From Methanobrevibacter olleyae (GTDB lineage: Archaea; Methanobacteriota; Methanobacteria; Methanobacteriales; Methanobacteriaceae), in the NCBI GenBank assembly GCA_015063035.1, contig SUTG01000006.1, positions 1-64,000 on the forward strand: a DNA stretch of 64,000 nt. The letters run 5' to 3'. Made by a program: the position numbers and the translations under genes. Shown here piece after piece: positions 1-64,000 of this stretch (position 1 is the stretch's first letter; every line of letters begins with the position of its first letter). Under the pieces are notes generated by a model, which worked only from the letters and a program-made list of their open reading frames with translations, was not told the DNA's origin and made no database searches.

Positions 1-20
1 TCTAAAAATATTATTATATA

Positions 21-124
21 TTAAATTAAATTTCAATAAATTAAATTAAAATTTCAATATATTAAACTAAAATTTAAATATATTAAATTAAAACTTCATT
101 ATATTAAACTAAAATTTCGATATA
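21..124. repeat. Five tandem 21-bp AT-rich repeats upstream of hisH
   Basis: Five units start at about 21, 41, 62, 83 and 104. The unit resembles TTAAAYTAAAATTTCAATAT followed by A. The first unit is 20 bp and the rest are 21 bp, about two turns of B-DNA, so A-tracts lie on one face of the helix. The array ends about 40 bp before the hisH start and fills the promoter region. It may bend DNA, bind a chromatin protein or be a regulator array. The sequence does not tell these apart. Confidence 0.75.
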
Positions 125-166
125 TTTAAAAAAATTCAATCTAATATTTTATTTGCAGGTAATTTT

Positions 167-760
167 ATGATTACAATTATTGATTATAAAAGTGGAAATC
201 TTAGAAGCATTTCCAATAGTTTTAAAAAGATAGGTGTTGAAGCTGTCATTACAAGCGATCCTATTGAGATTGCAAATGCTAAACATCTTGTTCTTCCAGG
301 AGTAGGGGCCTTTGGAACAGCCATGGAAAACATCGAACCTTTTAAAGATGTGATTTTTGAACATATTGATGATGGAAAGCCATTTTTAGGAATTTGTTTA
401 GGTCTTCAAGTGCTTTTATCCTCAAGTGAAGAGTCTCCAGGCGTAAAGGGGCTTGACATTTTCAAAGGTCATGTAGCTAAGATTCCAGAAGGAAGGAAGA
501 TTCCTCATATGGGATGGAATCAATTAAAGCAAGTTAAGGATTGCCCTATTTTAGACGGCGTAGATGGCAAGGACTTTTATTTTGTCCATTCTTATCATGC
601 TGTGCTTGATGATGAGGAGAATTTGTCTGCTGTAGTGGACTATGGTGCTCAATTGACTGCGTCAGTTTCCCGTGACAATGTGTTTGCAACACAGTTCCAT
701 CCAGAAAAAAGTGGAGTTCCAGGGCTAAAGATACTTAAAAACTTCATTAATTTAGAATAA
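167..760 (+). CDS. hisH: Imidazole glycerol phosphate synthase, glutaminase subunit HisH
   Basis: HisH is the class I glutamine amidotransferase that hydrolyses glutamine and passes ammonia to HisF, which makes imidazole glycerol phosphate and AICAR in histidine synthesis. The protein has 197 residues, a normal HisH length. The nucleophile motif GICLGLQ places the catalytic Cys at 77, and FHPEKS near the C-terminus supplies His178 and Glu180, completing the triad. The start DYKSGNLRS is typical of the family. An AGGT Shine-Dalgarno sequence precedes the ATG. No hisF or other his gene is adjacent, so the pathway genes are scattered. The gene stands alone, followed by a long T tract. Confidence 0.96.
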   Translation: MITIIDYKSGNLRSISNSFKKIGVEAVITSDPIEIANAKHLVLPGVGAFGTAMENIEPFKDVIFEHIDDGKPFLGICLGLQVLLSSSEESPGVKGLDIFKGHVAKIPEGRKIPHMGWNQLKQVKDCPILDGVDGKDFYFVHSYHAVLDDEENLSAVVDYGAQLTASVSRDNVFATQFHPEKSGVPGLKILKNFINLE

Positions 761-776
761 ATTTTTATTCATCATT

Positions 777-827
<51 letters not shown>

Positions 828-962
828 GTGTTGTTTTATTCTTCTTTTTTCATATTTTATTTCTGTATATTACTTTAATTTCTATCACCACCTTCTTGAA
901 TTTTAAATTTTTCAGAAAATTATTTAAATAACTGTGCACATAGTATCTTTGGGGATGATATA

Positions 963-1583
963 ATGGGAAAATTTAAATTTATATTTTTACTAATATTAGC
1001 GCTTTTTTTAGTATGTGGAGTTGTTATGGTTGTAGATGCGCCTAGCTCTTTCGATGATTCAGTAAGTCTTATACCTACTTCAGATTCAAGTGTAGATGCA
1101 GATTCATCCAATTGCGAGAATGGGGCTTGTTTAGTTGATTCCAATAAAACCGAAGATAATTCCGCTAAAGAAACTGCAGATGAAGGCAGCAAAAGCGATA
1201 AAATGAATTATGATTCAAAGTATTATGATGGGTCTTACATAGATGGATTGTATTTCTGCAATGATTTAGATCAGGCATTCAAGGATGCTAAAGCACATCA
1301 CAGGAATGTAATGATTGTATTTGATGGTGCAGCATGCATCTATTGCGAATATCTCAAGGAAGAAGGGTTGACCGATCCTGCTGTTCAAAAGGAAATAAAT
1401 GAAAATGACATACTATTGACTACATATACCAGCGATAGCCCAGAGCTTGCTGCTGAGTTAGACATTCATGGAACTCCTACAACAGTGATCTTTGATGAAG
1501 ATGGGAATGAATTGGGCAGAATCGTAGGTTATGAAAGTCCACAACAATATTTAAGTGAACTGAAGGATTATAACAGCAGATAA
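963..1583 (+). CDS. Membrane-anchored thioredoxin-like protein
   Basis: The protein has 206 residues: a hydrophobic N-terminal segment at about 5-25 that acts as signal or anchor, an acidic Ser/Asp-rich linker to about 80, and a thioredoxin fold from about 95 to the end. The redox motif CIYC (Cys125, Cys128) follows the beta-strand NVMIVFDGAA, and HGTPTTV supplies the usual cis-proline loop. The resemblance is to the thioredoxin_7/DsbD-gamma type. A CcdA-like membrane protein starts 81 bp downstream on the same strand. This suggests that electrons from the cytoplasm pass through CcdA to this protein at the outer face of the membrane. The linker has two extra Cys (51 and 56) that could form a disulfide. 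Confidence 0.85.
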   Translation: MGKFKFIFLLILALFLVCGVVMVVDAPSSFDDSVSLIPTSDSSVDADSSNCENGACLVDSNKTEDNSAKETADEGSKSDKMNYDSKYYDGSYIDGLYFCNDLDQAFKDAKAHHRNVMIVFDGAACIYCEYLKEEGLTDPAVQKEINENDILLTTYTSDSPELAAELDIHGTPTTVIFDEDGNELGRIVGYESPQQYLSELKDYNSR

Positions 1584-1664
1584 ACAATTAAAATATTTAA
1601 TAATCTTAATAATGTTCTGATGAAGTATAGATGATAAATTATATTAATGTTTGAAGGTTTTAAA

Positions 1665-2285
1665 ATGGAGATAATGCCGCTTATTTCATTTTTTACAGGA
1701 GTGATTTCAATATTATCTCCTTGCATCATACCCACTATACCGATAATTGTGGGCTTTAGCCTAAAGACCAAATCAAAGGCAGAAATAGTGTCATTCATAC
1801 TGGGATTATTCAGCATCTTTACCATAATTATATTCCTGACAGGATTTTTCACAGCCATTCTTTATAGATACATAATTTATGTAAGGCTGATTGCCGCAGT
1901 AATATTACTCATTATGGGAATATTGATGCTTTTTGACTATAATCTGTCATTTTTCTCAAGCAGTTCCAGATCTGGCGAGGGGATAGTCAATTCCTTTATT
2001 TTAGGATTCCTGACATCAATAGCTTGGGCAGATTGCTATAGCGCATACCTTGTTTCACTCATTACATTGCTTGTAAGTTCAAACGATCCATTATATGCAG
2101 TTGGAAACATAATCATTTATGTTTTGGGATTCGCTCTCACCTTGCTTGCATTGTGCTTGGCGATTTCAAGAATAGATTTGGAAAAGCTGATTTCCAGGGC
2201 AAGCTATATTCCTAAATTAGTTGCAATGCTGATAATTTGCGGAGCAATTTGTTTGCTTTATTGGTCTGTTCAAGTCTTCATATGA
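1665..2285 (+). CDS. CcdA-like transmembrane thiol transporter
   Basis: The 206-residue, strongly hydrophobic protein has about six membrane helices, as in CcdA/DsbD-beta. The paired cysteines of the family are present: Cys20 in SPCIIPTIP of helix 1 and Cys124 in WADCYSAYL of helix 4. CcdA carries reducing equivalents from thioredoxin across the membrane. The upstream gene encodes its likely partner, a CxxC thioredoxin-like protein. The start at 1665 is chosen because GAAGGT at 1653-1658 lies six bases before it; an upstream ATG at 1647 lacks a ribosome site. The second Cys motif is unusual in having Asp before Cys rather than the common small residues. Confidence 0.85.
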   Translation: MEIMPLISFFTGVISILSPCIIPTIPIIVGFSLKTKSKAEIVSFILGLFSIFTIIIFLTGFFTAILYRYIIYVRLIAAVILLIMGILMLFDYNLSFFSSSSRSGEGIVNSFILGFLTSIAWADCYSAYLVSLITLLVSSNDPLYAVGNIIIYVLGFALTLLALCLAISRIDLEKLISRASYIPKLVAMLIICGAICLLYWSVQVFI

Positions 2286-2488
2286 CTATTTATTTTTCTT
2301 ATTTTTCTTATTTTTAATAAAAACCACTTATTTTTAGTTATTTTTAGATATAGTAAACTATACATGAATATTACTTTTCATATGCTATCATAACTCATTT
2401 ATTTTATAAAATACAAGTATTATATAAGTATATTTTAAAAAAAGCTCATTATATTGAATTTAAAAAGAATTAAAGATTTTTAAAAACA

Positions 2489-2496
2489 TTTATATA
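2489..2496 (+). promoter_or_regulatory. TATA box of candidate small RNA
   Basis: TTTATATA, preceded by A-rich DNA, lies about 25 bp before the first base of a compact RNA-like unit. This is the normal archaeal TATA-to-start distance. Confidence 0.5.
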
Positions 2497-2517
2497 TTAT
2501 GAAATTATATTTATAAT

Positions 2518-2612
2518 TAACAGTACTTTCGGGTATTGTTACAACTACTCGTTTGTTAACTAAAGATTGAAAAAGGATAATGTCACAATTTTTATATCCT
2601 TTTTCTATTTTT
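2518..2612 (+). ncRNA. Candidate structured small RNA
   Basis: A TATA box at 2489 places a start near 2518. The first 22 bases fold into a nine-pair hairpin with arms AACAGTACT and GGTATTGTT around a TTCG tetraloop (two G-U pairs). A second, 11-pair stem follows, formed by GAAAAAGGATA (2569-2579) and TATCCTTTTTC (2595-2605), with TATTTTT after it, which looks like a terminator. No ORF with a ribosome site lies inside. The higher GC content of the hairpin stands out in an otherwise featureless AT-rich gap. I do not recognise the family. It could instead be the leader of the short ORF at 2790. Confidence 0.5.
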
Positions 2613-2683
2613 AACTATTTTAACTCTTTTTTATTTTATAATCTAACTCTATTTTTTAAAATATCCTTTTCAAATCAATCTCC

Positions 2684-2785
2684 TTTGTTAATAAAACAGA
2701 AACTTCTTTAGTTAACAGAGAGATCAAATGATAAAATTAATAGTTTTTTGTTTAAATGCCTCTGTTTTAATCAATGGAGGTGAGT
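2684..2785 (+). promoter_or_regulatory. Leader with mutually exclusive hairpins before a short ORF
   Basis: CTTTGTTAA (2684-2692) can pair with TTAACAGAG (about 2714-2722). The same AACAGAG can instead pair with CTCTGTT near 2760, and an upstream AAAACAGA can also pair with TCTGTTTT there. These pairings compete just before a strong GGAGGTGA ribosome site at 2777-2784. That layout is seen in attenuators and riboswitches. No ligand class is recognised. Confidence 0.35.
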
Positions 2786-2789
2786 TCGA

Positions 2790-2858
2790 ATGTGGAAGTT
2801 CATAGTATTCCTAGCCCACTTAATACTATGCATTAACGCATTCATGAACATGTTTTAG
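2790..2858 (+). CDS. Candidate 22-aa hydrophobic small protein
   Basis: ATG at 2790 opens 22 codons ending at TAG 2856-2858. The peptide starts MWKFIVFLAHLIL and continues CINAFMNMF, enough for one short membrane helix with a single Lys near the N-terminus. GGAGGTGA at 2777-2784 lies 5 bases upstream, one of the strongest ribosome sites in the window, which is the main reason to think it is translated. It lies in an 800-bp gap between genes. Small hydrophobic peptides of this size act as toxins, subunits of membrane complexes or leader peptides; the sequence does not decide. Homologues in relatives would settle whether it is real. Confidence 0.45.
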   Translation: MWKFIVFLAHLILCINAFMNMF

Positions 2859-3114
2859 TCTTTGGTAGTTGAATAAAAAAAGGTTTTTTCTTTAGATATT
2901 ATTAAATTTGTGACATATTTGGTAATATAGTTTCTGTTTTTTCCTTTTTAAAAATTTATCACAATTTCAAATCAAATATTATATACTGAGTAAAACAAAT
3001 ATAATTACATAAGATTATAAAATTATTAAATTTTAATTATTATCATTTTTTAATAATTTTAATTAATTTTAGATAATTTTAAAATAATTCTAATATTTTT
3101 AAGTGGAGATTGAA

Positions 3115-3807
3115 ATGATTTACTCAAAAGAAATTGAAAATATGTGTCCTGTTCATAAGGGAGCAGACCATGGTCCTGCACCAATACCTGAAGAAGGCAG
3201 ATGGATAAAATCCAAGGAAATCTGTGACATTTCCGGCCTTACCCATGGTATCGGATGGTGTGCACCTCAACAAGGATGCTGCAAATTAACCTTAAATGTA
3301 AAGGAAGGGATCATTGAAGAGGCTTTGGTTGAAACTCTCGGATGCTCTGGTATGACTCATTCCGCAGCTATGGCTGGAGAAATTCTTGTTGGAAAGACAA
3401 TCCTTGAAGCATTGAATACAGACCTTGTATGTGATGCAATCAACACAGCTATGCGCGAATTATTCTTGCAAATTGTTTATGGTAGAACCCAATCTGCATT
3501 TTCAGAAGGGGGTCTTCCGATTGGGGCTGGACTTGAAGATTTAGGAAAAGGTCACAGATCCCAAGTTGGAACCATTTACTCAACCAAAGTGAAAGGTCCA
3601 AGATATTTAGAGCTCACTGAAGGCTACATCACTGAGATAGGTCTTGATGAAGACGATGAAATCATTGGATACAAATACATCAATATGGGAGTTATGCTAG
3701 ACCTCATTAAAGATGGAACCGACCCAATGGAAGCTATTGAAAAGGCAAGCGGTCAATACGGCAGATTTGAAGATGCCGTTAAAAAGATTGACCCAAGGAA
3801 GGAGTAG
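3115..3807 (+). CDS. Iron-sulfur cluster assembly scaffold-like protein (partner of GGGtGRT protein)
   Basis: The protein has 230 residues and is related to IscU/NifU N-terminal scaffolds. Cysteines that could hold a nascent cluster occur in GIGWCAPQQGCCKL and in ETLGCSGMTHSAAM, the latter matching the IscU region where a Cys follows a small Gly-rich turn. The gene is followed after 11 bp by the GGGtGRT gene with its own AGGAGG site, a pairing seen across anaerobic bacteria and methanogens. The start at 3115 is preferred because GGAG at 3105-3108 then becomes the ribosome site; a GTG at 3103 overlaps that site. The role with its partner is unknown, but cluster delivery or storage is a reasonable guess. 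Confidence 0.8.
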   Translation: MIYSKEIENMCPVHKGADHGPAPIPEEGRWIKSKEICDISGLTHGIGWCAPQQGCCKLTLNVKEGIIEEALVETLGCSGMTHSAAMAGEILVGKTILEALNTDLVCDAINTAMRELFLQIVYGRTQSAFSEGGLPIGAGLEDLGKGHRSQVGTIYSTKVKGPRYLELTEGYITEIGLDEDDEIIGYKYINMGVMLDLIKDGTDPMEAIEKASGQYGRFEDAVKKIDPRKE

Positions 3808-3818
3808 GAGGAATAATT

Positions 3819-4817
3819 ATGAGTTTATTTGAAAGTTATGAAAGAAGAATAGATCAAATTGTTCCGGTCCTTGAAAAATACGGTATAAAAGACCTTGAAG
3901 AGGCTAAGGCAATCTGTAATGAAAAAGGCTTCAATCCATACGACATTGTAAAGTCTGTTCAACCAATCTGTTTTGAAAACGCTTGTTGGGCATACACTTT
4001 AGGTGCAGCTATTGCAATCAAGAAGGACTGCAAAAAGGCAAGTGATGCTGCAAGTGCTATCGGTGAAGCATTGCAGGCATTCTGTATTCCAGGAAGTGTG
4101 GCAGATGACAGAAAAGTGGGTCTTGGTCATGGAAACCTTGCTTCAATGCTCTTAAGTGATGAGACTGAATGCTTTGCATTCTTGGCAGGTCACGAAAGTT
4201 TTGCTGCAGCAGAAGGTGCAATCGGTATTGCAAACTCTGCAAATAAGGTTAGAAAAGAACCTTTAAGAGTTATCTTAAATGGACTCGGAAAGGATGCAGC
4301 TTTAATCATCTCAAGAATCAATGGATTCACTTATGTTCAAACTGAATTCGACTATTTCACCGGTGAAGTGAAAGTGGTTAGGGAAAAGGCTTATTCCGGT
4401 GGTGAAAGAGCTAAAGTCAGATGTTATGGGGCTGACGATGTAAGGGAAGGTGTAGCCATCATGCACCTTGAAGGTGTTGATGTCTCAATCACAGGTAACT
4501 CAACTAACCCTACAAGATTCCAACACCCAGTAGCTGGAACCTATAAGAAGGAATGTGTGCTTGAAGGCAAGAAGTACTTCTCTGTTGCTTCTGGTGGGGG
4601 AACCGGTAGAACATTGCACCCAGACAATATGGCAGCAGGTCCAGCTTCCTATGGTATGACTGACACTTTAGGAAGAATGCATTCTGATGCTCAATTTGCA
4701 GGATCAAGTTCAGTGCCTGCTCACGTGGAAATGATGGGACTCATCGGTATGGGAAACAATCCTATGGTAGGAGCTACTGTAGCAGTTGCGGTAGCTGTAG
4801 AAGAAGCTTTAAAATAG
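3819..4817 (+). CDS. GGGtGRT family protein
   Basis: The 332-residue protein carries the signature that names the family, ASGGGTGRTLHPDN, at about residues 258-271. Other conserved-looking stretches are GLGHGNLASM (His and Gly rich) and FLAGHESFAAAEGAIG. The family is soluble and of unknown function, found next to an IscU-like scaffold gene, as here with 11 bp between them and AGGAGG before the ATG. Cys residues (for example SVQPICFENACW near residue 50) could bind metal. The pair probably forms one operon ending at the hairpin at 4811-4837. The family assignment is firm and the function is not known. Confidence 0.88.
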   Translation: MSLFESYERRIDQIVPVLEKYGIKDLEEAKAICNEKGFNPYDIVKSVQPICFENACWAYTLGAAIAIKKDCKKASDAASAIGEALQAFCIPGSVADDRKVGLGHGNLASMLLSDETECFAFLAGHESFAAAEGAIGIANSANKVRKEPLRVILNGLGKDAALIISRINGFTYVQTEFDYFTGEVKVVREKAYSGGERAKVRCYGADDVREGVAIMHLEGVDVSITGNSTNPTRFQHPVAGTYKKECVLEGKKYFSVASGGGTGRTLHPDNMAAGPASYGMTDTLGRMHSDAQFAGSSSVPAHVEMMGLIGMGNNPMVGATVAVAVAVEEALK

Positions 4818-4850
4818 TTTAAATCATTTTTAAACTATTCTTTTTTTATT
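4811..4850 (+). terminator. Hairpin terminator after the GGGtGRT gene
   Basis: AATAGTTTAAA (4811-4821) and TTTAAACTATT (4827-4837) form a perfect 11-pair stem with a five-base loop, followed by a T-rich tract. The stem starts inside the last codons of the gene. Confidence 0.7.
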
Positions 4851-5026
4851 TTTTTAACTAAACTACTTATTTTTTATTATTTTTCCACAACTAATTCTGA
4901 ATTATATAAGTAACTTTAAATACTATGTGAAATAATTTATAATATATAGTTTATTATATATATATGGAAACAATATTAGTAATTCATATATATATAGTTA
5001 GTTTCTTAGATTAGAAAGGTGTTTTA

Positions 5027-5722
5027 ATGTCAAATTTTAATGATGAACAAAAGGAATTAGATTCTGAATTCACTAAATTCTTTGATGAATTTGCATTTGA
5101 TGAAGTTCCAAACAGCAATGGTATTGATGACAGGACAAGGTATATTGTAATTTTGGCAAGTCTTCTTGGATGTCAGGGAATAGATGAATTCAAGGCAATT
5201 CTCCCTATTGCATTAGAATCATTGTCTCCAGTTGAAGTTAAAGAAATAGTGTACCAATCAACTGCTTATTTGGGAATAGGGAGGGTTTATCCTTTCATTG
5301 ATGCTACTAATGAAGTCATGAAAGAGGAGGGGATTGAACTTCCACTGCCAAGCCAATCTACAACCAATCCTGAAAATAGATTGGAAAGAGGCTCTAATGC
5401 TCAAGTGGAATTGTTTGGTGAGCAAATGAAGGATTTCTGGAAAGCAAGTGATATAAATCGTTTTTTAGCAGCCAATTGCTTTGGAGATTATTATACTAGA
5501 GATGGGATTGATTATAAGGCTCGCGAATTGATCACATTCTGTTATCTTGCATCTCTTGGAGGATGTGAAGACCAACTTGCTGCACATACCTTAGCTAATT
5601 TTATGCAAGGAAACGATAAAAAATTTTTAATCGATGTCGTATCTCAAATGGTGCCTTATATCGGTTATCCGAGGTCTTTAAATGCTATAGCTGTAATTAA
5701 CAAGGTTGCGGAACAAGTTTAG
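5027..5722 (+). CDS. Carboxymuconolactone decarboxylase family protein, two-domain
   Basis: The 231-residue protein contains two CMD/AhpD-like helical repeats, about residues 25-105 (with RTRYIVILASLLGCQG) and 135-225 (with KARELITFCYLASLGGCEDQ). CMD domains form helical oligomers; some are decarboxylases and others AhpD-type disulfide reductases. The classical AhpD CxxC motif is absent, since only single Cys occur in each repeat, so a peroxidase-coupled role is not supported. A cupin gene follows after 40 bp and a hydrolase after that, all on the same strand. The three often travel together in anaerobes and may act on the same small molecule. A GAAAGGTG ribosome site precedes the ATG. Confidence 0.85.
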   Translation: MSNFNDEQKELDSEFTKFFDEFAFDEVPNSNGIDDRTRYIVILASLLGCQGIDEFKAILPIALESLSPVEVKEIVYQSTAYLGIGRVYPFIDATNEVMKEEGIELPLPSQSTTNPENRLERGSNAQVELFGEQMKDFWKASDINRFLAANCFGDYYTRDGIDYKARELITFCYLASLGGCEDQLAAHTLANFMQGNDKKFLIDVVSQMVPYIGYPRSLNAIAVINKVAEQV

Positions 5723-5762
5723 CTAAGCATTTAATCAATTATTTTATCTAGGAGGTTTTTAT

Positions 5763-6197
5763 TTGAAATATTTAGATAAAGAGGAATTCAAAAATGCAAA
5801 CACTTTTGGAATGGGAGTTCCAAATGATGCATTTGCACAGTATTTTATTGGAAATTCTTACCTAAATCCATTGAATGAATTTGGGGAATCTGCAGTATTT
5901 GTTGCAAATGTGACATTTGAGCCTGGATGCAGAAATAATTGGCATATTCACAAGGCAAGTAGCGGCGGTGGTCAAATATTGATTTGTACCGCAGGTGAAG
6001 GATGGTATCAGGAAGAAGGTAAAGATCCGGTAAGCCTTTTACCTGGTATTGTAATCACTATTCAGCCAAACGTAAAGCATTGGCATGGCGCTAAGGCAGA
6101 TTCCTGGTTTGCACATGTAGCTGTTGAAGTTCCAGGTGAAGATGCAAGCAATGAATGGTTAGAAGAAGTGGATGATGATTATTACAGCAAATTATAA
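5763..6197 (+). CDS. Cupin-domain protein with TTG start
   Basis: The 144-residue protein is a single conserved beta-barrel cupin. The first metal motif is visible as NNWHIHKASSGGGQ with HxH, followed by the later His of NVKHWHGAK and HVAVEV. This is the pattern of small cupins often linked to CMD proteins. A likely role is metal-dependent chemistry on, or binding of, a small organic molecule. It starts with TTG: GGAGG at 5751-5755 lies seven bases upstream and no ATG fits. It shares direction and probably a transcript with the CMD gene upstream. Confidence 0.88.
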   Translation: MKYLDKEEFKNANTFGMGVPNDAFAQYFIGNSYLNPLNEFGESAVFVANVTFEPGCRNNWHIHKASSGGGQILICTAGEGWYQEEGKDPVSLLPGIVITIQPNVKHWHGAKADSWFAHVAVEVPGEDASNEWLEEVDDDYYSKL

Positions 6198-6265
6198 GAT
6201 TTTAATATTTTAATGTGTAAAAAAAAATGGAAAATAGTTTTATTTAAATCTTTAAAGGTGAAAAG

Positions 6266-7240
6266 ATGAAAATGGAAAAATTGGAATTGACAGATGAGTG
6301 GGACAAGGTTTTCCCTAAGCGTGATGATGTAGACCATTCTAAGGTCACTTTTGTAAATAGATATGGAATCACTTTAGCAGCTGACTTATACAAGCCGAAA
6401 GGTGCAGATGGCAAATTGCCTGCCATTGCTGTAAGCGGTCCTTTCGGAGCAATCAAAGAACAATCTTCTGGTCTTTATGCTCAAGAATTAGCAAGTAGAG
6501 GTTTCTTAACAATTGCATTTGACCCATCTTTTACTGGTGAAAGTGGAGGATATCCCCGTTATATGGCATCTCCAGACATCAATACTGAAGATTTCCAGGC
6601 AGCAGTAGACTTTTTATCCACCAGCGATGAAGTTGATGCTGATAGAATTGGAATCCTTGGTATCTGCGGATGGGGAGGAATGGCTTTGAATGCTGCAAGC
6701 ATTGACACCAGAATCAAGGCTACAGTTACCTCTACAATGTATAACATGACTCGTATTAATGCAAAAGGATACTTTGATGAAGGAGACAGTCCTGATGCAA
6801 GATATGAAATGAAAGTAATCTTGAACAATCAGAGAACCGAAGACTATAAGAATGGTGAATATGCCATGGGTGGTGGAGTTGTAGACCCTCTTCCTGATGA
6901 TGCTCCATTTTTTGTAAAGGATTACTATGATTATTATAAAACTGAAAGAGGATATCATAAACGTTCCTTAAACTCTAATGATGGTTGGACAGCTATTGGA
7001 ACAATGTCTTTTATTTCTCAACCTATCATTGCATACAGTGATGAGATTCGCTCTGCAGTGCTTATCATTCACGGTGAAAAGGCACACTCCTGCTATTTCT
7101 CCAAAGACGAGTTTGAAAAATTAACTGGAGACAATAAGGAATTAATGATCATCCCAGATGCAGTGCACACTGACTTGTATGATGATATGGATATAATTCC
7201 ATTTGATAAGATTGAAGAGTTCTTTAATCAATATTTATAG
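6266..7240 (+). CDS. Alpha/beta hydrolase with cysteine nucleophile (dienelactone-hydrolase-like)
   Basis: The protein has 324 residues and an alpha/beta-hydrolase fold. After the oxyanion-region strand AVSGPFGA, the nucleophile elbow reads GICGWGG with Cys134 where most family members have Ser. The late His lies in DAVHTDLYD and a helix-strand DEVDADRIG precedes the elbow, as in the YcjY/dienelactone hydrolase group. Substrate unknown. It is the third gene of the CMD-cupin-hydrolase set and ends at a hairpin terminator. AGGTGA at 6256-6261 serves the ATG at 6266; a second in-frame ATG lies two codons later. Confidence 0.85.
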   Translation: MKMEKLELTDEWDKVFPKRDDVDHSKVTFVNRYGITLAADLYKPKGADGKLPAIAVSGPFGAIKEQSSGLYAQELASRGFLTIAFDPSFTGESGGYPRYMASPDINTEDFQAAVDFLSTSDEVDADRIGILGICGWGGMALNAASIDTRIKATVTSTMYNMTRINAKGYFDEGDSPDARYEMKVILNNQRTEDYKNGEYAMGGGVVDPLPDDAPFFVKDYYDYYKTERGYHKRSLNSNDGWTAIGTMSFISQPIIAYSDEIRSAVLIIHGEKAHSCYFSKDEFEKLTGDNKELMIIPDAVHTDLYDDMDIIPFDKIEEFFNQYL

Positions 7241-7270
7241 TGGTTTAAAACCACTTTTTAATTTTTTTAG
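7239..7270 (+). terminator. Hairpin terminator after hydrolase
   Basis: AGTGGTTT and AAACCACT form a tight stem (7239-7255) that overlaps the stop codon region and is followed by a T-rich tract to about 7270. Confidence 0.7.
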
Positions 7271-7472
7271 TTATAATTGTTTTTAATGTATTTTAACTGC
7301 TTTTTTTATTTTATTCTTTATTTATTTTATTAAAATTTTCAATTCTTATTCAATGTTAATTTTTTCTTTTTCTTAAAATTTTCATATTTTTCAATTATTA
7401 TTTTTTTATTTTTCTTATAATTTTCATATTTTTTAATAAAAACTTATTAATTTGTTTATATATAATAAGATT

Positions 7473-7712
7473 ATGGGATTATTTTCATTTTTTAAAAAAG
7501 AAAAGGACAAAGTCAATAATGCTTTAGGGCCTTATGTTGAGATGAATGAAGAAAATTGTGATGGCTTGGATTGCCAAAAATGTGTAGCCATTTGCCCTAA
7601 TTTCTCATTTATTGTTCAAGATGATAAGGTTCAATTAAAAGAATATTATACTTGCCGTAATTGTAAAAAATGTATGGCTGCTTGTCCAAATGATTGCATA
7701 ACAGTTATTTAG
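7473..7712 (+). CDS. Small 2[4Fe-4S]-type ferredoxin
   Basis: The 79-residue protein has a short basic N-terminus (MGLFSFFKKEKDK) and two cluster motifs. The second is the classical CxxCxxCxxxCP (CRNCKKCMAACP). The first has wider spacing, CDGLDCQKCVAICP, that is Cx4CxxCxxxCP, which is unusual and may tune or weaken the first cluster. Ferredoxins carry electrons between methanogen redox enzymes. The AIR-synthase-like gene follows after 36 bp. The start at 7473 gives a normal N-terminus; a TTG at 7452 would add seven residues. No clear ribosome site is visible. Confidence 0.85.
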   Translation: MGLFSFFKKEKDKVNNALGPYVEMNEENCDGLDCQKCVAICPNFSFIVQDDKVQLKEYYTCRNCKKCMAACPNDCITVI

Positions 7713-7748
7713 ATTATTCGGTTCTAATCTTATATTTTAGGTGTAAAA

Positions 7749-9122
7749 ATGGATATGGAAGGTTTTGTAAGAGGAAGGCTAGCTAAAGGCGAAGATGAAA
7801 ATGCGTTTAAGTCTATCCTTGCAGAAAGAATAAGGGAATTTAAAGACATTTCAGAAGAACATTCAATAGTGATGGCTGAAAGTGTCATTGATGAGGTCAA
7901 GACAACCCTTGAACTCAACAATACTGAAGATGAATTCTTAAAGGACATCATCACAGTGCCAAAGGCAGATGTTGGCATGGGAAAGATGGGTGTAGGATCC
8001 CGTGGTGCAGGAGACTTCTTTGTACATAGGAAGATTGCAGAAATTGTTAAAAGTACAAAGGTTCACTCTGTAGTGGATCCAAATGCTCAAGATGATGGAG
8101 GAGTGGTTAAGGTTCCTGCTCGGGGGGATGATGTTTACATTACCACAGCAGTTGATGGAATCCACTCAAGACTAAGTGAATATCCATTTTTAGGTGGGTT
8201 CCATGTAACAAGGGCTACCTTAAGGGATGTTTGTGTAATGGGAGCTGATCCTGTCGCCATCCTAAGTGATTTGCACTTGGCTGATGACGGGGATATAGGC
8301 AAGCTTTTTGATTATACAGCAGGTATCTGTGCAGTTTCTGAGCTTATTGATGTTCCTCTTGTAGCAGGAAGCACCTTGCGTGTAGGAGGAGATATGGTAC
8401 TTGGTGACAGATTAGTTAGCTGTGTAGGAAGTGTCGGTGTTTCACAATATCCTCCAACTGCAAGAAAAGGAGCGACTGAAGGAGACATTATATTGATGAC
8501 TGAAGGTGCAGGTGGTGGAACAATCACAACAACTGCACTTTACAATGGCTACTTTGATGTTGTATGGGATACAATGAACATCAGTTTTGTAAAGGCTTCT
8601 AAGGCATTGTTTGCAGCGGATTTAGTAAAAGATGTCCATGCAATGACTGATGTAACAAATGGTGGCCTTAGAGGAGACGCTCACGAGATTTGTGAAACAA
8701 CTGGTGTAGGATTGGAGTTCTATCATGATAAGATCAAGTCCACTGTAGCTCCAAATGTATTGAATATGCTTGAAGATTTGGATATTGATCCTCTTGGTGT
8801 TTCCACAGATTCTCTCATGCTTGTGGTCCCTCCAGAAATTGCTGAAGATGTTAAAAAGGTAGTTTCTGATGTTGGAGTGTACATTACAGAAATCGGAGAG
8901 GTAAACAATAAGGGTTCCCCTATCCTCCTTAAGGAAGATGGAACAGAAGAAACTTTAGTTCCATTATTCAGGGAAGCTGCATATACCAAAATCAAGAAAT
9001 TGGTTGGAGATACAACTCCTGAAGACTTTGAAATCATGAAGGAAAAGGTCCAAAAGGCAGCTGATAATTCCATTAAGAAAAAAGAAAGAGTTATTGATTA
9101 TATTTTATCTAATAATAAATAA
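7749..9122 (+). CDS. AIR-synthase/HypE-related protein
   Basis: The protein has 457 residues. After an N-terminal helical extension of about 100 residues comes a PurM/HypE-like ATP-binding core: DDGGVVKVP, ITTAVDGIHS, RATLRDVCVMGADP and GLRGDAHEICETTGV match the motifs of AIR-synthase relatives. This superfamily (PurM, PurL, ThiL, HypE, SelD) activates an oxygen or nitrogen using ATP. The N-terminal extension and the C-terminal region set it apart from true PurM or HypE. It probably belongs to an AIR-synthase-related group found in methanogens. The substrate is unknown. AGGTG at 7739 precedes the start. Confidence 0.75.
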   Translation: MDMEGFVRGRLAKGEDENAFKSILAERIREFKDISEEHSIVMAESVIDEVKTTLELNNTEDEFLKDIITVPKADVGMGKMGVGSRGAGDFFVHRKIAEIVKSTKVHSVVDPNAQDDGGVVKVPARGDDVYITTAVDGIHSRLSEYPFLGGFHVTRATLRDVCVMGADPVAILSDLHLADDGDIGKLFDYTAGICAVSELIDVPLVAGSTLRVGGDMVLGDRLVSCVGSVGVSQYPPTARKGATEGDIILMTEGAGGGTITTTALYNGYFDVVWDTMNISFVKASKALFAADLVKDVHAMTDVTNGGLRGDAHEICETTGVGLEFYHDKIKSTVAPNVLNMLEDLDIDPLGVSTDSLMLVVPPEIAEDVKKVVSDVGVYITEIGEVNNKGSPILLKEDGTEETLVPLFREAAYTKIKKLVGDTTPEDFEIMKEKVQKAADNSIKKKERVIDYILSNNK

Positions 9123-9221
9123 TTATTCTAAACTTCATTTTTATTATTTTTTTATTCAATTTTTTTATTTTTATAGATTTTTTATAGATTTTTATTCTTT
9201 TAAAATTAAACAGGTGATATT

Positions 9222-9632
9222 ATGGCAGAAGATGCAGAAAGAATAGATGAATTTATGACTGAAGCAGGAGTGTTTTTCTTAGCAACTGTTGATGGAGACA
9301 AACCAAAGAACAGACCTTTAGGTTTACATATCCTCAAAGACGGTAAGATTTACTTTGGTGTAGGAGACCATAAGGATGTTTGTAAACAAATGCAAGAAAA
9401 TCCTAATGTTGAAATTGTAGCTCTTGTCGAAACTGATTTCTTAAGATACTATGGAAAAGTTGTATTTGAAGAAACCTATGATATGGCTGAAGCCATTATT
9501 GCAGGAAATGAATTCTTACAAGGACTTTATAATGATGAAACCGGTTTTAAAATGGCTATTTTCCACTTGGAAGAAGCTACTGCGGAAATCCGTGATGTAA
9601 CCGGTAAAATCAATGAATCATATAATTTCTAA
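9222..9632 (+). CDS. Pyridoxamine 5'-phosphate oxidase-like flavin-binding protein
   Basis: The 136-residue protein has the split-barrel FMN-binding fold. It begins with GVFFLATVDGDKPKNRPLG, the usual first strands with a conserved Arg, and continues GKIYFGVGDHKDVCKQMQENPNVEIVAL. The group includes small FMN or F420-dependent reductases rather than true PNP oxidases. It stands alone with its own AGGTGAT ribosome site. A second member of the same superfamily lies at 44560-45033. Confidence 0.88.
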   Translation: MAEDAERIDEFMTEAGVFFLATVDGDKPKNRPLGLHILKDGKIYFGVGDHKDVCKQMQENPNVEIVALVETDFLRYYGKVVFEETYDMAEAIIAGNEFLQGLYNDETGFKMAIFHLEEATAEIRDVTGKINESYNF

Positions 9633-9706
9633 TTAAATTTCTTTTTTATTTTTTATTTTCTTATTTTTTTCTATTATTGATATATTGAAACTAAAGGCGT
9701 TTATTT

Positions 9707-10096
9707 ATGGGGTTATTAAAAAATTTTTTTGGAATTTTTAAAAAGCATGAAGAATTGGACTTGGCTAAAGGATTTAAAGCAGAATATGAAGTCAACAACT
9801 TGGAAAATATGAAGTCCTTTGTTGACAAATTTGTTGATCATTATCCTGATTCTTATTATGCTTCCTGCTCTATGGTGATTTATATCCTTCTTTTGTATAA
9901 AGAAGATCCTTTCAAAGTCCCTCCAAATAGGCTTAATAACTTAAGCATCATGGAGAGGAATATAAAATTCTTTGATACTCTTGGCACTGACTCATTAGAT
10001 AAGGAAGAGTTGGAATTAAGGCAATGGTATAGAACTGAAGTTCAGAAAAATGTCAAGTTAATGGAATCAGAAGGATTAAGATTTTCATCTGATTAA
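9707..10096 (+). CDS. Hypothetical protein, 129 aa
   Basis: I do not recognise this protein. It is soluble, charged and predicted helical, with an N-terminus (MGLLKNFFGIFKKHEE) resembling an amphipathic segment and rich in Phe and Lys. Two Cys are absent from any motif. A ribosome-like AAGGCG precedes the ATG at 9707. It is flanked by a flavin protein and a methyltransferase with separate spacing, so the context gives no functional hint. Confidence 0.6.
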   Translation: MGLLKNFFGIFKKHEELDLAKGFKAEYEVNNLENMKSFVDKFVDHYPDSYYASCSMVIYILLLYKEDPFKVPPNRLNNLSIMERNIKFFDTLGTDSLDKEELELRQWYRTEVQKNVKLMESEGLRFSSD

Positions 10097-10215
10097 TAAT
10101 CTTTTATTAAAACTTTAGTTTAAGAACTAAATCCTGCTCAATTTTTTTATTTCGTATGCAAAATGTTCATTATTCTATTTTTATTAAAGCCATAATATAT
10201 TTATTCATAAATATA

Positions 10216-10240
10216 TTTAGGCATACCAAAACTTTATATT
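10216..10240 (+). promoter_or_regulatory. Promoter with palindrome next to BRE/TATA, upstream of methyltransferase
   Basis: TTTAGGCATACCAAAA runs directly into CTTTATATT. The last part is a BRE plus TATA box. The first part, TTTRGGYATACC, is nearly palindromic and recurs at 21068 upstream of the copper chaperone. The gene starts at 10329, giving a leader of roughly 60-65 bases. Confidence 0.45.
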
Positions 10241-10328
10241 CTATCATTTAAAATATTTAATTAGATGTTAAATTTTCTATATTAAACTAAGAAATCTAAA
10301 TTAAGAAATTATATTTATAGGTGTCAAT

Positions 10329-11024
10329 ATGGGCTTTTTTAAAAATATGGGAAATCCACAAGGTAAATTAGGTAATATTCAACTGAAATCAATGAATAAG
10401 GAACACACTCCCGTTTCTCTATGGGGATTGAAACATTTAGATATCTCTCCAGATGATGTTATATTGGATGTAGGCTGTGGTGGAGGGATGAACATTAATC
10501 GTATGGCTCAAACTGCAAAGAAGGTTTATGGTGTTGATTATAGTATTGAAAGCGTAAATCTTTCCCGTGAAGTAAATAAAGATTTGATTATCCAAGGTCG
10601 TGTAGAAGTTTTAGAGGGTAATGTCCAAAGCTTGCCTTTTGAAGACAATACCTTTGACATTGTAACTGCTTTTGAGACTGTCTATTTCTGGTCAGATATT
10701 GAAAAGTCATTTGGTGAAGTTAAAAGAGTTCTTAAACCGGGAGGAATGTTTTTAATTGGCTGTGAAACAAATGGTGCAGGGTTCTTTATGAGGTTATGTG
10801 AAGGATTAATGAACATGGCAGCTTATACTGATGATGATTTGTGTCAATTTTTAGCCAATAATGATTATAAAGAAATAAAGACGTATTTAAGGGATGGAAA
10901 ATCCAAAAAAGAGACAATAAAATATGAAGGAAAAGAGATTACAATTGATGATGATTATGATCACTTTTCACTTTCAGACCGATTTGTTCAATGGATGACT
11001 ATAACTGCTATAAAAGAGGTTTAA
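10329..11024 (+). CDS. Class I SAM-dependent methyltransferase
   Basis: The 231-residue protein has a class I methyltransferase core: motif I VILDVGCGGGMN binds SAM at about residues 44-55, motif II acid in KVYGVDYSIES, and NTFDIVTAFETVYFW and EVKRVLKPGGMFLIG as motifs IV to VI. It belongs to the UbiE/small-molecule group. Substrate unknown. It stands alone behind the promoter at 10216 and has an AGGTG ribosome site. Confidence 0.88.
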   Translation: MGFFKNMGNPQGKLGNIQLKSMNKEHTPVSLWGLKHLDISPDDVILDVGCGGGMNINRMAQTAKKVYGVDYSIESVNLSREVNKDLIIQGRVEVLEGNVQSLPFEDNTFDIVTAFETVYFWSDIEKSFGEVKRVLKPGGMFLIGCETNGAGFFMRLCEGLMNMAAYTDDDLCQFLANNDYKEIKTYLRDGKSKKETIKYEGKEITIDDDYDHFSLSDRFVQWMTITAIKEV

Positions 11025-11233
11025 ATTATTTTTATTTTAACTATTTTTTTTAAATTTCAACTCTTTTTAAATTTATTTTATTTTAAATTTTAACATTTTT
11101 TGACTGCTTTCTGAATTATTTAAAAATATTTATTTATATTAAAGTCTAAAGTATTACTATATAATAATATAAGGGCGTTATATTATTACAAAGTAGTTAA
11201 TTTTTATTAAGATAGAAATATTAGGTGACACAA

Positions 11234-13021
11234 ATGGAAAAGGAAATCATTGCAGCGATGATGGCTTCTACATTAGATATGGATAATATGACCAGTGATA
11301 GGATAGAAGCTTTAACAAAAGGACATGGAATGTTAAATCTTGCAGCTATTTGTTCTGCAAACTCTATTGCAAATGATGTCTTGAGAGGAACAAACATAAT
11401 GTTAACTGATGAGAATGTTGGCAGGCTTCCTATTGATGATATCTTAAGAAAAGCAATTGAAGCAGCAGAAGAATGTGGTGCAGATGCAGCAAATGCAGCA
11501 TTGATCAGTGCCGCATTATGTTATTTTGCAGGAACCAATGCACAGGCGGGAGTACCTGCAGGAAACAGAAAATTAGGTGCTATGGCAAGAATAATTGCTG
11601 GTGTAGACCGTTGTGGTGTTCTTGCAATCCCTACTCCAAAAGCAAACAATAGGATATCAGGTTATGCAGCTGTAAGAGCAGTTTATGATGAAGTATTCAA
11701 TAATACTTTAACTCCTATTGAAGGGGCTATTCTTCCTTTAGGTGTAGGTGGAGGTCCATTGTATGGGCATAATGCGTTAGGAGAAGATATAGGGTTCTCT
11801 GAACTTGCTAAAAAAGGTGCATATGCAGGAACCAAAGGAATGTTAACTGCATATTCAAATGTAGGTATGCCTCCAAGTCCAATAATCGCAGCTATCTTTG
11901 GTGTAGCAGCTATCTTAGAAATTGTTCACCCTGATTCTGAAGTTGCAGAGGAATATGGTGAATTCTTTGTAGCAAACAGCGCATATGTTGCAGGTTTAGG
12001 TGCTTGTGAAGCAGCAGGCTTACCTGAAAAATTGCATATTAGAGGAACCGGCGAAGAATATGATACTGCAACTGTTGTAGGTGACTTTGGAGTAATCATG
12101 AAAGATATTGGAGGTCCTAGTGTAGTTGGTATGATTGCATTTGAAGAAATGCTTTCAGCATTTGAAGAATCATTAGCTATTGGTGCAGGATTCTCTGGAG
12201 GTCCATTGCAACCACCTTTAGGTCACATGACTGCAGATGCGGTACTTGCACTAAAAGTCTTGCTTGCAAATGATGGGGATGTTGATAAGGCTGCTGAAGC
12301 TATTAATGAAGTAAAATCTAATTTCTATCTTGAACCAACAATTGCTAAAATAGCTACAAATACCATTGCTCGTAAATCTGAACAAGTTAGAAGAGGACCA
12401 GTTACAAAAGCTATGATTTTGGCAACTGAAGGTGCATTGACTGGAGAAACTTTAAGAATTGCAGAATTTACTTACAATAAACTCAATGAAGGAATGACCC
12501 TTAAGGAAATCACCAAAGCTCTTGATGATGGAAAACTTAATAATGTTCAAACTGCAGCTTCTGGATTGTTTAGTGGCATGATGGGCAAGGATATCCAAAT
12601 CAATATTACTAATTATTCTGGAAGATCACGTAGAAAAGAAAATCCATTCTTAGATAATTATCCTGGATTTGACACTCGTGCTGATGTGGAAGTGACTATT
12701 GATGGAGAAAAAATAGTATTTGAAGAATTAGCTAATAAGATTTTACCAGATGCTATGTTAAATAAAAAAATGGATATATTGGAAGCTGTACCTCTTGCAG
12801 CAGTTCCTATTACTGAATTGCAATTATGTGGTCACACAATTATCAATGTTATTGTTCCTGCAGCAGTTGCAGGTGCTATGGGTTATGCTGAAGGCGATTT
12901 AAAAACCATTGCAAAAGAAGCAGTTCGTGGAGCTTATGTAACATCCTCTATTCCTGGCGGAATGGAAAGGGCTATGGATGTAGCAAAACGTGCAACAACA
13001 ATAATGAAAGATTTGAATTAA
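11234..13021 (+). CDS. Conserved-looking methanogen protein of unknown function, 595 aa
   Basis: I do not recognise this large protein. It is rich in Ala and Gly with many small-residue helices such as GAILPLGVGGGPLYGHNALG, GAGFSGGPLQPPLGHMTADA and AVPLAAVPITELQLCGHTIINVIVPAAVAGAMG. It looks enzyme-like and soluble, with some resemblance in style to serine-dehydratase-type helical domains that I cannot support further. The start at 11234 is preferred: AGGTG at 11223-11227 is the ribosome site, and a GTG at 11225 overlaps that site. A LarC C-terminal-like gene follows after 94 bp, separated by a possible terminator hairpin. Confidence 0.65.
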   Translation: MEKEIIAAMMASTLDMDNMTSDRIEALTKGHGMLNLAAICSANSIANDVLRGTNIMLTDENVGRLPIDDILRKAIEAAEECGADAANAALISAALCYFAGTNAQAGVPAGNRKLGAMARIIAGVDRCGVLAIPTPKANNRISGYAAVRAVYDEVFNNTLTPIEGAILPLGVGGGPLYGHNALGEDIGFSELAKKGAYAGTKGMLTAYSNVGMPPSPIIAAIFGVAAILEIVHPDSEVAEEYGEFFVANSAYVAGLGACEAAGLPEKLHIRGTGEEYDTATVVGDFGVIMKDIGGPSVVGMIAFEEMLSAFEESLAIGAGFSGGPLQPPLGHMTADAVLALKVLLANDGDVDKAAEAINEVKSNFYLEPTIAKIATNTIARKSEQVRRGPVTKAMILATEGALTGETLRIAEFTYNKLNEGMTLKEITKALDDGKLNNVQTAASGLFSGMMGKDIQINITNYSGRSRRKENPFLDNYPGFDTRADVEVTIDGEKIVFEELANKILPDAMLNKKMDILEAVPLAAVPITELQLCGHTIINVIVPAAVAGAMGYAEGDLKTIAKEAVRGAYVTSSIPGGMERAMDVAKRATTIMKDLN

Positions 13022-13027
13022 ATTTTT

Positions 13028-13078
13028 AAACTGATTTGGCTTGGAAAAAATCTGGGCCATTATTAGTTTTTTAATTTT
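13028..13078 (+). terminator. Possible hairpin terminator
   Basis: AAACTGATTTGGC (13028-13040) can pair imperfectly with GCCATTATTAGTTT (13056-13069), and a T-rich tract follows. It separates the 595-aa gene from the LarC-like gene. Confidence 0.45.
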
Positions 13079-13115
13079 TCTTTATTATGATATTCTTATC
13101 TGGTAGGTAGTTTTC

Positions 13116-13615
13116 ATGCTAATAATGACTACAATTGATGATTTGCCTCCTGAAGGCATTCCTTATATTACAGATAAAATAATGGACAGTGGAGCTAAAA
13201 ATGTTCATATAATCAATGCTCTTACTAAAAAAGGAAGGATGGAATATATTGTGCTTGTTGATTTTGAAGAGGAATACTTCGATGACATTTCAAGTCTTTT
13301 AGCTTTAGAATTTGGTACAATTGGTATGAAAATATTTAAGCATGAACATAAGAAGTTTCCATATGAATTAATTGAAAAAAGGTCTTAATCAATATCAATG
13401 ATTCTTCTTTAGAATCTGTTGCTAAAATTAAGTATTTATTTAGTGATGATAATAAGTTAATCTCATTAAAAGCGGAATATGAAGATTTGAAACTTTTAGC
13501 AAAAGAACTAAATCAAAAAGGTTTTGATATTTCATTTTCTAAATTAAAAACCATTATTGAGGCGGAAGCTTATAAAAATCCAATTGATTCAGAGTCAATT
13601 TTAATAGGTTTGTAA
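13116..13615 (+). pseudogene. LarC C-terminal-domain-like gene, split by a -1 frameshift
   Basis: The first frame encodes 90 residues, opening TTIDDLPPEGIPYITDKI and continuing to FGTIGMKIFKHEHKKFPYELIEK. This matches the start of the LarC2 (DUF111) domain of nickel pincer cofactor synthesis. It stops at TAA 13386-13388. The remainder of the domain continues without interruption in the -1 frame to TAA 13613-13615, including KLISLKAEYEDLKLLAKEL, equivalent to the conserved PEYEDC region. The frames meet at GAAAAAAGG (six A, 13374-13382); one extra A would restore one 166-residue protein. It may be a sequencing slip, a recent mutation or programmed frameshifting, which is known between LarC1 and LarC2 in Lactobacillus. 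No LarC1 domain is present here. Confidence 0.75.
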
Positions 13616-13810
13616 TTATTATTTTTTTAATTATTATTTTTTATTTTTATTTATAATCTTTTATTTTAATTATAATTTTTATTTTTATTGCTATTTTTCA
13701 ATTTAAATCAAAATTCTAATCTTAAATCAATATTTAACTCATTATAATACTTTAAAAAGCTTTTTATAAGATTAAATCAAATATAATCTTACAATCATTT
13801 ATGTGATTTT

Positions 13811-14266
13811 ATGTTTAATTTAATCAAAGACAATAAGGGATTTGTTTCCTTGGCAGATGCAATGCTTTCCATTTTCTTGCTGCTTATGGTATTGATGGCT
13901 TTCAATATGATGAGTGATATTGAAGTTCCTTCTTTAAGTGAAGAAAGTAATGATTTCAAGACAAGTCAGGACATTATGGAAATTATGTCCTCTAAAGTCG
14001 ATGGTAGAGACTATAGTTTAATTGAGAGAATATCATTTATCTTTTCCCTCAATAACAATTCAATTTCCTCAAAAAGAGAAGTAAAATCATTATTGGATGG
14101 TTTCTTTTCAGTTTATTTAGATGATGGCCAGCATTATGCTTTTGTAGAAACGAATCAATTGGATGGAGAGGTATTATCTTCAAATGGAGATCATATCAGT
14201 GCAGATAGTGTTAATGTGGCCATTAGGGACTATGGAAATTACTCCTATAAGCTATACATATTCTAA
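13811..14266 (+). CDS. Pilin-like protein with class III-type N-terminus
   Basis: The 151-residue protein starts with a short Lys/Asn/Asp leader, then a KGFVSLADAMLSIFLLLMVL segment: a charged end followed by a hydrophobic helix of about 20 residues. That is the shape of archaeal type IV pilins, which are cut after a Gly or Ala by an EppA/PibD-type peptidase. The body is polar with no Cys. A surface-filament or pseudopilin role is inferred from the N-terminus alone. No pilus assembly ATPase gene is nearby. GTGAT precedes the ATG as ribosome site. Confidence 0.55.
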   Translation: MFNLIKDNKGFVSLADAMLSIFLLLMVLMAFNMMSDIEVPSLSEESNDFKTSQDIMEIMSSKVDGRDYSLIERISFIFSLNNNSISSKREVKSLLDGFFSVYLDDGQHYAFVETNQLDGEVLSSNGDHISADSVNVAIRDYGNYSYKLYIF

Positions 14267-14297
14267 ATCATTCACTTTCTCTTTTTATAATTCATAG

Positions 14298-14311
14298 CCA
14301 AAACTTATATA
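14298..14311 (+). promoter_or_regulatory. BRE/TATA box upstream of tRNA-Arg
   Basis: CCAAAACTTATATA is an archaeal BRE plus TATA element. It would start a transcript near 14335, about 55 bases before the mature tRNA. Confidence 0.5.
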
Positions 14312-14390
14312 TTGGAATTTACAAATATAGTTCTGTTATAATAGTGCCTTAGTTGTTTTGGACTATTTTTACTATTTTTCATTTGTTCCT

Positions 14391-14464
14391 GCCCTGGTGG
14401 TGTAGTTTGGATAACACATGGGACTGCGGATCCCATTCCCCGGGTTCAAATCCCGGCCAGGGCA
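14391..14464 (+). tRNA. tRNA-Arg (anticodon GCG)
   Basis: A complete cloverleaf of 74 bases. The acceptor stem pairs GCCCTGG with CCAGGGC and ends in discriminator A. The T arm is CCGGG-TTCAAAT-CCCGG. The anticodon arm TGGGA/TCCCA encloses loop CTGCGGA, so the anticodon is GCG and reads CGC/CGU. The CCA end is not encoded. No intron is seen. Confidence 0.95.
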
Positions 14465-14563
14465 TTTTTATATTTTATATTAATATCTGATTTTAACTTT
14501 TTTATTATCCTATCTCTTATTTTAGTATTTGGTGTAGGATAATGGTTTTTTAGAGGAATGGCT

Positions 14564-15922
14564 ATGCTTAATGCAAACACTTACGTAACAAAGGAAGAAG
14601 GTATCGGTGGAACAATAAGAAACAGATGGGAAGACTTTTATGTAGAGGAAATCCCTGAAGTGATTCCAGATGGAGAAGGTCCAAACATTTATATCAGGAT
14701 TGAAAAATTGGGAAGGACCACTCTTGATGTTTTGCTTGATATTGCAAGAGACCTTCATATTGACAGAAAAAGGATGGGTTTTGCAGGAATGAAAGACAAG
14801 AAAGCCATTACTCGTCAATGGATCTGCATAGCTAATATGGATTCTGAAGAACAGTTCAATCAAGTCAAGGCATTGGAAGGGACCATTCACAACACTGAAT
14901 TCCTAAAGGTAGTTAGAGGAAGAAAAAAGTTAAGAATGGGTCAGCTTAAAGGAAATAAGTTCAGAATATTGGTTAAAGATATTGATGGAATGGATTTAGA
15001 AGATGCTGAAGAAAGAAGATTAGCTATTGAAGATGCGGCTAAAAGAGCGGATGCCATTTTAAAGACACTTGAGAAGACAGGTGTTCCTAATTACTTCGGT
15101 TGGCAAAGATTTGGAAAGCCAAGAACCAACACTCATTTGGTTGGTGAGGCTCTCATTCAAAATGACTTAAAGGAAGCTGTAAGAAGATATATTGGTAATC
15201 CTTCTCCAGAAGAAGGTGAAGAGGCCAGAGCAGCTCGTCAAGCTTATGATGATGGTGAATGGGAAAAGTCCTTGGAATTAATGCATCCTGGGATGCGTTA
15301 TGAAAAGATGATGCTTAAGGTCCTCATTAAAGAGGAAAAAAGAGCTATCAGAAAGATTGCTGAAAAGGAAGGAATCGAGCCGGAAGAAGTGGACAAAACT
15401 CAATTGGAATTATCAGACAAGGCCTATAAGAATGCCATTCATGCACTTCCAAAGCCACTTCAAAGAATGTTTGTTCATGCTTACCAATCATTTTTGTTCA
15501 ATGCAGCAGTAAGTGAAAGGGTAGCTATGGGAATGGACAAATACATTGAAGGAGATATCGTTATAGACAAAGAAGAACGTATCGTAAGGGACAAGACCAA
15601 TGAAGAGTTTCAGGAAATGGTATCCTCCTTTGAAATAAACCAGACCTGTCCATTATATGGTACAAAAGTTCCATTTGCAGGTGGAGAAGTAGGTAAGATG
15701 GAAGAGGCTATTTTAGACAGTTATGGACTAACTAAAGCTGATTTTGAAGTTCCTAAAATGCCTCGTTTAGGAAGCCATGGCTTGAGAAGAGCTATGAGAT
15801 TTCAGGTATGGAATGCAAGTGCTAAAGCTGTGGAAGATGGTGTAATGTGTGAGTTTTCCATTGACAAGGGTTCCTATGCAACTGCAGTATTAAGGGAAGT
15901 CATGAAAAAGGATGTTTATTAA
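14564..15922 (+). CDS. truD: tRNA pseudouridine synthase D
   Basis: TruD makes pseudouridine at position 13 of tRNA. The 452-residue protein is of archaeal length. The catalytic region is clear: GRTTLDVLLDIARDLH then GFAGMKDKKAITRQW, where the Asp of KDKKA is the nucleophile. PNYFGWQRFGKPR and the TRUD-insertion region (residues about 200-300) follow, and LGSHGLRRAMRF closes the fold. The ATG at 14564 lies seven bases after GAGG (14553-14556); the ATG at 14558 is too close to it. It lies 99 bp after tRNA-Arg in the same direction, fitting its job, though co-transcription is not shown. Confidence 0.95.
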   Translation: MLNANTYVTKEEGIGGTIRNRWEDFYVEEIPEVIPDGEGPNIYIRIEKLGRTTLDVLLDIARDLHIDRKRMGFAGMKDKKAITRQWICIANMDSEEQFNQVKALEGTIHNTEFLKVVRGRKKLRMGQLKGNKFRILVKDIDGMDLEDAEERRLAIEDAAKRADAILKTLEKTGVPNYFGWQRFGKPRTNTHLVGEALIQNDLKEAVRRYIGNPSPEEGEEARAARQAYDDGEWEKSLELMHPGMRYEKMMLKVLIKEEKRAIRKIAEKEGIEPEEVDKTQLELSDKAYKNAIHALPKPLQRMFVHAYQSFLFNAAVSERVAMGMDKYIEGDIVIDKEERIVRDKTNEEFQEMVSSFEINQTCPLYGTKVPFAGGEVGKMEEAILDSYGLTKADFEVPKMPRLGSHGLRRAMRFQVWNASAKAVEDGVMCEFSIDKGSYATAVLREVMKKDVY

Positions 15923-15953
15923 TTATATTTAAAAATATTATTTTAAATATCAT

Positions 15954-16535
15954 TTAATCTCTTAAAGAAGTGATAATAGACCTGACTACTGTTATTAGAC
16001 AACATATGCTAATTGCAATTGGGTAACCTAATAAAGCTAAAGTAAATCCAAATGCAAATATCACTAAAGGTGTATGCAATGCTTCTTGGATACTGAATGC
16101 TTCTTTTATATTATCCTTGTTCTCGTCGTTGATTTTTAGCAATGATTTTGACATTATAAATAAAATAATATCTACAATAATAAAGTCTAATCCATATAAT
16201 GCTTGTGGAATGAATGAATTTTGATTATTAGCTACAAAGATTGTTAAATATGGAACCAAAGAGAATACAAGCATTAGCAATATATTCAACCATATTATCT
16301 TACTATTGATCTTTTCAACGTGATTATAGATTAAATGATGGTATTGCCAAAGGTTAGCACATACTAAAAAACTTAGCAAATATGCAAAATAAGATGTCTT
16401 TAAGGCCCAAAGTGATGCAAGGGTTGGGGCTGCTGGTTGAGGCAATTCTAAAACTAGCACAGTTACAATAATTGCAATGATTGCATCATAAAATGCTTCG
16501 AGCCTACCTGTTTCCATAAAATTTTCTATAGCCAT
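15954..16535 (-). CDS. TMEM175-family potassium channel-like protein
   Basis: The 193-residue membrane protein has about six helices. The first carries the family motif region RLEAFYDAIIAIIVTVLVLE, matching the (R)xxxFSDxxxAI signature of TMEM175/DUF1211 except for Tyr in place of Ser. Prokaryotic members are tetrameric K+-permeable channels of about 200 residues. The gene is transcribed away from truD and is convergent with it. No ribosome site is clear before the ATG, so the message may be leaderless. Confidence 0.85.
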   Translation of the reverse strand: MAIENFMETGRLEAFYDAIIAIIVTVLVLELPQPAAPTLASLWALKTSYFAYLLSFLVCANLWQYHHLIYNHVEKINSKIIWLNILLMLVFSLVPYLTIFVANNQNSFIPQALYGLDFIIVDIILFIMSKSLLKINDENKDNIKEAFSIQEALHTPLVIFAFGFTLALLGYPIAISICCLITVVRSIITSLRD

Positions 16536-16593
16536 AATTATTATTTTTTATCAAAGTATATTTATACATTTCCAATACACTTTCATGCTTCAA

Positions 16594-17796
16594 TTAAATT
16601 GCTTGAGACTTATTTTTTACTAAAACTCCGATATAAGCAAGTACGGCAGATACAATTATGGCAAGCAATGTTGGACCTAATGGAATTGAATCAAGTCCTA
16701 CAGTCACTTGATAGACAATAAATCCTGCAAACCATGCAAATAGGTTCCAATACCAAGTCTTTGCATTTCCAATCTCCTCTTTTGAAAGATAAAATGAAAC
16801 CAGAAGCACTGCTGCCATTGGGGCAAACACTGAAGCGATAAGATATAAAAATCCAATGTAATGATCCATGATTCCAGAAATGGCAAGTACACAACTTAAT
16901 ATGCTCACTACAACTCCTGCAATTCTAGGATTGATTCTATTAATGATAGCTTTTGCAGATTCTCCTGCTGAATTTGCTGCTACAAAGTTGGAAGTTACAG
17001 TTGAAAGCACTAGGATAATCACTCCTGTAGCTCCAAGACCTGCCATAAGTATTGACTGTGCAATGCTTGTTGTTCCAATTCCAACGATTTGCATACCTAA
17101 AATGTACATCCAAAGGCTTGCTATAGTGTATGCAACTGCAGAAATCATTGTTCCGTTGACTGGATTTTCAACATCCTTAGTATAATCTGAAATTACCGGA
17201 AGCCATGAGATAGGCATAGCTATTGATATTTCAAAGATGTTCCAAAAGCTTAACGGTGCTGAATTTGTGCTTGCAAAGGATGCAATAGGCAATGAATTTG
17301 TTATGTTTCCTCCCAATAGCTTAAAGGATAGGATTGCCAACAATATTGTCAGCACCACCATCATTACAGTGGTTACTTTTGATAAGCGGTAAAGTCCAAC
17401 ATAAACCCATATTGCAATGATTAGAGAGAGAATTATGCATGTTAAAGTGAAGGATATCGGCAAATTCAATCCCATCATAGCTGCTGCACCTTGGGCATTC
17501 AGCACAGCGACCCATGCTATAAGCTGCATCACATTCAACGAAGAAAAGAATTTGGAACCATATTCCCCAAAAGTAGATTTGATGGTCTCCATAGCATTCA
17601 CTCTTAGGCGTGCACCTACCAATCCAGTGAAAAATAGCAATATTCCACCTATAATGTGTCCAAGCACCAATGGAAGCCAAATGGAATCAATTGGAGATGA
17701 AGAAGCAAGTTGTATCCCTGCTTCTATTTCTGAAACAGAGACTGCAACCCCAAACCAGATAACTCCATTTGAAAAAAGGCCAGTACGATTTTCCAT
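16594..17796 (-). CDS. NCS1-family permease, CytX-like
   Basis: The 400-residue protein has about twelve membrane helices and resembles cytosine/purine/hydroxymethylpyrimidine permeases of the NCS1 family: FSNGVIWFGVAVSVSEIEAG in helix 1, LPVISDYTKDVENPVNG in the middle, and STVTSNFVAANSAGES. It imports a heterocyclic base or vitamin precursor together with a cation. It lies 26 bp downstream of a pyridoxal-type kinase gene on the same strand, so the likely cargo is a B6 vitamer or hydroxymethylpyrimidine, which the kinase would trap. GTGGAA precedes the start. Confidence 0.8.
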   Translation of the reverse strand: MENRTGLFSNGVIWFGVAVSVSEIEAGIQLASSSPIDSIWLPLVLGHIIGGILLFFTGLVGARLRVNAMETIKSTFGEYGSKFFSSLNVMQLIAWVAVLNAQGAAAMMGLNLPISFTLTCIILSLIIAIWVYVGLYRLSKVTTVMMVVLTILLAILSFKLLGGNITNSLPIASFASTNSAPLSFWNIFEISIAMPISWLPVISDYTKDVENPVNGTMISAVAYTIASLWMYILGMQIVGIGTTSIAQSILMAGLGATGVIILVLSTVTSNFVAANSAGESAKAIINRINPRIAGVVVSILSCVLAISGIMDHYIGFLYLIASVFAPMAAVLLVSFYLSKEEIGNAKTWYWNLFAWFAGFIVYQVTVGLDSIPLGPTLLAIIVSAVLAYIGVLVKNKSQAI

Positions 17797-17822
17797 AGCA
17801 TTCCACTTTAAAATTAGTTAAT

Positions 17823-18665
17823 TTAAATTGTTTTTAATAGATCATACAGTTCTGGAATTGCTTGTTCAAATTTAACTCCATAGGTATGAGTCTTATCCCC
17901 AATTGTTTTTTCAATTGCCTTTTTAGTAAATTCTCCAGCCACTTTTGCTGCAGATGAAGGGGATTTTCCTAACATTACAGATCCTACAAATGATGAAGCA
18001 AACACATCTCCAGTACCATGAGTAACATAGTCTATTTTATCATTGTATACGATTTCAATGGTTTCCTCTTGCTTATCTAAAACAATCATTCCCATTTTCT
18101 CATAGCTTTCATAACCTTTTAGGATAACATATCTTTTAGTGAATTGTGAAAGCTCTTTAGCCATTTCAAGCATTTCCTCTTTTGAAAATGTTTCCTTCCA
18201 CGGTTTGTGAAGTATATAGCAAGCTTCAGTTGTATTAGGAAGAATGTAATCTCCTAACTTACAAAGTTCTCCCATTGCATCTGCGAATTCCTGGTCAAAC
18301 CCATTGTAGAATTCTCCATGGTCTGCCATAGCAGGGTCAACGAAGACCAGTCCATTGTCATTTAATCTTGAGTCTATAATGTCTTTAATGTAATCCAATT
18401 GTTCTTTTGATGCAATAAAACCAGTATAAATGGCATCAAAGGATATTCCTTCCTTTTCCCAATGTTTTCTAATTTCAGGAAGGTCTTCAGTTAAGTCTCT
18501 CACAGTAAAGTCTGTGAAACCTGAAGTATGTGTAGATAGAACCGCAGAAGGAAGAACTGCAGTTTCTATTCCAAAAGCAGAAATTACAGGAAGTGCAACA
18601 GTTATTGAGCACTGCCCATAGCATGAAATATCTTGAATAGTTAAAATTTTTGTTGTTTTAATCAT
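17823..18665 (-). CDS. Pyridoxal/pyridoxamine kinase-like protein (ribokinase superfamily)
   Basis: The 280-residue protein is a PfkB/ribokinase-fold kinase of the PdxY group. It starts with TIQDISCYGQCSITVALPVI and has VFVDPAMADHG, LPNTTEACYIL and the anion-hole/catalytic base motif THGTGDVFASSFVG near residue 215-228, where the Asp of GTGD is the base. Members phosphorylate B6 vitamers, and related ThiD enzymes phosphorylate hydroxymethylpyrimidine. The permease downstream is in the same operon (26 bp gap). No THI-box riboswitch is visible upstream, which slightly favours B6. An AGGT site precedes the ATG. Confidence 0.82.
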   Translation of the reverse strand: MIKTTKILTIQDISCYGQCSITVALPVISAFGIETAVLPSAVLSTHTSGFTDFTVRDLTEDLPEIRKHWEKEGISFDAIYTGFIASKEQLDYIKDIIDSRLNDNGLVFVDPAMADHGEFYNGFDQEFADAMGELCKLGDYILPNTTEACYILHKPWKETFSKEEMLEMAKELSQFTKRYVILKGYESYEKMGMIVLDKQEETIEIVYNDKIDYVTHGTGDVFASSFVGSVMLGKSPSSAAKVAGEFTKKAIEKTIGDKTHTYGVKFEQAIPELYDLLKTI

Positions 18666-18926
18666 TTTTTCAAACCTAATCTCATTTTAATATTTACAGT
18701 TAATTAGTATTTTATTTTTAGTATATAATAATTTTCGTAATTAACTTAATTAATTCTCAAATAATAATTTATAACAATTGTTATATTCATTAAAGTATAT
18801 AAATATTTGTTATAGGGTACAAAAAGATACAATACAAGAATTTTAAAAATTTTTATAATAGAATTAATAAACTAATTATGATTGATGATAATTTTAAATA
18901 ATTTATTTATTTTCACATGTGATTTT

Positions 18927-19316
18927 ATGATTGAATGCAGAAATATTTCTAAAGGAAAGGCAGAAGGGGAATTAATTGTTTCTAGCGAGGCCATTAGCTT
19001 TTTAGGCGGAGTAGACCCTGAAACAGGTGTAGTTATTGACCCAAATCATGAATTGAAAGGGGAGTCCATTAAGGATAAGGTGCTTTTCATTCCAGGAGGG
19101 AAAGGTTCCACTGTTGGGTCTTATGTAATATTCCAAATGATGAAAAACAAGACAGCTCCTAAAGCGATTATTTGCCTAAAAGCAGAACCTATTATAGCAA
19201 CTGGTGCAATAATGTCTGATATTCCAATGGTCGATTCCCCATCAAGCGTTGAAGAATTGGTAAATGGACAAATGGTTGAAGTGGATAGTGATAACGGTAA
19301 GATAACTTTATTATAA
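18927..19316 (+). CDS. Aconitase X swivel-domain protein (phosphomevalonate dehydratase small subunit)
   Basis: The 129-residue protein matches DUF126, the swivelling domain of Acn[26 protein letters not shown], then [19 protein letters not shown] and the closing PMVDSP. In archaea the two-subunit AcnX dehydrates mevalonate 5-phosphate to trans-anhydromevalonate phosphate in the modified mevalonate pathway that makes membrane lipids. The large subunit (DUF521) is not in the window. The ATG at 18927 is chosen because GTGAT precedes it, as at several other genes here, and the usual family N-terminus starts there; upstream in-frame ATGs look spurious. An amidohydrolase gene follows after 29 bp. 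Confidence 0.85.
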
Positions 19317-19345
19317 TTGATTTTAATTTACTTTGAGTTGGTTTT

Positions 19346-20584
19346 ATGTCTTCTATTTATATTAAAAATGTAAACATTATAAACCCATTTAGTGAAGAGC
19401 CTCTTGAAGAGCGTCATGTATTGATTGAAAATGGCAGAATAAAGTCCTTGCATACAGAAGAGTCTTCCCTTTACAAAGACCATATTGTAATAGATGGGGA
19501 AGATAACTATCTTTTGCCAGGTTTTATAGATTCACATGCCCATATCATGGCAAATGGGTTTCACAAAGAGGATATCATGAAGGATCCTCTATCCTATTAC
19601 TTTTACAATGCAGTTTCCAATATGAAGGCAACAATTGATGCAGGAGTCACCACTGTTCGTGACACAGGGCTTGCAGACATTGGAGTAAAGATGGCACAGG
19701 AGAAAAAGATTTTTCCAGCCCCAAGATTGAATATTTCAATAAAGCCTTTAGCCATTACAGGAGGGCATTTTGACCATTATCTAAATTCCGGATTTGATAT
19801 GGAAATTTTATATCCTGGATTTCCAGTAGGAACTTGTGATGGAGTGGAAGGTGTTTTAAGGAAAACCCGTGAAGTGATTAGGGCACGTGCAGACTTTATT
19901 AAAATCATGGCAAGTGGGGGAATTCTATCCCCATACACTTCTCCAGACATTGCACAATTCAATAAGAAAGAGCTAAAAGCCATAGTTGATGAGGCGGAAA
20001 ATCATAATTTGAAAGTGGTGGCCCATTGCCACAGCTTGGAGGGAATTGAAAGATGTGCAAAGGCAGGTGTAAAATCCATTGAGCATGGTACTTTCATTGA
20101 TAAGAAGGCTTCACAGCTACTCGCCAAAAAGAGAATGTATCTCACTCCAACATTGGTTGTTCACCACACTTTAATTAAAGAAGGTTTCCCTGTTTGGGAT
20201 AATTTTGCAGATGAGAAGGTAAAGAAGCTTAAGGAAGTTGTTAAAATACAAAAGGAAAATATAGCTGCTGCTTATGAGGAAGGAGTTAGTTTCCTTATGG
20301 GTTCTGACTGTGGTGTAATAGATCATGGGAGAAACCTTGGTGAATTGAAATACCTTGTTGATGTAGGATTAAGTCCTCTTGAAGCTATTCAAGCAGGTAC
20401 CATTGAAGGAGCCAGATTCTTCAATCAGGAGAATGACTTAGGTTCAATTGAAGCTGGTAAAATAGCTGATATGATTATTGTAAAGGAAAATCCAATTGAT
20501 AAGATAGAATCTTTGGCAGATACAGATAATATTTTAACTGTAATCCAGGATGGAGAAATCCTAAAGCATAAGCCTATTTTTTAA
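19346..20584 (+). CDS. Metal-dependent amidohydrolase (imidazolonepropionase/prolidase-like)
   Basis: The 412-residue protein is an amidohydrolase with a TIM-barrel and binuclear metal site. Ligands visible are HAH in LPGFIDSHAHIMA, the probable carboxylated Lys in FIKIMASGGI, His in VVAHCHS, His in IEHGTF, and Asp in MGSDCGVIDHG. The C-terminal GSIEAGKIADMIIV is a classic family ending. It resembles Xaa-Pro dipeptidase or imidazolonepropionase-related hydrolases of unknown substrate. It lies 29 bp after the AcnX gene and may share its transcript, though no functional link is known. Confidence 0.88.
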   Translation: MSSIYIKNVNIINPFSEEPLEERHVLIENGRIKSLHTEESSLYKDHIVIDGEDNYLLPGFIDSHAHIMANGFHKEDIMKDPLSYYFYNAVSNMKATIDAGVTTVRDTGLADIGVKMAQEKKIFPAPRLNISIKPLAITGGHFDHYLNSGFDMEILYPGFPVGTCDGVEGVLRKTREVIRARADFIKIMASGGILSPYTSPDIAQFNKKELKAIVDEAENHNLKVVAHCHSLEGIERCAKAGVKSIEHGTFIDKKASQLLAKKRMYLTPTLVVHHTLIKEGFPVWDNFADEKVKKLKEVVKIQKENIAAAYEEGVSFLMGSDCGVIDHGRNLGELKYLVDVGLSPLEAIQAGTIEGARFFNQENDLGSIEAGKIADMIIVKENPIDKIESLADTDNILTVIQDGEILKHKPIF

Positions 20585-20677
20585 TCAGTTTAAAAAAGAG
20601 TATATGATTAAGGCATTGTATTAAGTTAAATTAGAAAATAGTTGTTTTTTTTAAAAAATAAGAGATAATAAAAATTA

Positions 20678-20929
20678 TTATCTCTTGAATATCCCTTTTA
20701 TTTTGTCTAAGACACCGGTAGTGGTGAGTACACCTACACCTATGGTGTAAATATCTTTAGCTCTTGCTTTATCCACTCCTAGTTTCTCAGCAATCAAGTT
20801 AACTATCATGTCTTCAGCTCCTCCTCCACCAGAGAAGTTGTTTGCGAAAATATCGCTAACGATATTTCCTTGGTCTTCAGTCAAGTTAGCTTGTTTCATA
20901 AGTTCTTGAATAAGATCTGCATTAGTCAT
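20678..20929 (-). CDS. Small hypothetical helical protein, 83 aa
   Basis: The 83-residue protein is mostly helical and acidic in the first half, with a GGGG turn (ANNFSGGGGAEDMI) near residue 33 and a basic end (KIKGIFKR). I do not recognise it. It resembles short soluble proteins that stack as helical repeats. It is transcribed away from the copper genes and converges with the amidohydrolase gene. No functional inference is made. Confidence 0.6.
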   Translation of the reverse strand: MTNADLIQELMKQANLTEDQGNIVSDIFANNFSGGGGAEDMIVNLIAEKLGVDKARAKDIYTIGVGVLTTTGVLDKIKGIFKR

Positions 20930-21067
20930 AATAAATTATTTGTTCTTATTTATATTTAATACCCTACTATTTTTTTAAAGCCACAATATTTTTTCATTTT
21001 TATGAATTATTTTTTATTTAAAATCAAAATTATTGAATATTGTTTAAAGAGCTTTTTTATTTTTATT

Positions 21068-21109
21068 TTTAGGTATACCAAAAATTTATATATGTGACGA
21101 CATATATAA
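21068..21109 (+). promoter_or_regulatory. copZ promoter with palindromic operator
   Basis: TTTAGGTATACCAAAA leads into TTTATATATG. A perfect inverted repeat (arms TTATATATGT and ACATATATAA around GACG, 21086-21109) overlaps the TATA box, so a bound dimer would block TBP. The upstream TTTAGGTATACC half recurs before the methyltransferase gene (10216). A metal-sensing repressor is the natural candidate, but none is encoded in the window. Confidence 0.6.
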
Positions 21110-21156
21110 TTATAAAAACAATAATAGATTATTATTAAGAATTTAAAGGTGAAAAT

Positions 21157-21369
21157 ATGGCAATCGATAAAAAAGAAGTAAAAGTTGTCGGAATGCACTG
21201 TCCTTCATGTGCAAAAGCGGTTGAACTTTGCATGATGGATTTAGATGGTGTAGAATCTGCTGTTGTAGATTTAGACGCTAATAAAGTGGAAGTTGAATAC
21301 GATAGTGAAAAAGTATCTGATGTTGACTTAGCAGGTGCTGTTAAGGAAGCAGGATTTGATGTAGAATAA
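21157..21369 (+). CDS. Copper chaperone-like HMA-domain protein
   Basis: The 70-residue protein is one heavy-metal-associated domain. Its metal site is GMHCPSC (MxCxxC), and the fold ends with the usual acidic last helix, AVKEAGFDVE. Such CopZ-type proteins bind Cu(I) and hand it to a P1B-type ATPase. The ATPase gene begins 145 bp downstream. An AAGGTGA site precedes the ATG, and the promoter upstream carries a perfect palindrome across its TATA box. Confidence 0.9.
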   Translation: MAIDKKEVKVVGMHCPSCAKAVELCMMDLDGVESAVVDLDANKVEVEYDSEKVSDVDLAGAVKEAGFDVE

Positions 21370-21513
21370 TTAAATGGTTTTTTAAACTATTTTTTTATTT
21401 TTTTCAATATTATTTTTTCACTTACATTTAGATGATTATATATTCATAGAAATTTATTATAATTATTTTATTTCATGAAATGTTTTTTTTAATGATTATC
21501 AGGAGGAATTATA

Positions 21514-23997
21514 ATGGCTCAGAAAGAATTGGATATTCCAGTGGATGGCATGCACTGCTCATCCTGTTCATTGCTTGTTGAAAAATCACTTGGAAAGCTT
21601 GATGAAGTGGAATCCATCAATGTGGATTTAAATACCAACAAGGCACATATGGTTTTGAATGACAAGATTTCTCCAGATGTAATCGATAAAACCGTTGAAT
21701 CAGTTGGATTTACTGTTCCAAAAGATGAAGTTGTAATTCAAATTGATGGCATGCATTGCGCTTCCTGTGTAAACAATGTTGAAAAGTTCTTGCCTAAACG
21801 TGTTGATGGTGTTGTAGAGGCAAATGCCAACTTATCCAATCAAAAAGTTACCATAAAGTACTATCGAGACATGCTAAACCTTAAGGAGATTCAAAAGACC
21901 ATTGAAATGTTGGGATTTGAATACATTGGCCTTGATGGTGAACTTGATGTGATGGATGAAGAGGAAAGATACCAAAAGGATCTAAGAGGCAAATTGTATA
22001 GAATCATTGTAGGTCTTGTATTTGCAGCAATTTTAATGGCAATCATGCAATTCGATATAATGATTCCTCCATTGACTATGGGTCAGCTCTCCTTGATTAT
22101 AGCTATTTTCCCATTCTGTTATGTAAGCTATCCAATCTTAAAGGCAGGTTGGAACTCATTCAAGCATAAAAACCTTGATATGGATGTAATGTATTCAATG
22201 GGTATTCTTGTAGCATTTGTATCAAGTGTGTTAGGCACTTTTGGCATAGTTCTTGATTCAAGTTTCATGTTTTATGAATCTGCTGTGATGTTGCCTTCAT
22301 TCTTGACAATAGGCCGTTATCTTGAAGCAAGAGCTAAAAGAAAAACATCTTCTTCAATCAAGGAACTTATTGGCTTGCAGCCTAAAACAGCCACCCTCAT
22401 TTCTACTGATGCAGAAGGCAATTCAGTTGAAAAAGAGATAGATATTGAAGACATCAATATTGGTGACATATTGCTTGTAAAGCCTGGTGAAAAGATTCCA
22501 GCAGATTCCATTGTAGTTGATGGTGAAAGCTATGTGGATGAAGCAATGATTACTGGTGAGCCTGTTCCTAAGCTTAAAAAGGCAGGAATTGATGTTTTCT
22601 CAGGCACAATCAATCAGGATGGGGCATTGAAGATTGAAGCGCAAAAGATTGGTTCAGAAACTGTCTTATCCCAAATCATTCAGCTTGTGGAAAAGGCACA
22701 AGGATCCAAACCTCCTGTACAAAGGCTTGCAAATAAGATAGTGACATGGTTCATACCAGTTATTCTAACAATAGCTATCATTGTATTCCTGTTATGGTAC
22801 TTTGTAGCAGGTTCAGGTTTGCTATTTGCTCTTACCTGTCTCATATCCGTACTTGTTGTAGCATGTCCATGTTCATTAGGTCTCGCCACTCCAACAGCAG
22901 TGACTGTAGGTGTTGGAAGGGCTGCGGAATATGGTATTCTCATTAAAAATGGAGAAACCTTGGAAAGCTCCAAAGATGTTGATGTATGCGTATTTGATAA
23001 GACCGGAACAATCACTGAAGGAAAACCGGAAGTGGCTGACATTGAAAGCTTTGATATGGATGAAGGCAAATTCCTTCAAATATTGTCAAGTGTTGAAAAC
23101 AATTCAAACCATCCAATAGCCAAATCCATATTAAACAGATTCAAAGCGGATAATATTAAATTGGCAAATGAAGGAAAAGAAGACCTTCAATTATTGGCTG
23201 TCAATGACTTTGAAAATGTTACAGGTAAAGGATTAAAGTCCAATGTGTCAATAGATGGTGTTAATTCTTCTGTACTTGCAGGAAACCTTAAGCTTTTGGA
23301 ATCAGAAGGAGTGGAAGTTAGCGAAGAGGTCTTAAACAAGTTCAATGATTTTGTATCAGATGCAAAAACAACAATTGTAATGGCTGTGGATGGTGAAATC
23401 AAGGGAATAATCACTTTAATGGATAAGATTAAGGACAGTTCCAAATCAGCTATTGATCACTTGCATAAGATGGGCATTGAAACTTATATGCTTACAGGAG
23501 ACAATGAAAAAACAGCATCTACTGTAGCGAATTCCGTTGGAATTGATAATGTAATGGCAAATGTGCTACCTAATGACAAGCTCGATAAGGTTCGCCAACT
23601 TCAAAAAGAAGGAAAAAGAGTCTTGTTTGTGGGAGATGGAATCAACGATGCTCCTGCATTATCTCAAGCGGATGTTGGTGTAGCTATGGGCAATGGTACA
23701 GACATTGCCATGGAAAGCGGTGATATTGTCATTATGGAAGGGGATTTGGAAAATGTGGTGGCTTCCATACAGTTCTCTAAAAAGGTAATGACAAGGATCA
23801 AGGAAAACCTATTTTGGGCATTTGCATATAATATGCTACTTGTTCCTGCAGCTGCAGGTTTGCTTTTCCTACTATTCGGTATAGTTTTCCGTCCTGAATG
23901 GGCTGGTTTAGCTATGGCATTAAGTTCAGTTACAGTAATTAGTTTGTCATTATTGCTTAAACGTTATGTGCCACCAATTAAAAAACAAGTTGCTTAG
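21514..23997 (+). CDS. Copper-transporting P1B-type ATPase, CopA-like
   Basis: The 827-residue protein exports Cu(I) using ATP. Two N-terminal HMA domains carry GMHCSSC (Cys15, Cys18) and GMHCASC (Cys82, Cys85). The membrane Cys-Pro-Cys motif is in VVACPCSLGLATPTA (Cys451, Cys453), typical of Cu(I) pumps. The phosphorylation site DKTGTITEG (Asp495), the TGDNEKTA region and GDGINDAPAL complete the catalytic set. The actuator TGEP appears as ITGEPVPK. AGGAGG precedes the ATG. It follows the HMA chaperone gene with a 144-bp gap, and the chaperone promoter is the likely regulated one. Substrate is assigned from the CPC motif. Confidence 0.93.
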   Translation: MAQKELDIPVDGMHCSSCSLLVEKSLGKLDEVESINVDLNTNKAHMVLNDKISPDVIDKTVESVGFTVPKDEVVIQIDGMHCASCVNNVEKFLPKRVDGVVEANANLSNQKVTIKYYRDMLNLKEIQKTIEMLGFEYIGLDGELDVMDEEERYQKDLRGKLYRIIVGLVFAAILMAIMQFDIMIPPLTMGQLSLIIAIFPFCYVSYPILKAGWNSFKHKNLDMDVMYSMGILVAFVSSVLGTFGIVLDSSFMFYESAVMLPSFLTIGRYLEARAKRKTSSSIKELIGLQPKTATLISTDAEGNSVEKEIDIEDINIGDILLVKPGEKIPADSIVVDGESYVDEAMITGEPVPKLKKAGIDVFSGTINQDGALKIEAQKIGSETVLSQIIQLVEKAQGSKPPVQRLANKIVTWFIPVILTIAIIVFLLWYFVAGSGLLFALTCLISVLVVACPCSLGLATPTAVTVGVGRAAEYGILIKNGETLESSKDVDVCVFDKTGTITEGKPEVADIESFDMDEGKFLQILSSVENNSNHPIAKSILNRFKADNIKLANEGKEDLQLLAVNDFENVTGKGLKSNVSIDGVNSSVLAGNLKLLESEGVEVSEEVLNKFNDFVSDAKTTIVMAVDGEIKGIITLMDKIKDSSKSAIDHLHKMGIETYMLTGDNEKTASTVANSVGIDNVMANVLPNDKLDKVRQLQKEGKRVLFVGDGINDAPALSQADVGVAMGNGTDIAMESGDIVIMEGDLENVVASIQFSKKVMTRIKENLFWAFAYNMLLVPAAAGLLFLLFGIVFRPEWAGLAMALSSVTVISLSLLLKRYVPPIKKQVA

Positions 23998-24106
23998 TGA
24001 TTCCATTGTTTAATTAATCGAACTTTTAATTAAATGAATGGAATTTTATTTTATATTTTTTAATCCTATTTTTATTAATCTTATTTTTTATTAATCTTTT
24101 TTTTAA

Positions 24107-24958
24107 TTAATCATCTTTTTTTAAATCATCAGAACTTTCTGCATTATTGTTAAGGGTATTGTTTTTAATTAACTCTTCCAATTCTTCAAATCTCTTATTG
24201 AAGTGTCTTGAGAGAAGTGCTGTGGTTAATGTTGCAGTACCAACACCGGATAGGATATACCCTCCCCAAACAAGGAATAGGCTATTCAATTTACCTATGG
24301 GGGTGTCCCCTAATACCGCATAACCATTACTTGTGAATGCATTTGATACCATTACCAATGAGTCCAATAAATTTTTTCCTTCCGCAAAGGATGTGAAAAT
24401 GAAACTTACAAATACAAGTCCAAATAACAATAAGATACTTATTCCTAGTCCATTTGATTCGGTAAAATGAATAAATTTGCTGTAATAGACTTTAATCACA
24501 TAAGCTAATCCTATAAAGTGGACAGCTAATAATATCAATAACAATATTGCAGGATCATCAAGGGTAGAGTGTAGCAATGAGGAAAGAGGGATTAAAAATA
24601 ACATGATTATTTTTTCTGTTGTGGTATCCTTCTTAATTGCCAAACAAGCTATCAGAGATACGAGTGTATCATAGAAAATGAAATGTCTGTAAAAGTCATC
24701 TGATGCCCAAAATACTATTGAATAAAGGATATCTACAAAACAAAGTGTTATGATTATAAGATAAAAGACTTGTTTTAATGTTTGAGTCTCTTCCTTAGGC
24801 AAATATTCTGTTGCATTCAATAATCTGTTATGCCTATTTCTCTTGAGATATTTGATTATGTATGAACTTATAAAATAAAGTCCAAAGAAGAATACTACTG
24901 CTAAAATAATGAATATTATTTGTTCTGTTATGTACATGAGACTTGCTTGACTAACCAT
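24107..24958 (-). CDS. Membrane protein with K+-channel-like pore segment, downstream of trkH
   Basis: The 283-residue protein has about eight membrane helices. Near the C-terminus it carries FVSFIFTSFAEGKNLLDSL, then NAFTSNGYAVLGDTPIGKL and a final helix with LSGVGTAT. This has the order helix, pore loop, helix of two-transmembrane K+ channels, but the filter region reads TSNGYAV rather than TVGYG. The tail is acidic and polar. It lies 149 bp downstream of trkH on the same strand. A role as partner or regulator of K+ uptake is inferred from place and pore similarity only. The start at 24958 follows GTGGGGA; a TTG upstream would add eight residues. Confidence 0.6.
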   Translation of the reverse strand: MVSQASLMYITEQIIFIILAVVFFFGLYFISSYIIKYLKRNRHNRLLNATEYLPKEETQTLKQVFYLIIITLCFVDILYSIVFWASDDFYRHFIFYDTLVSLIACLAIKKDTTTEKIIMLFLIPLSSLLHSTLDDPAILLLILLAVHFIGLAYVIKVYYSKFIHFTESNGLGISILLLFGLVFVSFIFTSFAEGKNLLDSLVMVSNAFTSNGYAVLGDTPIGKLNSLFLVWGGYILSGVGTATLTTALLSRHFNKRFEELEELIKNNTLNNNAESSDDLKKDD

Positions 24959-25008
24959 TAATTTTCCCCACTCAACTTTCAATAATAATAATTATGATTT
25001 TATGAGTA

Positions 25009-25124
25009 ATTAAGTTATGTATTATCTTAACTTAATTACCTTTATGAATTTTGGAGTAGATTTTGGATAGATTTTAGAGTAGAATTTGGGGGCAATTAAG
25101 TTATGTATTATCTTAAGTTAATTA
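25009..25124. repeat. Duplicated inverted repeat at the trkH 3' end
   Basis: A 31-bp element occurs twice, at 25009-25039 and 25094-25124, differing at one base. The first copy is a perfect inverted repeat with arms AATTAAGTTA and TAACTTAATT around TGTATTATCT; the second has one mismatch and contains the last codons of trkH. Between them lie short repeats of the type GAGTAGATTT. It may be a duplicated terminator or operator between trkH and its neighbour. Confidence 0.75.
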
Positions 25125-26586
25125 TTCTTCTGAACTTTCTTTTAGCTAATTTTAAGCTTTGGTCGAATGTTCTGAATCCTAATTGTATTGTAAGTAAAAT
25201 CGGGATGATTTCCAATCTTCCTATCCACATCAAGAATATCAGCATTATTTTAGGAAATGTCGCTAAGCTTCCATTTATAATGCCAGTACTTAATCCAACG
25301 TTACCTATTGTGGAGGTTACATCAAACAATGAATTGATTGGATCATTTGTATAGAATGTCATTATTATCCATGATACAATCAAAAACATCAGATAAACGG
25401 TTATATAGGAAGAGGCTTCCTTTATCTCCCTTTCATTAAAGGTTCTGTTGGCAATTTTTGTATTTACGACCCGTTTAGGAGCGATCATGTTTGTGACAGT
25501 AAGATTTATGCCTCTTAAGAATGTAATTACCCTAATGGTCTTTACAGCACCTACAGTTGATCCGGAAGAACCTCCCATAATCATCAGCAGCATTATAATG
25601 ATTAATGATGCAGGTGCCCAAGATGCCAATTCGCTTGGACTTGCAATATTTGCACCTGTTGTTGTCACTGCTGAAACTATATGGAAAATCACGTTCATTG
25701 GAGCCATATGGGTTATTGCTGCAACCAATATTCCGCTTATCATGATGCTTAGGATAATAACTTGGAATTGTATATCCTCCAATATTGATTTTCCCTTTGT
25801 CTTAACTAGATTATAATGGACTGCAAAGCTTGTAGCTCCGAGTAACATTAAAATCATTGTAATTAAATAGACAATGTTGTTGTTATAGAATCCTACATTT
25901 GCATTTTTTATTGACATTCCTCCAGTGGAAATTGTAGTGAATGTAAGATTTACAGAATCAAAAAGGGGCAGCCCTGCCAAAAGGTATAGGACGATACCGA
26001 ATATTGTGTAAATAAGGTATATCTCTATTGTTTTTTTAAGTGTATTCTTTATGGTTGGTTTGATTTTTTCTTCTCTAGCCTCTGATTTGTATAACTTAAA
26101 GGCGGATGTCCCAGGTTTAATGAGGAGGCTAATGAAAATAATCACTACTCCTAATCCCCCAATCCATTGTTCCAGGCTTCTTAAAAATAGTATTGATCTT
26201 GGCAAGATTTCCACATCATTGAACATGGTCAATCCACTTCCAGTCCATGCGGAAACGCTTTCAAAAAAGGCGTCTATGAAGGAAATGTCAAGCATCAGCA
26301 TCATTATGATAGCACCAACAAAGCCTGCCCATAGCCAAGCAACGCTTGATATGAACATTCCGTGCTTGAATTTAAGTTTATCGTGCTCTTTAAATTTTTC
26401 GACGAGCAATAAACCTAATCCAATTGATAGTGCTGGTGGAATCAATCCAATAAGGTAGGAATCTTCAAGGTAGTAAAGGTCTATAAATATAGGGAGCATC
26501 AGAATTATGCCGGTTCCTACCATGATATATCCGAGAAAATGCAATATTATTCTTATATCTTGTTTTGATAAGTAATTTTTCCTCAT
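25108..26586 (-). CDS. TrkH-family potassium uptake protein
   Basis: The 492-residue protein has the four repeated M1-P-M2 units of TrkH/KtrB. Pore loops with the filter Gly are visible as SAWTGSGLTMF, FTTISTGGMS, SAVTTTGANI and TIGNVGLSTG. The helix-breaking loop MGGSSGSTVGAVKTIRV lies in the third M2. K+ uptake needs a cytosolic TrkA-type ring, which is not encoded here. A small pore-like membrane protein gene lies directly downstream on the same strand. The C-terminal codons are part of a duplicated element. Confidence 0.92.
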   Translation of the reverse strand: MRKNYLSKQDIRIILHFLGYIMVGTGIILMLPIFIDLYYLEDSYLIGLIPPALSIGLGLLLVEKFKEHDKLKFKHGMFISSVAWLWAGFVGAIIMMLMLDISFIDAFFESVSAWTGSGLTMFNDVEILPRSILFLRSLEQWIGGLGVVIIFISLLIKPGTSAFKLYKSEAREEKIKPTIKNTLKKTIEIYLIYTIFGIVLYLLAGLPLFDSVNLTFTTISTGGMSIKNANVGFYNNNIVYLITMILMLLGATSFAVHYNLVKTKGKSILEDIQFQVIILSIMISGILVAAITHMAPMNVIFHIVSAVTTTGANIASPSELASWAPASLIIIMLLMIMGGSSGSTVGAVKTIRVITFLRGINLTVTNMIAPKRVVNTKIANRTFNEREIKEASSYITVYLMFLIVSWIIMTFYTNDPINSLFDVTSTIGNVGLSTGIINGSLATFPKIMLIFLMWIGRLEIIPILLTIQLGFRTFDQSLKLAKRKFRRIINLR

Positions 26587-26808
26587 ATGTCCACCTTTTT
26601 TAGCTATTGGTTTTGAACAATATTTTAAATCAGATCTTTTCTAAATTACATATATACTTAACTTATAAATTGAACAAAGTTAATAATTACTTAATTATTT
26701 TTATAAATATTTATTTCTTAAGGATTATATTGAATAATGTTTATAATTATATACAATCATTATTTAAATTTTTTTATTTGTATTCAAATTCTCTAGATTT
26801 TTAATTAA

Positions 26809-26865
26809 TGTATATTTTTGTACAACAAAGATTTAAATAGTACATTATACATAATAAAATATACA
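26809..26865 (+). promoter_or_regulatory. trp operon promoter with TrpY-type boxes
   Basis: TGTACA (26819-26824) is the exact TRP-box core bound by TrpY in Methanothermobacter. Near copies at one mismatch are TGTATA (26809), AGTACA (26839), TATACA (26846) and TATACA (26860). The TATA box TTTAAATA (26832-26839) lies among them, giving a start near 26860. The arrangement predicts repression by a TrpY-like protein when tryptophan is plentiful. The trpY gene itself is not in the window. Confidence 0.65.
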
Positions 26866-26900
26866 TTATTAAAGGAATTAATATTTAAAGGAGATTAAAA

Positions 26901-28544
26901 GTGTTTTTCCCCAATATTGAAGAAGTTAAGGAAATAGCTAAGGATTCATCATATAAAAGGATTCCAATTAGCTACGAGATATTTTCAGATACAAAAACTT
27001 CAATTGAAGTTTTAAGAAGACTTAGAATCTTAAGCAATCATTGCTACATGCTTGAAAGTGTAGAGGATTCTAAAAATTGGGGAAGATACAGTTTCTTAGG
27101 ATTCAATCCTATTCTTGAAATCACTTGTCAAGACGGCAATCTCTCTATTAAAGGCAAGTCAAGCTTTAGCGATTGTGAAATTGAGGATAAGGAAGACAAA
27201 TGCTTCAATGTCAAAACCGATAATCCTGGAGAGTATATCAGGCAAATCGTTGAAGAGAACAAATCCCCAAAGATTGAAGGAATGCCTCCATTTTCAGGAG
27301 GGCTTGTAGGTTATTTCTCTTATGATTACATTAAATACAGTGAACCTTCACTTATACTGGATGCTCAGAATCAGGATGCTTTCAAGGATGTTGACTTGAT
27401 GCTTTTCGATAAGGTAATTGCATTTGACAACTTTAAGCAAAAGATTGTTGTTATAGTCAATATGGAAATAAGTGAAGATCAAAGTTCCATTGAAGGGAAC
27501 TATGCTGAAGCATGCAAATCCATCTTGGACATAGTGGACATCATCAAGGCAGATAATATTGTGGATTTGCTTGATGATGATTTCAATCATCATTTAACAA
27601 ATAAGAAGACCTTGGAAGCTAGCCAAAAGATGAAGGAAATAGATTCCTTGGAAGAGATAAATAGGATTAGAAAGGAAATTACAAAACATTTGCCTATTGA
27701 ACTCAAATCTGATTTCAGATACTTGTTTTCAAAAGATGAATACTGCAATATGGTTGAAAAGGCAAAGGATTACATTACAGAAGGTGATATCTTCCAAGTT
27801 GTCCTCTCCAATAGGATTGAAGCAGACATTGAAGGAAGCTTGTTTGATGTTTATAGGGTTCTAAGAACTACAAACCCTTCCCCTTATATGTTCTATTTCT
27901 CAAGTGATGACATAGAGATTGCAGGTGCAAGTCCTGAAACCCTTGTAAAGCTTGTTGACGATCATGTCTACACTTTCCCGCTAGCTGGAACCAGACCAAG
28001 AGGAAAAACAGATGAAGAAGACAGATTATTGGAAGAGGACTTGCTTGCTGATGAAAAGGAATTGGCTGAACATAATATGCTGGTTGACCTTGGAAGAAAT
28101 GACATTGGCAAAATAAGTGAAATAGGTTCTGTTAAGGTAAATAGGTACATGGATATTGTTAGGTTCTCCCATGTGATGCATATAGGTTCAACTGTTGAAG
28201 GGATTCTAAGGGAAAATTATGATTACTTATCAACAATCGATTCAATCCTTCCTGCTGGCACATTATCTGGAGCTCCAAAGATAAGGGCTTGTGAGATAAT
28301 CAATGAGCTTGAAGACAATAAGAGGGGAATCTATGGTGGCGCTATTGGCTACATCGATTTGACAGGTAATTTAGACACTTGCATTGCAATCAGGATTGCC
28401 TTTGCAAGGGACAAAAAGGTTTTCATTAGAGTTGGTGCAGGAATTGTTGCAGACAGTGTTCTTGAGAACGAATTTGCCGAATGCAACAATAAGGCAAGGG
28501 CAGTTATGGATGCTTTAAGAATGGCCGATGGGGGAATTGAATGA
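26901..28544 (+). CDS. trpE: Anthranilate synthase component I
   Basis: TrpE makes anthranilate from chorismate and ammonia, the first step of tryptophan synthesis. The 547-residue protein has the N-terminal domain, with the LLES-type inhibitor region seen as CYMLESVEDS (a site used for Trp feedback), and the chorismate-binding domain with PSPYMFYFS, GTRPRGK and LPAGTLSGAPKIRACEII. It is at the long end for the family. It starts with GTG, five bases after AAGGAGAT. It overlaps trpG by four bases (ATGA), which couples their translation. It heads the trpEGDCFBA operon. Confidence 0.96.
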   Translation: MFFPNIEEVKEIAKDSSYKRIPISYEIFSDTKTSIEVLRRLRILSNHCYMLESVEDSKNWGRYSFLGFNPILEITCQDGNLSIKGKSSFSDCEIEDKEDKCFNVKTDNPGEYIRQIVEENKSPKIEGMPPFSGGLVGYFSYDYIKYSEPSLILDAQNQDAFKDVDLMLFDKVIAFDNFKQKIVVIVNMEISEDQSSIEGNYAEACKSILDIVDIIKADNIVDLLDDDFNHHLTNKKTLEASQKMKEIDSLEEINRIRKEITKHLPIELKSDFRYLFSKDEYCNMVEKAKDYITEGDIFQVVLSNRIEADIEGSLFDVYRVLRTTNPSPYMFYFSSDDIEIAGASPETLVKLVDDHVYTFPLAGTRPRGKTDEEDRLLEEDLLADEKELAEHNMLVDLGRNDIGKISEIGSVKVNRYMDIVRFSHVMHIGSTVEGILRENYDYLSTIDSILPAGTLSGAPKIRACEIINELEDNKRGIYGGAIGYIDLTGNLDTCIAIRIAFARDKKVFIRVGAGIVADSVLENEFAECNNKARAVMDALRMADGGIE

Positions 28545-29110
28545 TTTTACTTATAGATAATTATGACAGCTTTTCATATAATTTATTCCAATTGATTGGC
28601 GAAATTAATCAGGATATTGTGGTTTATCGTAATGACAAGATAAGCATTGATGAAATAGGGAGGCTTAATCCTGAAGCAATCATATTGTCTCCAGGTCCTG
28701 GAAGATGTGAAAATGCAGGAATCTGCATAGATATAGTTAAGGAATTTTACCGCGAAATTCCAATTTTAGGTGTTTGCTTAGGCCATCAGGCGATTTGCAC
28801 AGCATTTGGGGCTAAGGTTTCCTATGCAAAAAGATTGATGCATGGCAAATCTTCAAGAATTTCTTTAGACTCAGATTCAATTTTTGATGGATTGCCAAAT
28901 GAAATAACCGTAGGAAGGTATCATTCCTTAAGCCTGTTGGAGGACACCCTTCCAGATTCATTGAAAATCATATCAAAATCAAATGATGATGGTGAAGTCA
29001 TGGCTGTAAAGCATAATGAATTTGATGTTTATGGGCTTCAATTTCATCCAGAATCAATATTGACACCAGATGGATTGGCAATTATGGAGAATTTCTTAAA
29101 TAAAGTATAA
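28541..29110 (+). CDS. trpG: Anthranilate synthase glutaminase component
   Basis: TrpG supplies ammonia from glutamine to TrpE. The 189-residue protein is a class I amidotransferase. The motif LSPGPGRCENAGI forms the oxyanion region, GVCLGHQAI holds the nucleophile Cys, and LQFHPES gives the His-Glu pair. Its start ATG overlaps the trpE stop, as is usual for this pair. The gap to trpD contains three short repeats. Confidence 0.96.
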   Translation: MILLIDNYDSFSYNLFQLIGEINQDIVVYRNDKISIDEIGRLNPEAIILSPGPGRCENAGICIDIVKEFYREIPILGVCLGHQAICTAFGAKVSYAKRLMHGKSSRISLDSDSIFDGLPNEITVGRYHSLSLLEDTLPDSLKIISKSNDDGEVMAVKHNEFDVYGLQFHPESILTPDGLAIMENFLNKV

Positions 29111-29143
29111 TGAATTGATCATTTTACAAAATTTATTTTTAAT

Positions 29144-29212
29144 AAGTTTATTGAATCATTTTTAAAAAGTTTAGTGAATTATTTTAAATAAGTTTAGTGG
29201 ATTGATATTTAA
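29144..29212. repeat. Three 23-bp tandem repeats between trpG and trpD
   Basis: Units starting AAGTTTAKTGRATYATTTT lie at about 29144, 29167 and 29190, with increasing divergence. They fill the longest internal gap of the trp operon. No stem-loop or promoter stands out. Confidence 0.6.
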
Positions 29213-29253
29213 CAAATATTAAGAATTTTAAAAAGCAAGAAAAAGGGATTTTT

Positions 29254-30261
29254 ATGATTAAAGAAGCAATTTTAAAGGTATATAAACATGAAGATTTAAC
29301 TTATGAGGAAGCTTATGAGACAATGGATGAGATTATGAGCGGAAAGGCAAGTGAAGTTCAGATGAGTGCATACTTAACAGCAATGTCAATGAAAGGTGAA
29401 ACAATCGATGAAATCACAGCATCTGCTGAAGCTATGAGGGCTCACTGTGTAAGGTTATTGAATGACGAGGAAGTCTTGGAGATTGTTGGAACCGGAGGGG
29501 ATGGTTCAAACACATTCAATATTTCAACCACCTCTTCAATTGTGATTTCAGCAGCCGGTGTTCCAGTAGCTAAGCATGGAAACAGATCCGCTTCTAGCAA
29601 ATGCGGTGCAGCAGACGTATTGGAGGCATTGGGAGTGAACATCAATATAAGCCCTGAAAAAAGCTTAAGTTGCCTAAAGGAAATAAACTTATGTTTCCTA
29701 TTTGCACAAAACTACCATCTCTCAATGAAATATGTTGCAGGAGTGCGTAAAGAGCTTTCAATCCGGACAATATTCAATATTTTAGGACCATTGACAAGTC
29801 CTGCAGGTGCTTCAATGGAAGTTTTGGGAGTGTATGAAAGGGAACTTCTGGAGCCTCTTACAGATGTTTTGAAGAATTTAGGGGTCAAATCTGCAATGGT
29901 TGTCTATGGATTGGATGTGATGGATGAGATTTCAGCAAGTGACAAGACTGCAGTATGTGAACTTAAGGATGGCAAGACAAGGACTTATGAGCTTTCTCCA
30001 GAGGACTTTGGCATGGACATTTCTTCTAAGGATGACCTTATTGGTGGAGATGCAAAGGAAAATGCTGAAATCACATTATCTGTATTGAATGGAGAAAAAG
30101 GTCCAAGAAGAAATGCAGTACTTTTGAATTCGGCTGCAGGTTTGTATGTTGCAGGAAGAGTGGATTCATTGGAAGAAGGAATCAAGCTAGCTGAAGAGGT
30201 CATTGACTCAGGCAAGGCATTGAATCAGCTTGAAAGATTCATTGAAGTTACAAATAGATAA
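29254..30261 (+). CDS. trpD: Anthranilate phosphoribosyltransferase
   Basis: TrpD joins anthranilate to PRPP. The 335-residue protein has the helical N-domain (MSAYLTAMSMKGETIDEITA) and the PRPP-binding glycine loop in VGTGGDGSNTFNISTTSS. KHGNRSASSKCGAADVLEALG and LGPLTSPAGA are further family motifs. The length is normal. An AAGGGA site precedes the ATG at 29254. Its end lies close to, or overlaps, the start of trpC. Confidence 0.95.
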   Translation: MIKEAILKVYKHEDLTYEEAYETMDEIMSGKASEVQMSAYLTAMSMKGETIDEITASAEAMRAHCVRLLNDEEVLEIVGTGGDGSNTFNISTTSSIVISAAGVPVAKHGNRSASSKCGAADVLEALGVNINISPEKSLSCLKEINLCFLFAQNYHLSMKYVAGVRKELSIRTIFNILGPLTSPAGASMEVLGVYERELLEPLTDVLKNLGVKSAMVVYGLDVMDEISASDKTAVCELKDGKTRTYELSPEDFGMDISSKDDLIGGDAKENAEITLSVLNGEKGPRRNAVLLNSAAGLYVAGRVDSLEEGIKLAEEVIDSGKALNQLERFIEVTNR

Positions 30262-30289
30262 ATACCTTAGCTTACTAATAGATGATTAT

Positions 30290-31066
30290 ATGCTGGAAAA
30301 GATTGTTGCAAAGACTGAAGAGAGATTGGTTGAATCAAAAAGGAATAAGTCTTTAGACCAACTCAAAGAGGAAATATCAAAACTGGATATAAATGATGAA
30401 TTTCCATTTAAAAAAGCATTGAAAGACCCTGAAATTGCCATCATTGCGGAAGTCAAGAAAGCTTCTCCTTCAAAAGGGTTAATAGCTGAAGATTTTGACT
30501 ACATTAAAATCGCAAAGGATTATGAGCAAGCAGGAGCATCTGCAATATCAGTTTTGACAGAACCATATTTTTTCAAAGGATCTAACGATTACCTTAAGGA
30601 AATTGCTGAAAATGTAGATATTCCAATTTTAAGAAAAGACTTTACAATAGATGAATATATGATATGGGAAGCTAAATCATTAGGGGCTTCAGCTATTCTT
30701 TTGATTGTTTCAATACTTGAGGATGTTCAATTGAAGAGATATTTGGATTTAGCTTATGATTTAGGTCTTTCTGCTATTGTTGAAACTCATGATGCAAATG
30801 AGATCAGAACTGCAATCGATGCAGGTGCAGAGATAATAGGTGTAAACAATAGGAATCTTGCTGATTTCACTGTTGATATTGAAAACAGCATAAACCTACG
30901 TAGATTGGTTAGTGATGATATCATATTTATCTCAGAAAGTGGAATTAAAACTGCTGAAGATGTAAGGAGATTGAAGGAAAACAATGTCGATGCAGTCTTG
31001 ATAGGTGAAACTTTAATGAGAAGCAATGATAAAAAGGCTATGATTGAGGAGTTGAAGAACGCTTAA
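30290..31066 (+). CDS. trpC: Indole-3-glycerol phosphate synthase
   Basis: TrpC closes the indole ring. The protein has about 258 residues: PSPSKG-like KKASPSKGLIAEDFD, VLTEPYFFKGS, ILRKDFTIDEY with the catalytic Lys-Asp pair, and GVNNRNLADF. It is a full-length TIM barrel of the usual size. The start is uncertain. ATG at 30290 opens MLEKIVAKTEERL, where the family normally begins, but a TTG at 30230 would overlap trpD by 32 bases. No clear ribosome site serves either, which suggests translation coupled to trpD. Confidence 0.93.
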   Translation: MLEKIVAKTEERLVESKRNKSLDQLKEEISKLDINDEFPFKKALKDPEIAIIAEVKKASPSKGLIAEDFDYIKIAKDYEQAGASAISVLTEPYFFKGSNDYLKEIAENVDIPILRKDFTIDEYMIWEAKSLGASAILLIVSILEDVQLKRYLDLAYDLGLSAIVETHDANEIRTAIDAGAEIIGVNNRNLADFTVDIENSINLRRLVSDDIIFISESGIKTAEDVRRLKENNVDAVLIGETLMRSNDKKAMIEELKNA

Positions 31067-31081
31067 TTTTGGAGTTAAAGA

Positions 31082-31723
31082 ATGGTTAAGCTTAAGATTT
31101 GTGGAATGAGAAGGTCTGAAGATATAGAAATGGCAAATAGGTATACGCTAGATTACATCGGATTTGTTTTTGCAGATAGTCCACGTAAGGTATCCTATGA
31201 ACAGGCTAAGGAATTGTCAGAGCTTTTGAGTGATGAGATTGTTCCTGTAGGGGTTTTTGTAAATGAGCATATGAAGCTTATTGTTGACTTATTCAAGGAT
31301 GGAATAATCGAAATGGCTCAGCTTCATGGAGATGAAGATGAAAAGTATATAAGGAATCTAAAAGATAAATCAATTGAAGAAACTGGAAAACAAATACCTG
31401 TAATAAATGCAATTGAAATAAAAGATGGTGCTGATTATAATGATGAGCTATTGAAGTGGCGAGATTCAGCATCTGACTATTTTATTTTAGACAGTGGAAA
31501 AGGGTCTGGCAAAACATTTGACTGGAGTCTTATAGATAAAGAGAGCGAATTCTTTAAGAATTCCATTTTTTTAGCCGGAGGGCTGAACAGTGAAAATTTG
31601 GCTTTAGCTATTGGTGAATTCAATCCATTTGCAGTTGATTTAAGCAGTTCAGTTGAAACGGATGGGTTTAAGGATGAAGAGAAGATTAAGGACATCATTA
31701 AAATCATGGAAAATTATAGATAA
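31082..31723 (+). CDS. trpF: Phosphoribosylanthranilate isomerase
   Basis: TrpF carries out the Amadori rearrangement between TrpD and TrpC. The 213-residue TIM barrel opens with LKICGMRRSEDI, which holds the catalytic Cys, and continues YIGFVFADSPRKVS, QLHGDED and FLAGGLNSENL. The catalytic Asp lies in FILDSGKGSGKTFDW. Length and order are typical. GGAG lies before the ATG. It is the fifth gene of the trp operon. Confidence 0.95.
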   Translation: MVKLKICGMRRSEDIEMANRYTLDYIGFVFADSPRKVSYEQAKELSELLSDEIVPVGVFVNEHMKLIVDLFKDGIIEMAQLHGDEDEKYIRNLKDKSIEETGKQIPVINAIEIKDGADYNDELLKWRDSASDYFILDSGKGSGKTFDWSLIDKESEFFKNSIFLAGGLNSENLALAIGEFNPFAVDLSSSVETDGFKDEEKIKDIIKIMENYR

Positions 31724-31827
31724 TAATAATTAATAATAAATATTTGAATTTTATAATTGTAGATATTTGGATAATAATTACTAATAATATTGATTTTTAT
31801 TTTTAGAGATAGAATTGGAGATAGAAT

Positions 31828-33012
31828 ATGAGTAGAGGAAGATTTGGAGTTCATGGTGGACAATACATGTCTGAAACATTGATGAATGAACTCCTGAACT
31901 TGGAAGAACAATATAATCATTTTAAGGAAGATCCTGAATTTGTAGAGGAATTGAACACTCTATTGAAGGAATATGCAGGAAGGCCTTCATTATTGTATTA
32001 TGCAAAGAGAATGACCGAAGATCTCGGTGGAGCAAAGATTTACCTTAAGCGTGAAGACTTGAACCATACTGGAGCTCACAAAATAAACAATGTGCTTGGC
32101 CAATGCCTTTTGGCTAAAAAGATGGGAAAGACCAGAGTCATTGCAGAGACTGGTGCAGGTCAGCATGGAGTGGCTACAGCCACTGCTGCAGCATTATTAG
32201 GCATGGAATGTGAAGTCTTTATGGGTGAAGAGGACACCAAGCGTCAAGCATTGAATGTATTTAGAATGGAACTTCTTGGAGCTAAGGTTCACACCGTAAC
32301 AACCGGTTCAAAAGTGCTTAAGGATGCGGTGAATGATGCATTCAGAGAATGGATTTCAAGAGTTGATGACACTCACTATGTAATAGGATCCACTATGGGG
32401 CCACATCCATTTCCAACAATTGTAAGGGATTTCCAAGCTGTAATCAGTGAAGAGATAAAAGAGCAAATCATGGAACTTGAAGGCAAATTGCCAGATATGG
32501 TTATCGCTTGTGTTGGTGGTGGAAGCAATGCTATGGGAGCATTCTACAATTTCTTGGAAGATGAAGAGGTAAAGCTTGTAGGTGTTGAAGCTGCAGGAAA
32601 AGGAATTGATACTGAATTCCATGCAGCAACAATTGCTAAAGGTGAGCTTGGAATCTTCCATGGAATGAAATCTTATTTCTGTCAAGGAAACTATGGTCAG
32701 ATTTCTTCAGTTTATTCTATCTCTGCAGGACTTGATTATCCTGGAATTGGTCCTGAACATGCCTATTTGCATGATATCGGAAGAGCAGAGTATGTTTCAG
32801 CAACTGATGATGAGGCAGTGGAGGCATTTGAATACTTATCCAGAATGGAAGGAATCATTCCAGCTATTGAATCTTCCCATGCAATAGCCCATGCCATGAG
32901 AATTGCAGGGGATATGGATAAGGATGATATTGTTGTAATCAATGTATCTGGCCGTGGAGATAAGGATGTAGCAGCTATTGCTCGCTATAAAGGAGTTGAA
33001 TTATACGAATAG
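31828..33012 (+). CDS. trpB: Tryptophan synthase beta subunit
   Basis: TrpB joins indole and serine with pyridoxal phosphate. The 394-residue protein has the cofactor-Lys region [18 protein letters not shown] (Lys of HK), the Gln-rich loop [18 protein letters not shown] and the phosphate-binding GGGSNAMG. It is a standard TrpB1 rather than a TrpB2 form, judged by length and motifs. GGAGAT precedes the ATG. trpA follows after 17 bp. Confidence 0.97.
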
Positions 33013-33029
33013 TGGTAGGGGTGTTTTAA

Positions 33030-33815
33030 ATGAGTGAAAAGAAAGATATAAAAATTGCTGATGCATTCAAGGATGGAAAGGCTTTCATTGGATTCTTGAC
33101 TGCAGGGGACCCTACAATTGAAAAGACTGTAGAATATGTATTGGCTATGGAAGAGGCAGGATGCGACTTGGTTGAGATAGGAATTCCTTTTTCAGATCCT
33201 GTAGCTGAAGGGCCTGTCATTCAGGAAGCAAACATCAGGGCGCTTTCAAACAATACAAACACTGATGACGTTTTTGAAGCAATCAGGCAAATCAGGGAAA
33301 AGTCAGATGTTCCATTGGTGTTCTTGACTTATATCAATCCAGTATTCTATTATGGCTATGACAAGTTCTTCAAGAGATGTCAGGAATTAAATGTCTGTGG
33401 AATCATTTCACCAGACCTTCCATATGATGAAAAGGATGAGATTCTTGAAGTAACTCAAAAGTATGGCATTGACATTATCAGTTTGATTGCCCCTACCTCA
33501 AAGGAACGTATACAGATGATTGCAAGGGAAGCAAGCGGATTTATTTATGTTGTTTCATCATTAGGGGTCACTGGAATGAGAAGTGAGATTAGGACAGACT
33601 TGGAATCTATTTTAAAAGATATTAAGGAAGTTACTGATGTTCCAGCAGCAGTTGGTTTTGGTATCAATACTCTGGAACAGGCAGAAAATATTGCAAAAGT
33701 GGCTGATGGTGTTATTGTAGGAAGTGCAATTGTTAACATTATTGCAGAGCATGGAGAAAATGCAAAAGAGCCACTTGTAAATTATGTCAAATCTATGAAA
33801 GATGCTATTTCCTAA
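33030..33815 (+). CDS. trpA: Tryptophan synthase alpha subunit
   Basis: TrpA splits indole-3-glycerol phosphate and channels indole to TrpB. The 261-residue TIM barrel contains FLTAGDPTIEKTV, LVEIGIPFSDPVAEGPVIQ (catalytic Glu region), ISPDLPYDE with the catalytic Asp, VSSLGVTGMRSEI and AVGFGINTLEQAE. The length is normal. An AGGGGTG site precedes the ATG. It closes the operon, and only T-rich DNA follows it. Confidence 0.97.
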   Translation: MSEKKDIKIADAFKDGKAFIGFLTAGDPTIEKTVEYVLAMEEAGCDLVEIGIPFSDPVAEGPVIQEANIRALSNNTNTDDVFEAIRQIREKSDVPLVFLTYINPVFYYGYDKFFKRCQELNVCGIISPDLPYDEKDEILEVTQKYGIDIISLIAPTSKERIQMIAREASGFIYVVSSLGVTGMRSEIRTDLESILKDIKEVTDVPAAVGFGINTLEQAENIAKVADGVIVGSAIVNIIAEHGENAKEPLVNYVKSMKDAIS

Positions 33816-33979
33816 CATCTTTCTTTAATATTTTTAATAGTAAATTTTTTTCTATTTGGGCATTGTTTTCTAGGTATTTTCTATCTTAATTTTAGTATTT
33901 TTTATTAATTTTTATTTATTCTAATTTATTTAGTATTTATTTTATTTTATTTTATTTTATTTTTTAATGAGGTGATTAA

Positions 33980-34513
33980 ATGGATATTGTAGCTATTATG
34001 GGTTCTCCAAGAAAACATGGAAATACAGATATGCTTTTGGATGAAATGATTAAAGGTGCTGAAGAAAAAGGACATAATGTTAAGAAGTATTATATCGGCG
34101 ATTTGGAGGTTCATCCTTGCAGAGCTTGTGGAGTTTGCATGCAAGGAAAAGATTGTGTCTTTGATGATGATGGGCTAACAGTCACTCATGAAATCGCAAA
34201 GGCAGATGGGCTCATTGTTTCAAGCCCTATCTATTTTGGCCAAATGACTGGTGCATTGAAGGTTCTCATTGACAGGTTTTATGGCATAACACACAATCCT
34301 TTGATTCCATTATCTGGCAAAGTTGTGCTTATTTTCACTCATTTAGGTCCTGAAGGGTATTATGATTCATATATTGAGCTTTCAAAGATACAGCCTTTCA
34401 TGATGAATATGGGTTATGAAGTGATGGATGTCTTGGATGTTGGCAGTCTAGGTGATGTAAGGGCTCAGCCAAAAAAATTGAATGAAGCTTATGAAATTGG
34501 AAAAAGGTTTTAA
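33980..34513 (+). CDS. NADPH-dependent FMN reductase-type flavoprotein
   Basis: The 177-residue protein has the flavodoxin-like fold: GSPRKHGNTDMLLDEM binds the FMN phosphate, and VSSPIYFGQMTGALKVLIDR is the isoalloxazine site. It contains CRACGVCMQGKDC, a compact Cys cluster as in iron-sulfur flavoproteins (Isf), although Isf has its own spacing. It may carry a [4Fe-4S] cluster or form disulfides. GAGGTGAT precedes the ATG. The gene is convergent with the MFS gene downstream. A relative lies at 39911-40648. Confidence 0.85.
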   Translation: MDIVAIMGSPRKHGNTDMLLDEMIKGAEEKGHNVKKYYIGDLEVHPCRACGVCMQGKDCVFDDDGLTVTHEIAKADGLIVSSPIYFGQMTGALKVLIDRFYGITHNPLIPLSGKVVLIFTHLGPEGYYDSYIELSKIQPFMMNMGYEVMDVLDVGSLGDVRAQPKKLNEAYEIGKRF

Positions 34514-34534
34514 ATGGTGAAATTCACTATTTAT

Positions 34535-35920
34535 TCATTGATTTGCTTTCATGGTAGCTATTTGCTCGTCACGACTTTTTAATTTTAAGGTGAATGTGAA
34601 AGCAATGAGAGCAACAATTGTTGCTAAAAACAAGCTGATCTTATAACCTAAAATTCCAGCAAATGATGCAATTATTCCACCAATGAGGGCTCCACCTATC
34701 AATTGCCCTGCACTTGAGAGCATGTTTACAATAGCTTGTCCGGCTCCTCTTTCATAAGGTTTTGCTTCAGTTAAAACTATGTATCTTAAAGGAGCGCCAA
34801 TGATTGTTACAAGACCTACACCAATCATGCATCCTGCTATTATGAAAAATATCAAATTGCTTGGGTAAACTGCAATTGCAAATAATCCTATAGCTAACAT
34901 TATTGTTCCCACTGCCATGATCTTACGGGAACCTGCAGAATCTAGGATTTTACCGAGTATTGGTGCTGCAACTGCATTTGCTCCCAAAATTGGAATTAGC
35001 ATAAGGCTTGCATACTGTTCATTCAATCCCATAGAAAGGATTACAAGTGATGGGATGAATATTGCTGAAGAGTAGATTATTCCGTAGCATAATGTTTCAA
35101 TACAGGCAATGCTGATTTCCCTGTTTTTAAGCATGTGTATAGGCACAATGGACTCTTCCGCTCTTTTTTCCACTTTTAAGAATATTGGAATTAGGATAAT
35201 AAACATCAATATGAATGGTAGGACATTCACAGACAATAGGCTGTTTATGAAATTGCTTGAATCGATTTGGTTTAGGCCATAAGCTAAAAATATCGCAAGC
35301 AGGCTTAGTATTAGGATTCCCAAATAGTCTATCTTCAATTTTCTTTTCTCTTCCATTTCAGGAAGGATGTACCATGCAAATGCTATTATGAAAATGGCTA
35401 TTGGAATGTTTATTGTAAAGCACCAATTCCAACCATAGGGAATCAAAGCCGCTCCAACCAATGGGCCTCCAATTGCAGAAATACCGAATACGCTTCCAAG
35501 AATTCCCAATGCCTTTCCTCTCTCTTCAAGGGGGAATGCATCTCCTACAAATGCTCCAGCTACAGGGAAAATTCCTCCACAACCGAAACCCTGCACGACT
35601 CTTCCTAAAAATATTGCCTCTATGCTAAATGCAGATGCTATTAGGCATGATCCTATTCCAAAAAGGATTACATCTAATATAAAGACCTTTTTTCTTCCAT
35701 AAAAGTCTGAAAATTTAGCCATGACTGGAGAGCCAATCATGAAAAATATTACAAATATTGTAAATATCCAGCTTGATTCCCTACTTGTCAAGTGGAAGCT
35801 TTGTTCGATTGATGGAAGCACTGGGCCTATGATTCCAGTATCCAATGAGCCCATAAACACCCCTATTAAAAATAATATGAGTATCAAATTCCGTGTTTTT
35901 GTATCTAGTGTTTTTTGCAT
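34535..35920 (-). CDS. MFS multidrug efflux transporter (DHA2/EmrB-like)
   Basis: The 461-residue protein has about 13-14 membrane helices. Motif A is visible as GSPVMAKFSDFYGRKKVFILD, and motif C-type sequence GGIFPVAGAFVGDAF and GPLVGAALIPYGWNWCFTINIP are typical of drug:H+ antiporters of the EmrB/QacA group. It would export toxic compounds from the cell using the proton or sodium gradient. It lies 52 bp downstream of the MATE gene on the same strand, which follows a MarR regulator. Confidence 0.88.
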   Translation of the reverse strand: MQKTLDTKTRNLILILFLIGVFMGSLDTGIIGPVLPSIEQSFHLTSRESSWIFTIFVIFFMIGSPVMAKFSDFYGRKKVFILDVILFGIGSCLIASAFSIEAIFLGRVVQGFGCGGIFPVAGAFVGDAFPLEERGKALGILGSVFGISAIGGPLVGAALIPYGWNWCFTINIPIAIFIIAFAWYILPEMEEKRKLKIDYLGILILSLLAIFLAYGLNQIDSSNFINSLLSVNVLPFILMFIILIPIFLKVEKRAEESIVPIHMLKNREISIACIETLCYGIIYSSAIFIPSLVILSMGLNEQYASLMLIPILGANAVAAPILGKILDSAGSRKIMAVGTIMLAIGLFAIAVYPSNLIFFIIAGCMIGVGLVTIIGAPLRYIVLTEAKPYERGAGQAIVNMLSSAGQLIGGALIGGIIASFAGILGYKISLFLATIVALIAFTFTLKLKSRDEQIATMKANQ

Positions 35921-35972
35921 AGTATTTTTTCCTTTAGATTATATTGTTATTTAGTAATGTAATAATTGATAA

Positions 35973-37337
35973 TTAAGTGCCGAATTTCTCTCTCACTTTC
36001 CTGATTGTGAATCTTGCAAATGCGAAGTTCAAGATACTTGCGGTGATTCTTCCCACTGCCAGACCTGTCCAAATACCAACAAGTCCCCATCCTAGGACTA
36101 TTCCTAAGGTGTATGTTGCGGTAACAGTAAAGATAACCTCTCTGATAATGGTCCACATCAAGCTTATGGTTCCCTTACCCATTCCTTGATAGAGGAAACT
36201 TGAAGTCATTCCCGCTCCAGTTAGAGGTAGGCAAAGGCTGGCTATTCTTAAGAATCTTGTAATCTCTGGAACCAAAGCCGCTGTTTCTTTTGTGTATGCA
36301 AACAATGTTGCAAGCTGTGGTGCAAATGCAATCAATATTATTGTTACAGCAGTTCCAAATGCTATTCCAAATTTAACTCCATATAAGTGGGCTCTTGATA
36401 GGTAATCACCATTTTTAGCACCATATGCGCTTCCTGAAACTGCAGCTACTGCGCTACCAATAGCTGTAAGTGGCATTATTGCAAATAGGTATAATCTTTG
36501 GCCTGAGGTGAATGATGCAATGCCGTATTCCCCTCCAATTGTTGAGATGAACACTAAATATAAACTTACAGCAAGGGACATCATGAACATGTCCATAGAT
36601 GCGGGAATGCCTACTTTCAAGATGTCTTTAGCTATTTTGGAATCGAATTTAAACTCTTTTAAGTTGACATTCACATAGGTGTCCTTTTTGATGAGTATCC
36701 AGTATAGGATTACTGATGCAGATCCAAGAGCACTGACAATTGTTGCAAGGGATGCTCCTGCAGAACCTAAACCTAATACATAAATGAAAAGAGGATCAAG
36801 AATGGCATTAAGGGTTACAGAGACAATCATTGCATACATTGCCCTTTTCATATCACCTTCACCACGAAGAATACCGCTTCCTCCGTTACCGAACATGAAT
36901 GCAATAAGACCTAAAAATAGTGGGGTTCCGTATTTAATCCCTTCAGCAAGGTTTTGTCCGCTTGCCCCATATGCTCTTAGCAAAGGTTCCTGAACGGATA
37001 ATAGGATTACTGTAAGAATGATTGAAGCCACTAAAAATATTAAAAGGGCATGTGCTGCAGACTTATTGGCGCCATCATGGTTTTTAGCTCCTACAAAACG
37101 GCTAATACTACTTGTAGCACCACTTCCAAGACCTACACTCACCCCATTCAATATCATGAAGATAGGTGTTACGAAACCTATCCCCGCTATTGCAGCCTGT
37201 CCAAGACCTGCTACCCAAATACCGTCAATGATATTGTATGATGCTGTCAAAAGCATTGAGATCATGATTGGAATAGCAAGGGTCTTCACTGCCTTTTCCG
37301 GATTTCCTCTCATTAATTCCACATTTTTATTTGCCAT
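35973..37337 (-). CDS. MATE-family efflux transporter
   Basis: The 454-residue protein has about twelve helices in two similar halves, with the MATE N-terminus ELMRGNPEKAVKTLAIPIM, SYNIIDGIWVAGLGQAAI and the second-half equivalent around SMDMFMMSLAVSLYLVFI. MATE pumps use Na+ or H+ to export cationic drugs. The start at 37337 fits the family; an upstream start would add five residues. The gene lies 33 bp downstream of a MarR-family regulator, its likely controller, with the MFS pump behind it. Confidence 0.9.
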   Translation of the reverse strand: MANKNVELMRGNPEKAVKTLAIPIMISMLLTASYNIIDGIWVAGLGQAAIAGIGFVTPIFMILNGVSVGLGSGATSSISRFVGAKNHDGANKSAAHALLIFLVASIILTVILLSVQEPLLRAYGASGQNLAEGIKYGTPLFLGLIAFMFGNGGSGILRGEGDMKRAMYAMIVSVTLNAILDPLFIYVLGLGSAGASLATIVSALGSASVILYWILIKKDTYVNVNLKEFKFDSKIAKDILKVGIPASMDMFMMSLAVSLYLVFISTIGGEYGIASFTSGQRLYLFAIMPLTAIGSAVAAVSGSAYGAKNGDYLSRAHLYGVKFGIAFGTAVTIILIAFAPQLATLFAYTKETAALVPEITRFLRIASLCLPLTGAGMTSSFLYQGMGKGTISLMWTIIREVIFTVTATYTLGIVLGWGLVGIWTGLAVGRITASILNFAFARFTIRKVREKFGT

Positions 37338-37370
37338 TTTAATCCCTATCAATAAAAATTAATTTAATTA

Positions 37371-37820
37371 TTATTCCTCAAGTATTTCCTCTGTTTTTCT
37401 AGCTATTTCCCTTAATTGACATTTTGCATTCTCATCCAGTTTGTCAATTCCAACAGCATTTTCCCATTCTTCTAAATCATTTTTTAATAGAATAGCTAGT
37501 TCTTCACCTTTCTCTGTTGTTTTTAAGATGTATTTTCTTCTATTGTTTTCATCTACAATCCTTTCAACATATTCCTTGTCTTCCAATTTTTTCAAAGCTT
37601 TCGCTATTGTTCCTTTGCTTTGACCAAAAATTGTTGCCAAGTCATCCTGAGATAAATTTTTTCTTTTATAGATTTCCATCAGATATTGTCCTTCGTGAAC
37701 CATATCTATATGGTTTGGGTTTTTCTGAGCATATCTTAGTTTATTTCGTGATATGTGGTGTATTAGTGCAATAAAAGGCATTGAATCAAATTTATCCCAC
37801 TGTTTTTCCTTTTCTGTCAT
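37371..37820 (-). CDS. MarR-family transcriptional regulator
   Basis: The 149-residue protein is a winged-helix regulator. The recognition region reads LSQDDLATIFGQSKGTIAKALKKLEDKEYVERIVDENNRRKYI, the normal helix-turn-helix plus wing. MarR proteins act as dimers that release DNA when they bind phenolic or drug ligands. It is first in a MarR-MATE-MFS transcription unit. Its own promoter carries a TATA box and an inverted repeat (37853-37866), so autoregulation is expected. Confidence 0.9.
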   Translation of the reverse strand: MTEKEKQWDKFDSMPFIALIHHISRNKLRYAQKNPNHIDMVHEGQYLMEIYKRKNLSQDDLATIFGQSKGTIAKALKKLEDKEYVERIVDENNRRKYILKTTEKGEELAILLKNDLEEWENAVGIDKLDENAKCQLREIARKTEEILEE

Positions 37821-37852
37821 GTTTAATGCTTTGTTTTTGAAAATATATAAAT

Positions 37853-37866
37853 GTTTCTTAGGAAAC
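37853..37866 (-). promoter_or_regulatory. Candidate MarR operator
   Basis: GTTTCTTAGGAAAC, with arms GTTTC and GAAAC, lies directly upstream of the minus-strand TATA box (TTTATATATTTT) of the MarR gene. The position fits a repressor or autoregulator site. Confidence 0.5.
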
Positions 37867-37955
37867 TGTTTATCGATGAACGATATATAAAATTAGCATT
37901 TTTTAAAATATTTCAAATTTTTTTAAAAGAAGTTTTAAAAAAGAAAAATAATTGT

Positions 37956-38648
37956 TTAAAAAAGAGTTTGCTGGCCCTTAGATGAGTTATTGATTCTCCA
38001 ATCAATCTCTTCTAAATTGTTTTCCTGTAGGAATTCATTAGCCAATTTGAAATGATTGCACCCAAAGAACCCTCTTCTTGCAGAAAATGGACTTGGATGA
38101 GAGGATATAAGCACCAAATGATTAGGATTTGTAATCAATTCCTTTTTGAGTTCTGCCTGTTTTCCCCATAATAGGAAAACGATAGGTGCTTTTTGATTGT
38201 TTAGTATTTTAATTACATTGTCTGTAAAGGTTTGCCATCCGCATTTGCTGTGTAAATTCGCATTTCCCTCTTCAACGGTGAGTACAGTATTGAGTAGGAA
38301 TACCCCTTGCTTAGCCCAGGATTCAAGGCATCCGGAATCTGGAATTGGATAGCCATATTCTGATTCTATTTCCTTGAAGATGTTTTTTAGAGATCTTGGG
38401 ATTGGATGTCCTTCAGGTGTTGAGAAAGCAAGTCCATGGGCCTGTCCTTCTTCATGATAAGGGTCTTGGCCTAATATGACAACTTTCACATTGTCTATTG
38501 GACATAGCTTGAAGGCATTGAATATTTCCTCTTTTGGCGGATAGATTGTTTTAGTTTTGTATTCCTCTTCTACAAATTCTTTTATTTTTAGGAAGTATTC
38601 CTTTTTAAATTCCTCTTCTAAAACATTATCCCAACTGTTTCCAATCAT
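37956..38648 (-). CDS. ung: Uracil-DNA glycosylase, family 1
   Basis: UNG removes uracil from DNA to start base excision repair. The 230-residue protein has the family 1 water-activating loop VILGQDPYHEEGQAHGLAFS, the PPSL-like KNIFKEIESEYG region, LLNTVLTVEEGNANLHSKCGW and the Leu-intercalation loop as SSHPSPFSARRGFFGC, close to the family HPSPLS. Family 1 is standard in bacteria and eukaryotes; most archaea use families 4 and 5, so transfer from bacteria is likely. GTGAT precedes the ATG. It stands alone. Confidence 0.95.
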   Translation of the reverse strand: MIGNSWDNVLEEEFKKEYFLKIKEFVEEEYKTKTIYPPKEEIFNAFKLCPIDNVKVVILGQDPYHEEGQAHGLAFSTPEGHPIPRSLKNIFKEIESEYGYPIPDSGCLESWAKQGVFLLNTVLTVEEGNANLHSKCGWQTFTDNVIKILNNQKAPIVFLLWGKQAELKKELITNPNHLVLISSHPSPFSARRGFFGCNHFKLANEFLQENNLEEIDWRINNSSKGQQTLF

Positions 38649-38702
38649 AAAATCACTTTTTTAATATGCATTTTTAGGTAAATTTTAAATATTTTTTATT
38701 TA

Positions 38703-39794
38703 TTATTTCTTTCCAGTTACCTTATCTAAATAAGGAATCTTGTCTAGAATTGATAGGATTGCTAAGCTGACTGCTGTTGTAATAATCACTAAAACAGGTA
38801 TCCAAATCAATGAGCTGCCTTGAGTGAAATTGATGAATTTTATTAAATTGATTTTTATGCAATATAAAACCAAGTAATGAATAAGATAAATTCCATAACT
38901 GTAATTGCTTATTGTTGTAAATGCATTTCCTAATCTATTATTTTCCATATCAATGAATGATTCGGTCTTGGATAAGTATTTAAACAGTAAAAATGCATTT
39001 ACAGACATGAATAGTATCAATAGATTGAAATAGCTTAATCTAACGAATTGGTGCACTAGATGAGACCTTGGAACTACAAAACAGAATATGTACCAAAGGT
39101 AAGATCCTATAAATAGCAGAGCTGTTATAATTATCAGGTATTTTTTATCAATTCTCTTTTCCAAAAAGTCACATTTTGCCAAGAAGTAGCCAATTATTAT
39201 ATACGCCAGGAAAGAAATGTAATATGTCAATGTAGAACTATATGGATTGAATAGATGGTAATGGCTCAAGCAGATGTAAATTACAGAAAGGATTGCTAAA
39301 ATTGTGATGAATTTCTTATTGAAATCATTGATGTTGATATTTAATTGCATCACTTTGTTAATAATGAATATTCCAACATAAGCTATTATGATCATCCAAA
39401 CGAACCAGAAATGAACTCCCAATGTTCCTGCTGTTCCAAAGAATATCTTAAGTGCACTATCTAGGTTAAATCCATGGCTCATTATGCTTGTAAACATTAT
39501 ATAAATTAATACCCAAAACAGGAAAGGTATGAAAAGTCTTGATAATCTCTTTTTAAAGAATTTTAATAAAGTGTCTTTTTTGCCTATAAGCAACGCTCCA
39601 CTAAGCATTACAAATATAGGAATTGAAAAGTCTCTAAAACAGTCAAAGAATACAGAAATATAAAGATTAGGGCTATTTATATCTCTAGATACGTATGAAA
39701 CGGATACATGGCAAAATACGATTCCAATTATTGCCAATGCTCTCAAGACATCGTAATAGAATATTCTTTTTGTAGGTGTTTTAGTTTCATTCAT
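38703..39794 (-). CDS. Acyltransferase 3 family membrane protein
   Basis: The 363-residue protein has about ten helices and the N-terminal FYYDVLRALAIIGIVFCHVSV, where the Arg and the His of the first helix are the catalytic-type residues of the acyltransferase 3 (OafA/WecH) family. Members acylate sugars of surface polymers or lipids. In this organism the target may be a cell-surface glycan, but the sequence does not say which. The ATG at 39794 is chosen for the family N-terminus; the ribosome site is weak. A TTG at 39848 is an alternative. Confidence 0.8.
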   Translation of the reverse strand: MNETKTPTKRIFYYDVLRALAIIGIVFCHVSVSYVSRDINSPNLYISVFFDCFRDFSIPIFVMLSGALLIGKKDTLLKFFKKRLSRLFIPFLFWVLIYIMFTSIMSHGFNLDSALKIFFGTAGTLGVHFWFVWMIIIAYVGIFIINKVMQLNININDFNKKFITILAILSVIYICLSHYHLFNPYSSTLTYYISFLAYIIIGYFLAKCDFLEKRIDKKYLIIITALLFIGSYLWYIFCFVVPRSHLVHQFVRLSYFNLLILFMSVNAFLLFKYLSKTESFIDMENNRLGNAFTTISNYSYGIYLIHYLVLYCIKINLIKFINFTQGSSLIWIPVLVIITTAVSLAILSILDKIPYLDKVTGKK

Positions 39795-39910
39795 AGGATT
39801 ACCATTACTTCTTTTTTGATTAATTCTATCTTTAATAATCTTCTTCAAATAATCTTTATATCTTTAGAGTTTTAATAGTTTTTCTTTTGGTTTAAGAGAG
39901 GATTTACATC

Positions 39911-40648
39911 TTATTTCATCACTTTTTTAAGTATGGAAAACATTATTTTTGCAAAGGCCTTCTTTAATATTCCCAAGTTTACATTTGGAGCAAAATCATG
40001 ATTTACCAAGCCAGTGCTTTCCCAGTATTTAGCATCAGCTTCAATAGGGTCTTTGCTCAATGCCATTGCTCTCCATACATTGTAGAATATCAAATCCATA
40101 ATCTTTGGTGAGTGGAGTTTTTTGGAAGATACGTCCTTATGGAACTTTTGAGAAATCTTGTTGATTTCTTTCCTATTGATGTCCTCCTTTCCACCACAAG
40201 CATAAGTTATCTTATAGTTTTTATTGAATCCCCAATGCCTTAAGGTTTCATCAATGTATTTTGCAACATCCTTTTGCCCTGCTCCTGCTGTAGATACCAC
40301 AATTAGGGCTTTCTTTTCAAAGAATTCTGGTCTATGGTATAGATAAGCGGTATGGTCGAAGAAGTTCTTAAGGAGTCCAGTGACATTCATTGCATAAACT
40401 GGGCTTGAGATAATTATTCCATCTGCCCATCTGATTTTGTCTATAATTGATTGTACAATATCTTTATGTGGGCAGTGATCTTCTCCTTCCATTATGCATT
40501 TGAAGCAGCCATTGCACATTGGTATTTTAGCTTTCATCAATTGGATTTCTTCAAATTCAGCATCATCTCCCAAATTTGCTTTTGCTTGCTTAACCATGCT
40601 CCATGTATTTTTCTTTCTTGGAGATCCATTGATTATAACGTATTTCAT
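39911..40648 (-). CDS. Flavodoxin-fold NAD(P)H-dependent reductase with Cys-rich loop
   Basis: The 245-residue protein begins YVIINGSPRKKNTWSMVKQA, the FMN phosphate loop, and has CNGCFKCIMEGEDHCPHKD, a four-Cys cluster as in iron-sulfur flavoproteins, followed by IISSPVYAMNVTGLLKNFFDH. It extends about 80 residues beyond the core. It probably carries electrons to a small-molecule acceptor; the partner is unknown. AGGTG precedes the ATG at 40648. It lies 21 bp downstream of the TetR-GNAT gene on the same strand, so it may be controlled by that regulator. Confidence 0.82.
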   Translation of the reverse strand: MKYVIINGSPRKKNTWSMVKQAKANLGDDAEFEEIQLMKAKIPMCNGCFKCIMEGEDHCPHKDIVQSIIDKIRWADGIIISSPVYAMNVTGLLKNFFDHTAYLYHRPEFFEKKALIVVSTAGAGQKDVAKYIDETLRHWGFNKNYKITYACGGKEDINRKEINKISQKFHKDVSSKKLHSPKIMDLIFYNVWRAMALSKDPIEADAKYWESTGLVNHDFAPNVNLGILKKAFAKIMFSILKKVMK

Positions 40649-40669
40649 TGTCACACCTGTTAAAATAAT

Positions 40670-41995
40670 TTATATGTCTAATTGTCCTTCATGGACCTTT
40701 TTTTCTTTATATTCAAAGTTTTTATCAAATTCGTCCACCATCTTTTCATCAACATCAAAGACTTTCGGATTGTAGAATATTCCCTTATCAAAATCCAGAT
40801 TTTTGATAATATTCTCATTGCCATTTAATATCCTTATCATGAAAAATGGATTTTCATCTTCAGTATCGGTTCCTTCAAGGTAAATATTGTATTTTGATGC
40901 ACTTTCAAAACCGAATCTGCTGTAGTAATTCTCATCTCCTATTACAAAAACAAATGGTATGCCCGTTTCTTCTGCGAGATTTAAAGTATGTCTTATTAAT
41001 TTGGAACCATAGCCATTGCTTTGATATTTGGAATCTATAGCTATTGGTCCAAGGACAGTTGCCTTTTTTCTTCCTTCGCTGACTTTAATGTCTACTCCAT
41101 ATCTATTTTTCCTATAAAGATTCAATCTCCCATTTGAATAGTTTATATGGCCTATGATTTCATCATTTTCTTCTATTACATATGCCAAGTCCTTAATGAA
41201 ACTTGAGTCTTTTCTTAAGTTGTGGACGATGTAATGTTCATAGGCTCCGGGTCTGTAAACATTCCAAAATGCATCTCTTACAATATTTTCAACTTTGATA
41301 TGGTCTTTTTCTTCTTCTAATCTGATAGTTTCTTCAGGCTCTTTTTCTTTTTCCAATTTGTCTTTTGGATTTTTTGTATCTATCTTCACGGAATTAAAGA
41401 GAATTTTCATATGATTTGTTGTTCTTCTTTCGAAATCCTTTAGGAATTCCTCATCATCTTCAGGATAATTTATTATGAAATGTTCGTACAATAGGAATAA
41501 TCCATAGTAATAGAATGATTCTGCAAGCTGTTTGATGTCTGCATCCATTTTAATGAACTTCTTTTCCTTCATCAATTCAAATAGATTTTCCCATCCATTG
41601 ATTGCATAGCCAATAATCGCTTCCTTTACAAAATTCTTTATCTTTTCATTATGGTATGATTCAACCAGGAAGATTCTTGTAATCTTCATCATCTTCTCTT
41701 CAGAGAGTTTGGATATGAATCTATCGCTTCCTTCCTTGTAGAACTGATTAAAATCTATCTTCAGATTCTTTTCAGATTGCATTATAGGCGCTTCTTCCTT
41801 AAGCATTTCATTAATGTAATAGCTTAATATGGATTCTAAAATGGATTCTTTGCTTTGGTAGTGATTATAGATGGAACTTTCCTTTATTCCTACTTCCTTA
41901 GCTATTTGGCGTATGGAAACTCCATCGTATCCATCTTGTGAGAACAAGTCAATGGAAACATCAAATATTTTTTCTTTTGTATTCTTTTTAGCCAT
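40670..41995 (-). CDS. TetR-family regulator fused to a GNAT acetyltransferase
   Basis: The 441-residue protein joins two modules. Residues 1-60 form a TetR helix-turn-helix (EKIFDVSIDLFSQDGYDGVS, RQIAKEVGIKESSIYNHYQS), and residues to about 200 form the ligand-binding helical domain. After a charged linker (Glu/Lys rich, about 205-225) comes a GNAT domain to the end, with VLGPIAIDSKYQSNGYGSKL as the acetyl-CoA-binding motif A. The upstream DNA holds two copies of a palindrome that flank the TATA box, so the protein probably represses itself. It also precedes a flavoprotein gene by 21 bp. A DNA-binding repressor with an acetyltransferase tail is unusual. Confidence 0.85.
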   Translation of the reverse strand: MAKKNTKEKIFDVSIDLFSQDGYDGVSIRQIAKEVGIKESSIYNHYQSKESILESILSYYINEMLKEEAPIMQSEKNLKIDFNQFYKEGSDRFISKLSEEKMMKITRIFLVESYHNEKIKNFVKEAIIGYAINGWENLFELMKEKKFIKMDADIKQLAESFYYYGLFLLYEHFIINYPEDDEEFLKDFERRTTNHMKILFNSVKIDTKNPKDKLEKEKEPEETIRLEEEKDHIKVENIVRDAFWNVYRPGAYEHYIVHNLRKDSSFIKDLAYVIEENDEIIGHINYSNGRLNLYRKNRYGVDIKVSEGRKKATVLGPIAIDSKYQSNGYGSKLIRHTLNLAEETGIPFVFVIGDENYYSRFGFESASKYNIYLEGTDTEDENPFFMIRILNGNENIIKNLDFDKGIFYNPKVFDVDEKMVDEFDKNFEYKEKKVHEGQLDI

Positions 41996-42105
41996 ATTAT
42001 CAGTTTTAATTAGTTTAATTAGATTAAATTAGTTTAATTATTTTAATTAGTTTAATTATTTTAAATTAGTTTAAACCAATGTTTTATTAAAATTAAATAC
42101 TATAA

Positions 42106-42121
42106 ACTAACACTTGTTAGT
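42106..42121. promoter_or_regulatory. TetR-type operator copy 1
   Basis: ACTAACACTTGTTAGT, arms ACTAACA and TGTTAGT. It lies on the transcribed side of the minus-strand TATA box of the TetR-GNAT gene, about 110 bp before its ATG. Confidence 0.7.
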
Positions 42122-42158
42122 CTAATTATATTTTATTATATTGGCATTGCTATATAAA

Positions 42159-42174
42159 ACTAACGATTGTTAGT
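42159..42174. promoter_or_regulatory. TetR-type operator copy 2 beside TATA box
   Basis: ACTAACGATTGTTAGT matches copy 1 at 14 of 16 bases and is 53 bp from it. It abuts the minus-strand TATA box (TTTATATAG, about 42149-42157), so a bound dimer would exclude TBP or TFB. Confidence 0.7.
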
Positions 42175-42302
42175 ATATTTTTTCGATATTCTATTTTTTC
42201 AAAATTAAAAAAAAATGATATTTTTTTAGCATTAGAAAAATAGATATTTTTAAATATCTTCGTTTAGAGAATCTTATTAGTCAAAATAAGGAAAATAATA
42301 AA

Positions 42303-42929
42303 ATGTCAAATAGAGCAGATAAGGAAATACTAAATGAATTAAAAGAATTGACAAAGGATAAGGAAAACTGGAAATCAAATATCGATGATGTTGCCCATAA
42401 GTTGAATGATGATTATTCTGTTGCTGTAAAAGCAAAGGCATTATGGCTTCTTGGAGAAATGGGCTTGAAGTATCCAAAAGAAATAGAATGCCATGTCAAT
42501 GATATTGCAAGTTACTTAGAGAATGATGATTCTAAATTGAGAGAAAGATCTGCTAATGCAATTGGAAGGATAGGTCGGGCAGATAAGGATTTAGTAATCG
42601 TTTATATGGACAAATTGATGAAAATGAACGAGGATGAATCATCTAATGTCAGGCATGCATTTATTTGGGCTTGTGAAAATATAGCTACAAGCAATCCAGA
42701 CTTATTTTGCGATAAATTGGATATCTTTTATGAAATGATTTCGGATTCTGAAGATAAGGTTAGGATAGAAGCTCCTGAAATGTTTAGGGTAATTGGAAAA
42801 ACAAGGCCAAATTGCGTAAAGCCATATTTAGAAAAACTAGAATATTTTGCTGAAAATGATGAGAATCCTGTTGTTCGAATTCATAGTGCTGGCGCAATCA
42901 GAATTACAAAAAAGGCATTGGAACAATGA
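42303..42929 (+). CDS. HEAT-repeat protein
   Basis: The 208-residue protein is built of helical HEAT/PBS-lyase-like repeats, for example VAVKAKALWLLGEMGLKYP, KLRERSANAIGRIGRADKD, NVRHAFIWACENIATSNPD and KVRIEAPEMFRVIGKTRPN, with a period of about 37-40 residues. Such folds bind proteins. No partner is suggested by the context. No ribosome site precedes the ATG; the message may be leaderless. It is convergent with the TatD gene. Confidence 0.8.
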   Translation: MSNRADKEILNELKELTKDKENWKSNIDDVAHKLNDDYSVAVKAKALWLLGEMGLKYPKEIECHVNDIASYLENDDSKLRERSANAIGRIGRADKDLVIVYMDKLMKMNEDESSNVRHAFIWACENIATSNPDLFCDKLDIFYEMISDSEDKVRIEAPEMFRVIGKTRPNCVKPYLEKLEYFAENDENPVVRIHSAGAIRITKKALEQ

Positions 42930-42964
42930 GTTTTAGGGCATGCATGAGTATTGAAATTATTTCT

Positions 42965-43714
42965 TCATATCTTAAACAATCTTTTAGTATTTTCTGCAGT
43001 TATTTCAATAACTTCAGACTCTTCAATATTCAATTCTTCAGCTATTTTTTTAATGATGTATTTTATGTTCAGTGGTGTATTCATTTCCCCTCTTTTTTCT
43101 TCTGGAGGCAAGTAAGGAGAATCGGTTTCTAAGAGGATATGTTCAATCCCAATCTCATTTAGCATCTTTCTTGTTTTCTTATTGTTGGTATGGGTTACTG
43201 TCCCTCCTATTCCCATATAGAAACCTAGTTTAATGAATTCTCTTGCCATCTCAGCTGAACCTTGATAGGAATGCATGGATCCAATTGTGTCATGTTTTTT
43301 TATAATATCATAAGTGTCCTGCATTGCCTTTCTGGAATGGACTATCACAGGAAGCTCGTGTTTTTCAGCCAAGCTAAGCATCTTTTCAAAGAGTTCAATT
43401 TGCTTATTCCTATTTTCTTTTCCTTTGTAGTAATCTAATCCTATTTCCCCTACTGCAATTACCTTATCATTTTCCAGCTGATTATCCAATAGCAAAATGT
43501 CTTCATCTCTAATTTCATCTGCAAAAGTGTAAAAGTATCCTAAAGCAGCATAGACATTTTCATAGCTTTGGGACAATTTCAATACCTCTTCATTGCTTTT
43601 AGGGTCAGTCCCATTCAATATTATGATAATATCCTCTTTAAGAGTTTCTTTTATTATTTCCTCTGCATTTTCCATTTCACTATTGTAGATATGGCAATGT
43701 GTATCGATAATCAT
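42965..43714 (-). CDS. TatD-family metal-dependent DNase
   Basis: The 249-residue protein has the TatD motifs: MIIDTHCHIY with the first metal ligands, AVGEIGLDYY with the Glu, VIVHSRKA with a His ligand, GSMHSYQGS and LETDSPYLPP with the catalytic Asp. TatD enzymes are 3' exonucleases or phosphoesterases acting in DNA repair or RNA turnover. GTGAGGA lies before ATG 43714; an upstream GTG would add four residues. The length is normal. Confidence 0.92.
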   Translation of the reverse strand: MIIDTHCHIYNSEMENAEEIIKETLKEDIIIILNGTDPKSNEEVLKLSQSYENVYAALGYFYTFADEIRDEDILLLDNQLENDKVIAVGEIGLDYYKGKENRNKQIELFEKMLSLAEKHELPVIVHSRKAMQDTYDIIKKHDTIGSMHSYQGSAEMAREFIKLGFYMGIGGTVTHTNNKKTRKMLNEIGIEHILLETDSPYLPPEEKRGEMNTPLNIKYIIKKIAEELNIEESEVIEITAENTKRLFKI

Positions 43715-43839
43715 TAAATTCCTCACATAGCGATTTATTTTTTTCTATTGATTAGAAAATTATTGCATTAAGTTTTTATTCTTTTAACCTCAATTATTAT
43801 ATAATTAATTAAATTAATTTAAATTTTTGGTGAGCACAG

Positions 43840-44553
43840 ATGGATAAGAAGTTTTCAAGAACAGAAATGTTAATTGGAAATGAGGGAATGGAAAAACTGA
43901 AAAATGCCAAAGTTGCTGTTTTTGGGCTTGGTGGTGTCGGTTCCTTTGTTTGCGAAGGACTTGCAAGAAGCGGAATAGGCAATTTTGTGCTGGTGGATTT
44001 CGATAAGGTTGATGAGAGCAATATCAATAGGCAGCTAATAGCCACAACTAAAACAATCGGCAGAAACAAGGTTGATGTCATGAAAGAGAGAATCTTGGAT
44101 ATCAATCCTGATGCTAATGTTGAAATTTATAATGAATTCTACCTTGCTGATTCAGAATCCGACATCATTACAGAGGATTTGTCATATGTCGTTGATTGTG
44201 TGGACACTATAATGGCTAAGATTGCAATCATATGCAAATCCAAGGAAATTGGGGTGCCAGTAATGTCTTGTATGGGTACTGGAAACAAGTTGGATCCTAC
44301 AAGTTTTGAAATAGATGATATTTATAAGACCTCCTATTGTCCGCTTGCCAGAATAATGAAAAAAGATTTAAAAAAGAGAAATATAAAGAAATTAAAGGTC
44401 TTGTATTCAAAGGAACATCCAATAAACACAAATGATTGTGAAATAAACCAAAATGAAAAGAAGCATAAGGTCAAGGGCAGTGTTTCCTTCATGCCTCCTG
44501 TTGCAGGATTAATGATCGCTGGTGAGGTAATAAAGGATATTGCCATCAGATGA
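43840..44553 (+). CDS. E1-like ThiF family protein, TcdA-like
   Basis: The 237-residue protein has the adenylating E1 fold: SRTEMLIGNEGMEKLKNAKV then VFGLGGVGSFVCEGLARSGI binds ATP, and FDKVDESNINRQ carries the conserved Arg-Gln. YVVDCVDTIMAKI and MSCMGTGNKLDPT follow. These match TcdA/YgdL, which dehydrates threonylcarbamoyladenosine at position 37 of tRNA to its cyclic form. ThiF or MoeB are less likely given length and the GNKLDP motif. GGTGA precedes the ATG. The gene faces the flavin protein at its 3' side. Confidence 0.85.
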   Translation: MDKKFSRTEMLIGNEGMEKLKNAKVAVFGLGGVGSFVCEGLARSGIGNFVLVDFDKVDESNINRQLIATTKTIGRNKVDVMKERILDINPDANVEIYNEFYLADSESDIITEDLSYVVDCVDTIMAKIAIICKSKEIGVPVMSCMGTGNKLDPTSFEIDDIYKTSYCPLARIMKKDLKKRNIKKLKVLYSKEHPINTNDCEINQNEKKHKVKGSVSFMPPVAGLMIAGEVIKDIAIR

Positions 44554-44559
44554 TTTAAA

Positions 44560-45033
44560 TTATTTTTCCTCAACTATCTTTCCACTCATATGCTCTATAG
44601 TGATTTCATAAAGTTCTGTAACATCCAAAAGCTTATCTATTTCTGACTTGGTCTCTTCTTCACTTGGGAAGAACTTGTTTCCTAAATGAGTCAATTTTTC
44701 TATTTTTGTATCCTTGTCCTTGATAGTTTTCATTCTACCAAATATAATAACGCTTTTGAATGTGTACCACCAGTCATCTTCTGCTTTTATGCCTTTATTC
44801 ATCACGCAATAGGATACCTTATCATGCTTTTCAATAGCATCTCTTTTATGGCTTTCCTTTACAGTTCCATGGAAATATATTTTTCCATCCACATAATCAT
44901 GATTTAATGGTACTGCATAAGGATAATCGTCATCTCCAAGTACGGCTAAGATTCCACGTGGTTCGTTGATTAAAATATCAATGCACTCTTCTTCACTTAA
45001 AGCTTGTTTCTTTCTTCTCATTTCTCTAAACAT
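44560..45033 (-). CDS. Pyridoxamine 5'-phosphate oxidase-like flavin protein (NimA-type)
   Basis: The protein has about 157 residues with a split-barrel FMN fold. FREMRRKKQALSEEECIDIL, then GILAVLGDDDYPYAVPLNHDYVDGKIYFHG and KVSYCVMNKG are typical of the Nim/PNPOx-like group often called nitroimidazole resistance proteins. It probably binds FMN or F420 and reduces small molecules. The start is uncertain: ATG 45033 matches the family N-terminus, but a TATA box at about 45112 would place transcription near an in-frame ATG at 45087, consistent with a leaderless message and 18 more residues. Confidence 0.8.
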   Translation of the reverse strand: MFREMRRKKQALSEEECIDILINEPRGILAVLGDDDYPYAVPLNHDYVDGKIYFHGTVKESHKRDAIEKHDKVSYCVMNKGIKAEDDWWYTFKSVIIFGRMKTIKDKDTKIEKLTHLGNKFFPSEEETKSEIDKLLDVTELYEITIEHMSGKIVEEK

Positions 45034-45330
45034 ATTTAATAGTTTAGATTTACTTATTAAAATAGTTGATGTGTTAAGGAATTCCATTTATGGATTAAAG
45101 ATTATGATTTTATATGCAATTGCCACATTGGAATCCGAGAAATAATTAATATTTCTCACCCCCAAATCATATTATTTATTTCATGGATCAATTCCTTATT
45201 GAAAATTTGTATTGCAGAACATAAATTTCATGGTAAACCTAAAGATTTTTATGTTTATTATGTTAATGGTTTATTATTTGTAAAGAATTGTTTATTCTGT
45301 TTTTTCACTTATATTTTTAAAGATTAATTT

Positions 45331-46375
45331 TCATTTTATTTCCTTAACGTTTTCCAATAGCTTATCGAAGTCTGATCGATAGTTTTTATCTTGCATTGGT
45401 CTGAACTTATCATATTCATTACTTGCTATTTCCTTGGCCTCTTTCATGCTTATCTTTCCCTTGTTTTCCAGGATTTCATATTCGTTGAAATCCAGAAATC
45501 CGTCCAGTCGCTCGGACCAGTCATTCATATACATTAGTTTCTGTCTTTTTGCCTGCAGTTCAGCATAGTCCAAGTACATGTTTACCAAACTGTTCAATTC
45601 GTCCAGTTCCTCTTTTTCAAGATAGTTTTTAGCAATTTCAGTATCGCTTTTTAGTATTTTTCCCTCAGGGCTGTTTTTCCATGTTTGCAGTCCCATATTA
45701 TTCTTTTCATGGTCTGCACGGGCGCTGATCATTTCCGCTGCTGTCTATCCTGTTATTGCATAGTGGAGCTTGTTTTGAACCTTTGCATAAAATTCCTTTG
45801 CAATGTATGAATTGGAATCATAGTCATAGCTTGTAGCAAAGATGTCTGTCACCTTTTGATATGCTCTTCGTTCGCTTGTTCGGATTTCCTTGATCTCTTC
45901 CAGCAGTTCATCAAAGTAATCCTTGCCAAGGACTCCTCCGTTTTCAAGCACTTCCTTATTCAGCACATATCCTTTTATCATATATTCCTTTAAAATGTTT
46001 GTAGCCCATTTTCTAAAACTGTGTTGCCTCTTTGCTGTTTATTCTATAGCCTATTGATATCATTGCGTCGAGATTATACCATATTTGGGGTCTGCCTCTC
46101 TTTTTAGAATTTTGCAAATTTTTCTTGCTAAATTCTAATTCGTCTTGAAATAAGTCTTTGGAGCTTATGATAACTTCTTTTTCTATTAACTCTCCTTTTT
46201 GCACTATATTTCTAAAATGAGCTGATATGTTCTGATTTGTAGTTCCAAAAATCTCTGCGACAATGTTTCTACTTGCCCATATAGTATCCTCGCCTATTAT
46301 GAAATCTCCTTCAACGGTTGTTTCCTGCCCGTAATATGATAATGTTTTAATAAGATCAAATTTTGTCATAATCAC
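45331..46375 (-). pseudogene. RhuM-family protein gene, disrupted
   Basis: Three reading frames read together as one RhuM-type protein (a phage/virulence family). Part 1 (46375-46013) has the TTNQNISAHFRNI and WYNLDAMISIGYRINSKEATQF segments. Part 2 continues RKWATNILKEYMIKGYVL only after removing one T from TTTT near 46018. Part 3 (from 45745) follows an in-frame TAG at 45745-45747, after which TAAEMISARAD continues in frame to about 45331. One base insertion and one stop therefore break the gene, so it is probably inactive. It lies next to a tyrosine recombinase, consistent with a decayed accessory element. Confidence 0.85.
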
Positions 46376-46626
46376 TGTCTCCTTTAATATTTTTTTCTAA
46401 ATATGGTTTGAAGTATTGATGCTGTATTTTTTCTATCAGTTGTCATAAATTATTTGACAACTGATTCTTCCAATCTGGATATTTATTATTTAATTAAATA
46501 TTGGCTTTTGATTAATATAAAGGTTAAGAGAGCCTTCGAGAACTAATATTTTGTGTTATGGTTTACTATTTGTTAAAATAATCTTATTCAATCCTATTTC
46601 ATTCTCCTTTTTAAAATATTCTTATT

Positions 46627-47709
46627 ATGATGTCTGATGAATTATTGAAAAGATTTTATTTGAATAGAAACATTAAGGACAGTACAGTCAGATCATATAG
46701 ATCTGCGATTCGAAAGTATGAACTCTTTCATGATATGGCTATGGAATCCCTTATGGATGAGGCAATCGATGAGGAAGAGAAAGGAATTCCAGTAAAGAGC
46801 AGAAAGATTAAGAATAGATTGTTGGATTTCAGGAGTTTTTTATTGGATTCTGATTTGTCAATCAGCACTGTGAGGACATATTTTTCCAGAATCAAGACCT
46901 TCTACAGGCATTTCGAGATTGAGCTGCCCTATTTGAATGACATTAGCTTTGATGGGGTGTATCTTTCTTCTTATGATGACTTGCCTACAAGGGATGATAT
47001 CAGAAGGGCATATGACATTTCCTCATTGGATTTTATTGCTGTGATTCTTTTCATCTCAAGCAGCGGATGCGCCAAGGCAGAGACATTGTCCTTGACTGTT
47101 AGCGATTTCATAAAGGCGACTGAGGATTATCATGATGGAGGTTCCATAGATTATGTCTTGGAATATTTGGAAAATCGTAGAGATCTTGTTCCCACATTCT
47201 ACCTGAAGAGGATTAAGACCAATAAGTTCTATCACACATTCTGCTCTCCTGAAGCCAGTTTCCATATTGTGAAGTATCTTTTAACTAGGGATGATCTGTC
47301 CTTGGAGGACAAGCTATTTGATTTTTCCGACAGTTCCTTGATCTATAATTTCAAGAAGGTCAATGACAAGTTGGGATTGGGTTTTGTTGGCAGGTATAGG
47401 CGATTCAGGGCACATGCCTTAAGGAAGTACCATGCAAGCAACATAGGGCTGAGCGCAGATGCCATTGATGCATTGCAGGGAAGGGCAAAGACCAAGGTCC
47501 ACGAAGCCTACATCAAGACCAATCCCAGGAGGTTAAAGGAGATTTACATTCGAGCAATGCATAATGTTATGGTATTTGATGAATGGATAGGGGAGCATGA
47601 GGAAAAGCATATTGATGGAAAAGAGGGCACTTGCACGTTCATTGAGAACCAAACGATAAATATAACGATCAACTTCACCCTGGACGGCATGGAATATGAG
47701 TTGGAATAA
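46627..47709 (+). CDS. Tyrosine recombinase (XerD/integrase-like) with altered active site
   Basis: The 360-residue protein has an N-terminal SAM-like core-binding domain (residues about 15-105, with NIKDSTVRSYRSAIRKY and STVRTYFSRIKTFYRHF) and a catalytic domain to about 310. HALRKYH gives His263 and Arg266, and AYIKT gives the nucleophile Tyr295. Where the first catalytic Arg is expected (GLRxxE) the sequence reads GCAKAE, with Ala149 and Lys150; where His or Trp of LGH is expected there is Arg286 (LQGRAK). A C-terminal tail of about 50 residues follows. It lies 115 bp from a 19-bp inverted repeat that flanks the next gene's promoter. No ribosome site is obvious; the message may be leaderless. 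Confidence 0.85.
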   Translation: MMSDELLKRFYLNRNIKDSTVRSYRSAIRKYELFHDMAMESLMDEAIDEEEKGIPVKSRKIKNRLLDFRSFLLDSDLSISTVRTYFSRIKTFYRHFEIELPYLNDISFDGVYLSSYDDLPTRDDIRRAYDISSLDFIAVILFISSSGCAKAETLSLTVSDFIKATEDYHDGGSIDYVLEYLENRRDLVPTFYLKRIKTNKFYHTFCSPEASFHIVKYLLTRDDLSLEDKLFDFSDSSLIYNFKKVNDKLGLGFVGRYRRFRAHALRKYHASNIGLSADAIDALQGRAKTKVHEAYIKTNPRRLKEIYIRAMHNVMVFDEWIGEHEEKHIDGKEGTCTFIENQTINITINFTLDGMEYELE

Positions 47710-47823
47710 TTCATGAAATATCACATGTTTCACTTTCATCTTTACAGGTTACATGATGAAAACAAGGAGTCTCCTCTCTTCCCGCATGAAATTTTATAGG
47801 TTACATGCAAAAATTCGCATATA

Positions 47824-47842
47824 TCCATGTGAAACACATAAA
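47824..47842. repeat. Left arm of 19-bp inverted repeat
   Basis: TCCATGTGAAACACATAAA is the exact reverse complement of 48212-48230. It contains a spacer CATGT and one perfect 12-bp arm GAAACACATAAA (47831-47842). The other half (47814-47825) is degenerate. This looks like a tyrosine-recombinase core site. Confidence 0.85.
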
Positions 47843-48211
47843 CTAGTTTCATATAAGTCAAACAATCTATTTTTTAACAAAAACTGCTAAGAATTACTTA
47901 ATTTTAGATTTCCGACAGCATAATTTTTTATATTAGCAAAAAAATCTTTTTTTACTATTTATAAACGAAAAAAAAAAGAAAACGGATGTTCTCATTATTT
48001 TTTGATCAAAAACACTTAACATAGTTAATAAGATTAAGTTTATATGTTTATATGAGTAATATATATTAATGTAAGACATATTTTATGAATATTCAATCTA
48101 ACTTGACAAAGGGAGTATTTATCAAGATTATTCTAATATGTTTTAAAAAAATTAAGTTTTTCATTCAATTTTCACTTGATTTTTATAGGACAATCTAGGT
48201 TTTTTAAATGT
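47843..48211. promoter_or_regulatory. Putative invertible promoter segment of 369 bp
   Basis: The AT-rich segment between the inverted repeats has no ORF of note. On the plus strand it contains TTTATATG twice (48039-48046 and 48048-48055), giving a start near 48070, aimed at the adhesin gene at 48340. On the minus strand CGTTTATAAATAG (about 47955-47967) is a second TATA-like element aimed the other way. Inversion would swap which promoter faces the adhesin. This reading is inferred from the architecture and is not shown by the sequence alone. Confidence 0.5.
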
Positions 48212-48240
48212 TTTATGTGTTTCACATGGAAACACATAAA
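48212..48240. repeat. Right inverted-repeat site, complete 12-5-12 palindrome
   Basis: The site has arms TTTATGTGTTTC (48212-48223) and GAAACACATAAA (48229-48240), perfect complements, around spacer ACATG. The first 19 bases are the exact reverse complement of 47824-47842. Two inverted binding arms around a short asymmetric spacer is the standard build of a tyrosine-recombinase crossover site. Confidence 0.85.
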
Positions 48241-48339
48241 GATTTCATGCCTTACAAAAAATCTTAAAAATTGAATATTTTTCTCCTTTAAAACTGAAAA
48301 AGGAGACTTTAAAGAAATAAACTTTGGAGGAAATAAAAT

Positions 48340-51300
48340 ATGAATTATAAAATCGTGACCGTATTTTTAGTTCTTCTTTGTTGTTTCATGGGTGCTGCAA
48401 GCGCAGCGGATGATGTCTCAATAGATGCAGTCGATGCATCTGTTGATGATGCAGTTGCTGTAGATGCAGTCTCCGAGGACATAGGCGATAGTGTAACAGA
48501 TGACCCTATTCTTTCCGAAGATACAACAACTGAAGAAATAAATGAGGCAACAATTGAAAAAGAAAATAAGGACGTTGAACAGACTAGAGGCGCTCCTGTA
48601 AATGCTGCTGACTGGGATGATTTGGAAGATGCATGTGAGTCATCTGGTGCAAAGGATATTACTTTGACAGGCACTAATTATAATCCTACTAGCCAGATAA
48701 ATTTCACTAATAGTGCTACTATTATTGGTACTGAAAATAGTTACATCACTGGTACTTTTAATGGAGTTCCATTTTTAAATGAGAATCCTGATTTAACAAT
48801 TACTTTCAGAAATGTTAAGTTTAAAGATATGAATGTTGTTAACCTTTTGGAGTTATCAGGAACTAATATTCTAGAAAATTGTAGTTTTTACAACATTACT
48901 GCGGCTACTGGCCATAATTCTGTAGTTTATAATACATTAGGTACTATGAGCCTAATTAGCTGTAATATTACTAACTCTTCTGCAGGTTATGGTGTTGTAA
49001 GCAATTATAATGCTGGAACCGTTACTGGTGTTATAATGTATGTTGATGACTGTAAATTCATAAACAACTCTGCTAGTGTAGAGCCTGGAGTAATTAACAA
49101 CTGTGGAATATTATACGTAAACAATTCCGAATTTATCAATAACTCTGCAGGATGGTGGGCAGGAGCAATTCACACTCACAGCAATGCACAAACTTATATT
49201 GATAATTCTAACTTCACTGGAAATGTAGCAGGTTGGAATGGTGGTGCATTGTATACCTATAGTAAATTAGTGGTCTGCAATTCCATATTTAAGGAAAACA
49301 AATGCCGCACAAGTGCAGGGGGTGGAGCAATAGGATGTTCCAACTGGGGATCTTCTTACAATATAACCATTTGTAACTGCACTTTTGAAGAAAATGAAAA
49401 CTTATGTGGACATACCAACGAAACTCCTTCAACTGGAACTGGTGGTGCAATTTCTGCAATGAACAATGGAATATTAAAAGTATGCAATTCTACTTTCATT
49501 CACAATGTAGCTAAAACTGGTCAAGCAATAGCAGCTTACAGTCAAGGGTACATCAGCCCAGAAGGAAACATTACAGAAGGAATACCTAAAGTGATCGTTT
49601 GCAACAACACATTCATCAATCATACTTTAACTACTTCCGATACTGTGAAACTCACTGGAAATTACACATTTTCATTCAATAACTTCACAAACTGCTATCA
49701 GACCAATTTGGGAACAAACAATACATTTAACAGTCCAGTAACTTCTAATAATGGAATTTTTGAAGAAGAACTTTTAGATGCAGTAAATAATATTAAATCA
49801 TCATCAAAAAATATTCTGGGGGATAAATTGCCTCATGATGTTATTTATGTTGATCCTTCCTCATCAAATAACTATGCTGATGTAGATGGTCAAAGTTGGG
49901 AACAAGCATATGGTCAAGAAAATGGATTTAAAAGAGCTTATAAGTATATAAATGATAATGGAACTATTTATCTTGCAGATGGAGAGTATAATTTAAATAT
50001 TGAAAATTTAAATAAAAGTGTCATATTTATAAGTCAAAGTAAAAATGCTATTTTTACTTCACTTCGAGATTCTGTCACTGCATTCTATGATACTCATCCT
50101 ATTTTAACATTCATTAACTTCACAATTAATGCAGCAGATTTAACCATGAATTCTAATTTTATTAACTGTACTTTTGTCAATTCTAATATAAATATTGCAA
50201 AGGGCATTGCGGAAATTGAGCATTTGGATGAAAAACCTTTTGGCGTTACATATAATATGACTTTTGACAATTGTGAATTTAAAGATGTTAATATTGCAAA
50301 TTCTTTATTTACAGTATATACATACGGTAAAGTTGTTTTGACTAATTGTACTTTTGATAATATCGTTGCTGATTCCATTATTGGAAGAAGCGGTGACTTC
50401 ATTGATCAAGACGGAATTTACTTGTATGATTGTAGTTTCACTAACTGCAACATTAAGGGTGTTGTGGACATTCCTGGAAATATTGAGATTTTAGATTTCT
50501 GCGCTATTGAAAACTGTGATTATGACTTTGATGCTACAACTACTATCGATAAAGTAGGTGATTATGAGCACAATTACCTAAACGCTACTAAGCTTAAGGT
50601 TGTTGCTGTTGACTCTGTTGTTGACATCAGCTCCAGCGAAAAGGGCACTGTTGTAGTAACCTTGACTGACAAGGACTCCAATGCTATTGCTGGTGCAACT
50701 TTCAAGTACACTGTAAATGGCGGAGATGAGCAAACTGCTGTAACTGGAGATGATGGTAAATACGCAATCACCGGATTGACTGGTGAAGTCACCGTTGCAG
50801 TCAACTATGAAGGAAACGAATCATACAATGCTATCGGCGATAGCAAGTTCTTCAACTTCACTGACGAGCCTGCACCTTCCAATGACACCAACGGTTCAAA
50901 CAGCACTCCTGTTCCTCCTGCTAAGGTCGCAACCAAGCTCACCGCTCCTAAGGTGACTGCTACTTACAATGTTGCTAAAAAATTGGTCATTACCCTTATG
51001 GCAAACGGCAAGGCTTTGGCTAACAAGAAAGTGACTGTTAAAGTCGGCACAATCAGCAAAACACTCACAACCAACAGCAAAGGTCAGGTAAGCCTCAATG
51101 TCGCTACCCTTGTTCCTAAGACATACACTGCAACAGTCAAGTTTGCAGGAGACAGCGCTTACACCGCTTCAAGCGTAAAGCCTAAGGTTGTAGTCAACAA
51201 GGCAAAGGTCAAGATCGCTGCAAAAGCAAAGACCTTTAAGGTTAAAGTCAAAACCAAAAAGTATACTGTTACCCTTAAGAACAATAAAGGCAAAGTAATG

Positions 51301-51489
51301 AAAAAGGTCAAGCTTACCTTGAAAGTAGGCAAAAAAACCTACAAAGCTACCACAAACAGCAAAGGTAAAGCAACCTTTAAAATTACCAAATTAACCAAAA
51401 GAGGTAAATATACTGCTACTGTCAAGTTTGCAGGAAACAAATACTACAAAGCATTAAGCAAAAAAGTAAAAATAACCGTTAAAAAATAA
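48340..51489 (+). CDS. Adhesin-like secreted protein with beta-helix and Ig-like C-terminus
   Basis: The 1049-residue protein starts with a signal peptide (YKIVTVFLVLLCCFMGAASA). An acidic Asp/Glu/Val stretch to about 80 follows, then repeated right-handed beta-helix coils from about 90 to 740 (repeats such as NCTFEENENLCGH, NNTFINHTLT, DNSNFTGNVAGWNGGALYTY). From about 750 come two or three Ig-like/Big_3-type modules, for example VVTLTDKDSNAIAGATFKY, and a Lys-rich end with KVGKKTYKATTNSKGKATFK. This is the design of Methanobrevibacter adhesin-like proteins, held at the pseudomurein wall. The gene lies downstream of the putative invertible segment and a leader hairpin (TCTCCTTT/AAAGGAGA). 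GGAGG precedes the ATG. Confidence 0.85.
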   Translation: MNYKIVTVFLVLLCCFMGAASAADDVSIDAVDASVDDAVAVDAVSEDIGDSVTDDPILSEDTTTEEINEATIEKENKDVEQTRGAPVNAADWDDLEDACESSGAKDITLTGTNYNPTSQINFTNSATIIGTENSYITGTFNGVPFLNENPDLTITFRNVKFKDMNVVNLLELSGTNILENCSFYNITAATGHNSVVYNTLGTMSLISCNITNSSAGYGVVSNYNAGTVTGVIMYVDDCKFINNSASVEPGVINNCGILYVNNSEFINNSAGWWAGAIHTHSNAQTYIDNSNFTGNVAGWNGGALYTYSKLVVCNSIFKENKCRTSAGGGAIGCSNWGSSYNITICNCTFEENENLCGHTNETPSTGTGGAISAMNNGILKVCNSTFIHNVAKTGQAIAAYSQGYISPEGNITEGIPKVIVCNNTFINHTLTTSDTVKLTGNYTFSFNNFTNCYQTNLGTNNTFNSPVTSNNGIFEEELLDAVNNIKSSSKNILGDKLPHDVIYVDPSSSNNYADVDGQSWEQAYGQENGFKRAYKYINDNGTIYLADGEYNLNIENLNKSVIFISQSKNAIFTSLRDSVTAFYDTHPILTFINFTINAADLTMNSNFINCTFVNSNINIAKGIAEIEHLDEKPFGVTYNMTFDNCEFKDVNIANSLFTVYTYGKVVLTNCTFDNIVADSIIGRSGDFIDQDGIYLYDCSFTNCNIKGVVDIPGNIEILDFCAIENCDYDFDATTTIDKVGDYEHNYLNATKLKVVAVDSVVDISSSEKGTVVVTLTDKDSNAIAGATFKYTVNGGDEQTAVTGDDGKYAITGLTGEVTVAVNYEGNESYNAIGDSKFFNFTDEPAPSNDTNGSNSTPVPPAKVATKLTAPKVTATYNVAKKLVITLMANGKALANKKVTVKVGTISKTLTTNSKGQVSLNVATLVPKTYTATVKFAGDSAYTASSVKPKVVVNKAKVKIAAKAKTFKVKVKTKKYTVTLKNNKGKVMKKVKLTLKVGKKTYKATTNSKGKATFKITKLTKRGKYTATVKFAGNKYYKALSKKVKITVKK

Positions 51490-51490
51490 T

Positions 51491-51520
51491 GGAGAAACCC
51501 CAATTTTCTCCTTTTTTTAT
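51491..51520 (+). terminator. Hairpin terminator after adhesin gene
   Basis: GGAGAAA (51491-51497) pairs with TTTCTCC (51505-51511), and a T run follows. It closes the adhesin transcript. Confidence 0.75.
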
Positions 51521-51568
51521 TTTTTTTTTAGGTTGTGAGATTTTAACCGGGCTTAATGTTTGTTTAGA

Positions 51569-51622
51569 AAAAATTTATTTCTTATTCCAATTTTTTGTGG
51601 TTGGAATAAAAAATAAATTTTT
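51569..51622. repeat. Long hairpin between the two surface-protein genes
   Basis: Arms of 22 bp (51569-51590 and 51601-51622) match with one mismatch around the ten-base loop TTTTTTGTGG. It is too long to be needed for termination alone and could be a second terminator, a bidirectional element or a relic of a mobile repeat. The 332-bp gap holds no ORF. Confidence 0.6.
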
Positions 51623-51694
51623 CTTGATTAAGGAGATTTATTTAATAAAATTTATAATTTAGTTTCAAAAAGACTAAAAAAATCCAATATACAT

Positions 51695-51716
51695 TCTTTT
51701 TTCATATGAAAAAAGA
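51695..51716. promoter_or_regulatory. Perfect palindrome upstream of second surface-protein gene
   Basis: An 11-base half site TCTTTTTTCAT is followed directly by its reverse complement. It lies about 105 bp before the ATG at 51822, where an operator would act. Confidence 0.5.
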
Positions 51717-51821
51717 TTAGTTTGTAGTTTAAATAGGATAAAGGATGCTATTTAAGTGCTCTTTTTCTATTTTAAGATTCATAATTATATTTAATTATTA
51801 TAAAAAAAGTCGGGATTTGAA

Positions 51822-54023
51822 ATGCAAAAGATTAACAAGTGTTTATTGCTGTCTTCATTGGCATTAATCATATTATTACTGCTCTCTTCTTCTGTTTCAG
51901 CAGAAGACATGAGTGATTATAATGTTTCTTCAGTTGACGATAGTATAGGTTATCCTATTCTTTCTCAATTAAGTGATGATGCTGTTGAGGATGGCTGTGT
52001 TTTGTGTTCTGATTCTTCTAATTTGCTTTCTGAAGAAATGGGATCAAGTGAAAGCTCATTAAATGAGCCAACTGAAAAATGTGAAAGTTCATTAAATGAT
52101 CCAACTGAAAAATCAAGGGAATCCATTAATGATTCATCATGTTCAGATGTTTTGAAGGATTCCATTGACAGCAATGTTTATATTGTTGATTCTGATAATT
52201 TCACATCCTATTTTGTTGATGGCCAATTAAATGAAGGTTTCAATGATTCCATCATAGTCTTTAATGGCGAGTTTGCCGATAAGGGAATCATAGACATCAA
52301 ATCCTCTAATGTGACTCTAATCGGCAACAATTCACTGATGAGAAACACTGTATTCTGCTTGGAATCTAATAATGTCATGCTTTCCGGTCTTAACTTTGTT
52401 CTGGACCAGGAGTTCGCTGACAATGATTTTGCAGGGATGTTGGTGCTTGGAGACAATTGCACAATCTACAACTGCACAATGGATTATGTGGTTCCTGAAG
52501 CCACCAGTGGGTTCTGTGTTTATGCAGAAGGCAACAAGATAGAGAACTTCACCTTGGCAAACAGCACATTTAACTTTATAGGCAATAACCTGCATGGAGG
52601 ATGGGATTATGGCATATTCATTGATGGTGTCGACAATGCTGTAGTCTATGGTAATAATTTAAACTGTTCATTGCCTTTGCGTTCCGTAAATTGGCAGGCT
52701 GAGATCTTCGGTGGTGTGAGCATGGATGCTGTAGGTGCCTTTGTGGCACAGAACTCCAATAACCTGACACTGTCCAACAATAAGATTTCCACATATGTCA
52801 ACGGAGGAGGCAACAGTTACCCTACTTTGGATACCGTGATATTGTATGGCTGCAACAATGCCACTATCGAGAAGAACCGCATTCACTGCGAGGACTTCGA
52901 CAGCAAGGACGGCAAGGACAACTACCTTCAGGGAATTGATGTGTATTTTGGCAATGACATTACAATATTAGGCAACCAGATTGATATGATTACCACTGGA
53001 GGACGTGCAGGAATGGGAACAGCTTATCCTATTCAGGTCAACGGTCCTTCATATAATGTGAAGATTGCTTACAACAATCTAACCACATTCAATTTCGGTC
53101 CGAATATAGGTATATATTCCCAGAATTACTATGGTGCTACAAAGATTGACATCATCAGCAATTTCATCAATGTGACCGGTCTTGCAAGCACTCACTATTG
53201 GGCGCTTGTCGCAGGAATTGAAGTGCAGGACTCTGATGACCTGATCTTGAACAACACAATCATTGTAAACAATATAGGCAGTTATGCAGACAATAACAAT
53301 ATTTACGGCATCAGCTATTCCCAAAATACCAATGGCAATCACACCTATAACATTCAGTACAATAATGTGACAACCAACGGTCGCTATGCGGTTTCCCTCT
53401 CAGGTACCAGTTCATTGGTAGTCAATTCAATTATTGCAAATAATGTGTTGAATACCAATAAGTCCAGTGGAAATCGTGCTGTTCGTGTTGGTAAGGGAAA
53501 TAACAACACTATCCGTAACAATACTGATGGTGTGTTCAGGAACACCATGAGTGATGATGAGTTGCCTGACTGGCTAAGGAATCACACAAGCGTTGTCCCT
53601 AGCATTTTTGTTCCTAGGTATTATCGTGAGGGTTCCAATGGTACTGGGATGACTGACAATCTAGGCAACGGAACAGCTCCTTGGAACACTAATGGCAGTT
53701 CCGGAGGAATAAATCATGGCAACGGCAATCACGGAAGTGGAGTTTCCGGAAATGGGACCAACCCAAATAGTGACAGTGCTTTAGGTTCAAATAAGGACAC
53801 TGCCCCTGGTGTTGGCGGAGATGCCACTCCTAGCATTAGCGCTGCAAGTGCCGGTGAAAGCGGAAGTTCTGCAGCAGACCCTAACGCTTATGAGATAAAC
53901 GAACAGAATAATCTAGCTTCAAAGTCTGTCAATTATCTTCAGCTAGGGCTTATTTGTGTTGTTGCTTTGTTGTTGTTATGCATTGGTTACAAGCGCCAAA
54001 AAGACAAAGAGGAAGAAGAATAA
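51822..54023 (+). CDS. Membrane-anchored beta-helix surface protein
   Basis: The 733-residue protein has a signal peptide (residues about 8-31, LLLSSLALIILLLLSSSVSA), an acidic Ser-rich region with a repeated SSLNEPTEK-like unit near residues 80-100, and NosD/pectate-lyase-like beta-helix coils from about 120 to 570 (for example NLTLSNNKISTYVNG, NNATIEKNRIHCEDF, NLTTFNFGPNIGIYS). A Gly/Ser/Asn-rich linker (about 605-700) leads to a C-terminal helix LGLICVVALLLLCIGY and basic-acidic tail KRQKDKEEEE, so it stays in the membrane. Unlike its neighbour, it has no Lys-rich Ig-like end. An ExbB-like gene follows after 382 bp. GGGA precedes the start. Confidence 0.82.
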   Translation: MQKINKCLLLSSLALIILLLLSSSVSAEDMSDYNVSSVDDSIGYPILSQLSDDAVEDGCVLCSDSSNLLSEEMGSSESSLNEPTEKCESSLNDPTEKSRESINDSSCSDVLKDSIDSNVYIVDSDNFTSYFVDGQLNEGFNDSIIVFNGEFADKGIIDIKSSNVTLIGNNSLMRNTVFCLESNNVMLSGLNFVLDQEFADNDFAGMLVLGDNCTIYNCTMDYVVPEATSGFCVYAEGNKIENFTLANSTFNFIGNNLHGGWDYGIFIDGVDNAVVYGNNLNCSLPLRSVNWQAEIFGGVSMDAVGAFVAQNSNNLTLSNNKISTYVNGGGNSYPTLDTVILYGCNNATIEKNRIHCEDFDSKDGKDNYLQGIDVYFGNDITILGNQIDMITTGGRAGMGTAYPIQVNGPSYNVKIAYNNLTTFNFGPNIGIYSQNYYGATKIDIISNFINVTGLASTHYWALVAGIEVQDSDDLILNNTIIVNNIGSYADNNNIYGISYSQNTNGNHTYNIQYNNVTTNGRYAVSLSGTSSLVVNSIIANNVLNTNKSSGNRAVRVGKGNNNTIRNNTDGVFRNTMSDDELPDWLRNHTSVVPSIFVPRYYREGSNGTGMTDNLGNGTAPWNTNGSSGGINHGNGNHGSGVSGNGTNPNSDSALGSNKDTAPGVGGDATPSISAASAGESGSSAADPNAYEINEQNNLASKSVNYLQLGLICVVALLLLCIGYKRQKDKEEEE

Positions 54024-54405
54024 GAACAATAAAATTTAAAGTTTTTTATAAGAAAAGATGAATCAATTGTAGGTTTTGGAAATATTCCTCATAATCTATA
54101 AGTATTGTTTCCTCTTTTATTTTTTTATTTTTTTAAAAAATGAACTTAGTTTATTGATTTTAAAATCAAAGGATTAAAAAATGTTTTGATTTTAAAATTA
54201 ATAGATTCTGCAATTTATTAATTGTTTTATGTAGATAAGAAATTTGTAAAATTTATACTTATCATAGCAATTTAATTATTTTAATTATCCGATTAATTAA
54301 AAATTAATTCCAATAATTAAATCATAATTTAATTTACCATTATTTTAATTAAATTGATATGAATTTTTCAAGCTAAAAATGTAGTTTTAGGAGGGTATTA
54401 TTTTT
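54024..54405. other. AT-rich gap, no feature found
   Basis: The 382 bases after the surface-protein gene hold no ORF with a ribosome site and no strong hairpin. A promoter for the ExbB-like gene must lie here, but no TATA box stands out from the AT-rich background. Confidence 0.4.
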
Positions 54406-55038
54406 ATGGCTGGTAGCAACATTTTGACCTCAACATTGGATCTTGTGAGCCAAAGCCTTCAGATTCCTGTGATAATATTCTTATTAATCTTTGCAATAGG
54501 AGCAATCATACTCCTCGGAGGATTAATCAGAGAATATAGGCACAGGAAGACCGTGTCCAATGCTGAGATGAAGAACTTAATCAACAGCATTTCAAATGCG
54601 AAGAGTCAGGACGAAATATTGAATATTATTGAAAGTTCAGATATTCCGAACTCAATGAAGAACGACCTGAGGGAAATAACAGACACCAATCTCGATTTGG
54701 AATCCAGAACAGCATTAGCTAAAAAATTAGTTAACAGCAGAGAAAAGAAATTGGAGAAGAGACTGTCATACACTGACATCATAACCCGTATAGGACCTAC
54801 ACTTGGTCTTATGGGCACATTGATTCCAATGGGTCCGGGGCTTGCAGCCCTTGGAACAGGAGACATAGTCACACTATCAAATGCAATCATAGTCGCATTC
54901 GACACAACCGTTGTGGGAATAGGCTCAGGTGCACTCGCTTATGTAATCAGTAAAATCAGACGAAGATGGTACAGCGAGTACATAGCAAACATAGACGTAT
55001 TGACCGACGTGGTCCTTACAAGAATACGGAAGCTCTAG
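54406..55038 (+). CDS. MotA/TolQ/ExbB proton-channel family protein
   Basis: The 210-residue protein has an N-terminal membrane helix (residues about 18-40), a charged helical cytoplasmic region, and two further helices with the family core RIGPTLGLMGTLIPMGPGLAAL and VAFDTTVVGIGSGALAYVIS. ExbB/MotA-type subunits form pentameric ion channels that turn the proton-motive force into movement. A DUF2149 (ExbD-like) gene follows after 11 bp. The usual bacterial target, an outer-membrane transporter or flagellum, does not exist here. The surface protein upstream is a candidate client. GGAGGG precedes the ATG. Confidence 0.9.
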   Translation: MAGSNILTSTLDLVSQSLQIPVIIFLLIFAIGAIILLGGLIREYRHRKTVSNAEMKNLINSISNAKSQDEILNIIESSDIPNSMKNDLREITDTNLDLESRTALAKKLVNSREKKLEKRLSYTDIITRIGPTLGLMGTLIPMGPGLAALGTGDIVTLSNAIIVAFDTTVVGIGSGALAYVISKIRRRWYSEYIANIDVLTDVVLTRIRKL

Positions 55039-55049
55039 GGTGATCGTTT

Positions 55050-55388
55050 ATGGTAAAGCTTAATCGAAAGACTGCCTTTGAGGAGGATGAGGAAGACCCA
55101 ATGACTGGTGTTGCAAATCTTGTGGATGCAATGCTTGTTATTGCAGTGGGTTTGCTTGTCTTTCTAGTGATTTCATGGAATATGCAGGCAATCGTCTTCA
55201 ACGATGATGTTACACCTGAGCAGAGGCAGGATGCAATCAATGCCATGAAGCAGGTGACTGAGATAGATCAGGGTCAGCAGTTGAATGAGACTCCTGATGT
55301 AAGCTCATCATCTGGAGAAGGTTACAGTGAGCTTGGTAAGGTCTACAAGGATCCCAAAACGGGCAAACTCATCATGATAGAAAACTAA
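55050..55388 (+). CDS. DUF2149 protein, ExbD/TolR-like
   Basis: The 112-residue protein has a short acidic cytoplasmic start, then NLVDAMLVIAVGLLVFLVISW, one membrane helix with an Asp near its start, which is the position of the proton-carrying Asp of ExbD. A soluble outside tail of about 60 residues follows, ending KDPKTGKLIMI. DUF2149 proteins are usually found with MotA/ExbB-like genes in methanogens. It starts 11 bp after that gene with AGGGTGAT. The pair likely forms an ion-driven complex at the membrane. Confidence 0.88.
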   Translation: MVKLNRKTAFEEDEEDPMTGVANLVDAMLVIAVGLLVFLVISWNMQAIVFNDDVTPEQRQDAINAMKQVTEIDQGQQLNETPDVSSSSGEGYSELGKVYKDPKTGKLIMIEN

Positions 55389-55632
55389 TTTTTATTCTTT
55401 TTTATTCTTTTTTTCACTTTTTTTTTTAAAATCACTTTTGTGTTTTTACATAATTTCACATTATGGATATCTTTAAGGGGTATAAAATTAATATTATCCT
55501 TTGTAAGTGAGATAATTTTTTTAGAGTATGAACTCCAAATGCTCTGTGGTTTATTTAGTGAATAAGTAATTAATCTTTTTATTTCAGCTCTATAAAATAA
55601 TATTTTAAAATTTTTTCATTTTTTAAAATCAT

Positions 55633-55727
55633 TTATACTAGTATAATTATTTATACTAGTTTAACCTATTTTACTTTTTTATTTTTTAAAATTATTTATA
55701 CTAGTATAATCATTTATACAAGTATAT
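55633..55727. promoter_or_regulatory. Array of four 14-bp palindromes upstream of ATPase gene
   Basis: TTATACTAGTATAA lies at 55633-55646 and 55696-55709. Variants TTATACTAGTTTAA and TTATACAAGTATAT lie at 55651-55664 and 55714-55727. The copies form two pairs, each with 18-bp spacing, the pairs 63 bp apart. The last copy touches the TATA box TTTAAATA (55726-55733) of the ATPase gene. The array suggests cooperative binding of a dimeric regulator, or iteron-like sites. Confidence 0.75.
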
Positions 55728-55778
55728 TTAAATAGTACAAAGTTAATATATAATCATAACGAGATTCAAGTGATAATT

Positions 55779-56951
55779 ATGATGCCTTTAACTGTTCCCA
55801 CTGAAATTGATAAGTATTTCTATAACAGGAAATCCGACATTAAGAGGATATCCCTTCAGCTTAACAGCATTTTTGAAAATTTGCCTTGCCAATTGCTGAT
55901 TACCGGTCAAAGGGGAGTGGGGAAAACATTTCTCCTAAAGAAAATATTGAATGACCAGAGTGATGAGGTTCTCACAATGTATTTGGACATATCAAGAGTC
56001 TACAGCAAATATGGAGGTCAAATCAGTGAAGAGGCAGTCTTAAAGGAAATGCTAATTCAATATAATGAAATCATCAATGAACTTAGCGACAATTCCATTA
56101 AGGCGAAGTTCATTAATTTAGTGTGTAGTCTGAAGCTAAAGGATTATGATTTTTCCGATGCTGCCAAGCTCTTTGAAATTCCTCTGCCTAAAATAAGGGA
56201 CAATTATCAGAAATTAAGCGAGTTTGTTATGGAGCTTCCCCAAAGGATTGTTGATTCAAGTGAGGGCATTAGGGGAATCATCATTGTCATTGATGAGTTT
56301 CAGCAATTAAAATATGTGAGTAATCCCAATGCATTCTTCTGGTTATTTAGAAGTTTTATTCAGGACCAAAGGAATGTCGCATATGTCTTCACAGGTTCTG
56401 TTTCAAGGACTGCCGATGTCATTGAGATGATTAATGGGCAGACAGGCGCATTTGGTGGGCGCATGATTCAGATTGATATAGGGGCTTTTTCAAAGGAGGA
56501 AACCTTTAATTATATTGGTGAAAGGGCCCATGGCATTCAGTTCACCGATGAGGGTTTTGAAAGATTTTATAATTGTACAAGAGGGGTTCCGGCTTATATT
56601 AATGCATTTTGCAATGTTCTGGACAGTGGCATTGTATATGATGAGGATTTGGTTAAGGAAAGCTTTCACCTTAAGATGGATCAGATTGTCATAATGTGGC
56701 TCTATGTCTGGGGGAACTTAAACGATTCTGAAAAGGACATAATCAGACTGCTAATAGATTATGGTCCTTTGAGATTAAGTGAGATTGTGGACAATTTGAA
56801 TCTTTCAAAGGCTACTGTAATCAAGTATCTCGATTCATTAAGGAATAAAGCGATTGTCGATTATAATGATAGGAAATATTTCATTGGTGATGCCATGCTG
56901 AAGACATGGTTAAGGCATAAGAGGGAAACTGAAGGATATTATCCTTCTTAA
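55779..56951 (+). CDS. Archaeal AAA-type ATPase with C-terminal winged helix
   Basis: The 390-residue protein starts MMPLTVPTEIDKYFYNRKSDI. The Walker A motif ITGQRGVGKTFLLKK lies at about residues 44-58, Walker B IIVIDEF at about 170-176, and a sensor-like VFTGSV follows. The C-terminal part has LRLSEIVDNLNLSKATVIKYLDSL, a helix-turn-helix, so the protein may bind DNA. It fits the archaeal STAND-like ATPase family (PF01637), related to Orc1/Cdc6. The palindrome array just upstream is a likely target. The ATG at 55779 follows GTGA; a GTG at 55770 overlaps that site. The function is unknown. Confidence 0.82.
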   Translation: MMPLTVPTEIDKYFYNRKSDIKRISLQLNSIFENLPCQLLITGQRGVGKTFLLKKILNDQSDEVLTMYLDISRVYSKYGGQISEEAVLKEMLIQYNEIINELSDNSIKAKFINLVCSLKLKDYDFSDAAKLFEIPLPKIRDNYQKLSEFVMELPQRIVDSSEGIRGIIIVIDEFQQLKYVSNPNAFFWLFRSFIQDQRNVAYVFTGSVSRTADVIEMINGQTGAFGGRMIQIDIGAFSKEETFNYIGERAHGIQFTDEGFERFYNCTRGVPAYINAFCNVLDSGIVYDEDLVKESFHLKMDQIVIMWLYVWGNLNDSEKDIIRLLIDYGPLRLSEIVDNLNLSKATVIKYLDSLRNKAIVDYNDRKYFIGDAMLKTWLRHKRETEGYYPS

Positions 56952-57057
56952 GATGATTAAAAAATATTAAAAGAATAAAAAGAGTGGATTTAGAACCAGT
57001 CTTTAGATGATTAAAAATATTAAAAGAATAAAAAGAGTGGATTTAGAACCAGTCTTT
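56951..57057. repeat. Tandem duplication at the purB 3' end
   Basis: A unit of 53-54 bp starting AGATGATTAAAA is repeated, 56951-57004 and 57005-57057, differing by one base in length. The second copy contains the last codons and stop of purB, so the gene end was duplicated downstream. Confidence 0.85.
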
Positions 57058-58392
57058 AGATGATTCTATAATCTCATCAACGATTATTGGTGCAGAACCA
57101 ATGTATGTATGAGGATCCATGATTCTTTCAACATCTTCTTTTGTTAGGAATTGACTTGCATCAGGGTCTTCAAGGATTAGGTCTGCAAGTAATAGTTTTT
57201 CCTTGTTTGCTTTGATAGCATTCTTTCTTGCTACTCCATAAGCAGTCTGTTTACCCATTCCTGCTCTGGTAAGCTCTGCCATCAATCTTTCAGCCATGAT
57301 GAGTCCATTAGTGAAATTGAGGTTTCTTTCAATGTTTTCATCATAGAAAATGAGATTGTTCATGAGCTTGATTGTTAAGTTGAGAATGTAATCAGTAAGA
57401 ATGCAAGCTTCAGGGAACATGATTCTTTCACAGGAAGAGTTGGTCAAGTCCCTTTCGTGCCATAATGGATTGTTTTCCATTGCTGCATTTACATATGATT
57501 TTACGATTCTTGCAACACCACAGATTCTTTCAGCAGTAATTGGATTCATCTTATGTGGCATGGTACTGCTTCCAACTTGCTTTTCAGGGTCGAAAAATTC
57601 TCCTAATTCTTGAATTTCAGTTCTTTGCAAGTTTCTAACCTCAAGAGCAATCTTGCTTAAGGTAGTTGCAATGTTTGCGAGGGTTGCTACAAATTCAACA
57701 TGGTTGTCCCTTTGCAATACTTGGTTAGTGATTGGAGCAGGTTTTAATCCAAGAATTTCAGACACTTTCTTGTGAACTTCCCAACCTTGGGTTCCAAGTG
57801 CAGCGGTGGTTCCTACAGCACCGTCCATCATTCCAAGACAAACGTTATCTTTTGCATGCTGAAGTCTGTCATATTGTCTGTGAAGCTCGTCTGCCCAGAT
57901 TGCAAATTTCATTCCATAGGTGGTAGGAAGTGCGTGCTGTCCATGAGTACGGCCGATACAGACCTTGGTCTTGTTCTCTTCAGCTAATTTGAGGATTATT
58001 TTAGTTAATCTTTCGATCTTTTCTTCCAACACTTCAATTGAATCCTTTAAAAGCAATGAGTTTGAACTGTCTACAATATCATTGGAGGTTGCTCCGAAAT
58101 GAACATATTCTCCTGCTTCTCCTTCACATACTTCACTTAATCCTTTTGAAAGGGAAGCGATATCGTGTTTGGTTTCAGCTTCAATTTCACTTACACGTTC
58201 TACGGTAACAAATTTGGTATTTGCTTTTGCCTTGATTTCATCTGCAAATTCCTTTGGAATGATTCCAAGCTCTCCTTCAGCTTGAGCCAATGCAGATTCA
58301 ATATCTAACATTCTTTGCTGCTTGTTTTCCTGTTCCCAGATTCTTTTCATTTCTGGAGTTCCATATCTAAATTCTATTGGATGTATTGCCAT
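57043..58392 (-). CDS. purB: Adenylosuccinate lyase
   Basis: PurB acts twice in purine synthesis, releasing fumarate from SAICAR and from adenylosuccinate. The 449-residue protein has the fumarase-superfamily signature GSSTMPHKMNP, with the catalytic Ser loop, and TSNDIVDSSNSLLL and GRTHGQHALPT with the other active-site residues. The length is normal. It is transcribed leftwards toward the ATPase gene. The 3' end lies inside a tandem duplication. A TCTCC-complementary ribosome site precedes the ATG at 58392. Confidence 0.96.
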   Translation of the reverse strand: MAIHPIEFRYGTPEMKRIWEQENKQQRMLDIESALAQAEGELGIIPKEFADEIKAKANTKFVTVERVSEIEAETKHDIASLSKGLSEVCEGEAGEYVHFGATSNDIVDSSNSLLLKDSIEVLEEKIERLTKIILKLAEENKTKVCIGRTHGQHALPTTYGMKFAIWADELHRQYDRLQHAKDNVCLGMMDGAVGTTAALGTQGWEVHKKVSEILGLKPAPITNQVLQRDNHVEFVATLANIATTLSKIALEVRNLQRTEIQELGEFFDPEKQVGSSTMPHKMNPITAERICGVARIVKSYVNAAMENNPLWHERDLTNSSCERIMFPEACILTDYILNLTIKLMNNLIFYDENIERNLNFTNGLIMAERLMAELTRAGMGKQTAYGVARKNAIKANKEKLLLADLILEDPDASQFLTKEDVERIMDPHTYIGSAPIIVDEIIESSKDWF

Positions 58393-58752
58393 TTAAACTC
58401 TCCTTTGACTGTAGATAATTTTGATTAAATATAATTTTTTTAAATTAAATATTATATTTTTTTTAAAATACATATCTATTTTTGAATTTTTGATTAAATA
58501 TATTTTATTGATTTTTAAGATTTTTTCAATTAAATTATAAAGATTTATTAATAACCATAATAAACTATTATTTAGTAAATATTATTAGAAATTTTTATTA
58601 TAAAATATAATAGAAAATTATTATTATAAATTTTTTATTTATAAAATTTTATTTATTATTATAATTTAGAATATTATTATAAATCTTTTATTTGGAAATT
58701 TTATAATTTAAAAATTATATTCGATAATGATTTTTCTATATGGGTGATATGT
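58393..58752. other. AT-rich gap between divergent genes
   Basis: The 360 bases between purB and the first CPBP gene are almost only A and T, with irregular short repeats of ATTATTATAA type. Promoters for both genes must lie here, but many TATA-like strings make a choice impossible. No ORF or strong hairpin is seen. Confidence 0.4.
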
Positions 58753-59553
58753 ATGGATTTTAGTGTTAAGGATTTCAATGTGAGACTTAGAACAATTACT
58801 CTTTTGGAGGCATCAATAGCTATTATTGTAGCCATCATTTTATCAGAATACATTTACAACTTTATAGGGTTTGATCATGCTGAGTTTTATACAATAATAT
58901 TTGATGTTTTGATAATGGCATTCTTTGCAATAGCATGTATAGGTACAAGAGGCTTTACAAAAGATGTGAATGAAGCATTTGAATTCACGAATATTGTTAG
59001 GATACTTGGCCTTTCGATGATAGATTTCTTATTCTGTGGAGTTTTAGTAGGATTCTGTGCAAGTTTAGGCTTAGCCTTTTCTATCAAGCTTCCTAGTTTT
59101 CTCATGGCTGTAGGTACTGGATTCGAAGATCCCGTAAGCTTGTTTTTAGGATTCGTTGCAGCAGTTTTCATTGCGCCGATTTCAGAGGAATTGTTGTTTA
59201 GGGGAGTCTTGTTCAATAGATTGAAAATACTTAAAGGAGCTCCTTTTGGAATAGTTGTATCCTCGATCATTTTTGGTTCACTTCATTTTTATGGAGGGGC
59301 GCCTTTCCTTCATGTCGTCACTGCAAGCATTTTTGGAATGCTGATGTGCGTATTCTATATGAAACACGATAACATATTATTGAATATTGCAGTGCACTTT
59401 ATAGGAAATTTATTGGTATATATTCAGGATTACACTCCATTTCTTTCAATTTTGCATATGGAGCCTTTTTCTGAATTTGTAGGATTCGCATGTCTGTTTT
59501 CTATAATTTTCGTTCCAGTTTACATTATTTATTATGCTAGGAAATTTAAGTAG
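58753..59553 (+). CDS. CPBP-family intramembrane protease-like protein 1
   Basis: The 266-residue protein has about eight helices. The catalytic motifs of CPBP (CAAX protease) proteins are seen as EELLFRGVLFNRLK, with paired Glu and Arg, then SIIFGSLHFYGG with His, and NIAVHFIGNLLVY with the later His/Asn. Members cleave C-terminal CAAX boxes or bacteriocins, or act as immunity proteins. GGTGAT at 58743-58748 serves the ATG at 58753; an upstream GTG overlaps that site. A paralogue follows after 73 bp with the same N-terminal motif DFNVRLRTI, so the pair arose by tandem duplication. Confidence 0.88.
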   Translation: MDFSVKDFNVRLRTITLLEASIAIIVAIILSEYIYNFIGFDHAEFYTIIFDVLIMAFFAIACIGTRGFTKDVNEAFEFTNIVRILGLSMIDFLFCGVLVGFCASLGLAFSIKLPSFLMAVGTGFEDPVSLFLGFVAAVFIAPISEELLFRGVLFNRLKILKGAPFGIVVSSIIFGSLHFYGGAPFLHVVTASIFGMLMCVFYMKHDNILLNIAVHFIGNLLVYIQDYTPFLSILHMEPFSEFVGFACLFSIIFVPVYIIYYARKFK

Positions 59554-59626
59554 TAAGTTTTTTATATGTTTAATTCTAAACATTAATCTCAAATATTTGA
59601 AATCTATAAATTTTTAGGTGCATAAA

Positions 59627-60427
59627 ATGGACTTTAATGTTACTGACTTTAATGTAAGGCTTCGAACAATCAGACTTAGGGAAGCGGTTTTGGCTATTGC
59701 CATTGGATTTATCTTGAACGTAGTTCTCATTGCTTTGTTTCCTTCATTAGGGGAACATGATATCTTATTGGGCATCCCTCTTTTTTGTTTTGTTCTTTTG
59801 TTCTTCATATGGGCTTTAAGAGGCTCTCATGGATTAGGGGATGATTTCTCTAAGATTTTTGAAAGGGATAACCGTCGGGAAATATTATATGTATTTCTGA
59901 TAAATTTCTTGTTCGTATTCCTTGTTGTGGCATTATTTGCAAATTTTGACATACTCTATGGTTCACTGTATCCTGAAATGGAACCGTTGTTGGATTTCAC
60001 TCCAAGTGCGCTTGATCCATTATCTTTCATTCTGGAAGTTCTTTCTTCAATCATTTTAGCCCCTATTGTTGAAGAATTGTTCTTTAGAGGAGTTTTATTC
60101 AACAGATTGAAAATAAGAACTGGCATAATAGCTGCCATGATTATATCTTCAGCCATTTTTGCTATTGGACATGAATTCGGTGGAATAACCAGTGCATTTC
60201 TATTTGGAATCTGTATGTGCATAATCTATCTGAAAACAGATAATATTCTTATGACTATGTCCATTCACTTTTTAAATAATCTTGTAGCGGTTATTCTTGA
60301 AGTTGCTAATGCAGATGCGTTTCTATTTCAAATGCCAGTTGCACCTATCACTGGAATAGTTTCTGCAATTGCAGGACTTTTGATAATAGTCTACATATTT
60401 GAAGAGATTAAGCTATTGAGGGCTTAA
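59627..60427 (+). CDS. CPBP-family intramembrane protease-like protein 2
   Basis: The 266-residue paralogue of the preceding protein shares DFNVRLRTIRLREAV at the start and the motifs EELFFRGVLFNRLK, SAIFAIGHEFGGI and MSIHFLNNLVAV. Length and helix order are the same, though sequence identity is moderate. AGGTG precedes ATG 59627; an upstream GTG overlaps that site. The two probably share a transcript and may act on different substrates. The DNA after it is T-rich without other features until the XRE promoter. Confidence 0.88.
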   Translation: MDFNVTDFNVRLRTIRLREAVLAIAIGFILNVVLIALFPSLGEHDILLGIPLFCFVLLFFIWALRGSHGLGDDFSKIFERDNRREILYVFLINFLFVFLVVALFANFDILYGSLYPEMEPLLDFTPSALDPLSFILEVLSSIILAPIVEELFFRGVLFNRLKIRTGIIAAMIISSAIFAIGHEFGGITSAFLFGICMCIIYLKTDNILMTMSIHFLNNLVAVILEVANADAFLFQMPVAPITGIVSAIAGLLIIVYIFEEIKLLRA

Positions 60428-60588
60428 GATTGTTTCATCTTTCTCTTCACTTCTTAGTTTTTAACTTTTTTTAATATTTTTTAATATTTTTTTAGCTTTT
60501 TTTAGCTTTTTTTAATCTTTTTTATATTTTTTTATCATTCAATTTTTGGCTAGTTTCATAGAAACATTTATATATGATGTAATATAAT

Positions 60589-60668
60589 TTTTACATATGG
60601 AAATGTAAAATAATTTTTACATTTGGAATTTATTTATTACATTTGGAATGTATTTGTTACATTTTATA
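60589..60668. promoter_or_regulatory. Phased repeat array at the XRE gene promoter
   Basis: TTACATWTGGAA occurs at 60591, 60617 and 60637, with a partial copy at 60657, at spacings of 26, 20 and 20 bp. The first copy is also half of an inverted repeat, TTTTACAT and ATGTAAAA (60589-60610). A TATA box TTTATATA at 60567-60574 lies just upstream, so the array covers the transcription start and leader. It looks like a site for cooperative repressor binding, probably the XRE protein itself. Confidence 0.7.
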
Positions 60669-60703
60669 TTTCTATATTTAATCGATATTGTTTAAGTGGT
60701 CAT

Positions 60704-60940
60704 ATGAAAACGATTATAAGATATTTGAGGCAGGAGATTAAGTTGAGTCAACAAGATTTAGCTGAATCTGTTGGGGTAACTCGTCAAACAATCAATGCCT
60801 TGGAAAACGGACGGTATAATCCTTCTTTGCTTTTAGCATATAAGATTACACAGATCTTGAATGAAGCCACTTATGGTGAGGATAAAGATTCCTATTTAAG
60901 CATAGAGGATATTTTTAAATTTAGTGATGATGAACTTTAA
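60704..60940 (+). CDS. XRE-family transcriptional regulator
   Basis: The 78-residue protein is a lone Cro/CI-type helix-turn-helix: MKTIIRYLRQEIKLSQQDLAES then VGVTRQTINALENGRYNPSLLLAYKI. A short acidic tail ends SIEDIFKFSDDEL. Small XRE proteins of this type control themselves and neighbouring genes. It lies before two DUF4013 genes, and an operator-like array lies on its own promoter. The start at 60704 follows GTGGT; an upstream in-frame start at 60623 would read through the repeat array. Confidence 0.88.
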   Translation: MKTIIRYLRQEIKLSQQDLAESVGVTRQTINALENGRYNPSLLLAYKITQILNEATYGEDKDSYLSIEDIFKFSDDEL

Positions 60941-60950
60941 TTAAAATTTA

Positions 60951-61078
60951 AAATTATTAAGTTCTATGGACTTGATTCAATTCTATAAATTTAAAATTAT
61001 TAAGTTCTATGGACTTGATTCAATTTTATAAATTTAAATTATTAAGTTCTATAGACTTAATTCAATTTTATAAATTTA
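60951..61078. repeat. Three tandem 42-43-bp repeats
   Basis: Units of AAATTATTAAGTTCTATGGA type lie at 60951, 60994 and 61036. Each contains the imperfect palindrome AAGTTCTATGGACTT. They fill the gap between the XRE and DUF4013 genes and may include operators, or be a passive tandem duplication. Confidence 0.8.
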
Positions 61079-61109
61079 AATTTTAAATAATTATGTTAGG
61101 GGTTAAAAA

Positions 61110-61844
61110 ATGATATTAGATATTTATAAGGATTCTTTAGAATATTCCGCTAAAGACTTAAAGACTTTATTGATATTGGGAGTAACCTACTTTTTAAGTT
61201 TCCTTTTGCTTCCGATATTCTTGATTTACGGTTATTCCTACAGAGTAACCAAAATCTCTGTAGAAGGTATGATTAATGGTAATGATCCATTGCCAGAATT
61301 TGATAACATCATTGACATGTTTGTAGACGGCATAAAGGTTGTTTTGGTCTATTTGATTTATGCACTAGTTCCATTCATAATATTCTTCTTGTTTGCATTA
61401 GTATCCAGCTCAATCGGAGGATATGGTGAATCTATATTAATGGCTATCGGTTCTGTCATTACTGTAGTGCTAATCTTGTTCGCTTATCTTATGAGCATGT
61501 TTGGAATAGCACACATGGCAAATAATGGAGATTCATTATCTAAAGCCTTTGCTTATAATGAAATAATTGAAATCATAAAATCTGTTGGCCTTACAAGAAG
61601 TTTAGGGACTTACATTGGTTTGATTATTATTTGCTCAGCAATTTATGCGGTTGTTTTCTTATTGATCTTATTCGTATTCGGATTCTTCGGAATATTTACT
61701 GGAACTTTAGGATTTTCCATGGCAGCTGGAGGAATATTTGCTGCAGGATTTTTTATAGCTAACCTTGTAATGTTGTTTATTGTAGGTCCTTACACCATGA
61801 TAATGCAATCTAGAGTAAGCGGATTATTATACAATCTTCATTAG
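61110..61844 (+). CDS. DUF4013 membrane protein 1
   Basis: The 244-residue protein has about five to six membrane helices, with LKTLLILGVTYFLSFLLLP and a polar loop SVEGMINGNDPLPEFDNIID. The loop pattern (G.n.PLPEF) marks the DUF4013 family of uncharacterised archaeal membrane proteins. A paralogue follows after 130 bp. AGGGG precedes the ATG. The XRE regulator upstream may control both. Function unknown. Confidence 0.85.
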   Translation: MILDIYKDSLEYSAKDLKTLLILGVTYFLSFLLLPIFLIYGYSYRVTKISVEGMINGNDPLPEFDNIIDMFVDGIKVVLVYLIYALVPFIIFFLFALVSSSIGGYGESILMAIGSVITVVLILFAYLMSMFGIAHMANNGDSLSKAFAYNEIIEIIKSVGLTRSLGTYIGLIIICSAIYAVVFLLILFVFGFFGIFTGTLGFSMAAGGIFAAGFFIANLVMLFIVGPYTMIMQSRVSGLLYNLH

Positions 61845-61974
61845 ATAATTAAAAATTTTTAATAATTTTTATTATTTAATAATTTTTTTATTTTATAATT
61901 TTATTATTTTATAATCTTATAATTTTATTATTTTATTATTTTATAATTTTATTATTTTATTTATTGGTGATTTT

Positions 61975-62853
61975 ATGGCTAGTATTACTGATGTAGTTAA
62001 AGAAGGATTGAAATATCCTTTTAATGATGAAAAAAAGGTTTTAACTTTAGGTATAATATTCCTTGTTTCAAGTCTTGTCTCATTGGCAATGGAATATTTG
62101 GTCTTTGACAATATGAGAGTTTTAGCTAACATAGCTCCTGTTGATACATTTCAAGCGGCATTGTCTGCTCTTCCTCCAAGCAATATGGCATTGATTGCAT
62201 TGTCCTGGATTGTAACATTCATATTGATGCTATTCGCTTCAGGATACATATATGATGTAATCAAATATGCTATAGAAGGAAAATCTGAACTTCCAGAGTT
62301 TAGTGACATTAAAAGATTGCTCTTAAATGGTGTTCGCTCATTCATTGTTGGATTGGCTTATTCCATTTTGCCTATGATTCTTTTCTTCCTTGGTTTGATG
62401 TTAACTGTAAATGAATCTGTAGGGGCTTCTGTCAATGCAATTGGTGGAATCATATTATTGGTGGCTATAATATTTGCAATATTCGTTTCTTTAGTGCAAG
62501 TAATGGCATTATGCAATATGGTTGATAAGGATGAACTTGCTGCTGCTTTCAGATTTAAGGAAATCTTAGGCTTAATCAAAAACTTAGGATGGGGAAGATT
62601 CATCGGAATTTTATTGTTCACTGTTATTGCAATTATGATCATTTCCGTATTCTTTGGATTTATATTTGGAGCTATTGCGGGAATTATCAGCATAATAGTA
62701 GGTTCTGCACTTGTAATGGCTTTAGTTAACATGATTCCCAATTCCTTGCTTATCAATCCATATGTCAGCATTGTAATCAGTAGGGTTTATGGATCAATTT
62801 ATAAGGAAGCAAGTAAAACAGAAGCAAGTAAAACTGAATTAGAAACTATTTAA
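61975..62853 (+). CDS. DUF4013 membrane protein 2
   Basis: The 292-residue paralogue shares the pattern KEGLKYPFNDEKKVLTLGII at the start, EGKSELPEFSDIKRLLLNG in the polar loop and multiple helices after it. It is longer than the first, with a polar KTEASKTE repeat near its end. GGTGAT precedes the ATG. The final codons (ELETI stop) lie in a 53-bp tandem duplication, so the end may have changed recently. Function unknown. Confidence 0.85.
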   Translation: MASITDVVKEGLKYPFNDEKKVLTLGIIFLVSSLVSLAMEYLVFDNMRVLANIAPVDTFQAALSALPPSNMALIALSWIVTFILMLFASGYIYDVIKYAIEGKSELPEFSDIKRLLLNGVRSFIVGLAYSILPMILFFLGLMLTVNESVGASVNAIGGIILLVAIIFAIFVSLVQVMALCNMVDKDELAAAFRFKEILGLIKNLGWGRFIGILLFTVIAIMIISVFFGFIFGAIAGIISIIVGSALVMALVNMIPNSLLINPYVSIVISRVYGSIYKEASKTEASKTELETI

Positions 62854-62938
62854 AATAAGAAATTAGAAACTATTGGGTGATTTAATAACGATTAGAAACT
62901 ATTTAAAATAAGAAATTAGAAACTATTGGGTGATTTAA
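62840..62938. repeat. Tandem 53-bp duplication at DUF4013 gene 3' end
   Basis: A unit starting TAGAAACTATTTAAAATAAG at 62840 recurs at 62893, differing only in the linker. Each copy ends with GGGTGATTTAA, and a shorter related string follows near 62947. The first copy contains the end of the gene. Confidence 0.8.
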
Positions 62939-63057
62939 CTAATATTTAGAAACTAGGGGTGATAGACAGTTAGAAATTAGAATAATCCTATTCTTTTTTC
63001 TAATTATTTTTATTACAATATTCATATTTTTTTTAAAATTGTAAAATGGGTGATAAT

Positions 63058-63867
63058 GTGAAAATCGATTCAAGAATTTTAGCGGTTTTATCTGCACTCC
63101 TTGTTGTTGCAATAGCAATTTCAAGTGTTGGTGCAGTTGATAACACAAGCAATGGTATAGACAGTGCTAATTTTGCAATTGATATTCCTTCAGGTGCTGA
63201 CTTTGCTGAAGAGGCTACAACTAACTTTAATGTTGGTGATTTGGCTATGAACATGGAAGTCTTTGCAAACCATGGGGACAATTCAAATGATGTAAGCACC
63301 ATTGTTTATTTGAAAGACGGTTCTAAAGATCAAAGCTTCATTTCAGATGTGATTAATGATTTGAAAAAGGATGCTACTATTTTAGAAGAAAATGACAAAT
63401 ATTTTGTTTTAGAAACTAAAGATGCAAATAATTGGGATTTCTTTAATTTCGACATTGGAAGTGACTTTGATAGCATTTGGAACTTCGCATCTGGAATTTT
63501 TTCAGATGATTCTGATGTAAATGTCACAACTGAAGATGCTGATGTAGAGGTTTCTAAAGATGAAGGAATTCACATAGTCGGTGATGACAACAGTACCGTT
63601 TCATTATCTACAAAAGGGTTAATCGTTTCAGATCCAAATGGGGATGATGTTTCCATTTCAACTGATGGTGTAAAGGTCAATGATTCAAATGGTGAAAATT
63701 CAGTGGATGCAAATGCTTCATTTGATGGAGATATTATTTCAAATGTTGATAATGCAGACTATTCAATTATCATCGAAAGTCCAGAAAACAATCAGGTAAT
63801 TGTACTTGCAGGTAATGATTTGGAATTATTAAAATCCCTTGCAGAAACTGCTTCTTTTACTAATTAA
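63058..63867 (+). CDS. Secreted Asp/Ser-rich hypothetical protein
   Basis: The 269-residue protein starts KIDSRILAVLSALLVVAIAI then SSVGAVDNTSN, a signal peptide. The mature part is acidic, rich in Asp, Ser, Asn and Val, with a first domain (about 30-130) holding VFANHGDNSNDVSTIVYLKDG and a repeat-like second part, for example NSTVSLSTKGLIVSDPNG then DDVSISTDGVKVNDSNG. It is probably outside the cell or at the wall; I do not recognise a family. The start is set at GTG 63058 with GGGTGAT before it; an ATG at 63046 overlaps that site. Confidence 0.7.
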   Translation: MKIDSRILAVLSALLVVAIAISSVGAVDNTSNGIDSANFAIDIPSGADFAEEATTNFNVGDLAMNMEVFANHGDNSNDVSTIVYLKDGSKDQSFISDVINDLKKDATILEENDKYFVLETKDANNWDFFNFDIGSDFDSIWNFASGIFSDDSDVNVTTEDADVEVSKDEGIHIVGDDNSTVSLSTKGLIVSDPNGDDVSISTDGVKVNDSNGENSVDANASFDGDIISNVDNADYSIIIESPENNQVIVLAGNDLELLKSLAETASFTN

Positions 63868-64000
63868 AATCAATGTTTAATTAGTTCTTTTTTTTATTTT
63901 TCTTTTTTTTTTATTTGTTTTATTCTATTTTTTTAAGTTTTTTATTTTTCTTTTTTTTATTTTTTTTATTCTATTTTTTAAGTTTTTTATTTTTTAATCC

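Follow-up and report, generated by a model that had tools for sequence, protein, structure and literature searches.

A predicted promoter-inversion switch upstream of an adhesin-like gene in a gut Methanobrevibacter

Introduction

Can a methanogenic archaeon of the gut switch a surface protein on and off by flipping a promoter, as many bacteria do? The question is raised by a locus in a 64,000-nucleotide stretch of DNA (hereafter the window; positions 1 to 64,000 of contig SUTG01000006.1, assembly GCA_015063035.1, Methanobrevibacter olleyae), which belongs to a 2.28-Mb draft genome of 103 contigs. A first-pass annotation, made from the sequence alone, proposed that a tyrosine recombinase, a pair of 19-bp inverted repeats and an adhesin-like gene together form an invertible promoter switch, with deletion of the segment as an alternative outcome. 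Here we verified the anatomy of the locus, compared it with related loci and analysed the recombinase, and we conclude with high confidence that this is a chromosomal promoter-inversion (phase-variation) switch, although inversion within a clonal population, the role of this recombinase in the flipping and the effect of orientation on adhesin expression are inferred.

Results and discussion

Anatomy of the locus

All coordinates of the first-pass annotation were confirmed. The recombinase gene (46627-47709, plus strand) encodes 360 amino acids and is followed by a perfect 19-bp inverted repeat (47824-47842 and 48212-48230) enclosing 369 bp (47843-48211; 20% GC). The right site (48212-48240, plus strand) is a full 12-5-12 palindrome (TTTATGTGTTTC ACATG GAAACACATAAA), while the left site (47819-47842, minus strand) retains the inner arm GAAACACATAAA (47831-47842) and the spacer in reverse (CATGT, 47826-47830) next to a degenerate outer arm. 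The adhesin-like gene (48340-51489, plus strand; 1049 amino acids) is preceded by a GGAGG ribosome-binding site (48326-48330, plus strand). Its product displays a signal peptide (by inspection only), N/T-rich repeats and Ig-like C-terminal repeats, with CarboxypepD_reg and Big_3_5 matches above cutoff, and is related to many C-terminal domains in the genome. NCBIfam gave no name for the adhesins.

Repeats of this length do not arise by chance at this composition. The 19-bp repeat is the longest inverted repeat with 100-1000 bp spacing in the window, whereas the maximum was 16 bp both in 1000 dinucleotide shuffles of the intergenic region and in 60 shuffles of the whole window. The 19-mer occurs only at these two places in the draft genome, the two further hits having three mismatches (against one such hit for the reversed-pattern control), and the recombinase has no other full-length copy.

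The 12-bp arm GAAACACATAAA is indeed also directly repeated (47831-47842 and 48229-48240), as the first-pass annotation noted in suggesting deletion as an alternative outcome; loss of the segment would give an irreversible OFF state. However, the 5-bp spacers match at 0 of 5 positions in direct alignment (CATGT / ACATG), against 5 of 5 in inverted alignment, and no locus with a deleted segment was seen among the nine compared below. Deletion is therefore disfavoured, and we regard it as very unlikely.

Conservation of the cassette

Close relatives of the recombinase (69-82% identity) were found in rumen and goat-gut MAGs. Wherever the downstream DNA is readable, it holds an intergenic region of about 400-660 bp followed by an adhesin-like gene. 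Besides the window, this arrangement was found in eight further rumen Methanobrevibacter/Methanosphaera loci (labelled here L036, L037, L038, L039, L040, L041, L094 and L083), whose upstream neighbours differ. These recombinases form a clade with 100/100 support, nested in a family whose other members sit in hsdS arrays (Methylase_S confirmed for eight), in proviruses and in other contexts. Close family members lie inside hsdS arrays with inverted repeats of up to 30 bp, the other classic inversion system. Interestingly, an independent and more distant recombinase (L063/L081, 54% identity) also sits upstream of a 17-bp inverted repeat (spacing 261 bp) with a TATA-type promoter between the repeats, before an adhesin carrying beta-helix and Big_3_5 matches, although the orientation of L063 relative to the other loci could not be called. 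Beta-helix matches were significant only in the relatives L081 and L083.

The many proviral integrases in the family, together with the different neighbours of the cassette in different species, might suggest that recombinase and adhesin form a mobile unit, with the repeats as its attachment sites. This reading is very unlikely, since the two sites are inverted and both lie between the recombinase and the adhesin rather than around the unit, a location seen in 9 of 9 readable loci, and since the spacers match in inverted but not in direct alignment. The close relatives found in the viral collection look like proviral integrases, not adhesin switches.

Orientation of the segment in related loci

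The segment was found in both orientations between unchanged flanks. In the cleanest pair, L036 and L037, a 448-bp stretch is 96.2% identical but inverted, while the flanking recombinase (76.9% DNA identity) and adhesin start (86.9%) are colinear; L036 against L094 shows the same thing at 88%. Scoring of every pair of the nine loci in both directions against shuffles gave 36 pairwise calls (one pair scored '?') that fall without contradiction into two classes, i.e. the window, L037, L094, L038, L040, L039 and L083 against L036 and L041. Alignment of left and right sites placed the exchange inside the shared core TTTGGTAAAG, outer arms staying with the flanks and inner arms moving with the segment, the signature of conservative site-specific recombination. 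On the recombinase tree, the window is sister to L036 (98/81) and L039 to L041 (98/92), each pair in opposite orientation, so at least two inversions are needed.

These inversions are between species and hence prove inversion over evolutionary time, not switching within a strain; only one orientation is seen in the present assembly. A hint of live switching nevertheless came from one related genome (G018). There, a recombinase contig (C95) runs through its left site ACAGTTCTTTATGAAAGAACTGT and ends 27 bp later, in sequence that matches the right-hand end of the L083 segment in reverse, that is, in the OFF order, while the adhesin contig (C49; 8591 bp) ends on the last base of the same site and a second recombinase contig (C133) ends inside its own site. 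Assemblies break this way when both orientations coexist, but draft contigs can end for other reasons and this observation is suggestive only.

Alternatively, the repeats could be operator sites for a repressor, or for the recombinase acting as a regulator, with a segment that does not flip today and with rare, old rearrangements explaining the orientations in relatives. The palindromic right site, the single orientation in this assembly and the missing first catalytic arginine of the recombinase (see below) would fit this view. However, two independent inversions between close relatives, with 96% identity in the flipped segment, breakpoints inside the site core and contig ends at the sites in G018 are not expected of operators, and we consider this explanation unlikely.

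A conserved promoter block inside the segment

When all nine segments were turned the same way, the most conserved part was a block of about 100 bp. It comprises a BRE/TATA-type element (ATTAAGTTTATATG, 48033-48046, plus strand) with an A-rich BRE position, corresponding to a TTTATATA-type box that is nearly invariant in the nine loci, a second TATA-like block (AATATATATTAATGTAAGA, 48058-48076, plus strand), and a dyad (CTTGACAA-n8-TTTATCAAG, 48102-48126, plus strand; TTGATAA/TTATCAA in the nine loci) just downstream of the predicted start site, which might be an operator or a leader hairpin. The block, recognized by sequence only, points at the adhesin in the window and the six like-oriented loci (presumed ON) and away from it in L036 and L041 (presumed OFF). 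The first-pass annotation had also noted a TATA-like box pointing away from the adhesin, but no conserved promoter in that direction was seen, although weak TATA-like sequence is unavoidable at 20% GC. An A-rich tract (47967-47982, T-rich on the minus strand), recurring in most aligned segments, becomes a T-run in front of the adhesin in the OFF state and might stop readthrough. Interestingly, a second adhesin in the same genome (contig C69, 70% identical) has a promoter region resembling the L039/L041/L083 segments in ON orientation, one degenerate site and no recombinase, like a locked-on relic.

In the model that we favour, the recombinase pairs the two inverted 12-5-12-type sites and exchanges strands inside the asymmetric spacer, so that it can only invert the 369 bp between them. 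In the orientation seen here, transcription would run through the right site into the adhesin-like gene, while after inversion the promoter would fire back towards the 3' end of the recombinase gene, leaving the adhesin silent.

A divergent tyrosine-recombinase-type enzyme

Library matches of the recombinase were weak, with N-terminal phage-integrase SAM matches and a XerA-type profile match (4e-7) below the curated cutoff. Nevertheless, a profile built here met XerA, IntI4 and SSV integrase, and the AF2 model (mean pLDDT 79.8) best matched XerA, IntI4, Cre, lambda and SSV integrases (E down to 1.5e-6), albeit with low whole-chain TM-scores (about 0.3), the domains being flexible. Lys197, His263 and Arg266 (the latter two forming the HxxR motif) are invariant in 62 relatives, and Tyr295 is present in 61 of 62, the other being a gap. 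Surprisingly, the canonical Arg I of the GxRxxE motif is absent: this position is A149 in the window and Ala/Gly/Ser/Val/Asp in 62 of 62 relatives, while Arg195, two residues before the lysine, is invariant in all 62. We hence consider the protein a homologous, variant branch of the tyrosine recombinase superfamily rather than a canonical member, and its activity is inferred from its sites and family, not from an intact textbook active site. It is possible, though tentative, that a clade of such enzymes widespread in Methanobacteriales has replaced Arg I with Arg195, and that one branch has been turned from proviral and hsdS recombinases into dedicated promoter switches for cell-surface adhesins, a cellular phase-variation system in Archaea with its own recombinase chemistry. 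That Arg195 does the work of Arg I is a guess.

Comparison with known inversion systems

The principle is known from bacteria and from an archaeal virus. The fimS/FimB-FimE switch of Escherichia coli type 1 fimbriae (314-bp segment; PMC9993118) likewise has a small promoter-bearing segment, short inverted repeats and adjacent tyrosine-recombinase-type genes upstream, and controls a surface adhesin, as is inferred here, but the present locus has an archaeal TATA/BRE promoter, a single recombinase of an archaeal family without canonical Arg I, and a single large adhesin instead of a fimbrial operon; no sequence kinship is claimed. Invertible promoters (invertons) of gut bacteria (Jiang 2019, cited in PMC8987985; PMC11892184) also lie in intergenic regions upstream of surface-structure genes, whereas the locus described here is archaeal. 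In the haloarchaeal virus phiCh1 (PMC4284463), an adjacent recombinase inverts DNA to vary a surface-binding protein, but this system is viral and swaps the 3' ends of two tail-fibre genes, whereas here a promoter would be flipped and the coding sequence is untouched. In the hsdS-inverting systems of type I restriction (e.g. PMC4948785, PMC7096588), coding halves are exchanged; homologous recombinases (51-59% identity) sit inside hsdS arrays with inverted repeats in related methanogens, but the adhesin-switch recombinases form their own clade. We found no prior description of a chromosomal promoter switch in a cellular archaeon in the literature accessible to us, which is not proof of priority; a later long-read survey may have included archaeal isolates. 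A 2018 read-based survey found no inversions in six archaeal datasets (PMC5903667), and a 2025 review lists archaea as territory still to be mapped (PMC11868660).

Implications for methanogen biology

Gut and rumen methanogens carry dozens to over a hundred adhesin-like proteins (105 in M. ruminantium M1; PMC2812497), which are candidate vaccine targets for cutting livestock methane, and how their expression is controlled has been named as an open question (PMC11532034). A flip-switch of the kind inferred here would carry programmed promoter inversion into cellular Archaea. It would also mean that individual cells randomly show or hide such a protein, which affects binding to hydrogen-producing partners, virus attack and vaccine design.

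A RhuM-family gene (window 45331-46375, minus strand) lying just upstream of the recombinase gene (46627-47709) appears to be broken into three adjacent reading frames, and a related gene sits in the same place in L038, one of the related loci carrying the cassette. Between the recombinase and the left site (47724-47807), the sequence AGGTTACATG occurs twice (47746 and 47798), together with a site-like CATGTTTCAC (47724), these being possible accessory binding sites. The adhesin is followed by a second large surface-type protein (51822-54023) with a weak beta-helix match and a C-terminal membrane anchor, and then, by inspection, by an ExbB/MotA-like protein and a small membrane protein (54406-55388).

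A 70%-identical paralogue of the adhesin was detected in the same genome (locus L146, contig C69 of genome G000, about 5400-5913 on the reverse strand), with a promoter resembling the invertible segments of relatives in ON orientation, but with one degenerate site and no recombinase. In the related loci L036 and L037, the inverted segment is 96% identical although the adjacent recombinase genes are only 77% identical in DNA, hinting that the segment or the adhesin end was exchanged between species. The adhesin gene downstream of the ON-oriented segment in L037 (L037:7655-9657) is split into two reading frames (104 and 543 amino acids in length), representing either a frameshift or an assembly error.

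The entire recombinase family (window 46627-47709 and 62 relatives) lacks the canonical first catalytic arginine, with an invariant arginine found two residues before the catalytic lysine. Relatives of the recombinase also lie within type I restriction hsdS arrays (loci L012, with the recombinase at 1495-2526, L085, L056, L062, L013, L014, L080 and L091), some with 28-30-bp inverted repeats between hsdS pieces, suggesting hsdS shuffling in Methanobacteriaceae.
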